Under the pieces are notes generated by a model. It searched no databases. It was not told the DNA's origin and saw nothing but the letters and a program-made list of their open reading frames with translations. This document shows, piece after piece, positions 1 to 64,000 of a DNA stretch of 64,000 nucleotides; the stretch's first letter is position 1; each line of letters begins with the position of its first letter. Origin of the DNA: an uncultured Clostridia bacterium (GTDB lineage: Bacteria; Bacillota; Clostridia; Oscillospirales; Acutalibacteraceae); assembly GCA_945874765.1 (NCBI GenBank), contig CAMCHQ010000002.1:1-64000 (forward strand). Reading direction: 5' to 3'. The position numbers and the translations under genes were made by a program.

Positions 1-28
1 TGAATTTTACGAAAGGAGGACGCACAAA

Positions 29-85
29 GTGTCGAACTGCAAAACGATTGCGATAATAAAGTGTCGGTTTGACAGATTAAATTGA
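29..85 (+). pseudogene. possible ParA N-terminal remnant
   Basis: A GTG codon lies 10 bases after a strong AAAGGAGG ribosome site (11-18). It opens an 18-codon frame beginning MSNCKTIAII that ends at TGA 83-85. That start resembles the first strand of Soj/ParA ATPases, which continues into NQKGGVGKTT; here it runs instead into unrelated sequence. I infer a partition gene of an integrative element cut a few codons after its start. The match is short and may be chance. Confidence 0.3.
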
Positions 86-262
86 TACGGACTTCATAGT
101 TGGTGGATTAGTGCATTTACATCATTTACATCAATTTTTACACAAAGCCCCCACGAAACTAATCGAAAATAAAGTAAAGTAGGATTTTGAAAAAATCTGA
201 TTTGCGACTTATTTTGAACTATGTTGGGTTATAGTAAGAATTGAAACGATGTCCTAAATCGT

Positions 263-330
263 CCCGACAATGAAGTCCTTACCGAACGACAAGTAAGAAA
301 AACCCAGTGTTTATGCGGGTTTTGGGACTT
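263..330. repeat. diverged direct repeat, left copy (att-like)
   Basis: CCCGACAATGAAG (263-275) is repeated exactly at 3450-3462. In both copies it is followed within about 40 bases by a TTTATG-GGG block, then by short TTTAC-AC/TTTACCAAA motifs and a hairpin. The copies bracket the foreign-looking block 948-3398, so they may be ends left by a tyrosine-recombinase element. No integrase gene remains in the window. The 1-260 flank holds further TTTACATCA-type short repeats and no gene that I recognise apart from the ParA-like start. Confidence 0.5.
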
Positions 331-429
331 TCCAAACCGAATAAATTTACCTCTTTACACCAAATTTACACCAATCGGTGCTAAAAACGGTGCAGAGACT
401 GAAAAATCGCATAATTTTAAGTTTCACAC

Positions 430-470
430 AGCTCCTGAGAAGTTACGGCTTTTCAGGAGCTTCTTTCATT
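430..470 (+). terminator. hairpin after left att-like repeat
   Basis: AGCTCCTGA (430-438) pairs with TCAGGAGCT (453-461) around a 14-base loop. The sequence after it is T-rich but not a clean T run. A hairpin holds the same relative position after the right-hand repeat (3576-3611). Confidence 0.45.
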
Positions 471-540
471 TCTCATAGTTTTCGGGCTACATCGCAAACT
501 ACACCAATCCCGTTTTTCTCAATATAATGGGGATAATCAC

Positions 541-720
541 AGAGGAACAGCCTTTGCAAACAGTAAGTCTTGGTGGAAGTGCAAAACCTGTGGCTATGAA
601 TGGAATACGCTTATCTCCACACGCTCTTATGGCAGCAAATGCCCTTGTTGCAGCGGATATGTTCTTGTGAAAGGCAGAAATGATTTGAAAACCACTCACC
701 CAAGCAGTCTCAATAAATAG
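541..720 (+). pseudogene. zinc-ribbon (DUF4379-like) gene fragment
   Basis: The frame ending at TAG 718-720 reads SWWKCKTCGYEWNTLISTRS and then GSKCPCCSGYVLVKGRND. This is the WWxCxxCGxEW...CPxCxG pattern of the treble-clef/zinc-ribbon repeat found in DUF4379 proteins of mobile elements. The frame has no start codon or ribosome site, and upstream of about residue A (550) it loses the family pattern. It is best read as the 3' remnant of a larger gene. The overlapping minus-strand frame at 499-699 looks like a shadow of it. Confidence 0.5.
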
Positions 721-827
721 GCTGTACTTTTTTATATAATTAATGAATTTTAAACCTGATTTTTTGCGTTTCTTTGAAAATAAAGGATAATATTAAATTT
801 TTAAAATAGGAATAATTACTGTTTTAA

Positions 828-856
828 TTGACTAAAATACTATAATACTATATAAT
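828..856 (+). promoter_or_regulatory. promoter for flavin reductase-rubrerythrin fusion
   Basis: TTGACT (828-833), a 17-base spacer and TATAAT (851-856) give a near-consensus sigma-A promoter. It lies about 90 bases upstream of the ATG at 948, which has an AAAGGAGG ribosome site. The 720-947 stretch is otherwise very AT-rich and empty. Confidence 0.65.
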
Positions 857-947
857 AATTATGGTCAACTAATCCTAATTAATAAGAATAAATGGCTATT
901 TAGAGAATACCATTTAAAATGCATGGAGAAGATAAAAGGAGGATAAT

Positions 948-2129
948 ATGGATAGGAAAGCAATGTATAAGCTGAGTTATGGATTGTTCGTACTGACTGC
1001 AAGGGAAGATGAAAAAGACAATGGATGTATTATTAATACAGCCATACAGGCAGCTTCGGAACCAAACCAGTTAAGTATCTGCGTCAATAAGGCAAATTAT
1101 ACGCATGATATGATTGTAAGAACAGGAAAATTTACAGTATCAGTCCTGAGTCAGAATGCACAGTTTGAATTGTTTAAACATTTTGGCTTCCAATCAGGAA
1201 GGGATACAAATAAGTTTGAAGCATTTGAAAAGTGTTCCAGGGGAGAAAATGGTATTTATTATATTACAGAAGGAACAAATGCATACATTTCTGTGACAGT
1301 TACTAAAACAGAGGACTTGGGTTCACATACGATGTTTATCGGTGAGATAACCGATATGGAAGTTTTAAGCAATGTTCCTTCAGTAACATATGATTATTAT
1401 CAGAATAATATTAAGCCTAAGCCACAGGAGGTTGGAAAAACAGAGGACAGTCAGACAATATGGCGTTGCAGAATTTGCGGATATGAATATGTAGGCGAGG
1501 AATTACCAGATGACTTTATATGTCCTTTGTGCAAGCACCCGGCATCAGATTTTGAAAAAGTAGTAAAGAAAACGGAGGTAAAAGAGATGGCAGAAAACAA
1601 ATATGCAGGAACACAGACAGAGAAGAATTTACAGGAGGCATTTGCAGGGGAATCACAGGCAAGAAATAAGTATACCTATTTTGCTTCTGTAGCGAAAAAG
1701 GAAGGTTACGAGCAGATGTCAGCATTGTTTTTAAAGACTGCAGATAATGAGAAAGAACATGCAAAGATGTGGTTCAAGGAATTAGCAGGAATTGGTGATA
1801 CAAAGGAAAACCTGGCGGCAGCGGCAGAAGGCGAAAATTATGAGTGGACTGATATGTATGATGGCTTTGCTAAAACAGCTGAGGAAGAAGGATTCCCTGA
1901 GCTTGCAGCAAAATTCAGGGCAGTAGGTGAGATTGAGAAGCACCATGAGGAAAGATATCGTGCACTTCTTAAGAATATTGAAACTTCACAGGTATTTGAA
2001 AAGAGTGAAGTCAAAGTATGGGAATGCCGTAACTGCGGACATATTGTGGTAGGAACAAAAGCTCCTGATGTATGTCCGGTATGTAATCATCCTCAGAGCT
2101 ATTTTGAAGTACATGAAGAGAATTATTAA
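948..2129 (+). CDS. flavin reductase - rubredoxin - rubrerythrin fusion
   Basis: A 393-residue protein predicted to detoxify peroxide and oxygen in the cytoplasm. Residues 1-165 form an FMN-binding flavin reductase domain. Residues 172-203 form a rubredoxin (Cys 174, 177, 192, 195). From Met214 onward it is a complete rubrerythrin: a diiron ferritin-like domain with [13 protein letters not shown] and EKEHAKMWF, then a C-terminal rubredoxin (Cys 359, 362, 375, 378). The first two domains match high-molecular-weight rubredoxin (Hrb), so all electron carriers from NAD(P)H to the diiron site sit in one chain. GGAGGT plus an in-frame ATG at 1587 precede the rubrerythrin part, so a free rubrerythrin could also be made. 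Superoxide reductase lies just downstream. Codons are A-rich compared with genes after 3.7 kb, suggesting transfer. Confidence 0.93.
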
Positions 2130-2242
2130 AGATATGAGATAATTCCAAAGAAGCATTAAAGTTAATGGATCGGCGGATTCTTAAAAAAGTTATAGAATCA
2201 ATTTAGATTTTATTTTTTACAAATGAAAGGAGAAAAAAGAAG

Positions 2243-2614
2243 GAAGTAAAATATTATGTATGCAATCACTGTGGAAACATTATTGAAATGGTAAAGGATA
2301 AGGGCGTGCCGGTAATATGTTGTGGCGAGGCTATGCACGAGTTAAAGGCCGGAGTGACAGATGCTGCTATAGAGAAGCATGTTCCTGTATATACGATAGA
2401 AAGCAGTCATGTTCATGTCGTAGTCGGAGAAACAAAACATCCAATGCTTGAAGAGCATTTCATTGAGTGGATTACATTAAATACAAACCAGGGAATATAC
2501 AGAAAACAGTTAAATCCAGGTCAGGAGCCGGTAGCGGATTTTTGTCTTTGCGATGGTGAACAGGTAGAAGAAGTATATGCATATTGTAACCTGCATGGAT
2601 TATGGAAATGCTAA
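2243..2614 (+). CDS. dfx: desulfoferrodoxin (superoxide reductase), start codon not identifiable
   Basis: Homology starts at about 2243, with EVKYYVCNHCGNIIEMVKDK. This gives the desulforedoxin-type Fe(SCys)4 centre: CNHC plus the CC of VPVICCGEAM. The SOR domain follows, with histidine ligands in KHVPVY, SHVHVVVG and KHP, and the C-terminal Cys/His in YCNLHGLWK. The product reduces superoxide to peroxide, which the upstream rubrerythrin could remove. A ribosome site AAAGGAGA lies at 2226-2233, but between the in-frame stop at 2204 and codon 2246 there is no ATG, GTG or TTG. The first ATG (2288) would lose two of the four centre-I cysteines. Either the start codon mutated, a non-standard start is used, or the sequence has an error near the A-run 2233-2238. 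Confidence 0.8.
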   Translation, partial: EVKYYVCNHCGNIIEMVKDKGVPVICCGEAMHELKAGVTDAAIEKHVPVYTIESSHVHVVVGETKHPMLEEHFIEWITLNTNQGIYRKQLNPGQEPVADFCLCDGEQVEEVYAYCNLHGLWKC

Positions 2615-2760
2615 AAGCATTTATATATATTAAGGTTACAGAACAACACAATGATGAGGTAGAAGATCAAGATGAACAGATTATGGGAATTTTAAAATAT
2701 CTCACAGAGTGGTTAGTTAATCACATTCTGTATGTCGATGGTCAAATTCCAAAAGGCTGA
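2602..2760 (+). pseudogene. hemerythrin C-terminal remnant
   Basis: A 52-codon frame from ATG 2602 (or 2608) overlaps the 3' end of the desulfoferrodoxin gene. Its end reads ILKYLTEWLVNHILYVDGQI, the LxxWLxxHIxxxD signature of the last iron-binding helix of bacteriohemerythrins. The first three helices with their His/Glu ligands are missing and there is no ribosome site. It is most likely the leftover 3' end of an oxygen-binding hemerythrin gene of the same stress cluster. Confidence 0.5.
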
Positions 2761-2773
2761 TATAGTAAGAAAG

Positions 2774-2811
2774 GCTGTTATTTTTTAGAGAGTAGCAGCT
2801 TTTTTTATTTT
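2774..2811 (+). terminator. rho-independent terminator
   Basis: GCTGTTAT (2774-2781) pairs, with G-U wobbles, with GTAGCAGC (2792-2799). A long T run follows. It ends the oxidative-stress transcription unit. Confidence 0.65.
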
Positions 2812-2893
2812 GAATATAAAATATGACACATACACTTGACAATATGCATACATGGATGAAATAGGACATTTCTTCCTAAAAACAGTATGTTTA

Positions 2894-2902
2894 TGGTATA
2901 CT
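2894..2902 (+). promoter_or_regulatory. extended -10 promoter for tRNA-binding protein
   Basis: TGgTATACT (2894-2902) is an extended -10 element with no good -35. It lies about 75 bases before the start codon at 2976. A TTGACA at 2836-2841 has no well-spaced -10. Confidence 0.45.
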
Positions 2903-2975
2903 AGCTAGTAGTAATACAGTTTCAACCGACATTACAGATTATTATGAGAAATTAATGCAAAGGAGTTATAATCAA

Positions 2976-3398
2976 ATGGATAACAATGAAGTAGTAACAG
3001 AGGAAGTGGCAGCAGTTGTTGAAAATAATACAGGTATTGAAATAGAGCCTTTATTTGAGGAGCAGGTTGATTTTGATACATTCTCAAAGTCAGACTTCCG
3101 TGTTGTAAAGGTAAAAAATTGTGAGGCAGTACCTAAGAGTAAGAAGCTTCTTAGATTTACACTTGATGATGGAACTGAGAATGAGAGAACGATTCTTTCA
3201 GGAGTACATGCTTTTTATGAGCCAGAGGAACTTGTTGGAAAGACATTATTGGCAATCGTAAATCTTCCACCACGTTCTATGATGGGAATTGACTCTTGTG
3301 GTATGTTACTTTCAGCCATTCACAATGTAAATGGAGAAGAAAAGTTGAATCTTGTAATGTTAGACGATTCAATTCCGGCAGGTGCAAAGCTCTATTAA
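2976..3398 (+). CDS. EMAP/MetRS-C-type tRNA-binding domain protein
   Basis: A 140-residue protein with an acidic N-terminal tail and a C-terminal OB fold of the tRNA_bind family: FSKSDFRVVKVKNCEAVPKS, then LLRFTLDDG, ILSGVHAFYEPEELVGKTL and GMLLSA. The fold is like the C-terminal domain of methionyl-tRNA synthetase and CsaA and probably binds the tRNA elbow. As a free-standing gene it may act in trans with a synthetase or as a tRNA chaperone. I place the start at ATG 2976, seven bases or so after AAAGGAG; the earlier ATG at 2955 is part of that ribosome site. Codon use matches the 948-2614 genes, so it belongs to the same acquired block. Confidence 0.8.
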   Translation: MDNNEVVTEEVAAVVENNTGIEIEPLFEEQVDFDTFSKSDFRVVKVKNCEAVPKSKKLLRFTLDDGTENERTILSGVHAFYEPEELVGKTLLAIVNLPPRSMMGIDSCGMLLSAIHNVNGEEKLNLVMLDDSIPAGAKLY

Positions 3399-3449
3399 GA
3401 TGATGTAAAGATGTACCGTTTTACCGAATAGACGGGACGTACTTCATTT

Positions 3450-3508
3450 CCCGACAATGAAGCCTTTGGATAAGTAAAATCCGGTATTTATGTGGGGTTA
3501 CGAGCTTT
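3450..3508. repeat. diverged direct repeat, right copy (att-like)
   Basis: This is the partner of 263-330: CCCGACAATGAAG (3450-3462), then TATTTATGTGGGG, then TTTACCAAA-type motifs to about 3550. Between the island's last stop (3398) and the MFS gene (3768) there is no complete gene, only this repeat, the hairpin at 3576 and AT-rich sequence. Confidence 0.5.
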
Positions 3509-3575
3509 TTAATGTAAGTTCTACCAAAAGATTTACCAAAAGTGATTTGGTACGAACAGCAATACAGTAAAATTA

Positions 3576-3618
3576 AACTCTCGGAGAATGATAAAACATT
3601 TTCCGAGAGTTGTTTTTA
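3576..3618 (+). terminator. strong hairpin/terminator after right repeat
   Basis: AACTCTCGGA (3576-3585) pairs with TCCGAGAGTT (3602-3611), extended inward by AATG/CATT, and is followed by GTTTTTA. It may end transcription leaving the island, and it mirrors the hairpin at 430-461. Confidence 0.65.
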
Positions 3619-3767
3619 TACCTATTTACAACTACAAATCTGAAATTCGCACATTAGCAGATCAGTCTAATTTATGATGACAGATTACTTGTAAAACCGA
3701 TAAAATCAGCAATTTCATATATGCCGACAGCTACTTATGAATTGCCGCCTGCATTGTTCACGGTGTT

Positions 3768-4931
3768 ATGCAGGGTATACACGATAACTACGGCATTATG
3801 ATGAAAGGCTTGATTACGTACACGGGGATAGATTACGCTTCTATCAGCTTTTGCATAGGCGTAGGCGCTCTCGTATACGGCATCGCTCAACCGTTTTTGG
3901 GAATGCTGGCTTTGAGAAAATCGAATGTATTTGTTATGTTGCTCGGAATATTCTGCTGTGTTCTCGGATTGGCAGTTACACCGATGTGCACTAACACAAT
4001 AACGCTTTTAATATTTTTCGGTTTAGTGCTTCCTTTTGGTACAACGGGACTTTGCTTTGGTATTATTATGGGAGCAATAACACCCATTATCGGTGAAAAA
4101 AGAGCCGCCGCAGTTTCGGGTATCGTTCAGGCAAGTGCGGGTATAGGCGACGCATTGATGTCACCGGCATTGGATATGGCAATTTCAAAAGTTAATGTTT
4201 CGTTTGCCATGCGAATATTTACAATTCCTTTTTTAGCTATGATTCCCATTGCACTATGGATAAAATCGGTTAATAAAAGAAACGTACAGCAAGAATCGGA
4301 AATACAAGAAGATACTGAAAAAGTTTCACTTATTTCACTTTTGAAGTTTGCACTGCGTGACCGTGATTATAAATTACTTGTAATCAGCTTTGCGACATGC
4401 GGATTTAATATGTCTATAATTGAAAGCCATTTGTATTCGCAGTACATATCATACGGAATTAGCAGTGAAATTGCCTCATTAACATTAACCGTTTACGGAA
4501 TTGCAACGATGATAGGAGCAACAGGCACGGGATTTCTCGGCACAAAGTTTAAAATGAAAAATATTTTAGGCGGTGTTTATGCAATTCGTATGATTATATC
4601 GCTTGCGTTTTTGTTTGTTACAAAATCGACTGCGTTTGCATTTATAGCAACTGCGTTGTTGGGACTGTCCGGTGACGCAACCGTAGCGCCGACGTCGGGT
4701 ATTATAAGTAAAAAGTTCGGCTCAAAAAATATGGCTGTACTGTATGGTTTTACATTGATTGGGCATCAAGTAGGCGCTTTTTTAAGTGCTTATCTCGGCG
4801 GTTTGTTTGTTGAAAAAGGCTTGGGCTACGCACCGCTTTGGGCAATAAACTTTTGTCTTGCGGGCATTGCTTCGGCGGCAAGCTTTATGATTAAAAAAGA
4901 AGACGAAAAGAAAGGATATGCAAAGGTATAA
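3768..4931 (+). CDS. MFS transporter, 5' end damaged
   Basis: A 387-residue major facilitator protein with about 11-12 membrane segments and the loop helix between residues ~165 and 190, most like monocarboxylate/oxalate-type permeases. The substrate cannot be told. The ATG at 3768 has no ribosome site and falls inside transmembrane helix 1. The same frame upstream (3741-3767) reads IAACIVHGV, which continues the family pattern before MQGIHDNYGI, but is closed by TGA at 3738. The true N-terminus thus appears lost at the edge of the island scar, and the gene may be non-functional or start unconventionally. A GNAT gene follows two bases after the stop. Confidence 0.75.
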   Translation: MQGIHDNYGIMMKGLITYTGIDYASISFCIGVGALVYGIAQPFLGMLALRKSNVFVMLLGIFCCVLGLAVTPMCTNTITLLIFFGLVLPFGTTGLCFGIIMGAITPIIGEKRAAAVSGIVQASAGIGDALMSPALDMAISKVNVSFAMRIFTIPFLAMIPIALWIKSVNKRNVQQESEIQEDTEKVSLISLLKFALRDRDYKLLVISFATCGFNMSIIESHLYSQYISYGISSEIASLTLTVYGIATMIGATGTGFLGTKFKMKNILGGVYAIRMIISLAFLFVTKSTAFAFIATALLGLSGDATVAPTSGIISKKFGSKNMAVLYGFTLIGHQVGAFLSAYLGGLFVEKGLGYAPLWAINFCLAGIASAASFMIKKEDEKKGYAKV

Positions 4932-4933
4932 TA

Positions 4934-5434
4934 ATGTTTACACTTGAATTGGCAAAAAAAGAGGAAGTTAAAAAATGCTATGAAATAATTTTAGAAGGTA
5001 TGGCATTTCAAAGGCAGCAGGGTTTCACACAGTGGACAAAGGAGTACCCTAATAAAGATACAATCAGCGATGATGTAAAAAACGAAAAAGGGTATGTTAT
5101 TAAGCAAAACGGCGATATTGCAGGATATATGTGCATTGATTTTTCAAAAGAGCCGGCTTATGATAATATAAAAGGCGAATGGAGAAGCGATACACCTTAT
5201 GCCGTTGTTCACCGTATGGCGTTTGATAAAAAGTACCGAGGAATAGGTTTGTCCGAAACGGCTTTTAAAATGATAGACAAATTGTGTTTAGAAAAAGGTA
5301 TCAAAAATATCAGAGTTGATACGGATTTTCCGAATTTGAGAATGCAACATATTTTGAAAAAGAACGGATTTGTTAACTGCGGTGCAATAATGTTTCAGGG
5401 CGGAGAAAAGTTGGCAGTTGATAAACTGCTTTGA
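4934..5434 (+). CDS. GNAT family N-acetyltransferase
   Basis: A 166-residue GNAT-fold enzyme predicted to transfer acetyl from acetyl-CoA to an unknown amine. The acetyl-CoA loop is YRGIGLSETAFKMID (motif A, R/Q-x-x-G-x-G/A), preceded by AVVHRMAFDKK and followed by IRVDTDFPNLRMQHILKKNGF (motif B). The FQRQQGFTQW segment near residue 30 is typical of a Clostridia GNAT subgroup. It starts two bases after the MFS stop and so is translated with it, perhaps modifying the transported compound. Confidence 0.85.
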   Translation: MFTLELAKKEEVKKCYEIILEGMAFQRQQGFTQWTKEYPNKDTISDDVKNEKGYVIKQNGDIAGYMCIDFSKEPAYDNIKGEWRSDTPYAVVHRMAFDKKYRGIGLSETAFKMIDKLCLEKGIKNIRVDTDFPNLRMQHILKKNGFVNCGAIMFQGGEKLAVDKLL

Positions 5435-5579
5435 TTATTAAAACTTTTTCGCTTTTTTAACAGATTGACTTGGCTTTAAATAATGATTATAATAATATAA
5501 AATCATTTTATATGAAAAATATGTCGGATTTATTTTGCCGACAGCAAAGCCGATTGATATTTAATAATATACGTATTAA

Positions 5580-5609
5580 GGGCAATTCCAATCGGGATTG
5601 TCCTTTTTT
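5580..5609 (+). terminator. terminator after the MFS-GNAT unit
   Basis: GGGCAAT (5580-5586) pairs with ATTGTCC (5597-5603; one wobble) and is followed by TTTTTT. It lies inside the long frame that opens at TTG 5470, which argues that the next gene really starts later, at 5638. The 5435-5637 stretch holds no other gene. Confidence 0.6.
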
Positions 5610-5637
5610 GAAATATGATTTTTGCGAGGTGCTTGTT

Positions 5638-6303
5638 TTGAAATATGATGTGCAAATAGATGAAAATTTATATAAAACTTATTCGGATATCCGTTTGGGA
5701 ATTCTTCATTTCAAAGCGGACGTCAAACAACCGAGTGACGATTTTTGGAAATATATGAGCGACGAGGTTGAGCCGAAAATAAAAAATGAAATTGACAAAA
5801 AAGGCTGGAACGATATTGCGGGAGTTAGGGGAAGCCGTGCGGTGTATAAGGCTTTCGGAAGAAATCCGGGAAGATACAGAGTTTCGTCGGAGGCGCTTTT
5901 GCGAAGAGTTCGCCGTGGTGACAGCCTCTATCATATCAATTCCGTGGTCGATGTAAATAATCTTATTTCCATTGAAAGCGGATTATCTGTAGGCTCGTAC
6001 GATTTGGGGCATATTCACGGCGCAATCACTTTCAGAAAAGCGGAAAAAGGCGAGGGCTATACGGGTATCGGCAAAGGCTTTTTAGATATGGAAAATATGC
6101 TTGTTCTTGCAGATGACGAGGGTATTTTCGGCAGTACGATGTCTGATTCCACCCGTGCAATGGTGAGTGAAGAGAGCAAGGAAATCCTTGTCGTAATTTA
6201 CTGCTTTGAAAACAGTATCGACCTTCAGGCGTTAGTTGATAAGGCAAAAGCCGATTTTCAAAAATTTGCAAACGTCTATGATGTTGAAACTTGGATATTA
6301 TAA
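5638..6303 (+). CDS. B3/B4 domain protein (PheT-like tRNA editing domain)
   Basis: About 221 residues of the B3_4 family, named for the editing region of phenylalanyl-tRNA synthetase beta: WNDIAGVRGSRAVYKAFG, then RYRVSSEALLRRVRRG, NSVVDVNNLISIESGLSVGS and YDLGHIHG. Stand-alone members are thought to hydrolyse mischarged aminoacyl-tRNA or bind related ligands; that role is inferred. The open frame extends back to TTG 5470, but the extra 56 codons run through a terminator and look non-coding. TTG 5638 follows GCGAGGTG at a good distance, and the protein from there has the usual family length. Confidence 0.78.
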   Translation: MKYDVQIDENLYKTYSDIRLGILHFKADVKQPSDDFWKYMSDEVEPKIKNEIDKKGWNDIAGVRGSRAVYKAFGRNPGRYRVSSEALLRRVRRGDSLYHINSVVDVNNLISIESGLSVGSYDLGHIHGAITFRKAEKGEGYTGIGKGFLDMENMLVLADDEGIFGSTMSDSTRAMVSEESKEILVVIYCFENSIDLQALVDKAKADFQKFANVYDVETWIL

Positions 6304-6331
6304 TTTTTACTTGTTTTTTTGTAAAAACGGC
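6304..6331 (+). terminator. weak hairpin after B3/B4 gene
   Basis: TTTTTAC (6304-6310) pairs with GTAAAAA (6321-6327) directly after the stop. It is AT-only and weak. The 6332-6470 region holds no gene that I recognise, only a short frame ending LGDLTPEWWIQSKIP that may be a remnant. Confidence 0.35.
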
Positions 6332-6484
6332 GGTATATTCGAAAATGAGAGAGTAGTTACCTTAGGCGATTTGACGCCGGAGTGGTGGATACAATCAAAA
6401 ATACCGTAATGTTAATTTGCGTTGCTTGAATGAACGGACATATTTGTGTATGCTGATATCATAAAGCATAAGGAGGACAAAAAT

Positions 6485-6753
6485 ATGTTTGGTAAAAATT
6501 TAAAGGCTATACGTAAGGCAAAGGGATATACCCAGCAGGAGCTTGCGATAAAGCTGAATGTGGTAAGGCAAACGGTCAGCAAATGGGAAAAAGGGCTTGT
6601 CTGTTCCGGATGCGGATATTCTTGTTAAAATCGCCGACGTGCTTGATACCGATGTAAGCGTACTTCTCGGCAAAGAGTATTACAAACGATGTTGAAACAA
6701 GTATAGTTGAAGCAAAAAACGGCGAAATTTCTGCGTTTGCTTCTTATATGTAA
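6485..6753 (+). pseudogene. frameshifted XRE-family regulator
   Basis: ATG 6485 follows AAGGAGG and encodes a Cro/CI-type helix-turn-helix: FGKNLKAIRKAKGYTQQELA then VVRQTVSKWEKGL. After codon ~38 an extra G shifts the frame, which stops at 6628. The +1 frame continues the family consensus (SVPDADILVKIADVLDTDVSVLLGKEYYK). A second shift near 6682 restores a coding-like tail, NDVETSIVEAKNGEISAFAS, ending at TAA 6751. An intact member would be a DNA-binding repressor. Two independent shifts make a true pseudogene more likely than one sequencing error. Confidence 0.75.
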
Positions 6754-6783
6754 TAGAATTGATAACCTTCAGCGTATCACATT

Positions 6784-6824
6784 GCCCTTTGAGAAGGAAA
6801 ATTTTTTCTCAAAGGGCATTTTTT
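6784..6824. terminator. strong hairpin terminator
   Basis: GCCCTTTGAGAA (6784-6795) pairs perfectly with TTCTCAAAGGGC (6806-6817) and is followed by ATTTTTTAT. It ends transcription from the XRE remnant. Confidence 0.8.
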
Positions 6825-6841
6825 ATATAAGAAATATTTTC

Positions 6842-6869
6842 TTGACTGTTTGAGTATTGGTGCTATAAT
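6842..6869 (+). promoter_or_regulatory. promoter of the GGDEF gene
   Basis: TTGACT (6842-6847), a 16-base spacer and TATAAT (6864-6869). The start codon is 37 bases further on and has a strong AGGAGGAG site. Confidence 0.75.
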
Positions 6870-6905
6870 ATCAATGCAAAAAAATTACAGACAGGAGGAG
6901 AGAAA

Positions 6906-7973
6906 ATGATTGGATATTATTCTGCAATAGTATGGATGAGCATTTTTGCTGTAGTTGTTATTCAAATTTCGGTCGGCGTAAGTTCAACGCTTACTAAAGA
7001 TAAAAAGAAAGTTTTTAATTTGCTTTTTTCGGCAATCGCAATTTCCGCATTGTGTGAATGGCTCGGTGTTATGCTTCAGGGTTCAGGCGGTAAAACACGG
7101 ATTATTCACGTTATTATCAAGGCTTTGGAACTTTCGATTGCACCGTCTATAGGGTTTCTTATTTCTTGGGTTATAGAACTGAGGAGAGTAAAAGTACCTT
7201 TGATTTTTCTTGGCGTTAATGCCGTTTTGGAAATACTTTCGGGTGTATTCGGCTTTATTTATACGGTTGATTCTAACAGTACATATACCCACGCAAAATT
7301 CTACCCTATTTATATTGTAGCTTATTTGATATCGATTGTTTACTTTATTTATGTTGCTTCAAGGAATATGAAAAGGTATCAGTATAACGGAATAGCTTTT
7401 TTTGCAATGATGGTTGTGTTTATGCTTACGGGTATTACCGTTCAGCTTATAAACAGTGAGATTAGAATTGTTTACGTTGTTTTGTCAATAGCGTCGATTA
7501 TGATGTATGTGTTCACGCTTGAAATGGTTATGCAAACGGATAATTTGACAGAGCTTATCAACAGGCGTGGATATGAAAATTATATTTCTCATCTTGATAA
7601 AGAGTGTATAATTTTGTTTTTCGATATAGATAATTTTAAAAATGCAAACGATAAATACGGTCACACCTACGGCGACAGTTGCCTTAAAAAAACGGGTAAT
7701 GCGTTGAAAACTGCGTATGCGAAATACGGAAAATGCTTCAGATACGGCGGTGACGAATTTTGCGTTATAATTACAAGAAATATGCAAAATGTCGAAAAAG
7801 CAAGCGAGGTTTTCAAAGCGACTATGGAAAAAATGAGAAGCTATGATCGAAAACTTCCCGATGTTTCAGTGGGCTTTTCGCATTTTTATCCCGAAAACGA
7901 TAGCATTCTCACTTCTATTGAAGAAGCGGACAAGATGATGTATGACAATAAAAGCAAGCACAAGGCATTGTGA
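6906..7973 (+). CDS. membrane-bound diguanylate cyclase (GGDEF)
   Basis: A 355-residue protein. Residues 1-210 hold about seven membrane helices and no recognisable ligand domain. Residues ~212-355 are a GGDEF domain with LTELINRRGYENY, FFDIDNFKNANDKYGH and the intact active loop YGGDEF, then a conserved SVGFSHF strand. It should make cyclic di-GMP from two GTP in response to a membrane or extracellular cue. The RxxD inhibitory site five residues before GGDEF is absent (KYGKCFRYGGDEF), so product inhibition through that site is unlikely. No EAL or PilZ gene is nearby. It is transcribed alone from its own promoter. Confidence 0.9.
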   Translation: MIGYYSAIVWMSIFAVVVIQISVGVSSTLTKDKKKVFNLLFSAIAISALCEWLGVMLQGSGGKTRIIHVIIKALELSIAPSIGFLISWVIELRRVKVPLIFLGVNAVLEILSGVFGFIYTVDSNSTYTHAKFYPIYIVAYLISIVYFIYVASRNMKRYQYNGIAFFAMMVVFMLTGITVQLINSEIRIVYVVLSIASIMMYVFTLEMVMQTDNLTELINRRGYENYISHLDKECIILFFDIDNFKNANDKYGHTYGDSCLKKTGNALKTAYAKYGKCFRYGGDEFCVIITRNMQNVEKASEVFKATMEKMRSYDRKLPDVSVGFSHFYPENDSILTSIEEADKMMYDNKSKHKAL

Positions 7974-8010
7974 TTTATCATTTACAATTTCATAATTAAC
8001 AAAATATATG

Positions 8011-8039
8011 TTGAAATTAGTAAGCAAAAATAATATAAT
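8011..8039 (+). promoter_or_regulatory. promoter of ilvD operon
   Basis: TTGAAA (8011-8016), a 17-base spacer and TATAAT (8034-8039). The 60-base leader to ATG 8101 is almost pure A/T. No T-box or leader peptide is visible. Confidence 0.65.
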
Positions 8040-8100
8040 GTTATAAGTTATAATTTATAATTTACTATAATAATTTATTTTATATAAAGAAGGTATTTAA

Positions 8101-9762
8101 ATGAGATCAGATTTAATTAAAAAAGGTCCGTCAAGAGCACCTCACCGTTCTCTTTTGAGAGCACTCGGCGTTGACGAGCTTGAAATGAAAAGACCTTTTA
8201 TCGCAGTAGTTAATTCTAAGAGCGACTATATTCCGGGTCATATGCATCTTGATAAAATTGCCGAACAGGTTAAGGCAGGTATCAGAAATGCAGGCGGTGT
8301 ACCGTTTGAATTTAACACTATCGGTGTTTGCGACGGTATTGCTATGAACCATAAGGGTATGAAATATTCTCTTTGCTCAAGAGAACTTATTGCCGATTCA
8401 ATCGAGGTTATGCTTACTGCTCACCCTCTTGACGCAATTGTATTTATCCCTAACTGTGACAAGATTGTTCCGGGTATGCTTCTTGCCGCTTGCAGACTTA
8501 ATTTACCTTGTATCTTTATCAGCGGCGGTCCTATGCTTCCGGGTAAGAGCACCGAAACCACAAACCGTATCGGTCTTTCCGAGCAGTTTGAATATGTAGG
8601 CGCTAATGCCGTTGGCAAGATGAGTGATGAAAATCTTGAATCTTGTGCATTTACAGCTTGCCCTACTTGCGGTTCTTGCTCAGGTATGTATACAGCTAAC
8701 TCAATGAACTGTCTTACAGAGACAATCGGTATGTCACTTCCGGGTTCGGGTACTATTCCTGCTGTTATGAGTGAAAGACTTCGTCTTGCAAAGCAGGCAG
8801 GCGAGAGAGTAATGGACCTTCTTAAAGAGGACATTAAGCCGTCGGATATTATTACAGAGAAAGCTATTGAAAACGCTATGCGTACAGATATGGCTATCGG
8901 CTGTTCAACCAATACAATTTTACACCTTACTGCCATTGCTCACGCAGCAGGTCACGATATCGACCTTGCCCAGCTTGACGCTTACGGCAGAAAGACACCT
9001 CAAATTTGTAAGCTTAACCCTGCTTCATCTGTATTTATTACAGACCTCAACGATGTAGGCGGTATTCAGGCAGTTGTTAAGGAACTTGCAAGAGGCGGTA
9101 TGATTAATACAGACGCACTTACCGTAAACGGTACTGTTGCCGACAGAATTGCAAAAGCACCTGACGCTGACGGCGTTATCATTCGTAAGATTGAAGACCC
9201 GTTCTCTGCAGACGGCGGTATTGCTGTTCTTACAGGTAACCTTGCAAAGGACGGCGCAGTAGTTAAGAAGGGCGCTGTTGCACCTGAAATGATGCAGCAT
9301 AAAGGTCCTGCTAAGTGCTATAACAGTGAGGAAGAGGCTATTGCGGCTATTACAGGCGGCAAGGTTGTTGCAGGTGATGTAGTCGTTATTCGTTATGAAG
9401 GTCCTAAGGGCGGACCGGGTATGAGAGAAATGCTTTCTCCTACTTCCGCAATTATCGGTATGGGTCTCGGCTCATCTGTTGCACTTCTTACAGACGGACG
9501 TTTTTCAGGCGCTACAAGAGGTGCTTCAATCGGTCATATCAGTCCCGAAGCTGCAATGGGCGGAACTATTGCTCTTGTTGAGGACGGCGACGAGATTGAA
9601 ATTGATATCCCTGCACGTGTACTTAAAGTTAATGTTTCTGATGAAGTGTTAGCCGAAAGAAAGGCTAAGTGGCAGCCACCTGTTCAAAATCTTACAGGTT
9701 ATCTCAAGCGCTATGCTCAGCACGTTACAAGCGGTGCTCAGGGTGCTGTATTTGACGATTAA
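8101..9762 (+). CDS. ilvD: dihydroxy-acid dehydratase
   Basis: A 553-residue enzyme of valine, leucine and isoleucine synthesis. It dehydrates 2,3-dihydroxy-isovalerate and -methylvalerate to the 2-keto acids. Cluster and metal residues are present: Cys77 in GVCDGIAM, the NCDK motif at 118-121 and [10 protein letters not shown] at 187-196. The C-terminal GGxxxLxGNLAxxGAVVK and GPxGGPGMxEM blocks are also intact. Full family length. No other ilv or leu gene is near. The next gene, a degenerate sortase-like protein, starts 15 bases downstream and is probably co-transcribed, an unusual pairing of a metabolic gene with surface proteins. Confidence 0.97.
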
Positions 9763-9776
9763 TCGGAGCTTTATAT

Positions 9777-10436
9777 ATGGATAATAAGAATGAGAAGAGT
9801 AAAAAGAGACATTCTAACCGTCGAAAATCTCCTAATGATTTCGCAAAAAACGTAGCTATATTTGTTTGCGTTGAATTAATTGTTGTTGTGGGAGCAATTA
9901 TCGGCGTAAATAAAAGTGCCTGCGATGCGGTTCATAAGCTTGAAGCGGCTATGCCGAGAAGCGTAATGGATTTAACCGTAGAGCCTGCCGGCGACAAATA
10001 TGTGTCACTTAAAAGTGAAAAACTTGATTACGGCAGTTATGTTGCGGATGTCGTTGTTGAAAAAAGAGGTATCGAAGTGCCGGTTTTCTATGGCATTAAC
10101 CGTGCCTGCTTAAGATACGGCGCAGGTGTTTCGGGTGATGAAAAAGTAAGCGCTTTCAGTGATAATGAAAGCACTGCAATCGGCGGATATGATGAAACTT
10201 ATTTTAAGTCGCTTAAATACGTTCAAAGCGGCGACAAAGTAAAAGTCAAAACGGCGGATAAAACAATAAGCTATAAGGCAATCGATACCTTTATAGGTGA
10301 CGAGGGCGACAGCAAGGCTAAGAAATATAAAAACAACTTGATATTATACAGTATTTTCTCCGATTACGGTGAAAACGGCGGCAAGTGCTTTTATGTCATT
10401 TGCGAGAAAACGGGCGAGGAGGTAAATGCAAAATGA
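9777..10436 (+). CDS. catalytically degenerate sortase-like membrane protein
   Basis: 219 residues: a Lys/Arg-rich cytoplasmic tail, one membrane helix (27-44) and an extracellular domain that follows the sortase B/D pattern. It has IEVPVFYGINRACLRYGAG (strand and loop before the active site), AIGGYDETYFKSLKYVQSGD (the equivalent of GHxxTxFxxLxxLxxGD) and KTADKTISYKAID. At the catalytic positions His is Tyr138, the Cys of TLxTC falls on Ile193 in LILYSIF, and the Arg on about Lys203. So the fold seems kept but transpeptidation cannot occur as known. The TGA overlaps the ATG of the next gene (ATGA), which implies coupled translation and joint function, perhaps as a scaffold or substrate-binding pseudoenzyme. 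Sortase assignment is by pattern only. Confidence 0.7.
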   Translation: MDNKNEKSKKRHSNRRKSPNDFAKNVAIFVCVELIVVVGAIIGVNKSACDAVHKLEAAMPRSVMDLTVEPAGDKYVSLKSEKLDYGSYVADVVVEKRGIEVPVFYGINRACLRYGAGVSGDEKVSAFSDNESTAIGGYDETYFKSLKYVQSGDKVKVKTADKTISYKAIDTFIGDEGDSKAKKYKNNLILYSIFSDYGENGGKCFYVICEKTGEEVNAK

Positions 10437-11284
10437 GCAGAAAACTCCACGATTCCAGAAGCGATTTCAGAAGCAGAAATATTCTTGCATTTTGTCTTTT
10501 CGTAGTGCTTGGCATTTTAAGTGTTGCGTGCGTGACGAAAACAGTTGTTTTAAACGGCAACACGGTTCAAAATCAATTTACCGATTATAATGTTACGTCA
10601 GCCTTTAGGCAGGATTTAGTTGATTATACAAGCGACACCTTTATTAAAAACGGACTTGACAGCAGTAATATTTCAAATGTTATTACGCAGGGAAAGGCTG
10701 AAAAGATAATCGGCTCCTTTGCGGCGGGTCAGTTTAGGGCTAAAGCGGGTTATACTTCTAAATCCTACTCTACCGATATTGACGAACTTATAAATGACAT
10801 AAAATCGGAACTTGAGGCGCAAATAACCGCTTCGGGTTTTGAAAAAAATGAAAATGTCGAAAATGCCCAGCTTAAAAAAATAAGAGCTTTTATTGAAAAT
10901 TCTTTGAAACTTCCTAAAACAAAGCTTATTGAAACGGCTATGAATTTGGGAAAGGTTGCGGCTGATATTTTTCTTGCCGTTGCGATTTTCCTGACTGTCG
11001 TATTTGCTTCAATGCTTTATTTTACAGGCAATACTAAGTACAGAAGCGTCAGAAGTCTCGGTGCCGCATTTTGCGCCTCATCAATTGGGGACTTGATTGT
11101 TTCGTTAATTGCTGTTATAATTTTGAACGTAAAATCTATAGATATTTTTCCTGCATTTCTCAAAAGTGCACTTGATAATTATATTTATACCGCTGTCGGT
11201 GCAATTGCCGCTTGCGGTTTGGTGCTTCTTTTGATATCTTTGGTGCTTCTTGCAATAAGCTGGAAGCTTAAGCGTGAAAATTAA
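10433..11284 (+). CDS. uncharacterised four-helix membrane protein
   Basis: 283 residues, not a family that I recognise. Helix 1 (about 16-36) is followed by an extracellular, mostly helical region of ~130 residues. Three helices follow near the C-terminus (IFLAVAIFLTVVFASMLYF, IGDLIVSLIAVIILNV, and the segment around AVGAIAACGLVLLLISLVLL). It starts at ATG 10433, overlapping the stop of the pseudo-sortase gene and preceded by GAGGAGG. A longer frame back to 10385 lies inside that gene and is not needed. An ABC ATPase follows after 32 bases. The helix number is too low for a standard Wzm/TagG permease, but the protein could still be the membrane partner of that ATPase. Confidence 0.72.
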   Translation: MSRKLHDSRSDFRSRNILAFCLFVVLGILSVACVTKTVVLNGNTVQNQFTDYNVTSAFRQDLVDYTSDTFIKNGLDSSNISNVITQGKAEKIIGSFAAGQFRAKAGYTSKSYSTDIDELINDIKSELEAQITASGFEKNENVENAQLKKIRAFIENSLKLPKTKLIETAMNLGKVAADIFLAVAIFLTVVFASMLYFTGNTKYRSVRSLGAAFCASSIGDLIVSLIAVIILNVKSIDIFPAFLKSALDNYIYTAVGAIAACGLVLLLISLVLLAISWKLKREN

Positions 11285-11316
11285 TTTTGCGCAAAGAAAA
11301 ATAGGGTGGTGTTTAA

Positions 11317-12081
11317 ATGGATAATGATATTGCCATTAACGTAGAAAACGTTACAATGTCGTTTATTCTTAATAAAGAAAAGGTGGACAACCTTAAAGAA
11401 TACGCTATTAAGCTTATTACAGGAAAGCTTGAATATAATAAGTTTGATGCCTTAAAGGATATTTCATTTAAGGTTAAAAAGGGAGAGCATCTTGCAATTA
11501 TGGGTCTTAACGGTGCCGGCAAGAGTACCCTTTTAAAAACAATTGTCGGTGTTTATAAGCCGACTAAGGGCAAGATTGAAAAGCAAGGCGTTATTGCTCC
11601 TCTTCTTGAACTCGGTGCAGGTTTTGACGGCAACTATTCGGGTAGGGAAAATATTTTCCTTTACGGCGCTATTTTAGGCTATTCAAGAGATTTCATTCAG
11701 TCTAAGTATGATGAAATTGTTGAATTTTCCGAACTCGGCGACTTTATCGAAGTACCTGTTAAAAACTATTCAAGCGGTATGAGAGCACGTCTCGGTTTCT
11801 CAATTGCAACTGCTGTTGAGCCGGATGTTCTTATTCTTGATGAGGTTTTGTCTGTCGGCGACGCAGGATTCAGAAAGAAAAGTCTTGCCAAGGTTCAGTC
11901 TCTTTTTGAAAGCGGCGTAACCGTTCTTTTCGTATCTCACAGTATTGACCAGGTTTTGGCTATCTGCGATACGGCAATTCTTCTTGACCACGGTAAGATT
12001 ATTTCTCAAGGCCCTGTTGAAGAAGTTACAAAAGTCTATGAAGAAAAGGTATCTCACCCAAAGAAAAAGAAAAAACTTTAA
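11317..12081 (+). CDS. Wzt/TagH-type ABC transporter ATPase
   Basis: A 254-residue nucleotide-binding protein of the polysaccharide/teichoic-acid export group. Visible are Walker A GLNGAGKST (63-71), the family-typical LLELGAGFDGNYSGRENI stretch, signature YSSGMRARLGF, Walker B VLILDEVLSVGD and switch His in FVSHS. TagH and Wzt proteins normally pair with a six-helix ABC-2 permease (TagG/Wzm). None is encoded here; the only membrane partner in the operon is the four-helix protein upstream. There is no C-terminal carbohydrate-binding extension. A strong terminator ends the unit. Confidence 0.88.
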   Translation: MDNDIAINVENVTMSFILNKEKVDNLKEYAIKLITGKLEYNKFDALKDISFKVKKGEHLAIMGLNGAGKSTLLKTIVGVYKPTKGKIEKQGVIAPLLELGAGFDGNYSGRENIFLYGAILGYSRDFIQSKYDEIVEFSELGDFIEVPVKNYSSGMRARLGFSIATAVEPDVLILDEVLSVGDAGFRKKSLAKVQSLFESGVTVLFVSHSIDQVLAICDTAILLDHGKIISQGPVEEVTKVYEEKVSHPKKKKKL

Positions 12082-12093
12082 GACTGTCGATAA

Positions 12094-12135
12094 AGCGGCT
12101 TGAACGTAATTGTTCAAGCCGCTAATTTTATTTTT
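12094..12135 (+). terminator. terminator of the ilvD-pseudo-sortase-ATPase unit
   Basis: AGCGGCTTGAAC (12094-12105) pairs perfectly with GTTCAAGCCGCT (12112-12123), followed by a T-rich tail. Confidence 0.85.
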
Positions 12136-12201
12136 TATACAAATTCTGTGATAATTTATATACATATTCAATAAAATGTAATGGTAATTGTTGAAAATAT
12201 G

Positions 12202-12210
12202 TGGTATAAT
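12202..12210 (+). promoter_or_regulatory. extended -10 promoter of the subtilase gene
   Basis: TGgTATAAT (12202-12210) is an extended -10; a poor -35 (TGGTAA, 12182-12187) lies 17 bases before the hexamer. The start codon follows 73 bases later with a weak GTGGGG ribosome site. Confidence 0.5.
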
Positions 12211-12283
12211 ATACCTATTATGATGTGAATTTAATATTATTTATCTAAAAATTGCAAAATATATTTATTCAAGTGGGGTTTAA

Positions 12284-15181
12284 ATGAAACGACTTATTTG
12301 TACGGTCTTGGCTTTTGTAATTTTTTTCGGCATCTGTGGGATAATTGCGCCCGAAGTAAATAATATTTATAAGCTTGAAGAAGCTGCTTCATTTGCCGAA
12401 CAGGTTGATACTCTTGTTAAACATTACGAAAGCAGGCAAGATACTCAAAACAGACTTATTGTAAATTCAAATAAAATTAAGGAAAGCTATGGTGCAGTTA
12501 AGGTGATTAAGGCGCATGGCTTTCAAGTTATGCAATTTGACAGTTATGAAAAAGCCGAAAATGCAAAAAGCAGCATTGAAAAGCTCGGCATTGCGTGCGA
12601 CAGGGACGATTTCGCATACGTTCAGGCAGTGAAAAAGGCAAAAAGTACTAAGGACTTGTGGGCGTCGCAAACAACTCAGTCCGACGTTACAATGCAATAT
12701 CTTGCCTCAACAGGAAAGAAATTTAACGATGTAACCGTTGCCGTTATTGATACGGGTATTAACGATAAGCACGAAGCTTTTGAGGGCAGATTGATTGAGT
12801 GTAATAAAAATTTCAGCTCCTCGGGAACTATGAACAGCTCGTTTGATGACAGCGGTCACGGTACTAATGTTGCAGGCGTAATCGCTTTAAATACACTTGA
12901 TAACGTTAAAATAAAGCCGTATAAAACATTTGATAATGAGGGCAAGTGCACCAATTCGCAAATTATTGCAACGCTTAATTATATTTTGAGTGAAAAGAAA
13001 TTGCCGGATATTATTAATATGAGCTTTTCCGTTCAATCAATTACAAGCAGCGTCACACGTGATTCCCTTACACGTAATCTTATTTCAAAGGGTGTTACAA
13101 TTGTTACTTCGGCAGGTAATAAGGGCGTCAATGCAAAATATTATTATCCTGCAAATATCAGTGAGGTAATAACCGTTTCCGCTTCGGATAAAAAGAATGA
13201 AAAGGCTGATTTTTCAAATTACGGCAAATGTATTGATATTGCCGCTCCGGGTACGGGTGTTTATACTACGGAACTTGACGGTACATATTCTTATGAAAAC
13301 GGAACATCTTTTTCCGCTCCTTTTGTATCTTCTGCCGCCGCTACACTTATAATGCAGAAAAGCGGTCTTAGCTGTGCCGATGTGGAAAAGGCAATATGTG
13401 ACGAAGCTGTGCCGGTATATATCGAGAATTTTCAGGTTGAATGGTGCGGTGCGGGAATAGTTAATTTTTCAGGTCTTATATGCGGTGAAAAAGCGTCTGC
13501 CCCGTCATTCGGCACTCCGCAGGGAAAATACAACGAACCGTTTAAACTTGAAATCAAAGGCGACAGTAACGAAAAAATTATGTATACAACCGATAATACC
13601 GTCCCTACATCCAAAAACGGATTGGAATATACTAAACCTATTGATATTGACAAAAGTACACATATTATCGCTGTCGCATATGACGATATGAAAAAGAGCA
13701 AATATGTCGCTTCAACCTATGAACTTGTTTATGAAGGAAGCGACGACGATTTTGACATTACGCAAGACGGTGTAATTACAAGCTATAACGGTGATAAAAC
13801 GAGTATAACTGTTCCGTCGCAGATAGACGGCATAACTGTCACGGCTATAGGCGATAACGTCTTTAACGGCTCGGATATAAAAAATATCACTTTACCTTAT
13901 TCCGTAACGTCAATAGGCGTCAGTGCTTTTGCAGACAGTAAAATTTCTTCGATTTCAGGTAAATGTGTAACAACGCTTGATAACGGCGCATTTGAAAATT
14001 GTTCGTCACTTGTTACGCTTGATACTCCTGCGATTGAATATATAGGCAACAGATGCTTTAAAAATTGCAATAAGCTTACAAGTATAGGCTTCAGCCAAAA
14101 TGTAAAAGAAATCGGCGTCGGCGCATTTGCGTTTACGGGTCTTTCAACGGCTGATTTTCCGAATGCAAGCATAGGCTCTTCCACTTTTGAGGGCAGTAAC
14201 GTTGTTGTAGCTAAAATCAACAAGGCGGAAAATTTAGAGCGTACATTCTGCGAATGTGAACTTTTAAGCAGTCTTACTGCTCCTAATTTGAAAAATATCG
14301 GTAATTTTTCGTTTTATAATTGTAAATCACTCGGCAATATCAATTTGAATAACGTTCAAAGCGTTTCAAATTATGCCTTTGCAAATTCCGGAATCAAAAC
14401 TGCCGATTTGCCTAATTGCACTTTTCTCGGCAATGCGGTATTCAATAAATGCGATGATTTGGTGAACGTTAATATCCCTTTGGTTACAAAAATTATGCCT
14501 GAGGAATTTAATTATTGCACTTCGCTTAAAAAAATCAATATGCCTAACGTAGAGGCGTTTGACGATATATCTAAAGAATATTTTACCGACTGTATTGCAC
14601 TTGAAGGATTGTATTTGCCGAAAAGCGTGAATTTGCCCTCGATTTCGTGGTCGTCCTCTGTGCAAAGCAGTATGCTGTTCGGTAAAAAAGCCCAGCTTTC
14701 GTATATCTTTGCACCAAAAGCTTCAAAAGTTTCAAACAGTGAGGATTTGCCGTTTATGTTTAAATGCTCAAAACTTAAATATGCATTTTTGAAAAGCGCA
14801 AAATCACTCGATTATATTGATAATGTTGACGGCTGCGTTTTGTATTTGGGTTCAAAAGCGGCAAAACTCCCCGATAATCCCGACTGTAAGAAAATAACCG
14901 TTATTGCTCCGAATTCAAGCTATGCTCTCAATTGGGCAAAGAAAAACGGTTTGAATTATGTTGAAAGCTCGGCTTTATCGTGCGTATCAATTTCGTCAAA
15001 GGAAATCGGATATGAGGCTTTGGGTGATAGCTATACTCTGCCGTCAAATTTTGTTAAATCGCTTTGGGATGTGAGCCTTGTTAATACAAGCAAAAGTGAT
15101 GAAACCGTTTCGGCACTTCTCGATTTTAATAATGACGATACTGTTAATGCAAAGGATTATGCAATTATCAATAAGCAATAA
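12284..15181 (+). CDS. secreted subtilase with BspA-type repeats and a dockerin-like end
   Basis: A 965-residue exported protein. A signal peptide or anchor (1-22) precedes a ~100-residue pro-region. The S8 peptidase (~145-395) has Asp156 in AVIDTGIND, His192 in DSGHGTNVAG, oxyanion Asn279 in TSAGNKG and Ser342 in GTSFSAP. Next is a chitobiase-type CHB_HEX_C_1 module (~410-485; EKIMYTTDNTVPTSKNG). About 500-900 is a run of BspA-like leucine-rich repeats (NVFNGSDIKNITLPYSVTSI and relatives). The end, LDFNNDDTVNAKDYAIINK, is one calcium-binding loop of a dockerin. Real dockerins have two, so cohesin binding is doubtful. It probably processes proteins at the cell surface. It is separated from the upstream operon by a terminator and has its own promoter. 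Confidence 0.9.
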   Translation: MKRLICTVLAFVIFFGICGIIAPEVNNIYKLEEAASFAEQVDTLVKHYESRQDTQNRLIVNSNKIKESYGAVKVIKAHGFQVMQFDSYEKAENAKSSIEKLGIACDRDDFAYVQAVKKAKSTKDLWASQTTQSDVTMQYLASTGKKFNDVTVAVIDTGINDKHEAFEGRLIECNKNFSSSGTMNSSFDDSGHGTNVAGVIALNTLDNVKIKPYKTFDNEGKCTNSQIIATLNYILSEKKLPDIINMSFSVQSITSSVTRDSLTRNLISKGVTIVTSAGNKGVNAKYYYPANISEVITVSASDKKNEKADFSNYGKCIDIAAPGTGVYTTELDGTYSYENGTSFSAPFVSSAAATLIMQKSGLSCADVEKAICDEAVPVYIENFQVEWCGAGIVNFSGLICGEKASAPSFGTPQGKYNEPFKLEIKGDSNEKIMYTTDNTVPTSKNGLEYTKPIDIDKSTHIIAVAYDDMKKSKYVASTYELVYEGSDDDFDITQDGVITSYNGDKTSITVPSQIDGITVTAIGDNVFNGSDIKNITLPYSVTSIGVSAFADSKISSISGKCVTTLDNGAFENCSSLVTLDTPAIEYIGNRCFKNCNKLTSIGFSQNVKEIGVGAFAFTGLSTADFPNASIGSSTFEGSNVVVAKINKAENLERTFCECELLSSLTAPNLKNIGNFSFYNCKSLGNINLNNVQSVSNYAFANSGIKTADLPNCTFLGNAVFNKCDDLVNVNIPLVTKIMPEEFNYCTSLKKINMPNVEAFDDISKEYFTDCIALEGLYLPKSVNLPSISWSSSVQSSMLFGKKAQLSYIFAPKASKVSNSEDLPFMFKCSKLKYAFLKSAKSLDYIDNVDGCVLYLGSKAAKLPDNPDCKKITVIAPNSSYALNWAKKNGLNYVESSALSCVSISSKEIGYEALGDSYTLPSNFVKSLWDVSLVNTSKSDETVSALLDFNNDDTVNAKDYAIINKQ

Positions 15182-15185
15182 AAAT

Positions 15186-15221
15186 GCACCTGCACAAAAA
15201 CGTGTAGGTGCTGATTTTTTA
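15186..15221 (+). terminator. terminator of the subtilase gene
   Basis: GCACCTGCAC (15186-15195) pairs with GTGTAGGTGC (15202-15211; one wobble), then TGATTTTTT. Confidence 0.8.
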
Positions 15222-15241
15222 TAAATTTGATTTTAAATACG

Positions 15242-15377
15242 CTAACGTAAAATTGCAAATGCAAGGTCAATTGCGCCGCCTAAAATCTTACTTGTTTTTT
15301 TCATATTCAATGTTTCGGCAAACCAAAGAAGAATAAGCGCAACAAGAATTGCGATAACCAAAGTTCTTTCTGTCATA
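15242..15377 (-). pseudogene. small single-helix membrane peptide gene with a frameshift
   Basis: On the minus strand an ATG at 15377-15375 follows GGGAGGT by seven bases and reads MTERT. One base too many in the A-run around 15360-15363 then throws it out of frame. The alternative frame reads LVIAILVALILLWFAETLNM followed by KKTSKILGGAIDLAFAILR and TAG (15244-15242), a plausible 44-residue membrane peptide. The ribosome site belongs to the first frame and the protein-like sequence to the second. It is either a recent frameshift or a homopolymer error. Function unknown. Confidence 0.45.
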
Positions 15378-15475
15378 ATTTCGACCTCCCTGTTAATAAT
15401 ATTATATACTATTTATTTAAAAAATCAAGCAATTTTATACAACTTAAACATATTTTAAAAAATGTAAAAAATTCG

Positions 15476-15504
15476 TTGAAATTAGAAAGATTTTGATTTA
15501 TAAT
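15476..15504 (+). promoter_or_regulatory. promoter of oadG-oadB
   Basis: TTGAAA (15476-15481), a 17-base spacer and TATAAT (15499-15504), then 34 bases to the GTG start at 15539. Confidence 0.7.
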
Positions 15505-15538
15505 ACTACTTAATCTTTTATATAATGGGGGAATATAG

Positions 15539-15958
15539 GTGAGTCCGATTTTATTAGAATTAGTGCCTGACAGAAGCGCCACCTTCACCGCTACGGTTAT
15601 TATCGCCGGTGCCGGTATCGTTTTCTTAATGCTTGTACTTTTAATAATCATTTTCTACTTATTCGGAAAGGTTGTTTCAAGCGCTGAAGCTAAGACAAAA
15701 AAAGGAAAAACCAATAAAGTAACCAAGAGTGAACAAAAGCTTCCTGCTCCTGCACCTGTTAAAAAGGCAAGCGCTCCTGCACCTAAGGTTGAGGCAGGCA
15801 TCAGCGGTGAGGTCGTTGCGGCTATTGCGGCTGCCGTTGCTGTAAGTGAAGGCGAGGGTGCTGTTGTTAAATCAATTCGTAGGGTCAATGTTGTGAACGT
15901 TAAGGGCAGAAATCCTTGGGCTAATGCTGCTGTTCACGATAACACAAGACCGTTTTAG
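15539..15958 (+). CDS. sodium-pump decarboxylase gamma subunit (OadG-like)
   Basis: A 139-residue small subunit of a Na+-translocating biotin-dependent decarboxylase. It has one N-terminal membrane helix (AGAGIVFLMLVLLIIIFYLF), a Lys-rich stretch, an Ala/Pro-rich hinge (PAPAPVKKASAPAPK) and the C-terminal NPWANAA...RPF motif common to OadG/MmdC. The gamma subunit anchors the carboxyltransferase to the membrane beta subunit. It starts at GTG after GGGGGA. The beta gene follows 13 bases downstream. The Ala/Pro hinge is not followed by a biotinyl Met-Lys site, so the biotin carrier is elsewhere. Confidence 0.85.
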   Translation: MSPILLELVPDRSATFTATVIIAGAGIVFLMLVLLIIIFYLFGKVVSSAEAKTKKGKTNKVTKSEQKLPAPAPVKKASAPAPKVEAGISGEVVAAIAAAVAVSEGEGAVVKSIRRVNVVNVKGRNPWANAAVHDNTRPF

Positions 15959-15971
15959 GAGGCAGTAAACA

Positions 15972-17180
15972 ATGGAAATTTTACAGGGTGTTTGGGAAGT
16001 AATTGTCAGCATCTTCACAAACTCAGGTTATGCTTATTTCTTTACTGCTGACGGCGGATATAAGAATGCGATTATGCTTCTTGTAGCATTTGCATTTCTT
16101 TATTTAGGTATTAAAAAAGGCTTTGAGCCGCTTCTTATGGTTCCTATTGCATTCGGTATGCTTCTTGCTAATATACCCGATGCAAACTTGGCGGTTCAAT
16201 ATCACGACCTTGCAGGTTTCAGAGATTTGCTTGCAGGCAGAGGCGAATTTGTCGGCTGCACACCGGGTCTTATGGACTTCCTTTACTTTGGTGTTAAAGC
16301 CGGTATTTACCCACCGCTTATCTTCCTTGGTATCGGTGCTATGACTGACTTTGCTCCGCTTATCGCAAACCCAAGTTCATTTATTCTCGGTGCTGCCGCT
16401 CAGCTCGGTATCTTCTTTACCTACTTGGGCGCTATCCTCTTAGGCTTTGCTCCTAATGAGGCAGGTTCAATCGCTATCATCGGCGGTGCTGACGGTCCTA
16501 CCGCAATTTTCGTAACGTCGCAGCTTGCTCCGTATATGCTCGGTACTATTGCCGTGGCAGCATATTCGTATATGGCTCTTGTTCCGGTTATTCAGCCGCC
16601 TATTATGAGAGCACTTACAACAAAGAAAGAAAGAAGCGTTGTTATGGGCGGATTAAGACCTGTATCAAAGCTTGAAAAGATACTCTTCCCGATTATGGTA
16701 ACAGTTATCGTTTCTCTTCTTCTTCCTGACGCTGCTTCTCTTGTAGGTATGCTTATGCTCGGTAACCTTCTTAAAGAAAGCGGACAGACAGAGCGTATTG
16801 CAAAGGCTGCACAAAACGAACTTATGAATATTGTAACAATATTCCTCGGCATTTCAGTAGGTGCTACTACATCAGCTCAAAGCTTCCTTAACCTTAACAC
16901 AATCAAGATTGTTGTTCTCGGTCTTATTGCTTTCTGTCTCGGTACAGCAGGCGGTACATTGTTCGGTAAGCTTATGTATGTTGCTACTAAGGGCAAGGTT
17001 AATCCGCTTATCGGTTCAGCAGGCGTATCTGCCGTTCCTATGGCTGCCCGTGTATCACAAAAGGAAGGTCAAAGAGAAAATCCGGCAAACTTCCTTCTTA
17101 TGCACGCTATGGGTCCTAACGTATCAGGCGTTATCGGTTCTGCCGTTGCAGCAGGTATTTTGCTTACACTTCTTAAGTGA
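15972..17180 (+). CDS. oadB: sodium-pump decarboxylase beta subunit
   Basis: A 402-residue polytopic membrane protein of the OAD_beta/MmdB/GcdB family. It couples decarboxylation of a carboxybiotin intermediate to Na+ export. Diagnostic segments are present: LYFGVKAGIYPPLIFLGIGA, GADGPTAIFV (the conserved substrate/Na+ region with the key Asp) and the late NPLIGSAGVSAVPMAARVS with the Na+-site Ser/Asn. Preceded by GGAGG. No alpha carboxyltransferase or biotin carrier is encoded beside it, so whether the pump uses oxaloacetate, methylmalonyl-CoA or glutaconyl-CoA cannot be decided. A terminator follows. Confidence 0.95.
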   Translation: MEILQGVWEVIVSIFTNSGYAYFFTADGGYKNAIMLLVAFAFLYLGIKKGFEPLLMVPIAFGMLLANIPDANLAVQYHDLAGFRDLLAGRGEFVGCTPGLMDFLYFGVKAGIYPPLIFLGIGAMTDFAPLIANPSSFILGAAAQLGIFFTYLGAILLGFAPNEAGSIAIIGGADGPTAIFVTSQLAPYMLGTIAVAAYSYMALVPVIQPPIMRALTTKKERSVVMGGLRPVSKLEKILFPIMVTVIVSLLLPDAASLVGMLMLGNLLKESGQTERIAKAAQNELMNIVTIFLGISVGATTSAQSFLNLNTIKIVVLGLIAFCLGTAGGTLFGKLMYVATKGKVNPLIGSAGVSAVPMAARVSQKEGQRENPANFLLMHAMGPNVSGVIGSAVAAGILLTLLK

Positions 17181-17210
17181 TGAGGTTTATTTAAACAAAA
17201 ATATAAAATC

Positions 17211-17240
17211 AGGGTGGCAGATTTGTCACCCTTGTTTTTT
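17211..17240 (+). terminator. terminator of oadG-oadB
   Basis: AGGGTG (17211-17216) pairs with CACCCT (17227-17232), followed by TGTTTTTTA. Confidence 0.75.
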
Positions 17241-17275
17241 AGTATGATTATTTTATTATCGGAAAGGGAAAATTT

Positions 17276-19513
17276 ATGGCTTTAAATGAAATGCAGCAGC
17301 TTGCTGTCGATACAACCGAGGGACCGCTTTTAATTTTGGCAGGCGCAGGTTCGGGAAAAACCACAGTTCTTGTAAACCGTGTGGAACATATTATTTCTTC
17401 TCACCTTGCAACACCGTGGCAGGTACTTGCAATCACGTTTACAAATAAAGCGGCAGGGGAACTCAGAGAAAGGCTTGTAAGCGCTATCGGCGATGAGGCT
17501 AATGATATTTGGGCTTACACTTTCCATAGCTGCTGTTCAAGAATTTTAAGACGTTTCGGCGAAAAGATAGGATATACAAATCATTTTACTATTTATGATA
17601 CCGACGATTCGAGAAGAGTTATGAAGCAGTGCCAAAAGCAACTCGGTATTGAGGATAAACTTATTAATCATAAATCGATTTTGGCGGAAATCAGCAGGGC
17701 AAAGGATAGCCTTGTATCCCCAAAGGAGTATAAGCAAACGGCGCAAAACGATTTCAGAAAGAGTAAAATTGCCGAATGTTATGAGCTTTATCAATCTCAG
17801 CTTAAAAAATCCGACGCAATGGATTTTGATGATATTATTTTTAATACCGTTAAACTTCTTGAGGAAAATGAGGACGTTCGTGACCTTTATCAAACTCAAT
17901 TCAAGTATGTTATGGTTGACGAGTATCAGGATACAAACCATGCGCAATATGTTTTGACTTCTCTTCTTGCCGATAAATATAAAAATATCTGCGTTGTAGG
18001 TGATGACGACCAGAGTATTTATCGCTTTCGTGGTGCTACGATTGAAAATATACTTTCTTTTGAAAATCATTATAAGGGTGCAAAGGTAATCAGACTTGAA
18101 GAAAATTACCGTTCAACCCAAAACATTCTTGACGGTGCAAATGCCGTTATTTCTCATAATAAAAACCGTAAGGGCAAAACCTTGTTTACACGTTCGGGTG
18201 CCGGCGATAAAATCGTTTATAAAACGGTTATGAGTGAGTCGGAAGAGTCGCAGTACATAATTGATGAGATAGTCAAAAACGTTAATAACGGTATGAAATA
18301 CAGCGACCATGCTATTCTTTACCGTATGAATGCGCAGTCACGTAATCTTGAAGTTATGCTTACAAAAAGCGGTATATCACACAGGATTATCGGCGGTCAC
18401 CGCTTCTTTGACAGAAAAGAAATTAAGGATATCGTATCATATCTTGCCGTTATCAATAATCCGAGTGATAATGTAAGGCTTCAGCGTATTATCAATGTTC
18501 CTAAGCGTGCAATCGGAGATACTATGTTTGCTAATGTGCTTGAAATCGGTGCAGGGCTCGGTATGTCGGCTTTTGAGGTTTGCGAACGTGCAGACGAATT
18601 TCAGAAAACTTCCCGCAGTGCTTCTAAACTTATGGGCTTTGCAAAAATGATAAGAGGTTTTCAGGAATGTATTGAAAACGGAATGGGGCTTAACGATTTG
18701 CTCCAAGAGGTTTTGGACGTTACAAAGTATCTTGACTATCTTCAGGAAGAGCCTGAAACATATGAGGACAGGGTAAACAATATCAAGGAACTTTCATCAA
18801 TGTTTATCAAGTATGAGGAGGAAAGCGAGGACGCAAACCTTTCCGAATTTCTTGAGGACGTTGCGCTTATTTCGGATATCGATTCATATAACGAAGACGA
18901 GGACGCAGTAGTGCTTATGACGCTTCATTCCGCAAAGGGCCTTGAATTTCCCGTTGTATTTATTCCGGGTATGGAAGAGGGTATCTTCCCGGGTAATCAG
19001 TCAATGTTCAGCGAAGAAGATTTGGAAGAGGAGCGCCGTCTTGCTTATGTTGGAATTACAAGAGCAAAGAAAAAGCTTTATCTTATTTCTTCTCAGCAAC
19101 GTATGCTTTACGGTCAGACTTCCCGTAATATGCCGTCAAGATTTTTGAGAGAAATTCCGTCGTCGGTTATTGATGACCAATCGGTTACAGCACGCAGAAG
19201 TACAGGATTTTCAACTCCACGTTCGGCTTATACCACTGCGTCAAGGAATGCGTCGGGTTATTCACCTCATAATAAAATCGGCTCATATACTCAGTCATCA
19301 AGCAGTGCCCATAAATTCGGTCAGGCAGGCAACGGTGCGCAAAAGAATAATATTGACTTTAAGGTCGGTGATACCGTAAGCCATAAGTCATTCGGCACGG
19401 GTACAATTCTTACCATTACACCTATGGGCGGAGATATGCTTTTGGAGGTTGCGTTTGACAAGGCGGGAACCAAGAAAATGATGGCTAATTACGCAAGGCT
19501 TGAAAAGAAATAA
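17276..19513 (+). CDS. pcrA: ATP-dependent DNA helicase PcrA (UvrD family)
   Basis: A 745-residue superfamily 1A 3'-5' helicase for repair and replication conflicts. Motifs are intact: Q-motif LNEMQQLAV, Walker A GAGSGKTT (23-30), TFTNKAA (Ia), VDEYQDTN (II), DDDQSIYRFRGA (III), ENYRSTQ (IV), TLHSAKGLEFPVVF (V) and VGITRAKKKLYL (VI). The C-terminal 50 residues (FKVGDTVSHKSFGTGTIL) are the Tudor-like domain that in PcrA contacts RNA polymerase and other partners. Full family length. It starts at ATG 17276 after GGAAAGGG. It is monocistronic. The 274 bases after it (19514-19787) hold only AT-rich DNA and the next promoter. Confidence 0.96.
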   Translation: MALNEMQQLAVDTTEGPLLILAGAGSGKTTVLVNRVEHIISSHLATPWQVLAITFTNKAAGELRERLVSAIGDEANDIWAYTFHSCCSRILRRFGEKIGYTNHFTIYDTDDSRRVMKQCQKQLGIEDKLINHKSILAEISRAKDSLVSPKEYKQTAQNDFRKSKIAECYELYQSQLKKSDAMDFDDIIFNTVKLLEENEDVRDLYQTQFKYVMVDEYQDTNHAQYVLTSLLADKYKNICVVGDDDQSIYRFRGATIENILSFENHYKGAKVIRLEENYRSTQNILDGANAVISHNKNRKGKTLFTRSGAGDKIVYKTVMSESEESQYIIDEIVKNVNNGMKYSDHAILYRMNAQSRNLEVMLTKSGISHRIIGGHRFFDRKEIKDIVSYLAVINNPSDNVRLQRIINVPKRAIGDTMFANVLEIGAGLGMSAFEVCERADEFQKTSRSASKLMGFAKMIRGFQECIENGMGLNDLLQEVLDVTKYLDYLQEEPETYEDRVNNIKELSSMFIKYEEESEDANLSEFLEDVALISDIDSYNEDEDAVVLMTLHSAKGLEFPVVFIPGMEEGIFPGNQSMFSEEDLEEERRLAYVGITRAKKKLYLISSQQRMLYGQTSRNMPSRFLREIPSSVIDDQSVTARRSTGFSTPRSAYTTASRNASGYSPHNKIGSYTQSSSSAHKFGQAGNGAQKNNIDFKVGDTVSHKSFGTGTILTITPMGGDMLLEVAFDKAGTKKMMANYARLEKK

Positions 19514-19687
19514 TACCTTATATCAATTATAGTAATCTTTTATATAACCGAGTGCATAAACTGTTATAAGAGTGCGGATTTTGCATTAGCGCTTTAAAGA
19601 GTTATTAGTCAATTTGATATATAAAGGCAGTTAAAATATTGATATTTTTATTGCTTTATACAAAAAAATTATAAAAGTCAAAATATG

Positions 19688-19716
19688 TTGCATTTTGTAA
19701 TTGTTTGTACTATATT
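19688..19716 (+). promoter_or_regulatory. promoter of the polysaccharide deacetylase gene
   Basis: TTGCAT (19688-19693), a 17-base spacer and TATATT (19711-19716), 72 bases before ATG 19788. Confidence 0.5.
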
Positions 19717-19787
19717 AGTAGTGGATAAAGAGAGTTTTAAAGATTTTTATAGGCAATGGGTACTTTTAGAATGGAGATAATCACATT

Positions 19788-21125
19788 ATGGAGAAAAAGA
19801 TAAAAGTTTTTTCAGCACTTACAATTTTCATAATTATTGTTGCGGCAATAACCGCCCTTTGCATAACAGGTTCAAAAGATTTAGCGCCTGTAAAAAATGT
19901 CAGAATGGCAAAAAACAGTGAAAATTCCATTTCTCTTGCCTGGGATGAGGTTAATAAAGCAGACGGCTACTATGTTTATAATCTTGACAGCGACGCAAAT
20001 AAGTATGTCAAGCTCGGCGCAAGCAAGGGTAAGGAAAATTGCAAGTTTGAAATAAAGGATATTCCGAGTGCAAGCGTTTACAAAATTAAGGTTTTGGCTT
20101 ACCGCACATTTATGAAAAAAGAATATTTAAGCGAAAAGGCTAAGGAATATACGGTTTATTCTAATCCGAGCAAGCCGTCACTCAGCGCTTTTTCAGGCGG
20201 TAAGGGCGTTCTTTCAATGGAATGGAATGACCAGGATAATTTAACGGGGTACGATATTCAATATTCAAAGAACAGCGATTTTGCGGAATATAAAAATGAG
20301 CAGATAAATGACGGTGCTACACGTAATTTTTCCGTCAAAGATTTGACAGCCGGCGATGTTTATTACACTCGTGTAAGGTCTTATATGAATGTTAATGACA
20401 AGCTTATTTACAGTCAGTGGAGTGATACTCAGCAAGTTACCATTTATGATAAGGATATCAATATCGGCAAGGTTGACCCTAATAAGCCTATGATTGCTTT
20501 TTCATTTGATGACGGACCTGCTTATGATTATAACGGCTCTAATTCAACAAAACGTATTCTTGCCGTTCTTGAAAAATATAACGCACGTGCAACTTTCTTT
20601 ATGGTAGGTGAACGTGTTAATGACGAAACGAAGCATTTGCTTGATAAGGAAATTCAACTTGGCTGTGAACTTGGCAACCATACATTTTCTCACAACCATT
20701 ACGGCTCTCAGGTAACGGCAAGCGATATTTCAAAGGCAAGCAAGCAGATTGAAAAGATAAGCGGCAAAGCGCCTACAATGTTTAGATGCCCCGGCGGTAT
20801 TATTGCCTCTACTATCAGAAAAGAATGTGAAAAAGAGGGTATGCCTCTTGCATATTGGTCTGTCGATACAGAGGATTGGCGTTCTAAAGACGCAGGAAAG
20901 GTTTATAAGAACATTACAAGATATGCTTATGACGGTTCAATCGTTTTAATGCACGATATCTATCCGTCAACGGCAGACGCTGTTGAAAGGGTAGTGCCTG
21001 AGCTTGTTGCAAAGGGATATCAAATTGTAACGGTCAGTGAGCTTATCGCTGCCAAAACAGGTGAAAATCCTAAGGCAGGTAATCAATACGTCGATTATAA
21101 GACGATAAATAACAATACACACTGA
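19788..21125 (+). CDS. membrane-anchored polysaccharide deacetylase with FN3 domains
   Basis: A 445-residue surface enzyme. Residues 8-30 form a membrane anchor or uncleaved signal. Two fibronectin type III domains follow (~35-125 and ~130-220; NSISLAWDEVNKADGYYVY and LTGYDIQYSKNSDFAEY). The C-terminal NodB domain (~230-430) carries SFDDGP, the metal-site HTFSH, RCPGG, WSVDTEDW and VLMHDI. It probably removes acetyl groups from peptidoglycan or another N-acetylhexosamine polymer, a common route to lysozyme resistance. The arrangement is complete with no missing catalytic residue. It is alone on its transcript and ends at a bidirectional terminator. Confidence 0.92.
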   Translation: MEKKIKVFSALTIFIIIVAAITALCITGSKDLAPVKNVRMAKNSENSISLAWDEVNKADGYYVYNLDSDANKYVKLGASKGKENCKFEIKDIPSASVYKIKVLAYRTFMKKEYLSEKAKEYTVYSNPSKPSLSAFSGGKGVLSMEWNDQDNLTGYDIQYSKNSDFAEYKNEQINDGATRNFSVKDLTAGDVYYTRVRSYMNVNDKLIYSQWSDTQQVTIYDKDINIGKVDPNKPMIAFSFDDGPAYDYNGSNSTKRILAVLEKYNARATFFMVGERVNDETKHLLDKEIQLGCELGNHTFSHNHYGSQVTASDISKASKQIEKISGKAPTMFRCPGGIIASTIRKECEKEGMPLAYWSVDTEDWRSKDAGKVYKNITRYAYDGSIVLMHDIYPSTADAVERVVPELVAKGYQIVTVSELIAAKTGENPKAGNQYVDYKTINNNTH

Positions 21126-21132
21126 TTAATAA

Positions 21133-21172
21133 AAAACAAAGCGTTGGAATTTTTTCCAACGCTTTGTTTTTT
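21133..21172. terminator. bidirectional terminator between convergent genes
   Basis: AAAACAAAGCGTTGGAA (21133-21149) pairs perfectly with its complement at 21154-21170. An A run lies on one side and a T run on the other, so it serves both the deacetylase (+) and the ABC transporter operon (-). Confidence 0.9.
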
Positions 21173-21182
21173 ATATTGTATT

Positions 21183-21905
21183 TTATAATACTGCTCTGAG
21201 GAATTGCTGAAGTCTCGGGTCTTTAGGTGCGCCGAAAATTTCACTTGGCGGTGCGTCCTCAACAATATATCCGTCTGCCATAAAGATTACTCTGTCTGCA
21301 ACCTCTCTTGCAAATCCCATTTCGTGAGTAACAACAACCATTGTCATGCCCTCGTTTGCAAGGTCTTTCATAACCTGCAAAACTTCGCCTACCATTTCAG
21401 GGTCAAGCGCCGAAGTAGGCTCGTCAAAAAGCATAACTTTTGGATTCATTGCAAGGGAACGAACAATTGCGGCTCTCTGCTTTTGACCGCCTGAGATGTG
21501 TGACGGATAAGCGTCAGCCTTGTCAGCAAGACCTACTCTTTCCAAAAGCTCCATAGCCTTTGCGTTAGCCTGCTCTTTATTCATAATTTTGAGCTGAACA
21601 GGGGCAAGAGTAATATTTTCAAGTATGGTTTTGTTGTTGAAAAGATTAAAGTGCTGGAAAACCATACCCATATGTTCACGAACCTTGTTAATGTCGCATT
21701 TTTTGTCGGTAATAAGCTGACCGTCAAAATAAATTTCACCCTCGGTCGGAGTTTCAAGCAAGTTAAGGCATCTTAAAAATGTACTTTTACCCGAACCCGA
21801 CGGGCCGATAATAACTATTTTTTCGCCTTGTTTGATTTCATAATCAATGCCTTTAAGCACTTCGTTATCGCCAAAGCTTTTTTTCAAATTCTTAACGGTA
21901 ATCAC
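21183..21905 (-). CDS. polar amino acid ABC transporter ATPase (GlnQ-type)
   Basis: 240 residues, the cytoplasmic ATPase of an amino acid importer. Walker A is GPSGSGKST, the Q-loop is in MVFQHFNLF, the signature is [16 protein letters not shown], Walker B is [14 protein letters not shown] and the switch His is in VVTHEMGF. The QHFNLF and [10 protein letters not shown] stretches are typical of the PAAT (GlnQ/HisP) family. GTG start at 21905; it overlaps the permease gene by 14 bases, so both are co-translated. Substrate is probably a polar or charged amino acid, not determinable from sequence. Confidence 0.95.
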
Positions 21906-22596
21906 TTTTTCTCAAACTCCTTTCCATAATTTTGATAAGAGTAGAAATTACAAGTACCATTACAATGTAAATTACAGCCATTACAAGATAAGGAACCATA
22001 AAGTCATATGTGTTAGAGCCGATACGCTGGAATGCAAGGTAAAGGTCTGTAGCGCCTACGAAGCTGACAACGGAAGTTTCCTTGATAAGAGAAATAAATT
22101 CGTTGCCAAGGGTTGGAAGAATGTTTTTAACAGCTTGCGGAATAACAATTTTTATCATCGTTGTGCCGTAGCTCAAACCGACAGCACGTCCGCCTTCCAT
22201 TTGACCCGGGTCAACCGAAAGAATACCTGCTCTCATAATCTCTGAAATGTATGCGCCGGAGTTTAAGCCGAAAACTATAACGGCAACCGCAACACTTTTC
22301 AAATTGATTGAAAGAAGCGGCATAAGCACGTAGTAGAACAAAAGAAGCTGAACTACAATAGGTGTGCCACGGAAGAAGTTTACATAAAGCTTTGCGAGTG
22401 CGTCAAGCACCTTTACGGCACCGTTGGTTTTAGGTACTACTCGGATTGTTGCAATAAGCGTACCGATAATTATACCTATCACAAGACCGAGTACGGCAAT
22501 TATAAGTGTGTTTCTTAATCCCTCAATAACAACGTTGTATCCGCCGTTATCGAGAAAGAATTTCCAAAACACTTCAAATTTCTTTTCAAAATTCAT
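21892..22596 (-). CDS. amino acid ABC transporter permease
   Basis: A 234-residue HisM/GlnP-type permease with about five membrane helices. It has the N-terminal family signature [20 protein letters not shown] and the ATPase-coupling EAA loop ([21 protein letters not shown]). [16 protein letters not shown] is the typical HisM-family segment. It should form a homodimeric channel with the ATPase encoded just downstream. It is separated from the binding-protein gene by a hairpin (22616-22643) that probably reduces its expression relative to that protein. Confidence 0.95.
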
Positions 22597-22615
22597 TAAT
22601 AAGTCCTCATATCAT

Positions 22616-22645
22616 AAAAGCCCATTCGTTTGAATGGGCTTTTGC
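22616..22645 (-). terminator. intra-operon hairpin below the binding-protein gene
   Basis: AAAAGCCCATTC (22616-22627) pairs with GAATGGGCTTTT (22632-22643) around GTTT. On the minus strand it follows the binding-protein stop and precedes the permease, a common device for making excess binding protein. Confidence 0.75.
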
Positions 22646-22658
22646 TTTAATGTTTAAA

Positions 22659-23558
22659 TTATGCTACGGCGTTAATTGAGTTTGTGATTGCCTGAGCAGG
22701 AGCTGCGTCAATGATAACATAGTTTACGCCACCGTTGATTAAATCCTGAACAGCAAGTGAACCGTTTGCATAGCCCTTCCAGGTTGCATTAAGCTTTGTG
22801 AAGCCAAAGTCTTTACTGCCTTCAACATAATACTGACCTGTTGTACCGTTTTGACCGCCGATAAGAACTGATGAATCAAAGCCCTGAAGAATCTTGTCAA
22901 CATCTTCCTTAGTCTTGCAGTTGTCAAATGTAGTGTCGTCAGCCTTAACAACAAGCTTCTGTGCAGCGTTGTAGTAAGAATCGCAGAAGTCAACCTGCTT
23001 TGCTCTTTCTTTTGTTACGGTAAGACCTGCCATACCGATATCAGCCTTTTGCTGCTGAACTGAAAGAAGAACAGCGTCGAATGCCATATCTACGATTACA
23101 AGCTCTTTACCAAGCTTATCGGCAAGAAGCTTTGCAATTTCCATATCAATACCGTAGAACTTGTTGCCCTCTTTGTATTCAAAAGGCTCAAATTCAGCGT
23201 TTGTTGCAACTACGAGCTGGTCCTTAGACTTGTCCTGCTTTGCAGACTCAACGCCTACAGGTTCGCCGTCACCGAAGTAGTGATTGCTGATTTCTTCAAG
23301 CTCACCGTTTGATTTCATTTCCTTGATAAGCTCGTTGCATTTCTCTTTAAGCTCAGGCTGCTTCTTGTCTACACCGAAAGCATACTTTTCGCTTGAAAGT
23401 TCAATGTCAACAACCTTAACCTTAGCGGCTGATGTGGTTGATTCAGTGTTTGTTTTGCTGTCGTCAGTGCTCTTTGATGATGAGCAGCCTGCAAAGATTG
23501 CAACTACTACCATAAGCGCTGCAAGAACAACAGCAGAAATTTTCTTAGATAATTTCAT
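22659..23558 (-). CDS. amino acid-binding lipoprotein, apparently circularly permuted
   Basis: 299 residues with a lipoprotein signal (IFAGC, Cys25), so it is anchored outside the membrane as the receptor of this importer. After a Ser/Thr linker, residues 50-97 read IELSSEKYAFGVDKKQPELK and then NELIKEMKSNGELEEISNHY. This is the last strand-helix unit that normally closes an SBP_bac_3 domain. Residues 113-299 then follow the ordinary order from the first strand (LVVATNAEFEPFEYKEG) through GIDMEIAKLLADKLG and QNGTTGQYYVEG to VNYVIIDAAPAQAITNSIN, and stop without the usual closing unit. The C-terminal piece thus seems moved to the front. No residue is evidently missing. The permuted order is my reading of family patterns. 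Confidence 0.9.
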   Translation of the reverse strand: MKLSKKISAVVLAALMVVVAIFAGCSSSKSTDDSKTNTESTTSAAKVKVVDIELSSEKYAFGVDKKQPELKEKCNELIKEMKSNGELEEISNHYFGDGEPVGVESAKQDKSKDQLVVATNAEFEPFEYKEGNKFYGIDMEIAKLLADKLGKELVIVDMAFDAVLLSVQQQKADIGMAGLTVTKERAKQVDFCDSYYNAAQKLVVKADDTTFDNCKTKEDVDKILQGFDSSVLIGGQNGTTGQYYVEGSKDFGFTKLNATWKGYANGSLAVQDLINGGVNYVIIDAAPAQAITNSINAVA

Positions 23559-23600
23559 CTTATTTTCCTCCGTATTTTGTTTTTAAATGACATAATAAAA

Positions 23601-23656
23601 GACACGGCTATTTCTAACCATGTCAATAATTTATCACAATAATCGCATAAAGTCAA
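23601..23656 (-). promoter_or_regulatory. promoter and possible operator of the amino acid ABC operon
   Basis: On the minus strand TTGACT (23656-23651), a 17-base spacer and TAAATT (23633-23628). Just downstream lies an imperfect palindrome, GACACGG...CCATGTC (23601-23624), that could bind a repressor. Confidence 0.5.
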
Positions 23657-23714
23657 TATTTTAAGAATATTAGCTGTATATTTATGCATAAAATTAATAT
23701 TGTTGTTGAAATTT

Positions 23715-23748
23715 ATTAAGGCAGGAGCAAGCCCCTGCCCCACGGTAT
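23715..23748. repeat. GC-rich palindrome in intergenic DNA
   Basis: GGCAGG-N8-CCTGCC stands out in AT-rich surroundings just downstream of the cupin gene on the minus strand. It may be its terminator (the minus strand continues TTAATAAATTT) or a REP-like repeat related in style to 62907-62967. Confidence 0.4.
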
Positions 23749-23769
23749 TCGAACGCTTTATCAAAGTTT

Positions 23770-24543
23770 TTAGTCGGCGTTTGCGAGCCATTCATATTCA
23801 GGCACGTAAATTCTTGTCTTGTCCCACGGGTCTCCGTCAAGGTGGCGGATAAGCCAAACGTAATACATTTCATATCCCGGTGCCGTAACCTGCTGATGAG
23901 CGTTGCCTCCTCTTATGCAAAGACAGCTTCCGTTTTCCGTTTTATAAGGAGTGTCGCCTTCAAATCCTGCACCGAAGCCCTCGGGACGGTCGAACTGATA
24001 ATAATAAAGTTCGGGCTGTGGGTGATGATGAGGCGGATAGCTTGACCAACGTCCCGGCTGATTGAATACTTCACCCATAACCATATTCGACTCGGGTGCA
24101 TTGTCAAGGTCAAACATTGTTGATACAATTCTGTGTCCCGTGCCGTTCCACTGACCTTTGCCGAATTCCTGATAAAGACAATTGTCGGGATTATAAAATT
24201 CACTCTTCCAGGTTTTTTCGTTATCTGTCATTTGAACGAGCACTTCACTGTCCTCATTTGCGGTAACGCTTGCTTTAACCTGCTTGCAAAAATGAATTGC
24301 ATAAGGCTTTTTTTCAAAAGGATTTTTCCTCTTGCAGCGTTCGTTTATCTCGTCGCCTGCCTTAAAGGTAACATCGCCGGAAAGAAGCAAAATTGCACAT
24401 TCGTTTTTATCCTCGCATATTTCGAGAACTTCGCCTTTTTTCATCTTCTTAACGTAAATGTCCATAAGCATTTCGGAATTAATGCCGTTCATTTCGCAAA
24501 GAACTTTTTTACCGTTTTCATCATATTCAGGCTTGAATAACAT
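23770..24543 (-). CDS. IolB-like cupin (5-deoxy-glucuronate isomerase family)
   Basis: 257 residues in a bicupin fold. Metal ligands are visible in SSYPPHHHPQPELYYYQF (His172-174 region, Glu178) and in GNAHQQV (His216). In inositol breakdown IolB converts 5-deoxy-glucuronate to 5-dehydro-2-deoxy-gluconate. No other iol gene is nearby, so the substrate is uncertain and a sugar-acid isomerase is the safer description. I start it at ATG 24543, which follows AAGGAGA by seven bases. A longer frame to 24600 overlaps the ribosome site and is unlikely. Confidence 0.8.
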   Translation of the reverse strand: MLFKPEYDENGKKVLCEMNGINSEMLMDIYVKKMKKGEVLEICEDKNECAILLLSGDVTFKAGDEINERCKRKNPFEKKPYAIHFCKQVKASVTANEDSEVLVQMTDNEKTWKSEFYNPDNCLYQEFGKGQWNGTGHRIVSTMFDLDNAPESNMVMGEVFNQPGRWSSYPPHHHPQPELYYYQFDRPEGFGAGFEGDTPYKTENGSCLCIRGGNAHQQVTAPGYEMYYVWLIRHLDGDPWDKTRIYVPEYEWLANAD

Positions 24544-24562
24544 AAATATATCTCCTTTGAAA

Positions 24563-25921
24563 TTATTTTTTCTTTTTCTTAATCTTCTTTGTAATTGCAA
24601 TGAAGATTGAAATAAATGCCGTAACTCCTACTATTGAAGCCGGAACTATGTATAATTGTTTGTTTTGAGAAAGCATATTCACATTTACACCGAGCCTTGT
24701 CAGTACGCTTTGTGCATTTGCTTGCGTGGTTGAAACGTCAACTCTCGTGTCAACAACTTTCCTGCTTTCCTTGTCATCACTGTTCATAGTCGTTACTTCG
24801 CCTACAGCGTCGGTTACAGTAAAATCGCACTGAGCATATAAATCATCGTTTGCACAAACAACAACAGTTGCCGTTCCGTTGCCTACAGCGGTAATTTCAC
24901 CGTTTGCGCCAATGTCGATTATGCCTTCCTGGTCGCAGAAATAACCGACTACAGCCTTTGTGTTTGACGGTTCAACCGAATAGTCAAGCTTAACGGTGTC
25001 GCCGACTTGCAAATCGTATTTTGAAGCGTAAATTTGAAGGCTTGTAAGCGTTGCGCTTTCACTTTGCGTGTCGGTTGCCTTTTTGGTAGTTGCCTTAGTA
25101 GTCAATTTAGTTGTACTTGCAGGTGCGGCAGTTGTTGTAGCCACGGTGGTTGTCGGCTTAGCGGTTTTCTTCTTCGTTGTGGATTTTGCCGTTTCCTTTT
25201 TAGTTGTAGGCTTAGCCGTTGTGGCTTTTTTTATTGTTACTTTTTTTGTTGTGACCGCTTTTCTTGTGGTGGTATGCTTTTTTGTAGTAGTAACTTTTTT
25301 CGTAGTAGTCGGCTTTTTCGTTGTTGCCTTAGGGGCAGAAGAGCCTGAAACAGACGAAAACTTAGGGCTTGCATAGCCGATAATCGAACTGATATTGTTG
25401 TAAGGTTTTGAGCCTTTTTTAGTATATTCTCTTGCTTTAACCTTGCCTGAACAGTTACCCTCAATAGTGTAAACCGTACTGCCTGAGGTATAATTTACTA
25501 TTCCTACGTGGTCAGCCGTGCCGCTTCCCGTCCAGTCAAAAAAGATAAGGTCGCCGCCTTTGGGAGTGTATTTTGACGGGGAATAATATCTGCCTTTATC
25601 TTTAAACCAACTAATCATACTGTTGCAGTTGCCGCCACGGGGAATGATTACGCCGTTTAATGTGACGTTATTTTGCTTTCCCGCCTTGTTGAAGCACCAT
25701 AATACAAACGTTGTGCACCAACCGCCTTGATAGCCGTACCAATCGCCGTATTTTGAATATGATGATGTACCGGTATATCCTACCTCGCCGCTTGCAATGC
25801 TTACAACGTCGGACCTTAAATCGTCCTCACTTGCCGCAAATGCCGCTGTCGGAATGACTGATGATATAATAATGCAAAGCACTATTAAAAATATATTTAA
25901 CTTTTTCAACTTATTTTTCAT
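24563..25921 (-). CDS. membrane-anchored CHAP-domain cell wall hydrolase
   Basis: 452 residues. A signal peptide (1-29) precedes a CHAP amidase/endopeptidase domain (~35-190) with the nucleophile Cys in GGWCTTFVLWCF and His in GTADHVGIVNY. A ~100-residue Thr/Lys/Ala linker follows (TTKKPTTTKKVTTTKK and variants), which probably spans the wall. Next is a bacterial Ig-like Big_2 domain (~290-370; LQVGDTVKLDYSVEPSNTKA). A C-terminal membrane helix ends in KKIKKKKK. There is no LPXTG motif. The enzyme would be tethered at both the signal (if uncleaved) and the C-terminus, cutting peptidoglycan cross-links or bound substrates at the surface. It has its own promoter. Confidence 0.9.
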   Translation of the reverse strand: MKNKLKKLNIFLIVLCIIISSVIPTAAFAASEDDLRSDVVSIASGEVGYTGTSSYSKYGDWYGYQGGWCTTFVLWCFNKAGKQNNVTLNGVIIPRGGNCNSMISWFKDKGRYYSPSKYTPKGGDLIFFDWTGSGTADHVGIVNYTSGSTVYTIEGNCSGKVKAREYTKKGSKPYNNISSIIGYASPKFSSVSGSSAPKATTKKPTTTKKVTTTKKHTTTRKAVTTKKVTIKKATTAKPTTKKETAKSTTKKKTAKPTTTVATTTAAPASTTKLTTKATTKKATDTQSESATLTSLQIYASKYDLQVGDTVKLDYSVEPSNTKAVVGYFCDQEGIIDIGANGEITAVGNGTATVVVCANDDLYAQCDFTVTDAVGEVTTMNSDDKESRKVVDTRVDVSTTQANAQSVLTRLGVNVNMLSQNKQLYIVPASIVGVTAFISIFIAITKKIKKKKK

Positions 25922-25966
25922 TTATTTTAACCTTTCGGGCTTTAAGTATATACAAATCTAATTATA

Positions 25967-25994
25967 ATTATATACATAATATTTAAAATGTCAA
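25967..25994 (-). promoter_or_regulatory. promoter of the CHAP gene
   Basis: On the minus strand TTGACA (25994-25989), a 16-base spacer and TATAAT (25972-25967). It is back to back with the serine hydrolase promoter at 26016. Confidence 0.65.
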
Positions 25995-26015
25995 TTTATA
26001 ATTTTATACAATATG

Positions 26016-26044
26016 TTGAAAAATCGGGCGAAAAGGTGTATATT
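26016..26044 (+). promoter_or_regulatory. promoter of the serine hydrolase gene
   Basis: TTGAAA (26016-26021), a 17-base spacer and TATATT (26039-26044), 34 bases before ATG 26078. Confidence 0.6.
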
Positions 26045-26077
26045 TAACATAGCAATAATTTTATTAAGGGGTACATT

Positions 26078-27670
26078 ATGGAAAGACTTAAGGATTGTAA
26101 TTTGGAACATTGCACACCCGAGCAAGTCGGTGTAAAGAGCAGTGCAATTACCGATTTTATTAATGAAATTAACGAAAATCATTTGGGACTTCAAAGCTTT
26201 ACTGTCGTAAGGCACGATAAAGTGTGTGCTCAGGGATTTTTTAAGCCGTATAATAAGGATATTCCGCACGTGCTTTATTCTATGAGTAAGAGTGTTACGT
26301 CAACCGCTGTCGGATTTGCGATAAGTGAGGGACTTATTAATCTTAATGACCGAGTTGTTAAGTTTTTTCCCGAATATATAATGAGTAAGCGTCCGTTTAA
26401 CAGAATGCTCACAGTCAGAATGCTCCTTACAATGCATTCGGATAAGCTTATTACCGTGCTTGATGAAAAAGGCGGAACAGACTGGGTTCAAAACTTTCTT
26501 AACGCTCCGTTTCTTCTTCCTCCTAACACAAAGTTCAATTATATAAGTGAAAATACCTCAATGCTTTCCGCTATTATCACTAAGGTTACGGGTATGAGTG
26601 TTATTGATTATCTCTATCCTCGTATTCTTGAACCGCTCGGAATTGAAAAGCCGTTTTGGGAAAGCGACGGCAAAGGTAATAACGCAGGCGGTTGGGGCCT
26701 TTATATGAAGAGTGAGGACCTTGCTAAGTTTTTCCTGCCTTATATTCACGGCGGTAAATGGAAAGACGGCACGCAGATTATTCCGGAAACTTGGGTTAAA
26801 GAGGCTACGAGAAAGCAGGTTGACTCCGTATCCGACGGCTATATCGATAATATGGTGGGATACGGTTATCAGTTTTGGCGCAATCCTGTTCCTAACAGTT
26901 ACAGAGCAGACGGACTTTTCGGTCAGCGTTGCTTTATGTTCCCTGAATATGACGCACTTGTGGTTCTTAATTGCGGTGAGGCAGAGGACTATAAGATCAT
27001 GAAAATCTTTTGGAAATATTTTCCTCAGTGCTTTGGCTACGGAACACTTCCCGAAAACAAGGCGGAGTATCAAAAAATGCTTGAAACCATTGATAATTGC
27101 AGTGTTGAGGATTTGCCGAAGGGTGAACGCAACCGTGAGCTTGAAGAGAAGATTTCAGGCAGGCTCATTACTTGCAAAACAAGCGAATTTGTTTCCGTTG
27201 TTTCAATCACAATTACTCAAATGTGGTTTAAAAAGCCGGGCGAGATAAGCGAAATGAGGCTTACATTTGACGATGAAAAACTTACTTTCTATTGGAAAGA
27301 AAAGGAATATGAAAATACGATAGATGTAGGTTTGAACGGTGAATACGGGGTCAGCAAAATGACCTTGGGCGACGTTACATATCACGCATATTCAAAAGGT
27401 GCTTGGAAAGAGGACGGCACTTTTGATTTGTGGATAAGACCTATTGAAACGGCACACGTAAGAAAGTTTAATTTTAAGTTTAATGATGACAATACCGTTA
27501 AGATTACTAATATTATGAACCCGACCTTGCAGGAACTTGTTATTTATTATATGACCTTTACGGGTTATCCTGTTAAGGGAGAGATTACAAAAGAGGTAAT
27601 CGAGGACGCAGTAGAAAAACTCGGTTTGCCGATTATTGAACCGAATTTTAAAGGAAAGTTTGTTGAATAA
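26078..27670 (+). CDS. beta-lactamase-family serine hydrolase
   Basis: 530 residues. Residues ~15-335 are the class C beta-lactamase/esterase fold with the catalytic S-x-x-K in YSMSKSVTS, a YxN-type motif in FNYISENTSML and the third-motif region near MVGYGYQFW. The remaining ~190 residues form a beta-rich C-terminal domain of unknown role. There is no signal peptide, so it acts in the cytoplasm. That argues against drug resistance and for an esterase, peptidase or amidase. It is a single-gene transcript ended by the hairpin at 27680. Confidence 0.88.
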   Translation: MERLKDCNLEHCTPEQVGVKSSAITDFINEINENHLGLQSFTVVRHDKVCAQGFFKPYNKDIPHVLYSMSKSVTSTAVGFAISEGLINLNDRVVKFFPEYIMSKRPFNRMLTVRMLLTMHSDKLITVLDEKGGTDWVQNFLNAPFLLPPNTKFNYISENTSMLSAIITKVTGMSVIDYLYPRILEPLGIEKPFWESDGKGNNAGGWGLYMKSEDLAKFFLPYIHGGKWKDGTQIIPETWVKEATRKQVDSVSDGYIDNMVGYGYQFWRNPVPNSYRADGLFGQRCFMFPEYDALVVLNCGEAEDYKIMKIFWKYFPQCFGYGTLPENKAEYQKMLETIDNCSVEDLPKGERNRELEEKISGRLITCKTSEFVSVVSITITQMWFKKPGEISEMRLTFDDEKLTFYWKEKEYENTIDVGLNGEYGVSKMTLGDVTYHAYSKGAWKEDGTFDLWIRPIETAHVRKFNFKFNDDNTVKITNIMNPTLQELVIYYMTFTGYPVKGEITKEVIEDAVEKLGLPIIEPNFKGKFVE

Positions 27671-27679
27671 AATAATCAA

Positions 27680-27711
27680 AACTGCTTTACTGTTAGTAAG
27701 GCAGTTTTTTT
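27680..27711 (+). terminator. terminator of the serine hydrolase gene
   Basis: AACTGCTTTAC (27680-27690) pairs with GTAAGGCAGTT (27696-27706; one wobble), followed by a T run. Confidence 0.8.
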
Positions 27712-27727
27712 ATGACAAAATTGTAAT
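27712..27727 (+). promoter_or_regulatory. half-site of the response-regulator box
   Basis: ATGACAAAATTGTAAT matches the first half of the tandem boxes at 29549 and 32340. It lies about 60 bases upstream of the response-regulator gene, suggesting weak autoregulation. No second half is seen 22 bases on. Confidence 0.4.
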
Positions 27728-27786
27728 AGAAGTAAAATAATATATATGTTATTATATAATTATTAAATATTACAAAGGTGAGAATA

Positions 27787-28461
27787 ATGGATATATTTTT
27801 ATTAGAGGACGACGAGGCTATTGGTATCGGGCTTACTTATTCGCTTGAAAATGAGGGATATAATGTTACGCTTGCAAAAAGTGTAAAAGAAGCCGAAAAA
27901 ATTATTGATGAAAATAAATTTTCGCTTTATATTCTTGATTTAACCTTGCCTGACGGAAGCGGATATGACGTTTGTAAGAAGATTAAAGAAAAGGGTGACT
28001 TGCCTGTTATCTTTTTGACTGCTTATGATGACGAGGTTAATGTGATTATGGGGTTTGAACTTGGGGCAGACGATTATATTTCAAAGCCATTTAGGGTTAA
28101 AGAACTTATGCTAAGGATTAAAAGCGTTATGCGCCGATATTCAAACGAAACAAGCGACGGAATAATCAAAATCAATAATCTTAAAATCAATACAAACGAG
28201 GCTAAGGTTTATAAAAACAATGAGGAAATCGTTTTAACCGCTATGGAATACAGGCTTCTTTTAATTCTTTTGAGTAATAGAGGAAAGGTGCTTTCACGTA
28301 CTGCGCTTCTTGAAAATATTTGGGACGTGGCAGGCGATTTTGTTGAGGATAATACGCTGACAGTCTATATAAAAAGGCTGAGAGATAAAATTGAGGAGGA
28401 CCCGACAAAGCCGGAATTTATCAAAACTGTTCGTGGGCTTGGGTATGTGATTGAGAAATGA
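27787..28461 (+). CDS. OmpR-family response regulator
   Basis: 224 residues. The receiver domain has acidic EDDE at 7-10, phosphorylated Asp51 (LYILDLTLPDG), Thr in LPVIFLTAYDD and Lys in YISKPF. The C-terminal winged helix (~125-224) ends with the wing TVRGLGYVIEK. I start at ATG 27787 after AAAGGTGAG; the GTG nine bases earlier is inside that ribosome site. It overlaps the sensor kinase gene by 4 bases. The tandem repeats in front of both transporter promoters are its likely targets. Confidence 0.93.
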   Translation: MDIFLLEDDEAIGIGLTYSLENEGYNVTLAKSVKEAEKIIDENKFSLYILDLTLPDGSGYDVCKKIKEKGDLPVIFLTAYDDEVNVIMGFELGADDYISKPFRVKELMLRIKSVMRRYSNETSDGIIKINNLKINTNEAKVYKNNEEIVLTAMEYRLLLILLSNRGKVLSRTALLENIWDVAGDFVEDNTLTVYIKRLRDKIEEDPTKPEFIKTVRGLGYVIEK

Positions 28462-29450
28462 TTAATAAAGATGCTAAAATAACGGCACTTTTGGGCATAG
28501 GTATAACGGCGATTTTATCGATTATCTGCTTTATTATAAATGTGTGGGCAGGCGCTTTTTGCCTTGTTTTGGGAATTGCTTTGACAGGTGTGTATTTTTA
28601 TAATATCAAGAAAAGAAACGATAAAATTAATGAACTTAATAATTATCTTTCGCTTATGTGCTCGGGTAATTTTGACCTTGATATTATGGATAACAGCGAA
28701 GGCGAAATGTCGATACTCAAAAATAATCTTTATAAGATAATGACGCTTTTGAAAACGCAAAATGAGCAGTTAAATACGGATAAACTTTATCTTGCCGATT
28801 CGCTTGCCGATATATCGCACCAGCTTAAAACTCCGCTTACTTCAATGATGGTAATGTCGGATTTATTAAAAGACGAAAAAAACGAGGATAAGCGAAACGA
28901 ATTTTTGTCGATTATCGAGGTTCAGCTTGATAAGATGAAATGGCTTATTACAAATCTTCTTAAAATTTCAAAACTTGACACAGGCACAACGGAATTTAAA
29001 CACGAAAAATTTAACATTTCTCCGGTTTTAGAGAAAAGTTTGAAGCCGTTTTACGTCACTTGCGATATAAGAGAGATTGAAATTGATAACGAAATAAATG
29101 ATTTTGAATTTGTCGGCGATGATAACTGGACGGGTGAGGCAATAGAAAATATTATCAAAAATTGCATTGAGCATACGGAAAATAACGGCACAATAAAATT
29201 TTTCAGCGAGAGGACAAACGTATATAATTCTCTTTTCATTCAGGATAACGGCTGCGGAATTGCAAAAGAGGATTTGCCGCATATTTTTGAACGTTTTTAT
29301 CACGGCAAAAATTCATCAAGCGAGAGCGTTGGTATCGGACTTGCGCTTGCAAAGACTGTTCTTGAAAAGGAGAAGGGCGATATTATTGTTAATTCCGAGC
29401 TTGGCAAGGGCAGTATTTTTGAATTGAGATTTTATAAGACGATAGTTTAA
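28458..29450 (+). CDS. intramembrane-sensing histidine kinase (BceS-like)
   Basis: 330 residues. Two N-terminal membrane helices (~8-27 and 29-48) are separated by almost no extracellular loop. A short HAMP-like linker follows, then the dimerisation/phosphorylation helix with His121 in ADISHQLKTPLTS, and an ATPase domain with N box IKNCIEHT, G1 DNGCGIAK and G2 GIGLAL. Kinases of this build (BceS type) have no sensor domain and are told about antimicrobial peptides by an FtsX-type ABC transporter. The adjacent permeases fit that role. Substrate unknown. Confidence 0.93.
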   Translation: MINKDAKITALLGIGITAILSIICFIINVWAGAFCLVLGIALTGVYFYNIKKRNDKINELNNYLSLMCSGNFDLDIMDNSEGEMSILKNNLYKIMTLLKTQNEQLNTDKLYLADSLADISHQLKTPLTSMMVMSDLLKDEKNEDKRNEFLSIIEVQLDKMKWLITNLLKISKLDTGTTEFKHEKFNISPVLEKSLKPFYVTCDIREIEIDNEINDFEFVGDDNWTGEAIENIIKNCIEHTENNGTIKFFSERTNVYNSLFIQDNGCGIAKEDLPHIFERFYHGKNSSSESVGIGLALAKTVLEKEKGDIIVNSELGKGSIFELRFYKTIV

Positions 29451-29505
29451 ACCTTTTTGCCTCCCTTAACAAGGGAGGTGATTGCGAAGGAATCGGAGGG
29501 ATTTT
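29451..29505. repeat. dispersed intergenic repeat, copy 1
   Basis: The core TTTTTGCCTCCCTT-AAC-AAGGGAGG, followed by ATCGGAGGGATT, matches elements at 35752 and 59803. The CCTCCCTT/AAGGGAGG arms form a hairpin directly after the kinase stop, so this copy may also act as a terminator. Confidence 0.7.
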
Positions 29506-29548
29506 GAGTGAAAAACCTCGTCGTCGCAAACAAAGGCTGTTTCAATAT

Positions 29549-29588
29549 GTGACATTTTTGTAATATTAGTGTCACTTGATTGTAAGTT
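29549..29588 (+). promoter_or_regulatory. tandem direct-repeat operator in front of permease 1
   Basis: Two copies of GTSACW-N3-TTGTAA have their TTGTAA cores at 29558 and 29580, exactly 22 bases (two helical turns) apart. A TATGAT -10-like element begins 17 bases after the second core start. The same layout occurs at 32340-32379. This is the binding pattern expected for an OmpR-family activator, here most likely the regulator encoded at 27787. Confidence 0.7.
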
Positions 29589-29655
29589 AGGACTGTTATG
29601 ATGGTGATAGTGTAAGGGGACTGTACCCGTTTTTACACTGACAGGGGAGGTATCT

Positions 29656-32328
29656 ATGATGAGTATAACAAAGCAATTAGCCCTGCGCCATTTGAAGCAG
29701 AACAAGAGCAGGGCGGTTTTAACTGTTTTAGGTATAACTATATCTGTAGTTATGCTTACTGTTATTTTTACCTGCGCCACCTCTTTTGCTCACTACTACG
29801 GTGAAAAGGCGATTTGTGAAAACGGCAATTGGCATTTCTATGTTAAAACGGATTATGAAAGTGCCGAAAAATATTTGAAAAGCGATTCCTCGCTTAAAGA
29901 TATAGGCTTTGAAAAGAATTTATCGATTGAGGAGCAAAGCTATAAGATTTATTCAAATAAGGCAAATTATTTAAGAGTAGGCACGATATATCAGGGAGAT
30001 GTGCAGTATATTAAGGATACGGTCACCTGCAAATATGACGGCGCTTTGCCTAAAGCTGACAATGAAATTATGGTGGAGCAGTCGCTTATTAAAAATAACG
30101 GGCTTGATTTGAAAATAGGCGATGAAATTAAAATTGCGGTCGGCTCAAGGCTTAAGGGCGATTTTGTCATTATGCCGATAAAGGGCGATTACAAATTCGG
30201 CGAGCGCTTTGAAAAGGAAAAGGACGAAACGTTTAAGGTAGTCGGTATTCTTCACGATAACGAGCCGACCGAGCGTGGCGCAATCATTCGCGGAGTGAGT
30301 GATTTAAGCAGTAAAAATCTTGTTGCTTACGGTAAGCTAAAGCATATTACCCCTTTTTCATATATAAATATAAACGGCATTTTTGACAAATTCGGCTTTA
30401 CTAAAAAGAAAAGGGTGTTTAATGTAGGCGAAAATACAGGTCTTTTAAATTCAAGGCTTGCTTTTTCGATAGACAAAAACAATTTGCCGCAGGTATTAAA
30501 GCTTACTGCAATCGGCATTGTTGTTTTTGCCGTAATTTTCATTTCGTCATTTGCAATGATTTATAATTCCTTTGCGCTCTCTGTCGGCGAGCAAATCAAA
30601 TACCTCGGTATGCTAACCTCGGTCGGTGCAACAAGGAAGCAGAAGAAAAAGACGCTCTATTTTGAGGGTGCGGTCTTGGGAGGAATAGGAATAATTCTCG
30701 GCATAGCGCTTGGCTTGCTTCTTACCTTTATATCGCAAAGCGCAATGAACGCCAAAATAATTTCGATTATGGAGGGCTATAACGACAATATCAAATATTC
30801 AACCTATATTTCTTGGTGGGTGATTTGCCTTATTGTTATTTTGGCGGCGCTGACTGTTTTTGTGTCAATCATTTCGCCCGTGCAAAAGGCGGCGAGAATT
30901 ACTGCAATTGATGCGATTAGAAAAACGGACGAGATTAAGTGCAAGGGCAAAATCCGCACTCCGTTTATTATCACCAAGCTTTTCGGCTTCGAGGGTGATA
31001 TTGCGTTTAAAAATTTAAGGCGCAACGGCAGAAAATCAAGGACGATTATTGCTTGTATATGTATTTGCGCAGTCCTCTTTTTAAGCTGTAATTATTTTTG
31101 CGAAACGTTTAAGGATGCGTCAAACTTAGATTATGAGCTTCCTTATCAGCTTTCATTTCAATACAGCGCCGAAAGCAAGGCACAGCTTGAAAAAGCAAGA
31201 AAATTTTTGAAAACAAATAAAAAGGTAAAGCGATTTTATTCGATTTGGTCGGATTGGTATTCGCCGATTTCAAGAAACGAGATAAATCCTTATGATAACT
31301 CACGCCAGTATGATATGTCGTTTCAAAATGAAAGCATTTTTGTTGATAAATATAAATTTGTTGCAGCGCAGGATACAACATATACCGCTCATTTGCTTGA
31401 TGACGAGGATTTCAATGCGCTTTGCAAGAAAAACGGAATTGATTATAAAAAATATTACTCGCCCGATAAGGACGGCTCGATTAAGACAATTGTAATAAAC
31501 GGAATTGACTGTAACGGTGAGCCGATTTTTAATAATAACCTACTCGGCAAAACTATCGGCGTATATGGCTTTGATTTTGATAAAACCGAAAGAGAAAATA
31601 AGCTGGACGAGAACGGGAATCAGATTAATTTCTTTTATAAGACCGGGCGCACATCTATTTATAAATTCTGCGATTTTATAAAATATGATAAGGATAATCC
31701 TATTTGCAATTTAGATTCGGGCGGCGTTGCTTTTTATGCGCCTAAGAGTGTATACGATAAGCTTTACATTAATGATGACGATTTTTATTTCAATTACGGA
31801 ATTGAAACCGACGAGCCGTACAAGGTTGAAAAGGAGCTTAAGGACTATTTGTCCGAAACCGAAGCCGAGGGCGACGTTAATAACAATTATTATTGGACGA
31901 TGAGGGAAAAGAGTATTATATCCGCTGTTCAATTTCTTTCCTACAGCTTCATTTTACTTATTACATTAATAACCGTATTTAATATAATTAACACAATGAC
32001 AGCGCAGATTGCAGGCAGGAAAAGGGAGCTTGCAATGCTTAAAAGCGTTGGTATGACGCCAAAGGAATTTAAAAAAACAATACTTTTTGAAAGTATGTTT
32101 TACGGCTTATTCGGCTTGCTTTTGGGTGTACCGCTAAGCCTTGTTATTAACAGAGTGGTGGGATATATTATTTCAAAGGATAATCCTATTCCGTTTTCTG
32201 TCAATATTTGGCTTTATCTTATTGTCTGCGTGGCAGTATTTGTTATCATAGCGCTTACTATGGTTTATTCATTAAAACTTATTAAAAACGATTCTATTAT
32301 CGATTCATTAAAAGACGATACTGACTGA
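29656..32328 (+). CDS. large FtsX-type ABC transporter permease 1
   Basis: 890 residues. Helix 1 (~20-42) is followed by a ~220-residue extracellular domain and three helices with the FtsX signature (YLGMLTSVGATRKQKKK, residues ~315-332). A fourth helix and a second half repeat the plan: NLRRNGRKSRTIIACICI, an extracellular domain, then MLKSVGMTPKEFKKTILFES and the final helices. It is thus a duplicated FtsX permease, like those that expel or sense peptides and lipids. The ATPase at 32420 should power it. It has its own regulated promoter. It is paralogous to permease 2 along its whole length. Confidence 0.9.
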   Translation: MMSITKQLALRHLKQNKSRAVLTVLGITISVVMLTVIFTCATSFAHYYGEKAICENGNWHFYVKTDYESAEKYLKSDSSLKDIGFEKNLSIEEQSYKIYSNKANYLRVGTIYQGDVQYIKDTVTCKYDGALPKADNEIMVEQSLIKNNGLDLKIGDEIKIAVGSRLKGDFVIMPIKGDYKFGERFEKEKDETFKVVGILHDNEPTERGAIIRGVSDLSSKNLVAYGKLKHITPFSYININGIFDKFGFTKKKRVFNVGENTGLLNSRLAFSIDKNNLPQVLKLTAIGIVVFAVIFISSFAMIYNSFALSVGEQIKYLGMLTSVGATRKQKKKTLYFEGAVLGGIGIILGIALGLLLTFISQSAMNAKIISIMEGYNDNIKYSTYISWWVICLIVILAALTVFVSIISPVQKAARITAIDAIRKTDEIKCKGKIRTPFIITKLFGFEGDIAFKNLRRNGRKSRTIIACICICAVLFLSCNYFCETFKDASNLDYELPYQLSFQYSAESKAQLEKARKFLKTNKKVKRFYSIWSDWYSPISRNEINPYDNSRQYDMSFQNESIFVDKYKFVAAQDTTYTAHLLDDEDFNALCKKNGIDYKKYYSPDKDGSIKTIVINGIDCNGEPIFNNNLLGKTIGVYGFDFDKTERENKLDENGNQINFFYKTGRTSIYKFCDFIKYDKDNPICNLDSGGVAFYAPKSVYDKLYINDDDFYFNYGIETDEPYKVEKELKDYLSETEAEGDVNNNYYWTMREKSIISAVQFLSYSFILLITLITVFNIINTMTAQIAGRKRELAMLKSVGMTPKEFKKTILFESMFYGLFGLLLGVPLSLVINRVVGYIISKDNPIPFSVNIWLYLIVCVAVFVIIALTMVYSLKLIKNDSIIDSLKDDTD

Positions 32329-32339
32329 TATTTAGGCAA

Positions 32340-32379
32340 GTGACAAAATTGTAATTAAACAGTCACGTGATTGTAAGTT
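32340..32379 (+). promoter_or_regulatory. tandem direct-repeat operator in front of ATPase-permease 2
   Basis: TTGTAA cores lie at 32349 and 32371 (22 bases apart), each preceded by GTGACA/GTCACG nine bases earlier. TATTAT follows 17 bases after the second core start. Spacing is identical to 29549-29588, so both transporter units should respond to one regulator. Confidence 0.7.
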
Positions 32380-32419
32380 CATATTGGTATTATGAACTCA
32401 TCGAAAGGAGATAACTACT

Positions 32420-33103
32420 ATGAAAATACTTGAAGTTACAAATTTATGCAAAACATACGGCAAGGGCGACACAATGGTTAAAGCTCTTGATAACGTTTCG
32501 TTTTCTGTTGAAAAAGGTGAGTTCGTTGCCATTATCGGACCGAGCGGTTCGGGCAAGTCAACGCTTCTTCATATCCTCGGCGGTGTAGATGTGCCGACAA
32601 GCGGCAGTGTTGTTATTAATCAAACGGATATTTCAAATCTTGATGAAACGGCACTCGCAATTTTCCGTCGCAGGCAAATAGGTCTTATTTATCAGTTTTA
32701 TAACCTTATTCCTATTTTAACCGTCAAGGAAAACTTGACCTTACCGCTTCTTCTTGACGGCAGAAAGCCGGATGAAAAGCAGATTGACACACTTGTAAAA
32801 CGTCTTGGCTTGGAGCATAGGCTCGACCATTTGCCAAATCAGCTTTCAGGCGGTCAACAGCAACGTGTATCAATCGGACGTGCACTTGTCAATAATCCTG
32901 CGCTTATGCTTGCAGACGAGCCGACAGGCAACCTTGACAGCGAAAACAGCAAGGAGATTATTTCTCTTTTAAGGCAGTTTAATAAGGAATTTAATCAAAC
33001 GGTAATTATCATCACTCACGATGAAAAAATCGCAAATTCAGCCGACCGTGTAATCACAATTGAGGACGGCAAAATCACCGGGGACGAGGTGAGAATAGGT
33101 TGA
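32420..33103 (+). CDS. MacB/LolD-type ABC ATPase
   Basis: 227 residues, full length for the family that drives FtsX-type permeases. Walker A is GPSGSGKST, the Q-loop is in LIYQFYNLIP, signature LSGGQQQRVSIGRAL, Walker B LMLADEPTGNLD and switch His in IIITHDEK. It follows AAAGGAG. Its stop overlaps the start of permease 2. It is the only ATPase in the module, so it probably serves both permeases. Confidence 0.95.
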   Translation: MKILEVTNLCKTYGKGDTMVKALDNVSFSVEKGEFVAIIGPSGSGKSTLLHILGGVDVPTSGSVVINQTDISNLDETALAIFRRRQIGLIYQFYNLIPILTVKENLTLPLLLDGRKPDEKQIDTLVKRLGLEHRLDHLPNQLSGGQQQRVSIGRALVNNPALMLADEPTGNLDSENSKEIISLLRQFNKEFNQTVIIITHDEKIANSADRVITIEDGKITGDEVRIG

Positions 33104-35685
33104 ATATCGTAAATAAGCTTACAAACCGTCACCTTAAAGAAAACAAGGGCAGAACGGTTGTAACAACACTCGGCATTTGCGTATCCGTTGCAATGATTAC
33201 GGCTGTATTTGTCGCAATGGCGTCGTTTTTAAACCTTTTCGGCGAAATCGGTTTAATCTCGTCAGGCAAATGGGACGCAACGTTTAATAATATCAGTCAA
33301 ACTCAGATAAGTCAAATCGAAAAAGATAAAAGAATTTCAAAAGTAGGTCTTAGTTACAGCGATGACAATATGTCAATTCAGCTTAAAAATGCCGCTTCTT
33401 ACAAAAAAGGCATAGGTGAAATTCTTATCGGTAATAAAAACTATTTTGAAATGATGGCAACGGGTGACTTTGACGGCAAACTTCCGACAAATGAAAACGA
33501 GGTTGCCGTTGAAGAAAATTTCCTTGCCGCAAACGGTATGAAAAATGCTAAGGCGGGTGACAAAATCTCTTTTGCACAGGGACAAAGACAGCTTCCCGAC
33601 GGCAGTTACGTAATGGGCACTTCAAGCGATAAAAACGAAAAATTTGCCCCGTCAACAGATTATAAGGAATATACGATTACCGCAATTTTTCATTCAAACC
33701 CTGCCACAAGATTTATAAGCGTTTGGCGTGGTATGAGTAAATCGGAGAGCAAGGACGACGAAAATATTTCGGCAATATTTACACTTGCAAATCAGGACAG
33801 CAGTGCGTATAAAACTATTGAAAAAATCCAAAAGGATTATCATATCTCTTCTTTCCAAACAAATGATGATGTGCTCGCTTCATATCTTTCAGGCAAACAG
33901 GGCGGTTTTCTTAACACTCTGCTTCCGATTGTTTTGGTCGTTTTAATTCTTATTGTTATTGCGTCGGTAATGCTTATTTATAACGCATTCGGTATGTCGC
34001 TTTCGGAACGTGTAAGATATCTCGGTATGCTTGCCTCGGTCGGTGCAACAAAGGCGCAAAAGCGAAAGAGTGTATATTTTGAGGGCGCAATATTAGGAGC
34101 AATCGGTATTCCGGTCGGTATTGCAGCAGGTATACTCGGTATAGGCGTTACGCTTAAACTCATAGGTCATAAGATTATATCAACAGTTATGATTATGGGT
34201 ATAAGCGACAGCAATATGAAAATGAAAGTTGTTGTTCCTTTATGGGCAATAATCGGTATTATTGTTGTAAGTGTGTTCACAATTTTTATTTCCTCATTTA
34301 TTCCGGCACGCAAGGCTTCAAAAATTACTCCTATTGACGCAATCCGTCAAAGACAGGAGATTAAGGTTAAGCCTAAAAAACTCAAATCGCCTAAATATAT
34401 CAGAAAAATATTCGGCTATGAGGGTGAACTTGCGTATAAAAATCTTAAGCGCAACGGCAGAAAGTCAAGACTTATCACCGTTTCAATCGCACTTTCAATC
34501 GTTCTTTTCATTTCGTGCAACTATTTTTGCAATATGTTCGTTCAGGCAATCGGATATGAAAAAACAATTCCTTATCAAATTTCAACAACAATTACCTACG
34601 GACATAAAAAAGAGCTGTATGACGCACTTGACAAAATGCAGGGAGTAAATAAATATTATATCGATACGGCGGATATGAGCATTTCTCTCGGCAAGGCAAG
34701 TGACAGCATTAAAAATAACGATATCAAGAATTTGTCAAATTATAACTCTGCTTATTCAAAACTTTTTGACGGCAGAGAAGGCGTTTCGGCGGTAATTCAT
34801 TATGTTGATGACAGAGAATTTAACAAACTTTGCGAAAATAACGGTATTGATTATAATACTTTTTACGGCGACAGTTTAAAATGTGTATTGCTCAACAATC
34901 TTACTCATAAACAGGATTCAACCAAGGTGTTTAACAACAGCATTATCGGCAAGCATATCCTTCAAAATCCGTCTTATGCAAGAGATAATAAAAATCCGCT
35001 TGATATCGAGGTCGGCGGTCTTGTCAAGTTTGATAAAAACAGTCTGCCGTGCACCCTTGTTGCACCAAGTGTAGTCGGTGTGATTATGCCGTATTCTCAG
35101 TATGTTAATGTAGTAAATAAGGGCGTAAAGGCAAACGATATTCCGCTGGGTGTTTGTATTGAAACAGATGAACATAAAGAGGTTGCGGAAAATCTTACTA
35201 ACCTTTTAACCGAAAATGATTTGGGCGGAATGTCCGTTTTTGATAATGTTGATTCACTTCAAACAATGAATACCGTTATCTTTATTATTCAGGTGTTCGT
35301 TTACGGCTTCATTTCGCTTATATCTCTTATCACGGTTGCAAATATTATCAACACCATTTCAACTAACATTGCGCTTAGACGTAAGGAATTTGCAATGCTC
35401 AAGTCGGTCGGTACAACTCCTAAAGGCTTTAGAAAAATGGTTAGCCTTGAAAGTGTATTTTATGCACTCAAAGCGGTCATATTCGGCGTGCCTATAAGCG
35501 TTTTGATTTGCGTAGTGCTTAACAAAATGCTCGACTCTAAGGCAATTCCTTATCAGTTTGATTATAAGCTTTATTTGGCTGTAATCATTGTAGTGTTTGC
35601 AATTATCGCACTTACAATGGTTTACTCGGTCAGAAAACTTAAAGACGATAATATTATCGAAACTCTTAAAGAGGATATAAGCTGA
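33100..35685 (+). CDS. large FtsX-type ABC transporter permease 2
   Basis: 861 residues, TTG start overlapping the ATPase stop (TTGA). Same plan as permease 1: helix 1 (KGRTVVTTLGICVSVAMITAVF), extracellular domain, three helices with YLGMLASVGATKAQKRK, a fourth, then a second half from NLKRNGRKSRLITVSIALS to MLKSVGTTPKGFRKM and the final helices. The cytoplasmic FtsX loops are nearly the same in both permeases, as expected if one ATPase docks to both, whereas the extracellular domains are much less alike. The pair may form a heterodimer or two alternative complexes. Confidence 0.9.
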   Translation: MNIVNKLTNRHLKENKGRTVVTTLGICVSVAMITAVFVAMASFLNLFGEIGLISSGKWDATFNNISQTQISQIEKDKRISKVGLSYSDDNMSIQLKNAASYKKGIGEILIGNKNYFEMMATGDFDGKLPTNENEVAVEENFLAANGMKNAKAGDKISFAQGQRQLPDGSYVMGTSSDKNEKFAPSTDYKEYTITAIFHSNPATRFISVWRGMSKSESKDDENISAIFTLANQDSSAYKTIEKIQKDYHISSFQTNDDVLASYLSGKQGGFLNTLLPIVLVVLILIVIASVMLIYNAFGMSLSERVRYLGMLASVGATKAQKRKSVYFEGAILGAIGIPVGIAAGILGIGVTLKLIGHKIISTVMIMGISDSNMKMKVVVPLWAIIGIIVVSVFTIFISSFIPARKASKITPIDAIRQRQEIKVKPKKLKSPKYIRKIFGYEGELAYKNLKRNGRKSRLITVSIALSIVLFISCNYFCNMFVQAIGYEKTIPYQISTTITYGHKKELYDALDKMQGVNKYYIDTADMSISLGKASDSIKNNDIKNLSNYNSAYSKLFDGREGVSAVIHYVDDREFNKLCENNGIDYNTFYGDSLKCVLLNNLTHKQDSTKVFNNSIIGKHILQNPSYARDNKNPLDIEVGGLVKFDKNSLPCTLVAPSVVGVIMPYSQYVNVVNKGVKANDIPLGVCIETDEHKEVAENLTNLLTENDLGGMSVFDNVDSLQTMNTVIFIIQVFVYGFISLISLITVANIINTISTNIALRRKEFAMLKSVGTTPKGFRKMVSLESVFYALKAVIFGVPISVLICVVLNKMLDSKAIPYQFDYKLYLAVIIVVFAIIALTMVYSVRKLKDDNIIETLKEDIS

Positions 35686-35751
35686 TAATTTTCGGCAGGC
35701 TTTTAGTAGACTTTGATAAAGCGGCTAAACCGCGCCGTGTAAAATTCAATA

Positions 35752-35999
35752 TACCTTTTTGCCTCCCTTGTAAAGGGTGCGGGTCTCCGGTGGAGACCTC
35801 TGCACTTTAGTGCAGAAGCACCGACCGACCCGACAGGCGAGACGGCGGGTGCAACTTGTTGCACTCGGAGGGATTGAAAAAAGTCAAGGACATTGAGTCC
35901 TTGACTTTTTTGGCGCTTTTCGTCTTTTGCTCAGGGGCGGTACCAACGTACAGCACCCGTTCGCAAAATACGAAATTTATCTCACTTTCTCGAAGTCTA
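35752..35999. repeat. dispersed intergenic repeat, copy 2 (expanded)
   Basis: This carries the common core (GCCTCCCTTG-TAAAGGG ... GTGCAACTTGTTGCACTCGG, then AGGGATTG) and the ACGAAATTTATCTCACTTTC tail shared with 59803-59896. Two insertions interrupt it. One has hairpins GGTCTCC/GGAGACC (35782-35798) and CTGCACT/AGTGCAG (35800-35815); the other is a terminator at 35878. No coding frame covers the gap 35688-36017. Confidence 0.65.
35878..35911. terminator. terminator of the ABC transporter unit
   Basis: AAAGTCAAGGAC pairs with GTCCTTGACTTT around CATTGA-type loop bases (arms 35878-35891 and 35897-35910), with A and T runs outside. It lies between convergent genes and can act both ways. Confidence 0.85.
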
Positions 36000-36017
36000 C
36001 CGGCTTATATAAATCTT

Positions 36018-37676
36018 TTATTCATATAAAAAAGCATATTTATCAAGCGAATAATCGCCGATTTTGACAACGATATAATCACCTGTATCCAAAATATAGC
36101 CGTTATTATCATACGAGGGGATATTGATATATTTCTTTGTTGCCTCTTTAAATTGCTCGTTTGTGCCGAGCTTAAAATCATATCCGCATACATTGAAAAG
36201 TTTTTCAAGTTCAACATTTGCGCTTGAAAACGAATAAATTGACCACGAAATATATGAATCTATAGAGGTGTTACAAATGATGTAGGCATATGGTTTTTGC
36301 GCCTTTTGAGATATATATTTGATTATTTTACCTGATATGCTGTCTTTTTTTACATTGTATTTATCTTTAATGTTTTTTGAAAGTTGATAGTATCCAATAA
36401 AAATGACAGGTTTATTTTTATCATATTTTTCAAGGTCTTTTGCGATATTACAAACAACCTGTTTTTCTTCCTTATCCCTCAAAACGTTTACGTGATACCA
36501 ATAATTTGACGAACAAATTTGTGCCGTGAGTGTTACGATAAGCGACAGAGATACAACAGCCTTTAAAACCTTTTTGCCGTTTAGATTAATGATTTTTGAC
36601 GAAAGCAACAGCGCAATCGCACCGATATAAAACGGGATTCCCTGTTCGGTTCGGTAAGCCGAAACCGTACCTCGATAAATGCTTAAAAAGAAAACGGTAA
36701 GCGCAAGCCCTAAATAAAATAAAATGAGTATAGGCTTTTTCGTATTCTTTACTTGCAATACCGTTAAAACAAGTGCGATTATGAGAAAAACGGATAATAT
36801 TGTAAACGGTGTGTAGCAAAATATTTTCGATATAAACGAATATATAAAATCATAGAAAAACGATTTTAACGTAGCCGAACTTGACAGCCAAGCAGTACCT
36901 ACGGAGCTGTTGTTATTGGGTTGTATATTACATATATATATTATTGCGTTTGAAATTATTTCTTCTAAAGCAAAGCCTAAAAATAATGCGGGAGCAAGCC
37001 AAAAACCGTTAAAAAATAATTCTTTTTGGCTTTTTTTACTGTCGGCAAGAAGAATTAAAAGTAAAAATACAGCGCCGATATAAACCAAAATAAACGATTC
37101 GTACCACGAATATGCAAAAAATATAAAAATAGAAGAAACGAGTATCGACAAAAGAAAATTTTTGATTTTAAGCGCAAAGTATAATGCGAAAGAAACCAAA
37201 AGGATTGAACCGCCTGTTGTTAAAACCGAGCCTTTAAACATAAAATATTCATTCATCAGCGGAAACGTTATGTAAAGGCAAATGAAAACGGTGTAGGGCA
37301 AGATACTTTTTTGAGGCTTTGCTCTGTCAAAGATTATGCAAAATATTGTTGCACCCAAAATAAAACAAATAAGTCCGATTATATTTTCAATAACGATAGG
37401 TAAATGCTCAAAACCTAAAAAGTTTTCAACGATTGTAGCCGTAAGCCTGCCCTGTGCGACAAGAAGTCCGTGATAATATCTGTCAGACGAAAGAGAATCG
37501 ATTGTTACTGTTTCGTGAGTGAGATAATATGCATAGCATAAAATTGTGCTTATAATAACAGGAAAGACATATAAAGGACTCAGAAAAAACTTTTTAAACC
37601 CCTGCTTAAAGCTTAAATCGCTGTAAACAAGCCTTGTATTTTGCTCCTTTTTCTTAACCGAATTATTTTTACTCAT
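36018..37676 (-). CDS. GtrII-like membrane glycosyltransferase
   Basis: About 552 residues with roughly 10-12 membrane helices and a ~130-residue C-terminal extracytoplasmic tail. The N-terminal loop after helix 1 reads DSLSSDRYYHGLLVAQGRLT, resembling the Asp- and GR-containing loop of GtrII/PMT-like GT-C enzymes that use lipid-linked sugars. It could glucosylate a surface polymer, but family assignment is by overall pattern only. I start at ATG 37676 after GGTGA; the frame extends ten codons further without a better site. It is separated from the regulator gene upstream by a terminator. Confidence 0.65.
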   Translation of the reverse strand: MSKNNSVKKKEQNTRLVYSDLSFKQGFKKFFLSPLYVFPVIISTILCYAYYLTHETVTIDSLSSDRYYHGLLVAQGRLTATIVENFLGFEHLPIVIENIIGLICFILGATIFCIIFDRAKPQKSILPYTVFICLYITFPLMNEYFMFKGSVLTTGGSILLVSFALYFALKIKNFLLSILVSSIFIFFAYSWYESFILVYIGAVFLLLILLADSKKSQKELFFNGFWLAPALFLGFALEEIISNAIIYICNIQPNNNSSVGTAWLSSSATLKSFFYDFIYSFISKIFCYTPFTILSVFLIIALVLTVLQVKNTKKPILILFYLGLALTVFFLSIYRGTVSAYRTEQGIPFYIGAIALLLSSKIINLNGKKVLKAVVSLSLIVTLTAQICSSNYWYHVNVLRDKEEKQVVCNIAKDLEKYDKNKPVIFIGYYQLSKNIKDKYNVKKDSISGKIIKYISQKAQKPYAYIICNTSIDSYISWSIYSFSSANVELEKLFNVCGYDFKLGTNEQFKEATKKYINIPSYDNNGYILDTGDYIVVKIGDYSLDKYAFLYE

Positions 37677-37697
37677 AATTTCACCGTAATCTAAAAC

Positions 37698-37724
37698 AGC
37701 CGTCAATAATGACGGCTGAAAGTT
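37698..37724 (-). terminator. terminator of the PucR/CdaR-type regulator gene
   Basis: AGCCGTCA (37698-37705) pairs with TGACGGCT (37710-37717). The minus strand continues GTTTTAG. Confidence 0.65.
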
Positions 37725-37726
37725 TA

Positions 37727-38812
37727 TTAATATTTGATTGGACTTGATGCGAGGTATTTATTTACCATAAGCGCTACCTTAAACACGATAGCATCATCAA
37801 ATTCCCTAAGGTCAAGACCTGTAAGCTTTTTAATCTTTTCAAGTCTGTAAACAAGAGTGTTTCTGTGAACGAAAAGCTTTCTTGAAGTTTCGGATACGTT
37901 AAGGTTATTTTCAAAGAATTTTTGAATTGTGAAAAGTGTTTCCTGGTCAAGTGATTCAATAGAACCACGCTTGAAAACTTCTTTAAGGAACATATCGCAA
38001 AGAGTTGTAGGAAGCTGATAAATAAGCCTTGCGATACCGAGGTTTTCATAGCTGATAATAGTCTTTTCGGTATCAAAAACCTTGCCGACTTCAAGCGCAA
38101 TCTGAGCTTCTTTAAACGAATGAGCAAGCTCCTTAATGCCTGTTACGCAAGTGCCGATACCGATAACCGCATTGAAATAAAATTCAGATAAAAGGGTATC
38201 GTTAATTGAACGTGCAAGTTTTTCAAGGTCTTTAATGTCAACGTTAGGTCTAACCTCTTTTACAAGCGCAATATCACTTTCGTTTACATTGATAACGAAG
38301 TCCTTGCTCTTGTCAGGGAAGAAGTTTTGAATAATGTCAAAAACAGAAATCTCTGTTTCCTGGGTTGTCCTGATTAAAAATACAACTCTTGACGCATCAT
38401 TGTTGAAATGAAGTTCTCTTGACTTAATATAAATATCACCCGGAAGAATGTTGTCCAAAATAACGTTCTTAACGAAGTTTGACCTGTCAAATTTTTCGTC
38501 ATTGTTTTGCTTGATTTGGTCAAGTGCAACAGCAATAAGCGAAGAATAGTGGTGTGCAAGGTCATCTGTTCCGTCAACAAAAACTGCGTATTCAGGGCGG
38601 ACAAGTACATCAAATGTGGTATATGTTGCATTATCAACGCAAGTTTGGTTTGTGCTGAATACACCGGCTGAAATTACACCTTTGCGGATTTCACCTATTA
38701 AGCCGAGCTCACTGCACGCAATAACCGTACCTGTTTCGTCAACAACGCCGATATTTCTGTCGATTGCTTCACGCATTTGATTTACTATTCCTTGGAATAA
38801 TCTGTTTGGCAT
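37727..38812 (-). CDS. PucR/CdaR-family transcriptional regulator
   Basis: About 361 residues. The N-terminal ~120 residues resemble a sugar-diacid-type sensory domain (NRLFQGIVNQMREAIDRNIG, VVDETGTVIACSE). The middle is a GGDEF-like CdaR region, and the end is the PucR helix-turn-helix: FFENNLNVSETSRKLFVHRN followed by TLVYRLEKIKKLTGLDLR. It should bind DNA in response to a small carboxylate or other metabolite; no catabolic target operon is adjacent. The frame opens at GTG 38821, but that codon is inside the AGAGGTG ribosome site, so ATG 38812 is the likely start. Confidence 0.88.
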   Translation of the reverse strand: MPNRLFQGIVNQMREAIDRNIGVVDETGTVIACSELGLIGEIRKGVISAGVFSTNQTCVDNATYTTFDVLVRPEYAVFVDGTDDLAHHYSSLIAVALDQIKQNNDEKFDRSNFVKNVILDNILPGDIYIKSRELHFNNDASRVVFLIRTTQETEISVFDIIQNFFPDKSKDFVINVNESDIALVKEVRPNVDIKDLEKLARSINDTLLSEFYFNAVIGIGTCVTGIKELAHSFKEAQIALEVGKVFDTEKTIISYENLGIARLIYQLPTTLCDMFLKEVFKRGSIESLDQETLFTIQKFFENNLNVSETSRKLFVHRNTLVYRLEKIKKLTGLDLREFDDAIVFKVALMVNKYLASSPIKY

Positions 38813-38890
38813 TATATTCACCTCTCTGGTTTAGTTGGGCACTATGCACAAAGAAATATTGCACAAAAAGTATACGCCCTACTTGTTCAT

Positions 38891-38919
38891 ATTATACAAG
38901 AAGATTAATCATATTGCAA
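38891..38919 (-). promoter_or_regulatory. promoter of the PucR/CdaR-type regulator gene
   Basis: On the minus strand TTGCAA (38919-38914), a 17-base spacer ending TTG and TATAAT (38896-38891). Confidence 0.65.
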
Positions 38920-38928
38920 CCATTTTAA

Positions 38929-38958
38929 CAAAAAAAGTTGCACTTTTTTGTGCAACTT
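38929..38958 (-). terminator. terminator of the rsuA unit
   Basis: AAGTTGCAC (38935-38943) pairs with GTGCAACTT (38950-38958). On the minus strand a TTTTTTTG run follows, ending the transcript from 39036-39743. Confidence 0.8.
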
Positions 38959-39035
38959 GTTATGAGTGGCGAAATTATTCCGCAACAGACACAATATATT
39001 GTTGTCAAAATTAATAAAAACGGCAGAATTTGTTG

Positions 39036-39743
39036 TCATTTGTCACAAATGGCAGAAATTTCCTCTTTTGTAAGATATCGGCATTCACCGTATTTTAGGC
39101 TTTCGTCAAGGTCAAGAGCACCCATTTTTATCCTTTTAAGTTCAACAACATTTATTGAAAAGTGAGAGAACATACGCTTGATTTGATGATACATTCCTTG
39201 CCTGATTACCACCTTTGCCACCTGATAATCTCCGCCTACCGCTTCAAGAGTGGCAGGAAGGCATTTTGCGTCTTTAAATTCTATCCCTTTTTCAAATTCT
39301 TTGATTATTTCATCGTCAAACGGTTTATCAAGTTTTGCGATATATGTTTTCGGAATATGATTTTTGGGACTTAGTATGGAATGTGTAAGTTCGCCGTCAT
39401 CGGTAATGAGCATAAAGCCTGTTGTGTCCTTGTCAAGTCTGCCGGCAGGGAATAGATTTTTTCGTTTCATATCATTCGGCAAAATATCAATAACCGTTTT
39501 TTCTCCCTTGCCGTTCGATGCTGAAATTACACCCTTTGGCTTGTTCATCATTATATATACATATTTATTATAGTATATGCGTTTATTGTCACAAAAAAGC
39601 TCGGCGCTGTTTTCGTCAAACTTTTCCTTTGGGTCTTTTATTGTTTTATTGTTTGCCGTAATTCTTCCTTTTTTGATAAGCGTTATTGCGTCTTTTCTTG
39701 AAATTTGAAGAGATGTGGCAATTATTTTATCTAATCTTTCCAT
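39036..39743 (-). CDS. rsuA: RsuA-type 16S rRNA pseudouridine synthase
   Basis: 235 residues. The S4 RNA-binding domain (1-60; RLDKIIATSLQISRKDAITL) is followed by the pseudouridine synthase domain with YVIMMNKPKGVISA-like strand (IYYNKYVYIMMNKPKGV) and the catalytic Asp in AGRLDKDTTGFMLITDDGEL. The short S4 and the family pattern fit RsuA (16S U516) better than RluB/RluE, but the exact target base is inferred. The neighbouring upstream gene is a DUF4830 protein 8 bases away, so the two are co-transcribed. Confidence 0.9.
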   Translation of the reverse strand: MERLDKIIATSLQISRKDAITLIKKGRITANNKTIKDPKEKFDENSAELFCDNKRIYYNKYVYIMMNKPKGVISASNGKGEKTVIDILPNDMKRKNLFPAGRLDKDTTGFMLITDDGELTHSILSPKNHIPKTYIAKLDKPFDDEIIKEFEKGIEFKDAKCLPATLEAVGGDYQVAKVVIRQGMYHQIKRMFSHFSINVVELKRIKMGALDLDESLKYGECRYLTKEEISAICDK

Positions 39744-39751
39744 AATTATTT

Positions 39752-40219
39752 TTATTCGTTTTTATCAAAGCCTACCAAAAAACCGTCTTTTGCAGAGGGG
39801 TTGCAAATGTCACCGCCTATAAGTTTGCCCTCGCAGACAAGCATATCTGCAACAATATATTCGCCTTTGCCTTTGTAATTTGTGACGGTATAGGTGTAAA
39901 GCGTCGCCTTTTGCCCTTTGTAATCGGTCAAATCGAAGCCTTGATTTTTTTGAATTTGATTATAGCTGTTATATACATCATTCCATTTTTCGGGAATGGT
40001 GATTTCTTTTTGCTCACATTCTTTTGCAAGTTTGTAGCCGTATTTACTCAAATATTCACGTCTTTCGCTGTCGGTCTTTGCACTTATTACCGCCGATACG
40101 CTTTGAGCCTCACTTGTGCGGTTTGAAACAAATGTTATCGATATAACAATAATTCCCACAAGCAAAAGAATTATGCCGAATATCTTTTTCGGCGTTAATT
40201 TTAAAGTAAGCATTTTCAT
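39752..40219 (-). CDS. DUF4830-like membrane-anchored protein
   Basis: 155 residues. One N-terminal membrane helix (IFGIILLLVGIIVISITFVS) is followed by an extracytoplasmic domain: RREYLSKYGYKLAKECEQKE, WNDVYNSYNQIQKNQGFDLT, YKGQKATLYTYTVTNY and LIGGDICN...GFLVGF. These match the DUF4830 pattern common in Clostridia. No function is known for it. It sits between hflX and rsuA, and its start overlaps no other gene. Confidence 0.7.
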   Translation of the reverse strand: MKMLTLKLTPKKIFGIILLLVGIIVISITFVSNRTSEAQSVSAVISAKTDSERREYLSKYGYKLAKECEQKEITIPEKWNDVYNSYNQIQKNQGFDLTDYKGQKATLYTYTVTNYKGKGEYIVADMLVCEGKLIGGDICNPSAKDGFLVGFDKNE

Positions 40220-40257
40220 AGTATCACCTAAGTAATAATATGAAAAATCCCTGTTGC

Positions 40258-41553
40258 TTATTCTTCTATAATTTTAATGTTTTGCTTATTTTTTTCTAAA
40301 TAAATAATGTCAACCGTTGCGTCTATAAGTGTTCCGTCGGGGGTGTATTCCTCACTGTGAATAACTCCGTCACGCCTTATATCCGCAATTATTGAACCTT
40401 TGCTAAACGCAACTAAAAGTTTAAGCCTTTTTTTGGTTTGAGGCAAAGCATTCTGAATTGCCAAAAGAAGCTCGTCTAATCCCTCGCCTGTTTTTGCGCT
40501 TATTTTTATACTTGTTTTAGCGTCGGTAAACGGAAAAGCAATGGCTGACGGACTGTGCGCCACGTCACATTTATTAAAGACTGTTATAACCGGAACGGTT
40601 ATTGCGCCGTCGGGGAAAAGTGAAGATAATATTTCTTTTGTTACGTCTATATTATCGTAGCAGTAGGGGCTTGAACTGTCGCAAACATTTAAGATTACAT
40701 CTGCATATGTTGCTTCCTCCAAGGTGGAACGAAAAGCGTCAACAAGCTGGTGGGGAAGCCTTGAAATAAATCCTACCGTATCGATAAGCATAATGTTTTG
40801 ACCGTTTGGCAGGCTTAATTTTCTCGCTGTCGGGTCAAGAGTGGCAAAAAGTTTGTCCTCCTGCAAAACACCTGCGTCGGTAAGCTTATTCATAAGAGTT
40901 GATTTTCCGGCGTTAGTATATCCTACTATTGCAACGGATAATGCGCCGTTTTTCTTTCTCCTGTCGTGAATCATCTCACGTCTGCTTTTAACCTTGTCAA
41001 GCTCCTGACGAATATTCTGTATTCTTCGCCTAATGTGCCTTTTGTCACTTTCAAGCTTTGTTTCGCCGGGGCCTCTTGTACCGATACCTCCGCCGAGCCT
41101 TGAAAGCTGAGTGCCTTTGCCCGTAAGTCGTGGAAGCGAATATTTAAGCTGAGCAAGCTCGATTTGAAGTTTACCCTCTTTTGAACGTGCACGTCCGGCA
41201 AAAATATCAAGAATAAGCGTTGTTCTGTCAATAACTCTTGTGTTTGTTTCATCTTCAAGATTGCGTATCTGAACAGGGGACAACTCACTGTCTGCAATGA
41301 TTAAATCAATGTCCATATTCTCACAAAAACGTGTAAGCTCATAGAGTGCGCCCTTGCCGATATATGTTGCGGCAACGACAGCCTGCCTTTTTTGAATAGA
41401 AGTGCCCACAACTTCGGCACCGGCTGTTTTTGCAAGCTCTTCAAGTTCCTGCATGGAAACCTCTGCGTTAAAATCGTTTGTATCAACACTGATTAAAACG
41501 GCACGTTCCTTTTTTTCTTCGTTAAATTTATTTTCGTTTGATTGACTATCCAT
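40258..41553 (-). CDS. hflX: ribosome-associated GTPase HflX
   Basis: 431 residues. The N-terminal HflX domain (~15-195; DADLIIADSELSPVQIRNLE-type region and the GIGTRGPGETKLESDKR linker) precedes a G domain with G1 GYTNAGKST, G2/G3 ATLDPTARK and DTVGFISRLPH, and G4 NKCD. HflX splits stalled or hibernating 70S ribosomes and is often induced by stress or antibiotics. Intact and full-length. It is followed after 38 bases by the DUF4830 gene. Confidence 0.96.
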   Translation of the reverse strand: MDSQSNENKFNEEKKERAVLISVDTNDFNAEVSMQELEELAKTAGAEVVGTSIQKRQAVVAATYIGKGALYELTRFCENMDIDLIIADSELSPVQIRNLEDETNTRVIDRTTLILDIFAGRARSKEGKLQIELAQLKYSLPRLTGKGTQLSRLGGGIGTRGPGETKLESDKRHIRRRIQNIRQELDKVKSRREMIHDRRKKNGALSVAIVGYTNAGKSTLMNKLTDAGVLQEDKLFATLDPTARKLSLPNGQNIMLIDTVGFISRLPHQLVDAFRSTLEEATYADVILNVCDSSSPYCYDNIDVTKEILSSLFPDGAITVPVITVFNKCDVAHSPSAIAFPFTDAKTSIKISAKTGEGLDELLLAIQNALPQTKKRLKLLVAFSKGSIIADIRRDGVIHSEEYTPDGTLIDATVDIIYLEKNKQNIKIIEE

Positions 41554-41578
41554 TTATTCACCCTCTCTAAAGGCACTT

Positions 41579-42967
41579 TTATTCATTGACAAGCGCCTGA
41601 AGAACCTTGTTTGCAATAGGACCTGCTGTTTGCGAGCCCGAATTGCCGTATTCTACAAGAACAACAAATGCATACGGGTGCTCGTCATCGTCCATAAAGC
41701 CGACAAACCAAGCGGTGTTATGAGCGTCAATATTATCTATCTGGGCAGTACCCGATTTAGCGCAAAGGTGCAAGCCCTTGTAATTGTAGTCGCCGTACTG
41801 AGTTTTAACATTGTTTCTCAAAAGCTTTTTCATCTTGCCTGCAACGTCGCTTGAAAGAAGCGGAGTTTCCTTAGTCGTAAATCCAAGGTCAAGTGCCTTG
41901 CCTGCCTTAGTCGCAAAGTTTTCAACAAGGTTAAGCGAAACAGCCGTTCCGTCATTTGCAATTGCACCTGCAAGTCTGAGCATAGCGATAGGGGATACAA
42001 GCGTGTCACCCTGACCTATACCTGTCCAGCCTACGTAATCGTCTGCGTCACCTTTTTCAAGGAAAAATCTGCCTGTTGAAGATTTAATATCGTTATTAAG
42101 CGTAGCCGGAGAAGTAAGACCGAGTTCTTTAGCCGTATTTGCAAGTTTTTGCGGACCTAATTCAATTGCGATTTGGGCAAAGGTGGAGTTACAAGATTTT
42201 GCAAGCGCCTGCTCAAATGTGAGTGTACCGTGCCTTGCGTTACATTCAATCGGTGTGCCGACGCCCGGGTCGTATTCACCCGTACATTTAAAGGTTCTGT
42301 CATAAATATCCGGAATATTCTCAATAGCGCAAATTGCCGTGACGATTTTAAATGTTGAACCGGGAGTATAAAGACCTGTTAAAAGCCTGTTGATGTATGC
42401 ACCTGCGTATTCCTCGTTATCGTCAATATCACTTGGTTTGTTTTGCGGGTCATAACTCGGAGTTGAAACCATAACAAGTGTTTCGCCTGTTTTGTAGTTG
42501 ATTACGCCGACTGTGCCTGCCTTATAGTTTGAAAGTTCTCTGTATGCAACGTCGCAAGCATCTGCGTCAAGTGTTAATTGCATATCGTTACCGCTTCCGT
42601 TTTTGATTACGCTGTAAATACCCGTAAGCGAATTATATCCCGTAAGTTTTGCTTTATAAACGTTTTGAACACCTGTTGAGATAAATCCCTGAAGGTCGCC
42701 TACTGCGTGAAGAGTAGCTTTTCTTGTCGTTAAAGAATCGTTATATTCTCTTTTGCCGTTTTTTGTTTCTGCAAGACTTCTGCCGTTTCTGTCGGTAATC
42801 TTGCCTGCACCGATAAGTTCGCCGTTATAGTAAAGGTGGCTGTTATACGGCTGCATAACCCAGTTTGAACCGTCGCTTAAAAGACTGTATGTCAAAAATC
42901 CCAAGCCGAAAACAAAGGCAAATACAAGTATCCAGAGGAAAATACCTCTTCTTGTTATCATTTTCAT
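41579..42967 (-). CDS. penicillin-binding protein, PbpA/FtsI-type transpeptidase
   Basis: 462 residues, class B PBP. It has a membrane helix (8-28), a short pedestal domain and a transpeptidase domain with Ser204 in PGSTFKIV, the SxN motif SCN in AKSCNSTF and KSGTA in LHLCAKSGTAQ. Its size and immediate coupling to a FtsW/RodA gene (ATGA overlap) match mycobacterial-type PbpA, which works with RodA in wall elongation. KSG replaces the usual KTG, a tolerated variant. Confidence 0.93.
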   Translation of the reverse strand: MKMITRRGIFLWILVFAFVFGLGFLTYSLLSDGSNWVMQPYNSHLYYNGELIGAGKITDRNGRSLAETKNGKREYNDSLTTRKATLHAVGDLQGFISTGVQNVYKAKLTGYNSLTGIYSVIKNGSGNDMQLTLDADACDVAYRELSNYKAGTVGVINYKTGETLVMVSTPSYDPQNKPSDIDDNEEYAGAYINRLLTGLYTPGSTFKIVTAICAIENIPDIYDRTFKCTGEYDPGVGTPIECNARHGTLTFEQALAKSCNSTFAQIAIELGPQKLANTAKELGLTSPATLNNDIKSSTGRFFLEKGDADDYVGWTGIGQGDTLVSPIAMLRLAGAIANDGTAVSLNLVENFATKAGKALDLGFTTKETPLLSSDVAGKMKKLLRNNVKTQYGDYNYKGLHLCAKSGTAQIDNIDAHNTAWFVGFMDDDEHPYAFVVLVEYGNSGSQTAGPIANKVLQALVNE

Positions 42968-44229
42968 TTCTTTTTAACACCTCCGAGATAGCTGTAGGTG
43001 CGCACGTCACTCGCCTTGATAAATGCCAAAACAAGCCAGCAGCTCATAAGAGACGTACCGCCTTGGCTGACGAAAGGAAGAGTAACACCCGTAAGAGGCA
43101 AAACGTCGGTAATGCCGAAAATGTTAAGTGCACATTGGAAAAGAAGCATACCTGCTCCGGCAACTGCCGCAATTGAATAAAACGTACTTCTTGCCGCAAT
43201 TGAATTTACAAGTGCCGAAACTGCGATTGCGACAAATGAGAGAACGAGAACCACTGCGAAAATATATCCCCATTCCTCACAAATTACACCGAAAACGTCA
43301 TCTGTATAAACAAGGTAATTATCAAAGAATTTGCGTATATTGCCGTTGCCGATTCCAAGTCCCAAAAGACCGCCCGAGGCAATTCCCGTTAAAATATGGG
43401 TTTGCTGATATCCTTTTCCGTAGGTATCCTCCCAAATGTGACGGTATATCGAAAAACGTGCCGTTACATACGGTTTGTATTTGATTACGATAGCACCGCC
43501 CAAGCCTGCCGCCGCAACAGCTAAGCCTGCTGTTTTGATATCGCCCGAATTCATAAATGCAATAATTAAAAATGTAACAAAGAATATAAGTGCCGCACCG
43601 AAGTCACGCATTAAAATAAGTGCACCTACGCAGGCAACTGAGAATATGATAAAGCGGATAATGTTTTTGGAAGTTTGAATTTTCTCAAGCGTTGCCGCAC
43701 CTACAAAGATAAATGCAACTTTTACAAATTCCGACGGCTGTAAAGTGAATGAGCCTATACCTATCCAGTTTCTTGCACCGTATTTTTCCGTGCCGAATAT
43801 AAGGTTGATTGCAAGAAGTATTATTCCTGCGATTGCAACAGGCAGTCTTAATTTCATACATAAATCAACATCGCCCAAAATAAATGTAAAAACAGTATAA
43901 GCAACAACGCTGACTGCTAAAATGATTAACTGTTTAAAGCAAGCCTTTGGGTTTACCGAGCCGATAACCGTAAGCCCTACACCCGACAGGAAGAATGCTA
44001 TAAATTCAAGTTCAAAATTTCTTCTGTGAACAATTACGTATAAAAGCGTTACATAAACCCATTCAAGAGCAATGAGCACAATGTTTGCAAGCATTGCTTT
44101 TGTCGAAAATTCATCGTGGGCGCTTGCCGCCTCAAAGCCTGTTATAAGCTGAAAAATGCTTAAAACAAACAGCATTGCAAAATTGTTAATAGGCTTGATG
44201 TGCGGTATTTTTTTAGCCTTATTTGCCAT
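42964..44229 (-). CDS. SEDS-family peptidoglycan polymerase (RodA/FtsW)
   Basis: 421 residues with about ten to twelve membrane helices. SEDS hallmarks are RNWIGIGSFTLQPSEFVKVA, DFGAALIFFVTFLII with the catalytic Asp, YQQTHILTGIASGGLLGLG and the late PLTGVTLPFVSQGGTS. It polymerises glycan strands from lipid II, with the downstream PBP as cross-linking partner. Gene order FHA-SEDS-PBP suggests RodA rather than FtsW or SpoVE. Confidence 0.93.
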   Translation of the reverse strand: MANKAKKIPHIKPINNFAMLFVLSIFQLITGFEAASAHDEFSTKAMLANIVLIALEWVYVTLLYVIVHRRNFELEFIAFFLSGVGLTVIGSVNPKACFKQLIILAVSVVAYTVFTFILGDVDLCMKLRLPVAIAGIILLAINLIFGTEKYGARNWIGIGSFTLQPSEFVKVAFIFVGAATLEKIQTSKNIIRFIIFSVACVGALILMRDFGAALIFFVTFLIIAFMNSGDIKTAGLAVAAAGLGGAIVIKYKPYVTARFSIYRHIWEDTYGKGYQQTHILTGIASGGLLGLGIGNGNIRKFFDNYLVYTDDVFGVICEEWGYIFAVVLVLSFVAIAVSALVNSIAARSTFYSIAAVAGAGMLLFQCALNIFGITDVLPLTGVTLPFVSQGGTSLMSCWLVLAFIKASDVRTYSYLGGVKKK

Positions 44230-44245
44230 TCGTTTTTCTCCTTAA

Positions 44246-45004
44246 TTATTTTTCGTAAAATACAAATACTCTGTCGCCGAAAGTGATTGTGTCCTCATCA
44301 AAAATAAGCTGTGGCTGAGTGATAAATCTGCCGTTTAACTTTGTTCCGTTGTGACTGTTTAAATCCGAAAGTGCCCAGCCACGGGAAGTCAGATGTATTC
44401 TTGCGTGCTCACTGCTGACTGTGTCGAGATTGATTTGGATATCCGCATTTTGACCTCTGCCGATAAGCACGTCCTTTTTTCTCAAATAAATAGGTCTGTG
44501 AGTTTTTACGTCTACTAAAACCGCATATGCAACATTTCCCGTATTTTGCCTCAATTCGCTTGCCTCATTTCTCATCTGTGTTTTAGAGCTTGCCGAAACA
44601 GCCTCCGCACATAAAAATTTCAAAGGGATAGAACCTATAGTAATTACGTCGCCGTCCTCGATAACGGCACTGCCGTGAACACTTCTGTCATTTACTTTAA
44701 TGCCTGTTTTTGAGAAAGTGTCCGTTATAACCCATTCTTTTCTCTTTTTTGCAATAACTGCGTGAAAACGTGATACGTTCGGCATTGGCAAAACGATATC
44801 GTTTGATTTACTCTTTCCTATTGATGTTTCCCATCTGTCAATGTCGATTATAGAGCCGTTGTTTTGGTCGACAAGCTGGGCAAGCTTGTGAAGCCTCGGT
44901 CTGTTCCTAAATAAAGATATTATGCAGGTGAAAAGTATAATTACAGCTAAAACAGGAAGCACGTATCTGAGCACACCCGTCAAAAATGATAAAGCCGTTT
45001 CCAA
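44246..45004 (-). CDS. double FHA-domain membrane protein
   Basis: About 252 residues. A membrane helix (~12-35; LRYVLPVLAVIILFTCIISL) leads into two forkhead-associated domains. FHA1 (~55-125) has SIGKSKSNDIVLPMPNVSRF and FHA2 (~170-250) has LIGRGQNADIQINLDTVSSE then HARI and DLNSHNGTKLNG. Both keep the Arg/Lys-Ser and Asn residues used to bind phosphothreonine. In Actinobacteria FHA proteins coupled to RodA/PbpA link wall growth to Ser/Thr kinases. The frame starts at GTG 45013, but that codon overlaps the AAGGAG ribosome site; TTG 45004 is eight bases away and more likely. Confidence 0.85.
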   Translation of the reverse strand: METALSFLTGVLRYVLPVLAVIILFTCIISLFRNRPRLHKLAQLVDQNNGSIIDIDRWETSIGKSKSNDIVLPMPNVSRFHAVIAKKRKEWVITDTFSKTGIKVNDRSVHGSAVIEDGDVITIGSIPLKFLCAEAVSASSKTQMRNEASELRQNTGNVAYAVLVDVKTHRPIYLRKKDVLIGRGQNADIQINLDTVSSEHARIHLTSRGWALSDLNSHNGTKLNGRFITQPQLIFDEDTITFGDRVFVFYEK

Positions 45005-45049
45005 TCCGTTCACTCCTTAATTATATATTTTAAAATAATGTATTAAATA

Positions 45050-45078
45050 ATTATATCAACTATATACCTTTCAGTCAA
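45050..45078 (-). promoter_or_regulatory. promoter of the FHA-SEDS-PBP operon
   Basis: On the minus strand TTGACT (45078-45073), a 17-base spacer and TATAAT (45055-45050). The rest of 45079-45310 is AT-rich with no gene. Confidence 0.75.
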
Positions 45079-45314
45079 ATATTTTGGTAAATTTTAATAA
45101 TTTTATTACATTAACATTTTTTGCGAAAATTGTTTTTGAAATACGAAATTATTTCACCTTTTGAAAGTTTGTCTGCGTTTAAAAAGCCTCTTTTTTGCCG
45201 TTTTGTAATCTTTTGAATGGCAAAATTTGGCTTAAAATCAACAAAAAACGCCATTGTTTGCATAATTATTCAATAACTACATATATGTATAATTTTTTTG
45301 TGAAAAGTTACAAA

Positions 45315-45330
45315 ATACAATATCTTGTGT
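45315..45330 (+). promoter_or_regulatory. NrdR-box-like site
   Basis: ATACAATATCTTGTGT matches the NrdR consensus acaCwAtATaTwGtgt at 14 of 16 positions and lies just upstream of the nrdD promoter. NrdR boxes usually come in pairs about 31-32 bases apart; the sequence at the expected partner position (45284-45299) is only a partial match. Confidence 0.5.
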
Positions 45331-45347
45331 TTTTTTAGCTTTTGCTA

Positions 45348-45376
45348 TTGACATATATATCGTTATTTGGTATTAT
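45348..45376 (+). promoter_or_regulatory. promoter of nrdD
   Basis: Consensus TTGACA (45348-45353), a 17-base spacer and TATTAT (45371-45376), 58 bases before the start codon. Confidence 0.8.
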
Positions 45377-45389
45377 AGGTTCAGTCGTT

Positions 45390-45411
45390 AAAACGGTTGT
45401 GTTACCGTTTT
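45390..45411 (+). promoter_or_regulatory. inverted repeat in the nrdD leader
   Basis: AAAACGGT (45390-45397) and ACCGTTTT (45404-45411) flank TGTGTT, just after the expected transcription start. It could be an operator or an mRNA hairpin; no T run follows, so it is not a terminator. Confidence 0.45.
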
Positions 45412-45434
45412 GTAATATATTAGGGGGTAAGGTA

Positions 45435-47633
45435 ATGAAAATCATTAAAAGAAACGGTTCTGAAGCAGATTTTGACTTAAATAAGATAGTTGTTGCCGTT
45501 TCAAAAGCGAACGCCGCTTGCCGCAAGGAAGAACTTACTCAAAGTCAGATTGTTGAGATTGCAGAGTATGTTGAGTTTAAGATGTCTAAGGCAAACCGTG
45601 CGCTTTCAGTCGAGGAAATACAAGATATAGTAGAAAATCAGATTATGGCGCAGGGTGCTTTTGATGTAGCAAGGCTTTATGTTAAGTATCGTTATAACCG
45701 TTCTCTTATCAGAAAGGCAAATACTACGGATAATCAGATTTTATCTCTTATTGAATGTAATAACGAAGAGGTAAAGCAGGAAAATTCAAATAAAAACCCT
45801 ACTGTCAACTCCGTTCAGCGTGACTATATGGCAGGCGAGGTATCGAAGGATATTACTAAGAGAATTCTTTTGCCTCAGGATATTGTTGACGCTCACGAGC
45901 AGGGTTTAATTCATTTCCACGATGCAGACTATTTTGCTCAGCATATGCACAACTGCGACCTTGTAAATCTTGAGGATATGCTTCAAAACGGTACTGTAAT
46001 CAGCGAAACTATGATTGAAAAGCCGCACAGCTTCTCAACGGCGTGCAACATTGCAACACAGATTATTGCTCAGGTTGCTTCAAGCCAATACGGCGGTCAG
46101 TCTATTTCACTTTCTCACCTTGCACCGTTTGTTGATGTAAGCCGTAAGAAGATTAAAAAGCAGGTTGAAGCAGAGATTAAAGAGCTTGATATTTCTATGA
46201 CCGAGGAGCAGATTGTCAAACTTACCGAAAAGAGACTCCATGATGAGGTTTCAAGAGGTGTGCAGACTATTCAGTATCAGGTTGTTACTCTTCTCACAAC
46301 TAACGGACAGGCACCTTTCGTTACTGTATTTATGTATCTTAACGAGGCTAAAAACGAGCAGGAAAAGAAAGACCTTGCTCTTATTATAGAGGAAACACTC
46401 AGACAGAGAATTCAAGGTGTTAAAAATGAGGACGGCGTTTGGATTACACCGGCATTCCCTAAACTTATTTATGTTCTTGAAGAAGATAATATTAAAGAGG
46501 ATTCTCCTTATTTCTACCTTACCGAGCTTGCAGCTAAATGTACGGCTAAGAGAATGGTACCGGATTATATCAGTGAAAAGGTAATGAAAGAACTTAAAGG
46601 CGACGTATATACCTGTATGGGCTGCCGTTCGTTCCTTACACCTGACAGATTTACCGATAAGGGTATCGGCAATATTGCCAATGCTAAAAATTATGACCCG
46701 ACAAAGCATAAATATTACGGCAGATTTAATCAGGGCGTAGTTACAATTAACCTTGTTGATGTCGCTTGTTCTTCAGGCGGAGATATGACAAAGTTTTGGA
46801 AGATATTTGACGAAAGACTTGAACTTTGCTATCGTGCGCTTATGTGCCGCCACAACAGGCTTAAAGGTACACTCAGCGACGCCGCTCCTATTCTTTGGCA
46901 GCACGGTGCTCTTGCAAGACTTAAAAAGGGTGAGAAGATTGATAAGCTTCTTTATGACGGTTATTCAACAATTTCTCTCGGCTATGCAGGACTTTATGAA
47001 TGTACTAAATATATGACAGGCAAGTCGCATACAGACCCTGAGGGCAAGCCGTTTGCTCTTCACGTTATGGAGCATATGAACGAGGCTTGTGAGAAGTGGA
47101 AGGAAGAAACAAATATTGATTTCAGTATTTACGGTACTCCGCTTGAATCCACAACATATAAATTTGCTAAATGTCTTCAAAAGAGATTCGGCAAGATTCC
47201 GGGTGTAACGGACAGAAATTATATTACAAATTCCTATCACGTTCACGTTGCCGAAAAGATTGACGCATTTACCAAACTTAAATTTGAATCTGAATTTCAG
47301 CGTCTTTCACCGGGCGGTGCAATCAGTTATGTTGAAGTTCCTAATATGCAAAATAATATTCCGGCAGTTTTGCAGGTTATGAAATATATCTATGAGAATA
47401 TTATGTATGCTGAGCTTAACACGAAGAGCGATTACTGTCAGGTTTGCGGCTATGACGGAGAAATTCAAATAGTTGAAAATGAGGACGGCAAACTTATTTG
47501 GCGTTGTCCTAAATGCGGAAATGAGGATCAGGATAAGATGAATGTTGCAAGACGTACTTGCGGCTATATCGGTACTCAATTCTGGAATCAGGGCAGAACT
47601 CAGGAAATTAAGGAAAGAGTATTACACTTATAA
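45435..47633 (+). CDS. nrdD: anaerobic ribonucleoside-triphosphate reductase
   Basis: 732 residues, class III oxygen-sensitive ribonucleotide reductase. An ATP-cone (1-95; IIKRNGSEADFDLNKIVVAV) controls activity. The catalytic barrel has the conserved CMGCRSFLTPD loop. The C-terminal zinc site is CQVCGYDG...RCPKCGNED, and the glycyl radical is in RRTCGYIGTQFWNQGR. I start at ATG 45435, after TAGGGGGTAAGG and with the family N-terminus MKIIKRNG. The longer frame from 45342 would cross the promoter. The activase nrdG follows after an internal hairpin. Confidence 0.97.
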   Translation: MKIIKRNGSEADFDLNKIVVAVSKANAACRKEELTQSQIVEIAEYVEFKMSKANRALSVEEIQDIVENQIMAQGAFDVARLYVKYRYNRSLIRKANTTDNQILSLIECNNEEVKQENSNKNPTVNSVQRDYMAGEVSKDITKRILLPQDIVDAHEQGLIHFHDADYFAQHMHNCDLVNLEDMLQNGTVISETMIEKPHSFSTACNIATQIIAQVASSQYGGQSISLSHLAPFVDVSRKKIKKQVEAEIKELDISMTEEQIVKLTEKRLHDEVSRGVQTIQYQVVTLLTTNGQAPFVTVFMYLNEAKNEQEKKDLALIIEETLRQRIQGVKNEDGVWITPAFPKLIYVLEEDNIKEDSPYFYLTELAAKCTAKRMVPDYISEKVMKELKGDVYTCMGCRSFLTPDRFTDKGIGNIANAKNYDPTKHKYYGRFNQGVVTINLVDVACSSGGDMTKFWKIFDERLELCYRALMCRHNRLKGTLSDAAPILWQHGALARLKKGEKIDKLLYDGYSTISLGYAGLYECTKYMTGKSHTDPEGKPFALHVMEHMNEACEKWKEETNIDFSIYGTPLESTTYKFAKCLQKRFGKIPGVTDRNYITNSYHVHVAEKIDAFTKLKFESEFQRLSPGGAISYVEVPNMQNNIPAVLQVMKYIYENIMYAELNTKSDYCQVCGYDGEIQIVENEDGKLIWRCPKCGNEDQDKMNVARRTCGYIGTQFWNQGRTQEIKERVLHL

Positions 47634-47642
47634 TTTAAAATT

Positions 47643-47673
47643 GACCGATTGGGTAATCTAATCGGTCTTTTTT
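47643..47673 (+). terminator. hairpin between nrdD and nrdG
   Basis: GACCGATT (47643-47650) pairs with AATCGGTC (47660-47667), followed by six T. It probably lowers nrdG expression relative to nrdD. Confidence 0.75.
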
Positions 47674-47694
47674 GGTATATAGAGAGGATATACT

Positions 47695-48231
47695 ATGAAT
47701 TACGGAGAAATTAAATTTAACGATATCGCAAACGGCGAGGGTGTTCGCACATCTCTTTTTGTATCGGGATGCAGGCATCACTGCAAAAATTGCTTTAATG
47801 AGAAAACGTGGGATTTCGGTTTCGGTCAGCCTTTTACGGAGGAGACTATGGAGGAAATATTGGACTCCTGCGACCACGACTGGATAAACGGATTGTCACT
47901 TTTAGGCGGTGAACCGTTTGAGCCTGAAAATCAAAAAGTGCTTTTGCCGTTTCTTATTATGTTTAAGGAGCGTTTTCCCAATAAAACAATATGGTGCTAC
48001 ACAGGATTTACTCTTGAAGAAATTATGGGTAAACGTGTTAATTCAAGAGCATTTACCGAAATCAGCTCGGAAATGCTTTCTCTTATAGACGTGCTTGTTG
48101 ACGGACCTTTTATCGAGGCGAAAAAAGATATTTCCCTTATATTCAGAGGTTCAAGCAATCAGAGAATTATCGACGTTAAAAAAACATTTGAAAACAAACA
48201 GGTGGAGCTTTACTTAGATGACGGAAAATAA
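47695..48231 (+). CDS. nrdG: NrdD-activating radical SAM enzyme
   Basis: 178 residues. The 4Fe-4S/AdoMet motif is CRHHCKNC (C-x3-C-x2-C), preceded by NGEGVRTSLFVSG and followed by the GLSLLGGEPF strand. It forms the glycyl radical on NrdD. ATG 47695 follows GAGAGGATA. Its last 14 bases overlap the start of the next transporter gene. Confidence 0.96.
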   Translation: MNYGEIKFNDIANGEGVRTSLFVSGCRHHCKNCFNEKTWDFGFGQPFTEETMEEILDSCDHDWINGLSLLGGEPFEPENQKVLLPFLIMFKERFPNKTIWCYTGFTLEEIMGKRVNSRAFTEISSEMLSLIDVLVDGPFIEAKKDISLIFRGSSNQRIIDVKKTFENKQVELYLDDGK

Positions 48232-49408
48232 ATATAAAATCACAATTAACGCCTGCTTTTTGGCATATATCGTTCAGGCAATAGTCAACAATTTTGCACC
48301 GCTTTTGTTTGTGACTTTTCAAAGGGAATTTGATATTCCTCTTTCAAAAATAACACTTTTAATAACATTCAACTTTTTGATTCAGCTTTTAATCGATTTG
48401 GCTTCGGCAAAGTTTGTTGATAAAATAGGATACAAGGATTCAATGGTTATTGCTCATTTTATGTGTGCGTTAGGTCTTGTCAGCCTTACCTTTTTGCCAG
48501 GTTTGTTCAGCAACTCGTTTGTCGGACTTCTTGTTGCCGTTATGATTTATGCTGTCGGCGGCGGACTTTTGGAAGTGCTAGTAAGCCCTGTTGTTGAGGC
48601 TTGCCCAACTGATAATAAAGAAAAAGCCATGAGCCTTTTGCACTCCTTTTATTGTTGGGGGCAAATGGGTGTAATTCTTATTTCAACGTTGTTTTTCGCC
48701 GTTTTCTCTATAGAAAATTGGAGGGCGCTTGCTTTAATTTGGGCACTTTTGCCTGTTGTTAATGCGTTTATTTTTATGAAAGCACCTATCGCTTCTCTTA
48801 ACGAAGAGGGCGAAAAGGGAATGACGATTTTTGAACTTGCAAAAAACAAACTTTTTTGGGTATTGTTTTTGATGATGGTTTGTGCAGGCGCAAGTGAAGC
48901 GGGTATCAGTCAGTGGGCTTCCGCTTTTGCCGAAAAGGGACTTGGTGTTACCAAAACAGTCGGCGACCTTGCAGGTCCTATGGCTTTTGCCTGCCTTATG
49001 GGTATTTCAAGAGTGCTTTACGGAAAGTTCGGTCACAAAATCAAGCTTGATAAATTTATGAATTTAAGCTGTCTTTTGTGTATCGCTTCATATCTTGTTA
49101 TAGGTCTTGTACCAAACAGTGTTGTCGGTCTTATCGGCTGTGCACTTTGCGGCTTTTCGGTCGGAATAATGTGGCCGGGAACGTTTAGCAAAGCTGCGGC
49201 GTCGCTTAAAAGGGGAGGTACGGCACTTTTCGCACTTCTTGCTCTCGGCGGTGACCTCGGCGGTACTTCGGGACCTACAATTATCGGATTTGTTTCGGAC
49301 AGGTTTAACGATAATATGAGAATGGGAATTTTAGTGGGTACGTTTTTCCCGATTTTGTTACTTTTAGGAATATATTTGTGTAAAAAAGAAAAGGCACGAA
49401 ACGTTTAA
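48218..49408 (+). CDS. MFS transporter (FucP/sugar-type)
   Basis: 396 residues with about 12 membrane helices. The N-terminal half has NNFAPLLFVTFQREFDIPLS and the cytoplasmic DKIGYKDS loop (motif A equivalent). The second half has SQWASAFAEKGLG and GFSVGIMWPGTFSKA. The build is closest to the fucose/hexose-type MFS group (FHS). Substrate unknown. It overlaps nrdG by 14 bases and so is translated from the same mRNA, although a link to nucleotide reduction is not obvious. Confidence 0.88.
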   Translation: MTENKYKITINACFLAYIVQAIVNNFAPLLFVTFQREFDIPLSKITLLITFNFLIQLLIDLASAKFVDKIGYKDSMVIAHFMCALGLVSLTFLPGLFSNSFVGLLVAVMIYAVGGGLLEVLVSPVVEACPTDNKEKAMSLLHSFYCWGQMGVILISTLFFAVFSIENWRALALIWALLPVVNAFIFMKAPIASLNEEGEKGMTIFELAKNKLFWVLFLMMVCAGASEAGISQWASAFAEKGLGVTKTVGDLAGPMAFACLMGISRVLYGKFGHKIKLDKFMNLSCLLCIASYLVIGLVPNSVVGLIGCALCGFSVGIMWPGTFSKAAASLKRGGTALFALLALGGDLGGTSGPTIIGFVSDRFNDNMRMGILVGTFFPILLLLGIYLCKKEKARNV

Positions 49409-49427
49409 TCGGCGTTTCGTGCTTTTT
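49394..49427. terminator. bidirectional terminator at the convergent junction
   Basis: GCACGAAACG (49394-49403) pairs with CGTTTCGTGC (49413-49422), with A and T runs outside. Part of the stem lies inside the last codons of the MFS gene. Confidence 0.85.
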
Positions 49428-49442
49428 AGTATGTCGGTATTT

Positions 49443-49769
49443 TTATAATACTTTGCCAAGTTCTTCACATTTTTCAAGGGCTTCTTCGTCGGGTGCGTCG
49501 TTACAGATTATGCTGTCAAAAATAAGGTTTGCGCCTAAGGATTTGCAGTCATCTTCCCAAGTGTTCATCCACTCTCCGCCGCCCCAGCCGTAAGAGCCGA
49601 AAAGCGCTGTGTTTTTGCCGTTTAGCTTTGGTTTGCAGCTTTCAAACATAGGCTCAAACTCCGTATCTTCAAGGTGCGCTATGCTCTCAAACGGAATATT
49701 TATCAAGTTTGCTGTTTTAAGTCCTGCAAGCGTCGGCGAGCAATGACCTATCAAGTATTCTTCTATCAT
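49443..49769 (-). CDS. chimera: DUF3793 N-terminus joined to flavodoxin C-terminal half
   Basis: 108 residues. Residues 1-22 (MIEEYLIGHCSPTLAGLKTA) follow the start of DUF3793 proteins (HCAPTLAGLKxxNLF). From about residue 33 the sequence is the second half of a short-chain flavodoxin: LEDTEFEPMFESCKPKLNGK, ALFGSYGWGGGEWMNTWE and ICNDAPDEEALEKC. The flavodoxin first half with its phosphate-binding SxTGNT loop is absent. DUF3793 and flavodoxin genes are often neighbours in Clostridia iron clusters, so an in-frame deletion that removed the rest of both genes explains this. FMN binding is unlikely. It follows a DtxR-family gene by about 20 bases. Confidence 0.75.
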   Translation of the reverse strand: MIEEYLIGHCSPTLAGLKTANLINIPFESIAHLEDTEFEPMFESCKPKLNGKNTALFGSYGWGGGEWMNTWEDDCKSLGANLIFDSIICNDAPDEEALEKCEELGKVL

Positions 49770-49790
49770 TATTTGAACCGATTTCTTAAA

Positions 49791-50183
49791 TTATTCGTTT
49801 TCTTTTTTTAGCTCAGCGCTGTGCTTTTCAACAAATGATTTTATTGCATCAAATGTTGTTCTTGACACAACGTGCTCTATTTTGCACGCATCTCTTGCCG
49901 TAATTTCTTTCGGTACGCCGAGTTCATAGAAAAATTCGCTGAACATTAAATGCTTTTCATATACGCTCTTTGCAACTTCAAGACCTGTTTCGGTTAATTT
50001 AATTTCGTGGTTATCGCCGATTTTTATAAATTTATTTTCCTTTAAATTCTTCATTGCGATTGACACGCTTGCCTTTGAAAGTTCAAGGTGATTTGCAATA
50101 TCAACGCTTCTGACATAACCGTTTTTCTCCTGCAAAACAAGGATTGATTCCAAATAATCTTCAACAGATTCGCTTACTACCAT
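49791..50183 (-). CDS. DtxR/MntR-family metal-dependent repressor
   Basis: 130 residues. A winged helix (1-65; ESVEDYLESILVLQEKNGYV and LELSKASVSIAMKNLKE) is followed by the dimerisation and metal-site domain (HLMFSEFFYELGV with E/H ligands, ACKIEHVVS). There is no C-terminal SH3 domain, as in MntR. It should repress iron or manganese genes when the metal is bound. The palindromic site over its own promoter (50336-50391) recurs in front of the HMA gene at 60 kb, defining a probable regulon. Confidence 0.92.
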   Translation of the reverse strand: MVVSESVEDYLESILVLQEKNGYVRSVDIANHLELSKASVSIAMKNLKENKFIKIGDNHEIKLTETGLEVAKSVYEKHLMFSEFFYELGVPKEITARDACKIEHVVSRTTFDAIKSFVEKHSAELKKENE

Positions 50184-50335
50184 AATTGTTTGCCCCCTGA
50201 TTAAGTTAATAGTTAAAAGTGAATAGTGAATAAGTGATAAACTTAAAAGTACTAAGATAAAATGTGCTAAAGTTAGAACGGACTAACTTGTGCTTCAAAA
50301 TAAAGACGACTTTAAGTCGCCGTTTTTATTTATAT

Positions 50336-50391
50336 GTTAGTTAGCACAAACTAACTATAGTTGGTTTAGCATAATCGTATTAATTTGTCAA
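50336..50391 (-). promoter_or_regulatory. promoter/operator of the DtxR-family gene
   Basis: On the minus strand TTGACA (50391-50386), a 17-base spacer and TAAACC (50368-50363). Overlapping and following the -10 are CTAACTATAGTTGG and TAGTTAG-N6-CTAACTA (50338-50357), palindromes in the style of DtxR operators (TTAGGTTAG-CTAACCTAA). A further AGTTAG-N6-CTAACT lies at 50271-50288. Near-identical sequence occurs at 60231-60286. The 50184-50335 leader also has a CGACT/AGTCG hairpin. Confidence 0.75.
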
Positions 50392-50401
50392 CAGTTTAAT
50401 C

Positions 50402-50435
50402 AAAAAAATAAGCACGAACAGATATGTCCGTGCTT
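50402..50435 (-). terminator. terminator of gdhA
   Basis: AAGCACG (50410-50416) pairs with CGTGCTT (50429-50435). The minus strand ends in ATTTTTTTG. Confidence 0.75.
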
Positions 50436-50491
50436 AAATACTGTTATTATCAGTTTAATCTATAGGATTTGTCGCCTGTTCAAATAAAATA

Positions 50492-51853
<1,362 letters not shown>

Positions 51854-51931
51854 TTATGCAAAAAAACAGAGATTAATATCAGTCTTGCTGTAATTAAACT
51901 CTGCGTATGTGCCGCCTTTGACACATTGGTT

Positions 51932-51960
51932 ATTATAGCAGTTATAATACACGTTGTCAA
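51932..51960 (-). promoter_or_regulatory. promoter of gdhA
   Basis: On the minus strand a perfect TTGACA (51960-51955), 17-base spacer, TATAAT (51937-51932). The ~105-base leader contains no riboswitch that I recognise. Confidence 0.85.
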
Positions 51961-52080
51961 TTATTAACGAATACATATACACAAAATTAACAAATTATTT
52001 TTAAAATTCGGTATAATAATGCTTTATAAAGCACTTACAAAAGCATAAATATGCAAAATATACATTCATCTATTATCGCT

Positions 52081-53274
52081 TTAGTTAAAAAATATTGTGA
52101 TTATATGAAGCGCTTTGTTTTCGGAGTATTTTGTCTTTTCAAAATTGATGTTTTTGTTTTTTATGCTTGCCGCAGTTAAAATATAATAAATTTGCCCCTC
52201 GTCAAAAAGCTTTTTGACCGCTTCGTTATATGCATTTTCACTTGTATATTTAAGTTCAACATAATAATTTCCGCTTTCAATGCTGTTTTTAACGGCTGTT
52301 TTTACGTCGCTTCTGCTGTAAGAGGAAAAGAGAAGTTTTGATTTTACAAAGTAATTGTCCGCATTTGCCGTGCATTTCGGCAGAATGTCTTTGTTTTCAA
52401 CAGTATGCGTTTTTTCAATCTCGTTTTCGTCAACGCAAAAATATGAATGGCTTATATAATCTTCATTTCCGCTTTGCTCAAAGCAATCGCCCCAAGTCGG
52501 GTCTGTATAATAGCAAGCGCCGTCACATTCCTGAATTACCCAAGCGTGTGCGCTTTTGCCTTGCGGTGTTTCGGCTTTTCCGTAAACTACGGCACAATTG
52601 ATTTTTGAAAGCTGAAGCAGATATTGATATGCTTTTGCGTAGCCTAAGCAGGTGCACCTTCCCATAGTAAACGGTCCGACGAGTGAACTTGCCCACGGCA
52701 TATTTTCCGAATTGTCAAGTGCTTCGTCGCTATAAGAAACGTTTTTTGTAATATATTCATAAAAATAAAGCGATTTTTCATAGTCGCTCATACCGTCGTT
52801 TACGTTTTGCAAAATTGAATCGGTTTTGCTTTTTATTTGCTCGCTTAAATTTGCGATGTCGTCTGAAGTGTATTTGCTTTTGAGTGTTAAAATACCCGAA
52901 GTGTCAATTGTGTAAGCTCCTGTCAGCCAAAAAAGCTCCGGATGTTCGTTTTCAACAAATGAGGCTATTTCAAGTATTCTGTCGCTGCCTAAGTCGCTGT
53001 GAATTTTTATAGTTGTATTTTGATTTTTTGCACGTGAATAGATTTTATCATAAACGTCCTTTTCTTTACCGTTTAAACTTGAATAATAAAATCCGCCGTC
53101 GGCATTGTATTTTGTATCGTCGATTTTCAGCGCCGACGTGCTTTTTTCATTGTCGATAAAATTTATTACGCTTTCAATATTGAAAATATCCGAGCCGAGA
53201 TAATAACTGCTTACCCCTGTTCCTATTAAAATTACAAGAATAAAAATCAAAAAGTTTTTCAAATGTTTTTTCAT
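52081..53274 (-). CDS. transglutaminase-like exported protein
   Basis: About 397 residues. An N-terminal membrane anchor (~8-25) is followed by a ~160-residue unknown domain and a transglutaminase-like cysteine protease core. The Cys is in GRCTCLGYAKAYQYLL, the His in GKSAHAWVIQ and the Asp in YYTDPTWGD. The C-terminal ~100 residues are unassigned. Such Clostridia surface proteins are predicted peptidases or cross-linkers; no substrate is evident. The frame opens at GTG 53283 inside the GGTGA ribosome site, so ATG 53274 is preferred. Confidence 0.85.
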   Translation of the reverse strand: MKKHLKNFLIFILVILIGTGVSSYYLGSDIFNIESVINFIDNEKSTSALKIDDTKYNADGGFYYSSLNGKEKDVYDKIYSRAKNQNTTIKIHSDLGSDRILEIASFVENEHPELFWLTGAYTIDTSGILTLKSKYTSDDIANLSEQIKSKTDSILQNVNDGMSDYEKSLYFYEYITKNVSYSDEALDNSENMPWASSLVGPFTMGRCTCLGYAKAYQYLLQLSKINCAVVYGKAETPQGKSAHAWVIQECDGACYYTDPTWGDCFEQSGNEDYISHSYFCVDENEIEKTHTVENKDILPKCTANADNYFVKSKLLFSSYSRSDVKTAVKNSIESGNYYVELKYTSENAYNEAVKKLFDEGQIYYILTAASIKNKNINFEKTKYSENKALHIITIFFN

Positions 53275-53343
53275 AATTTTCACCGTATGATTTTATTTAT
53301 TTTAGTATAACACATTTCAGACGGATTTTAAGCATAAAAATAT

Positions 53344-53613
53344 ATGATGGTGAAATTTTTAAGAAAAACAGTAAGAAATATAAAAATGAAGAAGAAAATC
53401 AAAGAACTTTTTGAAATTATAACGGAGAGGACGGACTTTGTTAATTTAACGGTTCAGACAAAATTTTTCAAGGGTTTTGAGATTTATAACAATAATGATA
53501 AGATTGCTTTTTTCACTTTTGAAGAGGCTTATACGCTTTTAATGCTCGGTACACAATTTTTTTGCTCAATTGTCTATTCTCTTTGTGTAAAATACAGTAT
53601 AGAAAAAATTTGA
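53344..53613 (+). CDS. small hypothetical protein
   Basis: An 89-codon frame with a Lys-rich N-terminus (LRKTVRNIKMKKKIKELFEI) and a hydrophobic C-terminal stretch (AYTLLMLGTQFFCSIVYSLC). No family recognised. The start may be ATG 53344, ATG 53347 or ATG 53386; none has a good ribosome site. Base composition is like neighbouring genes, and it lies in a gap between divergent genes, so it could be real but is poorly supported. Confidence 0.35.
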   Translation: MMVKFLRKTVRNIKMKKKIKELFEIITERTDFVNLTVQTKFFKGFEIYNNNDKIAFFTFEEAYTLLMLGTQFFCSIVYSLCVKYSIEKI

Positions 53614-53619
53614 ACTACG

Positions 53620-53628
53620 TGATATAAT
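53620..53628 (+). promoter_or_regulatory. extended -10 promoter of the HAD gene
   Basis: TGaTATAAT (53620-53628) lies 40 bases before ATG 53669, which has AGGAGG. No clear -35. Confidence 0.55.
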
Positions 53629-53668
53629 GCAAGGGACATATTTTATATATTATAAATAGGAGGAAAAT

Positions 53669-54490
53669 ATGAGTATTAAACTTATTGCAACCGACCTTGA
53701 CGGCACTCTTATGGCGCCCGACCATTTGACGGTGACAAAAAGGACATATGATACACTTAAAAAGGCGCACGATAAGGGTATAAAAATCGCAGTCGCAACC
53801 GGCAGACCTATGGCGCTTATCGATAATGTTATTAATCAAGTACCTTTTGTTGATTATGTTATTTATTCCAACGGCTCTTGCGTGTTTGACAGAAATGATG
53901 AAAAAGTTATTCACGCCGACCTTATTGAGGACAAGCTTGCAAGAGAGATTGTTGAATACTTTTTAACGCAAAATATATTTTTTGAAATATACATAAACGG
54001 CAGAAGCTGTTATCAACTCGGTACGGAAAAGCTTTTTCAAAATATGGGTTTGCCTCAAAAGTTTCTTGATGAAGTCGCTCAAACTATGGACGGTTACGAG
54101 TCGCTTCTTGATTTTATGAAAAATGACGGCAAAGGAATGGAAAAAATAACATTCTACGGAATTTCGGACGAGAAGTATGAAAAAGTGAAGGCAAAGCTTG
54201 AAGGATACGGACTTGAAGCTTGTTCGAGCCTTCCCGGCACTATAGAAGCAACGTCCAAAACCGCCAATAAGGGAAGCGCACTTCTCGGAATATGCGAAAA
54301 TATGGGTATAACATCAGATGAGGTAATGAGTTTCGGTGACGCAGGCAACGATTGCCCTATGCTTGATTTTGCAAAATATTCATTTGCTATGGAAAACGGA
54401 ACCGACGAGTGCAAGGCACACGCTGAGTTTGTGACGAAATCAAACGGTGAAGACGGAGTTGCCGTTGCCGTTGAAAAATATGCTTTATAA
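53669..54490 (+). CDS. Cof-type HAD phosphatase
   Basis: 273 residues, HAD subfamily IIB with a C2-type cap. Motif I is ATDLDGTL (nucleophile and acid Asp), motif II AVATGRP, and motif IV GDAGNDCPMLDFAKYSFAM with the KGSAL stretch (motif III Lys) before it. Such enzymes dephosphorylate sugar phosphates, flavin mononucleotide or pyridoxal phosphate; the substrate cannot be predicted. Stand-alone gene. Confidence 0.93.
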   Translation: MSIKLIATDLDGTLMAPDHLTVTKRTYDTLKKAHDKGIKIAVATGRPMALIDNVINQVPFVDYVIYSNGSCVFDRNDEKVIHADLIEDKLAREIVEYFLTQNIFFEIYINGRSCYQLGTEKLFQNMGLPQKFLDEVAQTMDGYESLLDFMKNDGKGMEKITFYGISDEKYEKVKAKLEGYGLEACSSLPGTIEATSKTANKGSALLGICENMGITSDEVMSFGDAGNDCPMLDFAKYSFAMENGTDECKAHAEFVTKSNGEDGVAVAVEKYAL

Positions 54491-54557
54491 AGTCGGCATT
54501 TAAAGTTAGCATTATCTTACAATATATTAAATAAATATTTAATTTTAAATATATGGC

Positions 54558-54586
54558 TTGAAACAGGCGCTTTTATACTGTATTAT
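54558..54586 (+). promoter_or_regulatory. promoter of the transhydrogenase operon
   Basis: TTGAAA (54558-54563), a 17-base spacer and TATTAT (54581-54586), 73 bases before the GTG start at 54659. Confidence 0.65.
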
Positions 54587-54658
54587 ATTACTGTTTAATT
54601 ATTAAACTGAGGATTTGCCGAATTTTGTCGGCGTATATTAACTTGTGGAGGTGTTTTT

Positions 54659-55132
54659 GTGGAGCAGAAGATTGACCTCAAGCAGATAGAGGGAGTTCTT
54701 GATGAACTTGCTAAGGTTAAAGGTTCTCTGATTACCATATTACAAAAAACTCAGGACATCTATGGTTATTTGCCAAAAGATGCAATTGTTTACATAAGCG
54801 AAAGAACAGGCATTGCCGAGAGTGAGATTATGGGTGTTGCAACATTTTATACCCAATTTCGTCTTACTCCTGTAGGAAAGTATCTTATTATGCTTTGCCA
54901 GGGTACTGCCTGCCACGTTAATTCAAGTGAGCTTATTTTGCAGACGATTAAAGACGAGCTTGGAATTGAGGACGGCGAAACTACCGAGGACGGTTTGTTC
55001 TCGCTTAAATGTGTTGCCTGCCTCGGTTGTTGCTCTCTTTCACCGGTTATGATGATTAATGAAAACACATACGGCTCGCTTACTCCTGAAAAGACTAAGA
55101 AAATACTTAAGGAATTGAGGGAGGCAGAATGA
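54659..55132 (+). CDS. NuoE-like [2Fe-2S] subunit (StnC-type)
   Basis: 157 residues with a helical N-terminal domain (LITILQKTQDIYGYLPKDAI) and a thioredoxin-like [2Fe-2S] domain. Cluster Cys are in CQGTACHV and CVACLGCC. In HydABC, NuoEFG and StnABC complexes this subunit passes electrons near the NADH site. GTG start after GGAGGTG. It overlaps the next gene by 4 bases. Confidence 0.92.
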   Translation: MEQKIDLKQIEGVLDELAKVKGSLITILQKTQDIYGYLPKDAIVYISERTGIAESEIMGVATFYTQFRLTPVGKYLIMLCQGTACHVNSSELILQTIKDELGIEDGETTEDGLFSLKCVACLGCCSLSPVMMINENTYGSLTPEKTKKILKELREAE

Positions 55133-56877
55133 TGAAAATTGTTGTAGGTGAAGGCTCTTGCGGTATTGCCGCAGGTGCAGAAAAAGTTAGGCAGGCGCTT
55201 TTAAAGCAGGATTTAAACGGCGCTACGCTTACTATTGCGGGTTGTATAGGTATGTGCTACCTTGAACCTATCGTTGATATTTATGAGGACGGTCAGGAAG
55301 TCAAACGTCTTGTTCGTGTTACGGAAAAGGACGCCGAAAAAATCAGCGAATATGCCAAAACAGGCGATGAAAGCGTGATTGCTTCTCTTCTTGTTTCGGA
55401 TGAGGATAAGGAATTTTTGAATAAGCAAACACGTATTGCGCTTCGTCGCTGCGGTATTATCAATCCCGATGAGATTGAGGACTTCGTCAATGCCGACGGT
55501 TATACCGCTATTAAAAAAGTACTTACGGAAATGACGCCTGAGGACGTTATTGAAGTTATCAAAACCTCGGGTCTTGCAGGCCGTGGCGGTGCAGGCTTCC
55601 CGACTTGGTTTAAATGGAATGCCGCAAGGCAGAGTGAGGGCGACGAAAAGTATCTTATCTGTAATGCCGACGAGGGTGACCCGGGTGCATTTATGGACAG
55701 AGCTGTTATTGAATCCGACCCGCACACTCTTATTGAGGGTATGCTTATCGGCGCTTATGCTATCGGTGCAAAAAATGCGGTTGTATATGTAAGAGCGGAA
55801 TATCCTCTTGCTATTAAAAGACTTGAAAGAGCTATTGAGCAGGCAACGGCAGCAGGCTATTTGGGAGATAATATTCTCGGCACTGATTTTAGCTGTAAAA
55901 TGACAATTAAGGCAGGCGCCGGCGCATTTGTTTGCGGTGAGGAAACTGCGCTTATCGAATCGCTTGAAGGTCACAGAGGTATGCCGAGACTTAAGCCTCC
56001 TTTCCCGGCTCAAAGCGGTTATTGGAGAAAGCCGTCTAATATCAATAATGTTGAAACCTTTGCAAATGTAAGCTGGATTATCAACAACGGCGGTGAGGCT
56101 TTTGCCGCTATGGGCACGGAAGGCTCAAAAGGTACTAAGGTATTTGCCGTAACCGGTAAGGTTAAAAGAAGCGGTCTTGTTGAAATTCCTATGGGTAAAA
56201 CTCTTCGTGACGTTATCTTTGATATCGGCGGAGGAATGAAAGGCGACAAGGCATTTAAGGCTGTTCAAATGGGCGGTCCGTCCGGCGGCTGTATTCCTGC
56301 TGAGCTTATCGATACTGTAATTGACTATAAGGCTCTCGGTGCAACCGGTGCTATTATGGGCTCAGGCGGTATGGTTGTTATGGACGAGGGCACTTGTATG
56401 GTCGGTATGGCTAAGTTCTTCCTTGATTTTACTGCTAAGGAAAGTTGCGGAAAGTGTATTCATTGCCGTATCGGTACTAAGAGAATGCTTGAAATTCTTA
56501 CAAGAATTACCGAGGGCAACGGTCAGCCGGGTGATGTCGAACTTCTTGAGGAACTTTGCTACGGTATTAAAGACGGTGCGCTTTGCGGTTTGGGTCAAAC
56601 TGCTCCGAACCCTGTATTGACAACTATTAAGTATTTCAGAAATGAGTATGACGCTCATATTAACGATAAAAAATGTCCTGCCGGCGAATGTTCGTCTCTT
56701 ATTGAATATTCGATTGATAAGGATAAGTGTAAGGGCTGTACTCTTTGCGCAAGAAATTGTCCTGTAGGTGCAATTTCGGGTGAAGTTAAGTCGGCTCATA
56801 CAATTGATGTAAATAAATGTATCAAATGCGGAAAATGTATTGCTACCTGCCGTTTCGGTGCGGTAGTAAGAAAGTAA
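55129..56877 (+). CDS. NuoF-like NADH-binding flavoprotein (StnA-type)
   Basis: 582 residues. An N-terminal thioredoxin-like part (1-~95) is followed by the NuoF core: GRGGAGFPTWFKW (NADH), CNADEGDPGAFMDR (FMN), GAGAFVCGEETALIES, and the 4Fe-4S site CGKCIHCRIGTKR...C. The C-terminus has two ferredoxin clusters (CKGCTLCARNCPVG and CIKCGKCIATCRFG). It oxidises NADH and, with the GltD-like partner gene, is most likely part of a Sporomusa-type electron-bifurcating transhydrogenase. No H-cluster hydrogenase subunit is encoded here. Spacing to the next gene is 16 bases. Confidence 0.93.
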   Translation: MMKIVVGEGSCGIAAGAEKVRQALLKQDLNGATLTIAGCIGMCYLEPIVDIYEDGQEVKRLVRVTEKDAEKISEYAKTGDESVIASLLVSDEDKEFLNKQTRIALRRCGIINPDEIEDFVNADGYTAIKKVLTEMTPEDVIEVIKTSGLAGRGGAGFPTWFKWNAARQSEGDEKYLICNADEGDPGAFMDRAVIESDPHTLIEGMLIGAYAIGAKNAVVYVRAEYPLAIKRLERAIEQATAAGYLGDNILGTDFSCKMTIKAGAGAFVCGEETALIESLEGHRGMPRLKPPFPAQSGYWRKPSNINNVETFANVSWIINNGGEAFAAMGTEGSKGTKVFAVTGKVKRSGLVEIPMGKTLRDVIFDIGGGMKGDKAFKAVQMGGPSGGCIPAELIDTVIDYKALGATGAIMGSGGMVVMDEGTCMVGMAKFFLDFTAKESCGKCIHCRIGTKRMLEILTRITEGNGQPGDVELLEELCYGIKDGALCGLGQTAPNPVLTTIKYFRNEYDAHINDKKCPAGECSSLIEYSIDKDKCKGCTLCARNCPVGAISGEVKSAHTIDVNKCIKCGKCIATCRFGAVVRK

Positions 56878-56893
56878 GGAGGGAGCAGATAAA

Positions 56894-59104
56894 ATGGAAA
56901 ATGTAAAATTAACTGTAAACGGTAAAGAAATAACTGCTCCTGTCGGCAGCACAATTCTTGAAGCGGCAAGGCAAAACGGAATATATATTCCAACTCTTTG
57001 TTATGACGAGGCTGTCGAGGTTTACGGCGCTTGCGGTCTTTGCGTTGTTGAGGCTGAAGGCATACCGAAGCTTCTTCGTTCTTGTTCGGCTAAGGTAAGC
57101 GACGGAATGGTAATTAATACCGAGAGTGAAAGAGTAGTTAAATCAAGAAAAATTGCAATGGAGCTTTTGATGTCAGCCCACGACGGTGACTGCATTGCTC
57201 CGTGTCAGCTTGCCTGCCCTGCAAATACAGACTGTCAAGGCTATGTCGGTCTTATTGCAAACGGTGAGTTTGACGCCGCTTTGAAACTTATTAAAAATAA
57301 AATTCCGCTTCCTGCATCTATCGGCAGAGTGTGTCCGCACCCTTGCGAAAAGGCTTGCAGAAGAGGAAAGGTTGACGAACCTATCAATATTGTTCAGCTT
57401 AAAAGTTTTGCTGCCGACCTCGACTTAAAAGGTGACAGCTTCGTGCCTGAATGTGCACCGAAGACAGGTAAAAAGGTTGCAATCGTAGGCGGCGGTCCTG
57501 CAGGTCTTACAGCGGCTTACTATCTTGCTCAGCTCGGTCATGAGGTAACTGTTTTCGATATGATGGAAAAAATGGGCGGTATGCTCAGATACGGTATTCC
57601 ACAGTACCGTTTGCCTAAAGAGGTGCTTGACAGCGAAATTAAAATTATTGAAAAAACAGGCGTTCGCCTTTGCAATAATGTTAAACTCGGTAAAGATATA
57701 ACTATTGAAAATCTTAAAAGTGTAAACGACGCTGTTATTCTTGCTCCCGGCGCTTGGAAGTCAACTCCGATGAGAGTTAAGGGCGAGGATACACAGGGCG
57801 TATACGGCGGAATTGATTTCCTCAGAAGTGTTATTGAGGGCAATCCTGTTGAGATTGGCGAAAAGGTTGCTGTTTGCGGCGGCGGTAATACCGCTATGGA
57901 CGCTTGCAGAACTGCCGTAAGGCTCGGCGCTAAAGAGGTTTATGTAATTTACAGAAGAACAGAGAAAGAAATGCCTGCCGAAGAAATTGAGATTAAGGAG
58001 TCAAAGGAGGAGGGAGTTACTTATAAATTCCTCACAAATCCTCTTGAAATTCATTCTCAAAACGGCAAGGTTTCGGGTATGACGCTTCAGCTTATGGAAC
58101 TCGGTGAGCCTGACGCTTCCGGCAGAAGACGTCCTGTTGCTATCGAGGGCAAGACTGAATATCTTGAACTTGACAGCGTAATTATGGCTATAGGTCAAAA
58201 ACTTGACGGCAAGGATTTTGAAAATACCGTAGAACTTACCCCAAGAGGCACTATTGCCGCAGATGAGGACACATTCCTTACAAATCTTGACGGTGTATTT
58301 GCAATCGGTGACGCTACAAATAAGGGCGCTTCAATCGCTATTGCCGCTATCGGTGAGGCTGATAAGTGCGTTAAAGTTGTTGACGCTTACTTAAAGGGTG
58401 AAAAACTTGATTTTACCGAGCCGTATATCAGCAAGCGTGACGAGGATAAAATTGACTTTTCGGGTAAAGATAAAGAGGCGCAGATTGTTGCCGAGGTTCT
58501 TCCTGCCGAAAAGAGAAAAGCTTGCTTTGATGAGGTTTCACTCGGTTTAACTGTTGAGCAGGCACAAAAAGAGGCTGAAAGATGTCTTGAATGCGGTTGC
58601 CGTGAATATTTCAAGTGCAAACTTTTAAATGTTGCACAGAGATATGAAATTCATCCCGAACGTTTTGCAGGTGAAATGCCGCAGAAATATACAAAGGATT
58701 CCAATTCGTTTATTGAAAGAAATACCGCTAAATGTATTCTTTGCGGACTTTGTGTTCGTTCCTGCCGTGAGGTTGAACAGCTCAGCGTTCTCGGTCTTTT
58801 GGGCCGTGGATTTAAGACGAGTGTTGCTCCTGCTTTTGCACTTCCTCTTGACCAAACAAAGTGCACAAATTGCGGTCTTTGCGTAAGCCTTTGCCCGACA
58901 GGTGCGCTTACGGAAAAGTCAAATCTTAAAAAGCAGGTGCCTCTTGCAGAAAAGTATTCGCTTGAAACTCTTGAAATTGACGGCAATAAGTGCGAATATC
59001 TTGTTTCACGCTATGACGGTAAAATTCTTCGTGCCGTTCCTCACAATGAAAATGCAAGAAAATGTACGCTTGAACGTGAAGAAGTAATTTCAAAACTTTC
59101 ATAA
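56894..59104 (+). CDS. GltD/NfnB-like NADPH subunit with extra Fe-S domains (StnB-type)
   Basis: 736 residues. The [2Fe-2S] domain (1-~80; CYDEAVEVYGACGLC) precedes the GltD-type Fe-S region (CIAPCQLACPANTDC, RVCPHPCEKACRRG). The FAD site is VAIVGGGPAGLTAAYYLAQL, the NADPH site CGGGNTAMDACRTAVRLGAK, and GVFAIGDAT binds FAD. A C-terminal pair of 4Fe-4S clusters follows (CILCGLCVRSCREV, CTNCGLCVSLCPTG). The order differs from NuoG and from HydA, which carry no GltD module. This is the composition reported for StnB. It would couple NADPH, NADH and ferredoxin pools. Confidence 0.9.
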   Translation: MENVKLTVNGKEITAPVGSTILEAARQNGIYIPTLCYDEAVEVYGACGLCVVEAEGIPKLLRSCSAKVSDGMVINTESERVVKSRKIAMELLMSAHDGDCIAPCQLACPANTDCQGYVGLIANGEFDAALKLIKNKIPLPASIGRVCPHPCEKACRRGKVDEPINIVQLKSFAADLDLKGDSFVPECAPKTGKKVAIVGGGPAGLTAAYYLAQLGHEVTVFDMMEKMGGMLRYGIPQYRLPKEVLDSEIKIIEKTGVRLCNNVKLGKDITIENLKSVNDAVILAPGAWKSTPMRVKGEDTQGVYGGIDFLRSVIEGNPVEIGEKVAVCGGGNTAMDACRTAVRLGAKEVYVIYRRTEKEMPAEEIEIKESKEEGVTYKFLTNPLEIHSQNGKVSGMTLQLMELGEPDASGRRRPVAIEGKTEYLELDSVIMAIGQKLDGKDFENTVELTPRGTIAADEDTFLTNLDGVFAIGDATNKGASIAIAAIGEADKCVKVVDAYLKGEKLDFTEPYISKRDEDKIDFSGKDKEAQIVAEVLPAEKRKACFDEVSLGLTVEQAQKEAERCLECGCREYFKCKLLNVAQRYEIHPERFAGEMPQKYTKDSNSFIERNTAKCILCGLCVRSCREVEQLSVLGLLGRGFKTSVAPAFALPLDQTKCTNCGLCVSLCPTGALTEKSNLKKQVPLAEKYSLETLEIDGNKCEYLVSRYDGKILRAVPHNENARKCTLEREEVISKLS

Positions 59105-59114
59105 GGAGTTTACT

Positions 59115-59783
59115 ATGGACGAATTTAAAGTAATAGAAATTAAAAAGAGTGTTTTTGAAAATAATGACAGAGAGGCAGACAGAGTAAGGGCAAGGCTTAA
59201 AAAGGAACATACATTTCTTTTAAACCTTATGTCCTCTCCGGGTTCGGGCAAAACAACCACGCTTAAAGCTACTATTTCCCGTCTTAAAGATGAAATGAAA
59301 ATAGGCGTTATGGAGGCTGATATCGACTCTTCTGTTGACGCTAAAGCAATTGCCGATACAGGTGTTAAATCAATTCAGCTTCACACAGGCGGAATGTGCC
59401 ACCTTGACGCAGGAATGACGGAGCAAGGCATTAATGAATTCGGAACAGATGACCTGGACCTTGTTGTTCTTGAAAATGTAGGCAACCTTGTATGTCCTGC
59501 CGAATTTGACACGGGTGCGGTTAAAAATGCGATGATTTTATCAGTTCCCGAGGGCGACGACAAGCCTCTTAAATATCCTCTTATGTTTTCAATTTGCGAT
59601 GCGGTTATCATTAATAAAATCGATACTAAAAGCGTATTTGATTTTGATGATGACGCTGTTGTCGAAAGAATTAAAAAGCTTAATCCAAAGGCTGAAATAT
59701 TCTTTATTTCCGCAAAAACAGGCGAGGGCGTTGACGCTTGGTGCGACTGGCTGAAACAACAGGTTAATGCTTGGTGCAAATAA
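59115..59783 (+). CDS. hypB: HypB-like nickel-insertion GTPase (orphan)
   Basis: 222 residues of the SIMIBI GTPase group. The P-loop is in MSSPGSGKTTTLKATI; Asp residues of EADIDSSVDAKAI, the metal-site Cys/His in TGGMCHLDAG and NKID (G4) are present. HypB normally delivers nickel to NiFe hydrogenase with HypA. No hypA, other hyp gene or hydrogenase lies in this window. The N-terminal histidine-rich or CXXCGC metal store is missing. It starts 10 bases after the StnB-type gene, so it is co-expressed with a complex that has no nickel. Confidence 0.92.
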   Translation: MDEFKVIEIKKSVFENNDREADRVRARLKKEHTFLLNLMSSPGSGKTTTLKATISRLKDEMKIGVMEADIDSSVDAKAIADTGVKSIQLHTGGMCHLDAGMTEQGINEFGTDDLDLVVLENVGNLVCPAEFDTGAVKNAMILSVPEGDDKPLKYPLMFSICDAVIINKIDTKSVFDFDDDAVVERIKKLNPKAEIFFISAKTGEGVDAWCDWLKQQVNAWCK

Positions 59784-59802
59784 AATATTGATAAAATAAA
59801 CC

Positions 59803-59896
59803 TATTTGCCTCCCTTGCAAAGGGAGGTGGGTGCAACTTGTTGCACTCGGAGGGATTGGAAAACACGAAATTTATCTCACTTTCTTAAAGCCTATT
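59803..59896. repeat. dispersed intergenic repeat, copy 3
   Basis: TTGCCTCCCTTGCAAAGGGA (59806 on), then GTGCAACTTGTTGCACTCGG and AGGGATTGG, then the ACGAAATTTATCTCACTTTC tail. It aligns with copy 2 without the two insertions. The arms CCTCCCTT/AAGGGAGG and GTGCAA/TTGCAC form hairpins. Confidence 0.75.
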
Positions 59897-59905
59897 GTTA
59901 TAAAT

Positions 59906-59941
59906 AAAAAAGCAGTTCAATTACGATTGAACTGCTTTTTT
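59906..59941. terminator. bidirectional terminator between hypB and the HMA gene
   Basis: AGCAGTTCAAT (59911-59921) pairs with ATTGAACTGCT (59926-59936) around TACG, with A and T runs outside. Confidence 0.9.
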
Positions 59942-59950
59942 CATCTGTTT

Positions 59951-60211
59951 TTATTTTGAAAGGAAAGAGAAAAATCCTTTTTTCTTTTCATAAGGTTCTG
60001 TTTTAAAGCTTGTTACGTCATATCCCGTGTCGGCAATTGCTTTTCTTAGCTTTGCTTCGTCGATTTCATTTTCGCTGATTATTTCGCAAAGCGCCTTTGC
60101 GTGAGATGAGCTGACCTTTTTAACTTTAAAATTTCTTCTTACTACGTCATTGATATGGGATTCGCACATTCCGCACATCATTGCGTTAATTCCGACTGTA
60201 GTTTTAATCAT
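59951..60211 (-). CDS. small HMA (heavy-metal-associated) domain protein
   Basis: 86 residues. The ferredoxin-like HMA fold has the metal site MMCGMCESHINDVVRR (C-x2-C), a second strand VKKVSSSHAKALCEII and the terminal KAIADTGYDV. It is the CopZ-type fold for copper or another soft metal, or an oxidation-prone variant. The C-terminal ~20 residues are Lys-rich (EKKKGFFSFLSK). The gene is driven by a promoter/operator nearly the same as that of the DtxR-family gene, so its expression is probably iron- or manganese-dependent rather than copper-dependent. Confidence 0.85.
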   Translation of the reverse strand: MIKTTVGINAMMCGMCESHINDVVRRNFKVKKVSSSHAKALCEIISENEIDEAKLRKAIADTGYDVTSFKTEPYEKKKGFFSFLSK

Positions 60212-60230
60212 ACTATCACCCTCGATTTCT

Positions 60231-60286
60231 ATTGGTTAGTGCTAACTAACTATCTTGAGTTTAGCACAATCATATTAATTTGTCAA
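60231..60286 (-). promoter_or_regulatory. promoter/operator of the HMA gene (DtxR-type)
   Basis: On the minus strand TTGACA (60286-60281), a 17-base spacer and TAAACT (60263-60258), followed by a TTAGTTAGCACTAACCAA-type palindrome. The 28 bases that include the -35 and spacer differ from 50364-50391 at only two positions. The promoter overlaps the last codons of the MATE gene. Confidence 0.75.
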
Positions 60287-61608
60287 TCCCTGAGTCTTAA
60301 TATTTGCTCTGCCGTATTTTAAATAAAGCAGATAGCTTGCAAGTGCGTCAATAAATTCGGTGATAGGGAAGGTGAGCCAAACGTATTGAAGTCCGAATTT
60401 TGAAAAAATCCACGCAAGCGGAACGAGCAAAATTATCTGCCTTAACACGCTTATGAATATACTTTGTGCGTTTTTGCCGATTGCCTGAAAATATGTAGGC
60501 ATAACGAGAGAAAGGGAAAACGGTGTAAAGCTGATTGCAATTATTCTAAATGCGTTTATTCCTATTTTAATTACCTGTTCATTACCCTTTGCGAAAATCG
60601 AAAGAAGCTGTTTTGGGAATAATTCAAATACAAGCGTTCCGATTATCATACAAATTGCGGAGAAAATTACCGTTTCCCATAATATCTTTTTACATCTGTC
60701 ATATTTTTTAGCTGCGTAGTTAAAAGATAAAATAGGAATTATGCACGTGGTAAGCGCTAAAAGGGGAATGAGCAAAAATGTTTGAAGTTTATAATAAAGC
60801 CCTAAAACCGTAACCGCTTCGTCCGAAAATGAAACGAGTATTAAATTAAGCGCAATAATATAAATTGTGCAAAGCGCATTCATAAGTATATTCGGCACTC
60901 CTGTTTTTAAATCGGCTTGATATATTTCTTTACAAGTTTAAAATTCGGCTTTGTATATGCTTTTAATCCCGTGATTATTGCCGCAATAATTTGACCCAAA
61001 ACCGTTGCAATTGCCGCACCCGATACACCGAGAGGCTTAATTTTGCCGATACCGAAGATAAGCAGATAGTCAAACACAATATTAACGAGGGCACCGACTA
61101 TTTGCGCCGTCATAGGTGTTTTCATATCTCCCTTTGCCTGAAGAATTTTTGAAAAATTACTTTCCGTAAAAATGCCTATGCTAAATGCACAAACTATTAA
61201 ACCGTAACTTTTTGCGTATTCCTGCGCCGCAACGCTTTTTAATGACATTTTGCAGTACACACCCATTATTAAACAGGAAACGGCGGCAAAAATTATCCAG
61301 CTGATTACTGAAATTATTATTCCGACCCCTGCTGTTTCTCTTGCTTCTTTTTCCCTTTTTAAGCCGTAGTATTTTGCCATAACGGTATTAACTCCGACGC
61401 CTGTTCCTATCGCAAAGGCACTGATTAGAAGCTGAATAGGGAAGATGACGGACAAGGCGGAAAGACCGTCGCTTGAAAATTTGCCGATAAAATAACTGTC
61501 AACTATATTATAAAGTGCTTGTATAAGTTGAGCAGCCATAATCGGCGGTGCAAGTTTCAAAAGCAGTTTACTTATTCTTTGCGTGCCGAAAGTTGCATTT
61601 TGCTCCAT
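60275..61608 (-). pseudogene. MATE-family efflux transporter, frameshifted
   Basis: Two adjacent frames together encode one ~440-residue MATE antiporter. The N-terminal part (from ATG 61608, after GGGAGGG) has APPIMAAQLIQALYNIVDSY and MAKYYGLKREKEA, and runs to KKYIKPI then TAA at 60907. The second frame resumes as DLKTGVPNILMNALCTIYII from about 60915 and ends at 60275. One base missing near 60911 restores the frame. Intact relatives export drugs or metabolites using Na+ or H+. It is either a recent frameshift or a sequence error. Confidence 0.85.
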
Positions 61609-61636
61609 CAAATCCCTCCCTTGATATAATATAACT

Positions 61637-61665
61637 ATTATATTTGCAAGACTTTGTGATGTCAA
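61637..61665 (-). promoter_or_regulatory. promoter of the MATE gene
   Basis: On the minus strand TTGACA (61665-61660), a 17-base spacer and TATAAT (61642-61637), 28 bases before the start codon. Confidence 0.8.
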
Positions 61666-61670
61666 TAAAG

Positions 61671-61699
61671 AAAAAAGACGGCTGAAAAATCAGTCGCCT
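61671..61699 (-). terminator. terminator of dnaJ
   Basis: On the minus strand GGCGACTGA pairs imperfectly with TCAGCCGTC (arms 61691-61699 and 61677-61685) and is followed by TTTTTTC. Confidence 0.65.
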
Positions 61700-61709
61700 T
61701 AAATATGAT

Positions 61710-62867
61710 TTATTTCTTTTTGAATTTATCAAAAAAGCCTTCTTTTCCGCCGTTTTTCGGTGGAGTATGTGTTTTGTCAAATTCCTTGAGAAGTTCTTTT
61801 TGCTCGCTTGAAATATTCTTAGGAATATCAACAATAACCCTGACGTGCTCGTCGCCTTTACCCATACCGTTTAAGCGAGTGATACCCTTGCTACCTTTTA
61901 ACGTAAAGATTTCACCCGGTTGCGTTCCAGCAGGAATGTTAAGCTTTGCGTCGCCGTCAAGTGTAGGTACGCTTACTTCTGCGCCGAGTGTTGCCTCAAC
62001 GATTGAAATATGCTTATCAACCCATACGTCATAGCCGTCACGGTTGAAATACGGATGTTTTTTAATACTGATAATAACTTTAAGGTCGCCTGACGGACCG
62101 CCGTTTGAGCCTGCGTTACCGAAGCCACGAACGTTGACAATTTGATTATTGTCGATACCGGCAGGAATGTTGACCTCAATCTTCTTCCTCGTTCTGACCT
62201 TACCCTTGCCGTTACATTTATGACACGGAGTATTGATAATCTTACCCGTACCGCCGCAACGTGAGCAAGTACGCTGAGTGCTCATTACACCGAGTGGAGT
62301 ACGCTGAGATACTGTTTGAACACCTGAACCGTGACATTCAGGGCATACTGTAGGGCTTGTACCCTTAGCCGCACCTGTGCCGCCGCATTCGCTGCAGTCC
62401 ATAACTCTCATAACTTCAATGGTCTTTTTACAGCCCTTAGCCGCTTCTTCAAATGTAAGAGTAACGGAAGCCTGAATATCTCTGCCTCTTGACGGAGCGT
62501 TAGGATTACGTGAACTGCCGCCGAATCCTCCGCCGAAGAATGATGAAAAGATATCGCCTAAATCAATATCTCCGTCAAATCCTCCGCCGAAGCCGCCGCC
62601 AAATCCTCCTGCGCCTTGACCTGCACCGTAGTTAGGGTCAACGCCTGCAAAACCGAACTGGTCATAACGTGCTTTCTTTTGAGGGTCGGACAAAACTTCG
62701 TATGCTTCGTTACATTCCTTGAACTTTGCCTCTGCCTCAGGATTATCCGGGTTTAAGTCAGGGTGGTATTTCTTTGCCGTTTTTCTGTATGCTTTTTTGA
62801 TTTCGTCATCACTTGCGCCACGGCTTACACCGAGCACCTCGTAATAATCTCTTTTATCTTCAGGCAT
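61710..62867 (-). CDS. dnaJ: chaperone protein DnaJ
   Basis: 385 residues, type I Hsp40. The J domain (5-70) has HPD at 35-37; a Gly/Phe-rich region follows (~75-120). The zinc domain has four CxxCxGxG repeats ([32 protein letters not shown]), and the C-terminal substrate domains and dimer region follow. It delivers unfolded proteins to DnaK and stimulates its ATPase. It lies directly downstream of dnaK in the usual order, separated by a 118-base gap with palindromes. Confidence 0.97.
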
Positions 62868-62906
62868 TATACTTTAACCCTTTCTGTTGTTAATGAATTA
62901 TATTAC

Positions 62907-62967
62907 GGGGAATTGTTAATTGCCCCTACGAAAAACACTGTAGGGGCGAACATTGTTCGCCCGCTAC
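62907..62967. repeat. palindromic repeat pair between dnaK and dnaJ
   Basis: GGGGAATT-GTT-AATTGCCCC (62907-62926) is followed by GTAGGGGCGAAC-ATT-GTTCGCCCGCTAC (62940-62967). Both share a GTAGGGGC-type edge and form strong hairpins, resembling REP-type elements. No T run follows in the transcribed direction, so they are more likely repeats or RNA-processing signals than terminators. Confidence 0.6.
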
Positions 62968-62985
62968 GATTTGAGTGTTTATATA

Positions 62986-64000
62986 TTAGTTGTCGTCTAC
63001 CTCAGTGTAGTCAGCGTCAGTGTATTCCTGTCCGCCGCCCTGTGCCTGAGCATTAGGGTTAAAGCCTGCACCGCCTTGAGGACCTGCCTGAGCACCGCCC
63101 TGTGCCTGCTGTGCTGCTTCATAAAGTTTTTGTGAAACTTCATAGAACTTGTTTTGAAGGTCTTCTTGAGCTGACTTGATTGCATCTTCGTTGTCGCCCT
63201 TAAGAGCTTCCTTCAATGCGTCAACCTTAGTCTGAAGAGCTGACTTATCGTCTGCTGAGAATTTGTCGCCGTCCTCGCTGATAAGCTTTTCAGTCTGGTA
63301 AACCATCTGGTCAGCGTTGTTACGAAGGTCAACTGCTTCTCTCTTCTTCTTATCCTCTTCTGCGAACTGCTCAGCTTCTTTAACAGCCTTATCAATATCT
63401 TCCTTGCTCATATTTGATGAAGCAGTGATAGAGATTTCCTGTTGCTTGCCTGTGCCGAGGTCCTTAGCGGATACGTGAACGATACCGTTAGCATCGATAT
63501 CAAATGTTACCTCGATTTGCGGAACACCTCTTCTTGCAGGAAGAATGCCGTCAAGGTGGAACATACCGAGTGTCTTGTTATCCTTAGCAAATTCTCTCTC
63601 ACCTTGAAGAACGTGAACTTCTACAGAAGTTTGGTTATCTGCTGCTGTTGAGAAGATTTGGCTCTTCTTAGTAGGGATAGTAGTATTTCTTTCAATGATA
63701 ACAGTGTTTACACCGCCCATGGTTTCAATACCGAGTGAAAGAGGAGTAACATCAAGAAGAAGTAAGCCCTTAACGTCACCGCCGAGTACACCGCCTTGAA
63801 GGGCAGCACCCATAGCAACACATTCATCAGGGTTAATTCCCTTGAATGGCTCTTTGCCGCTGAATTTCTGAATAGCTTCCTGAACAGCAGGAATTCTTGT
63901 AGAACCGCCGACAAGTAAAATCTTGTCGATATCATTCATTGAAAGACCTGAATCCTTCATAGCCTGACGAACAGGACCCATTGTTGCTTCAACAAGGTCT
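62986..64000 (-). CDS. dnaK: chaperone protein DnaK, 3' part
   Basis: The last ~338 residues of Hsp70; the gene runs off the end of the window and stays open to base 64000. Visible are the end of the ATPase domain ([38 protein letters not shown]), the linker [19 protein letters not shown] and the substrate domain ([20 protein letters not shown]). The helical lid leads to a Gly/Gln-rich tail ending [11 protein letters not shown]. No GrpE or HrcA is in view; they may lie beyond the end. Confidence 0.97.

Follow-up and report, generated by a model that had tools for sequence, protein, structure and literature searches.

The stretch of DNA considered in this report, referred to below as the window, comprises 64,000 nucleotides (positions 1 to 64,000 of contig CAMCHQ010000002.1) from an uncultured bacterium of the Acutalibacteraceae, whose assembled genome amounts to 2.27 Mb in 31 contigs. 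Among its genes is an ORF, designated here as psA, that begins with ATG, contains no internal stop codons and encodes a membrane-anchored protein related to the sortases, i.e. the enzymes that attach proteins to the cell wall. The TGA stop codon of psA shares the tetranucleotide ATGA (10433-10436) with the ATG start codon of the next gene, which encodes a membrane protein that we designate MP. By virtue of this overlap the two genes can be translationally coupled, in keeping with the description of psA in an earlier note on this DNA as an intact gene coupled to its neighbour. Hydropathy analysis of MP predicts an N-terminal transmembrane segment, an extracellular region of ~125 residues (approximately residues 43-167) and three C-terminal transmembrane segments, for a total of 4. 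The features of the locus are listed in Table 1. Further along the same strand (12284-15181, +), the window encodes a fusion of a subtilisin-like S8 protease with BspA-type leucine-rich repeats, with a C-terminal tail that appears dockerin-like by eye.

Table 1. Genes, residue positions and conserved motif of the psA locus (window coordinates)
Feature	Position	Strand	Description or basis
ilvD, upstream neighbour (context)	8101..9762	+	PF00920/PF24877; separated from psA by 14 nt
psA, catalytically dead class-D-like sortase	9777..10436	+	219 aa; N-terminal transmembrane segment ~20-49 (hydropathy), extracellular sortase domain
psA-conserved motif N108-R109-x-[S/C]111-x-R113	10098..10115	+	Column counts, 51 psA vs 48 active sortases
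Tyr138 at catalytic His site	10188..10190	+	Alignment with 48 active sortases; AlphaFold2 strand 133-138
Ile193 at catalytic Cys site	10353..10355	+	Alignment with 48 active sortases; AlphaFold2 strand 187-193
Cys204 at catalytic Arg site	10386..10388	+	Alignment with 48 active sortases; AlphaFold2 strand 203-216
MP, partner membrane protein	10433..11284	+	283 aa; ATG overlaps psA stop; no Pfam family
ABC ATPase, TagH/Wzt type	11317..12081	+	PF00005 and NCBIfam TagH/Wzt matches; next gene after MP

The psA protein scores 28.5 bits against the Pfam family Sortase (PF04203, peptidase family C60), which is above the curated cut-off of 26.6, so that automatic annotation may label such proteins as sortases. 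Its best match in NCBIfam is the class D sortase model NF033746 (E 3.3e-9), at 36.7 bits and short of the curated cut-off of 165, which is likewise not reached by the active relative L128 (94.0 bits). Comparison of profiles with hhalign matched psA to active sortases at E 1.5e-35 over 206 columns, and sortases of solved structure also match the psA profile, the best of them being 4d70 (E 7.5e-12). An AlphaFold2 model of psA built from 11 sequences (mean pLDDT 77.7 and pTM 0.63 overall) has pLDDT values of 79 to 93 in the 10-residue blocks from residue 71 onward, except for a value of 66 for residues 121-130, and contains strands at residues 88-94, 99-105, 116-118, 133-138, 154-159, 162-175, 187-193 and 203-216. 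A Foldseek search of the PDB with this model returned 133 matches at E <=0.001 (best E 3.5e-11), the best 50 of which were sortases throughout, with target-normalised TM <=0.79. On the strength of the model, psA is predicted to keep the sortase beta-barrel. The sortase-type extracellular domain proposed in the earlier note is thus upheld by the PF04203 score, the predicted barrel and the Foldseek matches together, and the structural check suggested there yielded the very barrel whose absence had been named as evidence against the proposal.

The catalytic positions of psA were assigned by aligning it with 48 active sortases that are linked to an MP and that carry His, Cys and Arg in all 48 cases. 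The alignment places Tyr138 at the His site and Ile193 at the Cys site, both as originally proposed, and Cys204 at the Arg site, where the original assignment, to approximately the adjoining Lys203, was one residue off. In the model, Tyr138 closes strand 133-138, Ile193 closes strand 187-193 and Cys204 lies near the start of the last strand, in agreement with the catalytic positions of Clostridium perfringens SrtD, which, according to passages of the published account (PMC4498605), has its Cys in beta7, its Arg in beta8 and its His in the loop after a strand.

A single-sequence search detected psA in 51 of 80 genomes of the same genus, the window's included, and 48 of these same-genus proteins were aligned with the window protein, to which they are 18-39% identical. 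Most of the named relatives that carry psA are assemblies from metagenomes, under the labels Clostridia, Eubacterium or Ruminococcaceae, and the isolate names of some suggest animals such as red deer and rabbit. The catalytic His and Cys are absent from all 51 proteins, and their loss in the window copy is therefore not a chance occurrence. Since the Arg is missing in 47 of the 51 and retained in 4, the earlier statement that all three residues were consistently lost holds for His and Cys and is slightly too strong for Arg. Nor are Tyr, Ile and Lys, whose conservation the earlier note had proposed to examine, conserved at these sites: there are 33 Tyr, 7 Asp, 4 Asn, 3 Glu, 2 Phe, 1 Cys and 1 Ile at the His site, 12 Ile, 8 Asp and 7 Ala plus ten further residue types at the Cys site, and 17 Lys, 7 Cys, 6 Tyr, 4 Arg and others at the Arg site. 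As judged from these columns, the signal in psA is the loss of catalytic residues and not their fixed replacement by others.

Conservation is found elsewhere in the protein. G106 and Y166 are invariant in psA, and V52, D65, N108, R109, S111, G115, G117, F143, G152, D153, L188 and A209 are conserved at >=90%, with no His or Cys reaching 90% anywhere in the psA alignment (His53, which lies beside the membrane, is at 84%). The positions of the motif listed in Table 1 reach N 94%, R 98%, S 92% and R 88% in psA and are not conserved in the active sortases, the window protein having Cys at position 111. Because N108, R109 and S111 are conserved specifically in psA, the constraint on this protein has shifted and not merely vanished.

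MP lies directly downstream of psA in all 51 loci, and in most the two genes overlap or are a few bases apart, with a median gap of -1 nt when the longest ORF starts are used. The earlier note had asked whether psA always precedes the same membrane protein, and had regarded close homologues with an intact triad and no such linkage as contrary evidence; within the genus the linkage is without exception, and all 51 copies are devoid of His and Cys. The window MP has no match in Pfam at E 0.1, and none of five MP proteins scanned from active operons scored above a curated family cut-off. We rejected the assignment of MP to a known Pfam family because the matches among 41 MP members were scattered (<=4 members per family in the best 25 of 125 families matched); DUF1461/Lit, considered as a candidate, was absent among these best 25. 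Two loci (L112 and L121) in which the ORFs downstream of the sortase are unrelated to MP were excluded from the counts and from the alignment used for the MP genome search.

The genes that flank the psA-MP pair are also largely constant. The TagH/Wzt-type ATPase follows MP in 49 of 49 psA loci that have >=300 nt of sequence past MP, and ilvD precedes psA in 43 of 48 loci with >=200 nt of upstream sequence. In ten loci with no recognisable psA or MP, ilvD is followed directly by the ATPase (~78-87% identical to the window's), an arrangement that we read from the gene order as the empty site for psA-MP. The empty sites, together with the psB loci described below that lack the ATPase, argue that the neighbourhood of psA-MP has been inherited. 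No permease is encoded beside the ATPase in the window; its relatives in other Clostridia have an apparent permease gene directly upstream (L171, L185 and L188). The window's genome has a match to an ABC2 permease on contig C7.

In other genera of the family, homologues of MP occur in operons with the gene order X - sortase - MP, in which X is a secreted protein and the sortase is class-D-like and active, with motifs such as GHNNTYF and LYTCYPF, plus Arg. The MP proteins of the catalytically dead and the active operons are homologous to each other (hhalign E 3.1e-33). X proteins are mostly 170-240 aa long and carry a C-terminal sorting signal, then a hydrophobic segment and basic residues at the very end. 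The signal contains T-G in 12 of 14 aligned proteins, usually as I/V/L-K-x-T-G, and takes the form LPFTG in two loci of other orders (L337 and L338). Based on its position and its sorting signal, X is probably the substrate of the adjacent sortase. None of six X proteins scanned against Pfam and NCBIfam scored above a family cut-off, and a candidate domain shared by X and MP (hhalign probability 33, E 0.00046, 59 columns) was not accepted as homology. The window's own genome apparently keeps an ordinary pair of sortase and substrate as well, consisting of a canonical sortase (L003) and an adjoining secreted protein (L291 1489-3052, contig C3) that has SPATG, a run of hydrophobic residues and a tail rich in lysine; two further canonical sortases (L001 and L002) are encoded in this genome.

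The distribution of X, MP and the catalytic residues was examined in 159 sortase-like proteins, a set that omits loci L151-L230 and the window copy as duplicates (L004 representing the window) and proteins scoring <20 bits, including L002. X, MP and intact His and Cys occur together in 48 of the 159, with the Arg kept in all 48 as well; in 101, MP is present and X is absent along with both His and Cys; the remaining 10 keep the residues and lack both X and MP; and all other combinations number zero. Relatives that are linked to an MP and retain His and Cys do exist in other genera, and all 48 examined have X as well. The 101 dead proteins consist of 51 psA, 46 psB-like and 4 others (L126, L127, L246 and L250), each with an MP next to it. 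X is found upstream of psA in 0 of 51 loci. A profile of X detects matches at E <=1e-10 in 52 of 297 family genomes, whereas X goes undetected in the 80 same-genus genomes, where the profile yields 27 short N-terminal matches, all <=25 bits and none extending past position 95 of the 184 in the profile.

As the 159 loci were found through sortase profiles and were partly hand-picked, a second search was begun from MP, the loci retrieved in this later phase (L311-L346, of which L330 repeats L244) lying outside the 159. The profile of active-operon MP proteins found matches in 33 of 297 genomes across the order. Examination of 16 of the 20 matches from other families revealed the arrangement X - sortase (with His and Cys by eye) - MP in 14, the X profile match being weak in two of these (L311 and L320); of the two exceptions, L317 lies at the edge of a contig and L326 is a weak match to MP with no sortase. 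The operon is present in three of four further loci from the window's family, one of the three being a repeat of L244, and absent from the fourth, L327. The latter encodes an N-terminally shortened MP (3239-3883, +) with neither sortase nor X, and is probably an operon relic. When MP loci were sought across the class, the operon was present in 4 of the 10 examined, and the six others were one contig end, L341 and four weaker matches. L341 (3389-4252, +; 84.7 bits), located near housekeeping genes of a distant genome, encodes a clear MP-like protein with no recognisable sortase, and L344 (755-1633, -) encodes an MP-like protein, again with no recognisable sortase, in a distant genome of the class.

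The psA gene has a diverged paralogue, psB, which a psA profile search also detected in the window's genome. The two proteins are homologous (hhalign E 2.6e-22, 190 columns), as are their respective MP partners, MP-A and MP-B (E 1.2e-18, 271 columns). In the window's genome psB forms a second dead sortase/MP pair (L103 2276-3722, -, contig C24), and in several genomes the psB operon has the composition MP - cytosolic protein - psB - MP, both examples of the cytosolic protein that were scanned being matches to DUF7674. MP matches occur in 60 of the 80 same-genus genomes, some of which have four or five, fragments included. The psA-MP pair is dispensable, with the qualification that many of the assemblies are incomplete: at E 0.001, MP is not matched in 20 of the 80 genomes, and the matches in a further two are all weak and partial. 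One psA (G027) is apparently interrupted by a stop codon near its start, MP is split in G027 and also in G025, and a stop lies within a small number of MP copies of the psB type (G066, G048 and G045).

Trees were constructed from 96 of the 149 MP-linked pairs, after removal of five active rows by hand, omission of psA proteins of <=195 aa and random thinning of the psA and psB-type rows; they are modestly supported and include some long branches. Built from 96 rows with no use of sortase residues, the MP tree unites psA, psB, L126, L127 and L270 as a single clade (SH-aLRT 83, not starred), supports psA with L126 and L127 at 99, and places L246 and L250 elsewhere with weak support. This tree requires two changes, as does a sortase tree in which the catalytic columns were masked. 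When all dead rows were constrained to a single clade the likelihood rose, and the constraint was not rejected (p-AU 0.67). On these trees the catalytic residues would have been lost once or twice, and the disappearance of X and that of the residues may have been a single event, so that the 101 dead proteins, set against 48 active ones, are not independent observations. Given the presence of the triad in other sortases, we infer that its loss is derived. The presence of ilvD upstream of the psA-type genes of L126 and L127 suggests that the psA site is old. The dead sortases of L246 (2208-3011, -) and L250 (1941-2777, +), both from genus g105 and both accompanied by an MP, carry Tyr in place of the His and Asp in place of the Cys, and possibly represent an independent loss.

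The dead sortase/MP pairs are under purifying selection. In close unsaturated dead pairs, dN/dS ranges from 0.04 to 0.36 for the sortase and from 0.05 to 0.31 for MP, and active pairs fall in the same range; these are simple Nei-Gojobori estimates for pairs with a normalised score >0.55, in which saturated pairs were marked and synonymous sites are often near saturation. The ratio of sortase to MP divergence, determined for disjoint pairs with a normalised score >0.30 and an identity of <=98.5%, has a median of 0.98 in 36 dead pairs versus 0.69 in 21 active ones (Mann-Whitney p 5e-8). A dead sortase that diverges as fast as its MP is what would be expected if catalytic constraint has been lost and a function retained.

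These measurements bear on the possibility that psA is a pseudogene in decay, or a genetic passenger, that persists solely through the coupling of its stop codon to the translation of MP. Such a history would account for the relatively faster divergence of the dead sortases and for the apparent interruption of 1 of the 51 psA genes, but it is weakened already by the selection test, in which dead pairs remain within the active range, and it fits poorly with a sortase fold that is predicted to be retained, with the new conservation of N108, R109 and S111, and with a pair that has been duplicated and persists at several sites. We consider it the least probable of the explanations discussed here. 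It is also very improbable that psA has acquired a new enzymatic activity based on catalytic residues at other positions. The fold and the region of the groove are kept and the serine at 111 is highly conserved, yet the window protein has Cys in its place, psA has no His or Cys at the 90% level (His53 being located beside the membrane), and the residues at the former His and Cys sites are highly variable.

A further alternative is that psA and MP take part in the export of wall polysaccharide, as a regulator or an extracellular subunit that works with the TagH/Wzt-type ATPase. The order psA-MP-ATPase is unbroken in the 49 loci that could be scored, including five in which ilvD was not found upstream, and L126, which belongs to another genus, likewise combines ilvD and a psA-type gene with MP and the ATPase; a link between psA-MP and the adjacent polysaccharide-exporter-type ATPase might be surmised from this adjacency. 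The ATPase, however, follows ilvD directly in the ten empty sites and is absent at E 1e-20 from 97 of 98 other MP loci, psB included, many of which have short flanks. The typical ABC2 permease encoded elsewhere in the genome also provides the ATPase with an ordinary candidate partner, and we regard this explanation as unlikely.

The interpretation that we consider probable is that psA is a sortase pseudoenzyme that originated in an X - sortase - MP operon and now serves, together with MP, as a non-catalytic extracellular subunit. Its ancestor would have been an active class-D-like sortase encoded between a secreted X with a C-terminal sorting signal and an MP with four transmembrane segments. 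X and the His and Cys residues (and mostly the Arg as well) would have been lost in the lineage leading to the window's genus and a few other genera of the family, and the sortase domain and MP would have stayed together and been duplicated as a pair, giving rise to psA-MP and psB-MP. A complex of the sortase domain with MP might already have been present in the active operon, in a role independent of X and of catalysis. The contribution of psA might be a membrane-anchored binding face directed toward the extracellular region of MP, or toward a ligand in the old substrate groove; the groove itself is a possible site for such a face, in that conserved residues specific to psA would adjoin the glycine-rich G115-x-G117 there. 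The earlier note had envisaged a pseudoenzyme selected for binding or scaffolding, of which the pseudoenzyme part is supported by the present analysis and the binding or scaffolding is a role that we infer. More tentatively, and at somewhat less than an even chance in our estimation, the sortase might, once its substrate was gone, have become a subunit without catalytic function in a membrane receptor or scaffold, constituting with MP a self-standing two-component module whose duplication gave a small set of paralogous complexes.

Among known systems, psA resembles the class D sortases (NF033746 / SrtD NF058671; C. perfringens SrtD, PDB 4d70, described in passages of PMC4498605) in its barrel, its profile and the strands that bear the Cys and Arg sites, but differs from them in having no catalytic His, Cys or Arg, a score below the curated class D cut-off, no adjacent X, and a linkage to MP. 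A second comparison is to the active sortases of the X - sortase - MP operons (such as L128, L140 and L238), which are full-length homologues of psA with a homologous MP directly downstream, but which have both the His-Cys-Arg triad and an upstream X where psA has neither. A parallel outside the sortases is provided by the iRhoms, inactive rhomboid proteases described as pseudoenzymes (PMC6451368), which are likewise membrane proteins of a protease fold kept for another role after the loss of catalytic residues; unlike psA they have an unrelated fold, and it is the psA operon that displays a partner gene and a lost substrate-like gene. In open-licence PubMed Central, as covered by titles, the beginnings of abstracts and some passages, we found no report of a natural sortase pseudoenzyme. 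Two uses of phrases of the "pseudosortase" type in the portions of the literature checked refer to a cleavage motif and to a deliberately mutated sortase, respectively, and the parts of the open-licence literature seen on class D sortase operons, on the sortases of these bacterial families and on accessory membrane proteins contained nothing similar.

Sortases have been studied as enzymes. psA is probably a pseudoenzyme built on the sortase fold; its membrane partner is conserved and its active relatives can be recognised. Its case displays both a state before the loss of catalysis (X, active sortase and MP) and a state after it, in which the pair has been kept and multiplied. The prediction that follows is that MP is a true partner of the sortase in the active operons as well. 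If the receptor or scaffold module exists as envisaged above, the MP of those operons would be a dedicated physical partner of the sortase, an accessory subunit new to knowledge. psA may thus be regarded as a natural experiment on the roles that the sortase fold can have besides catalysis.
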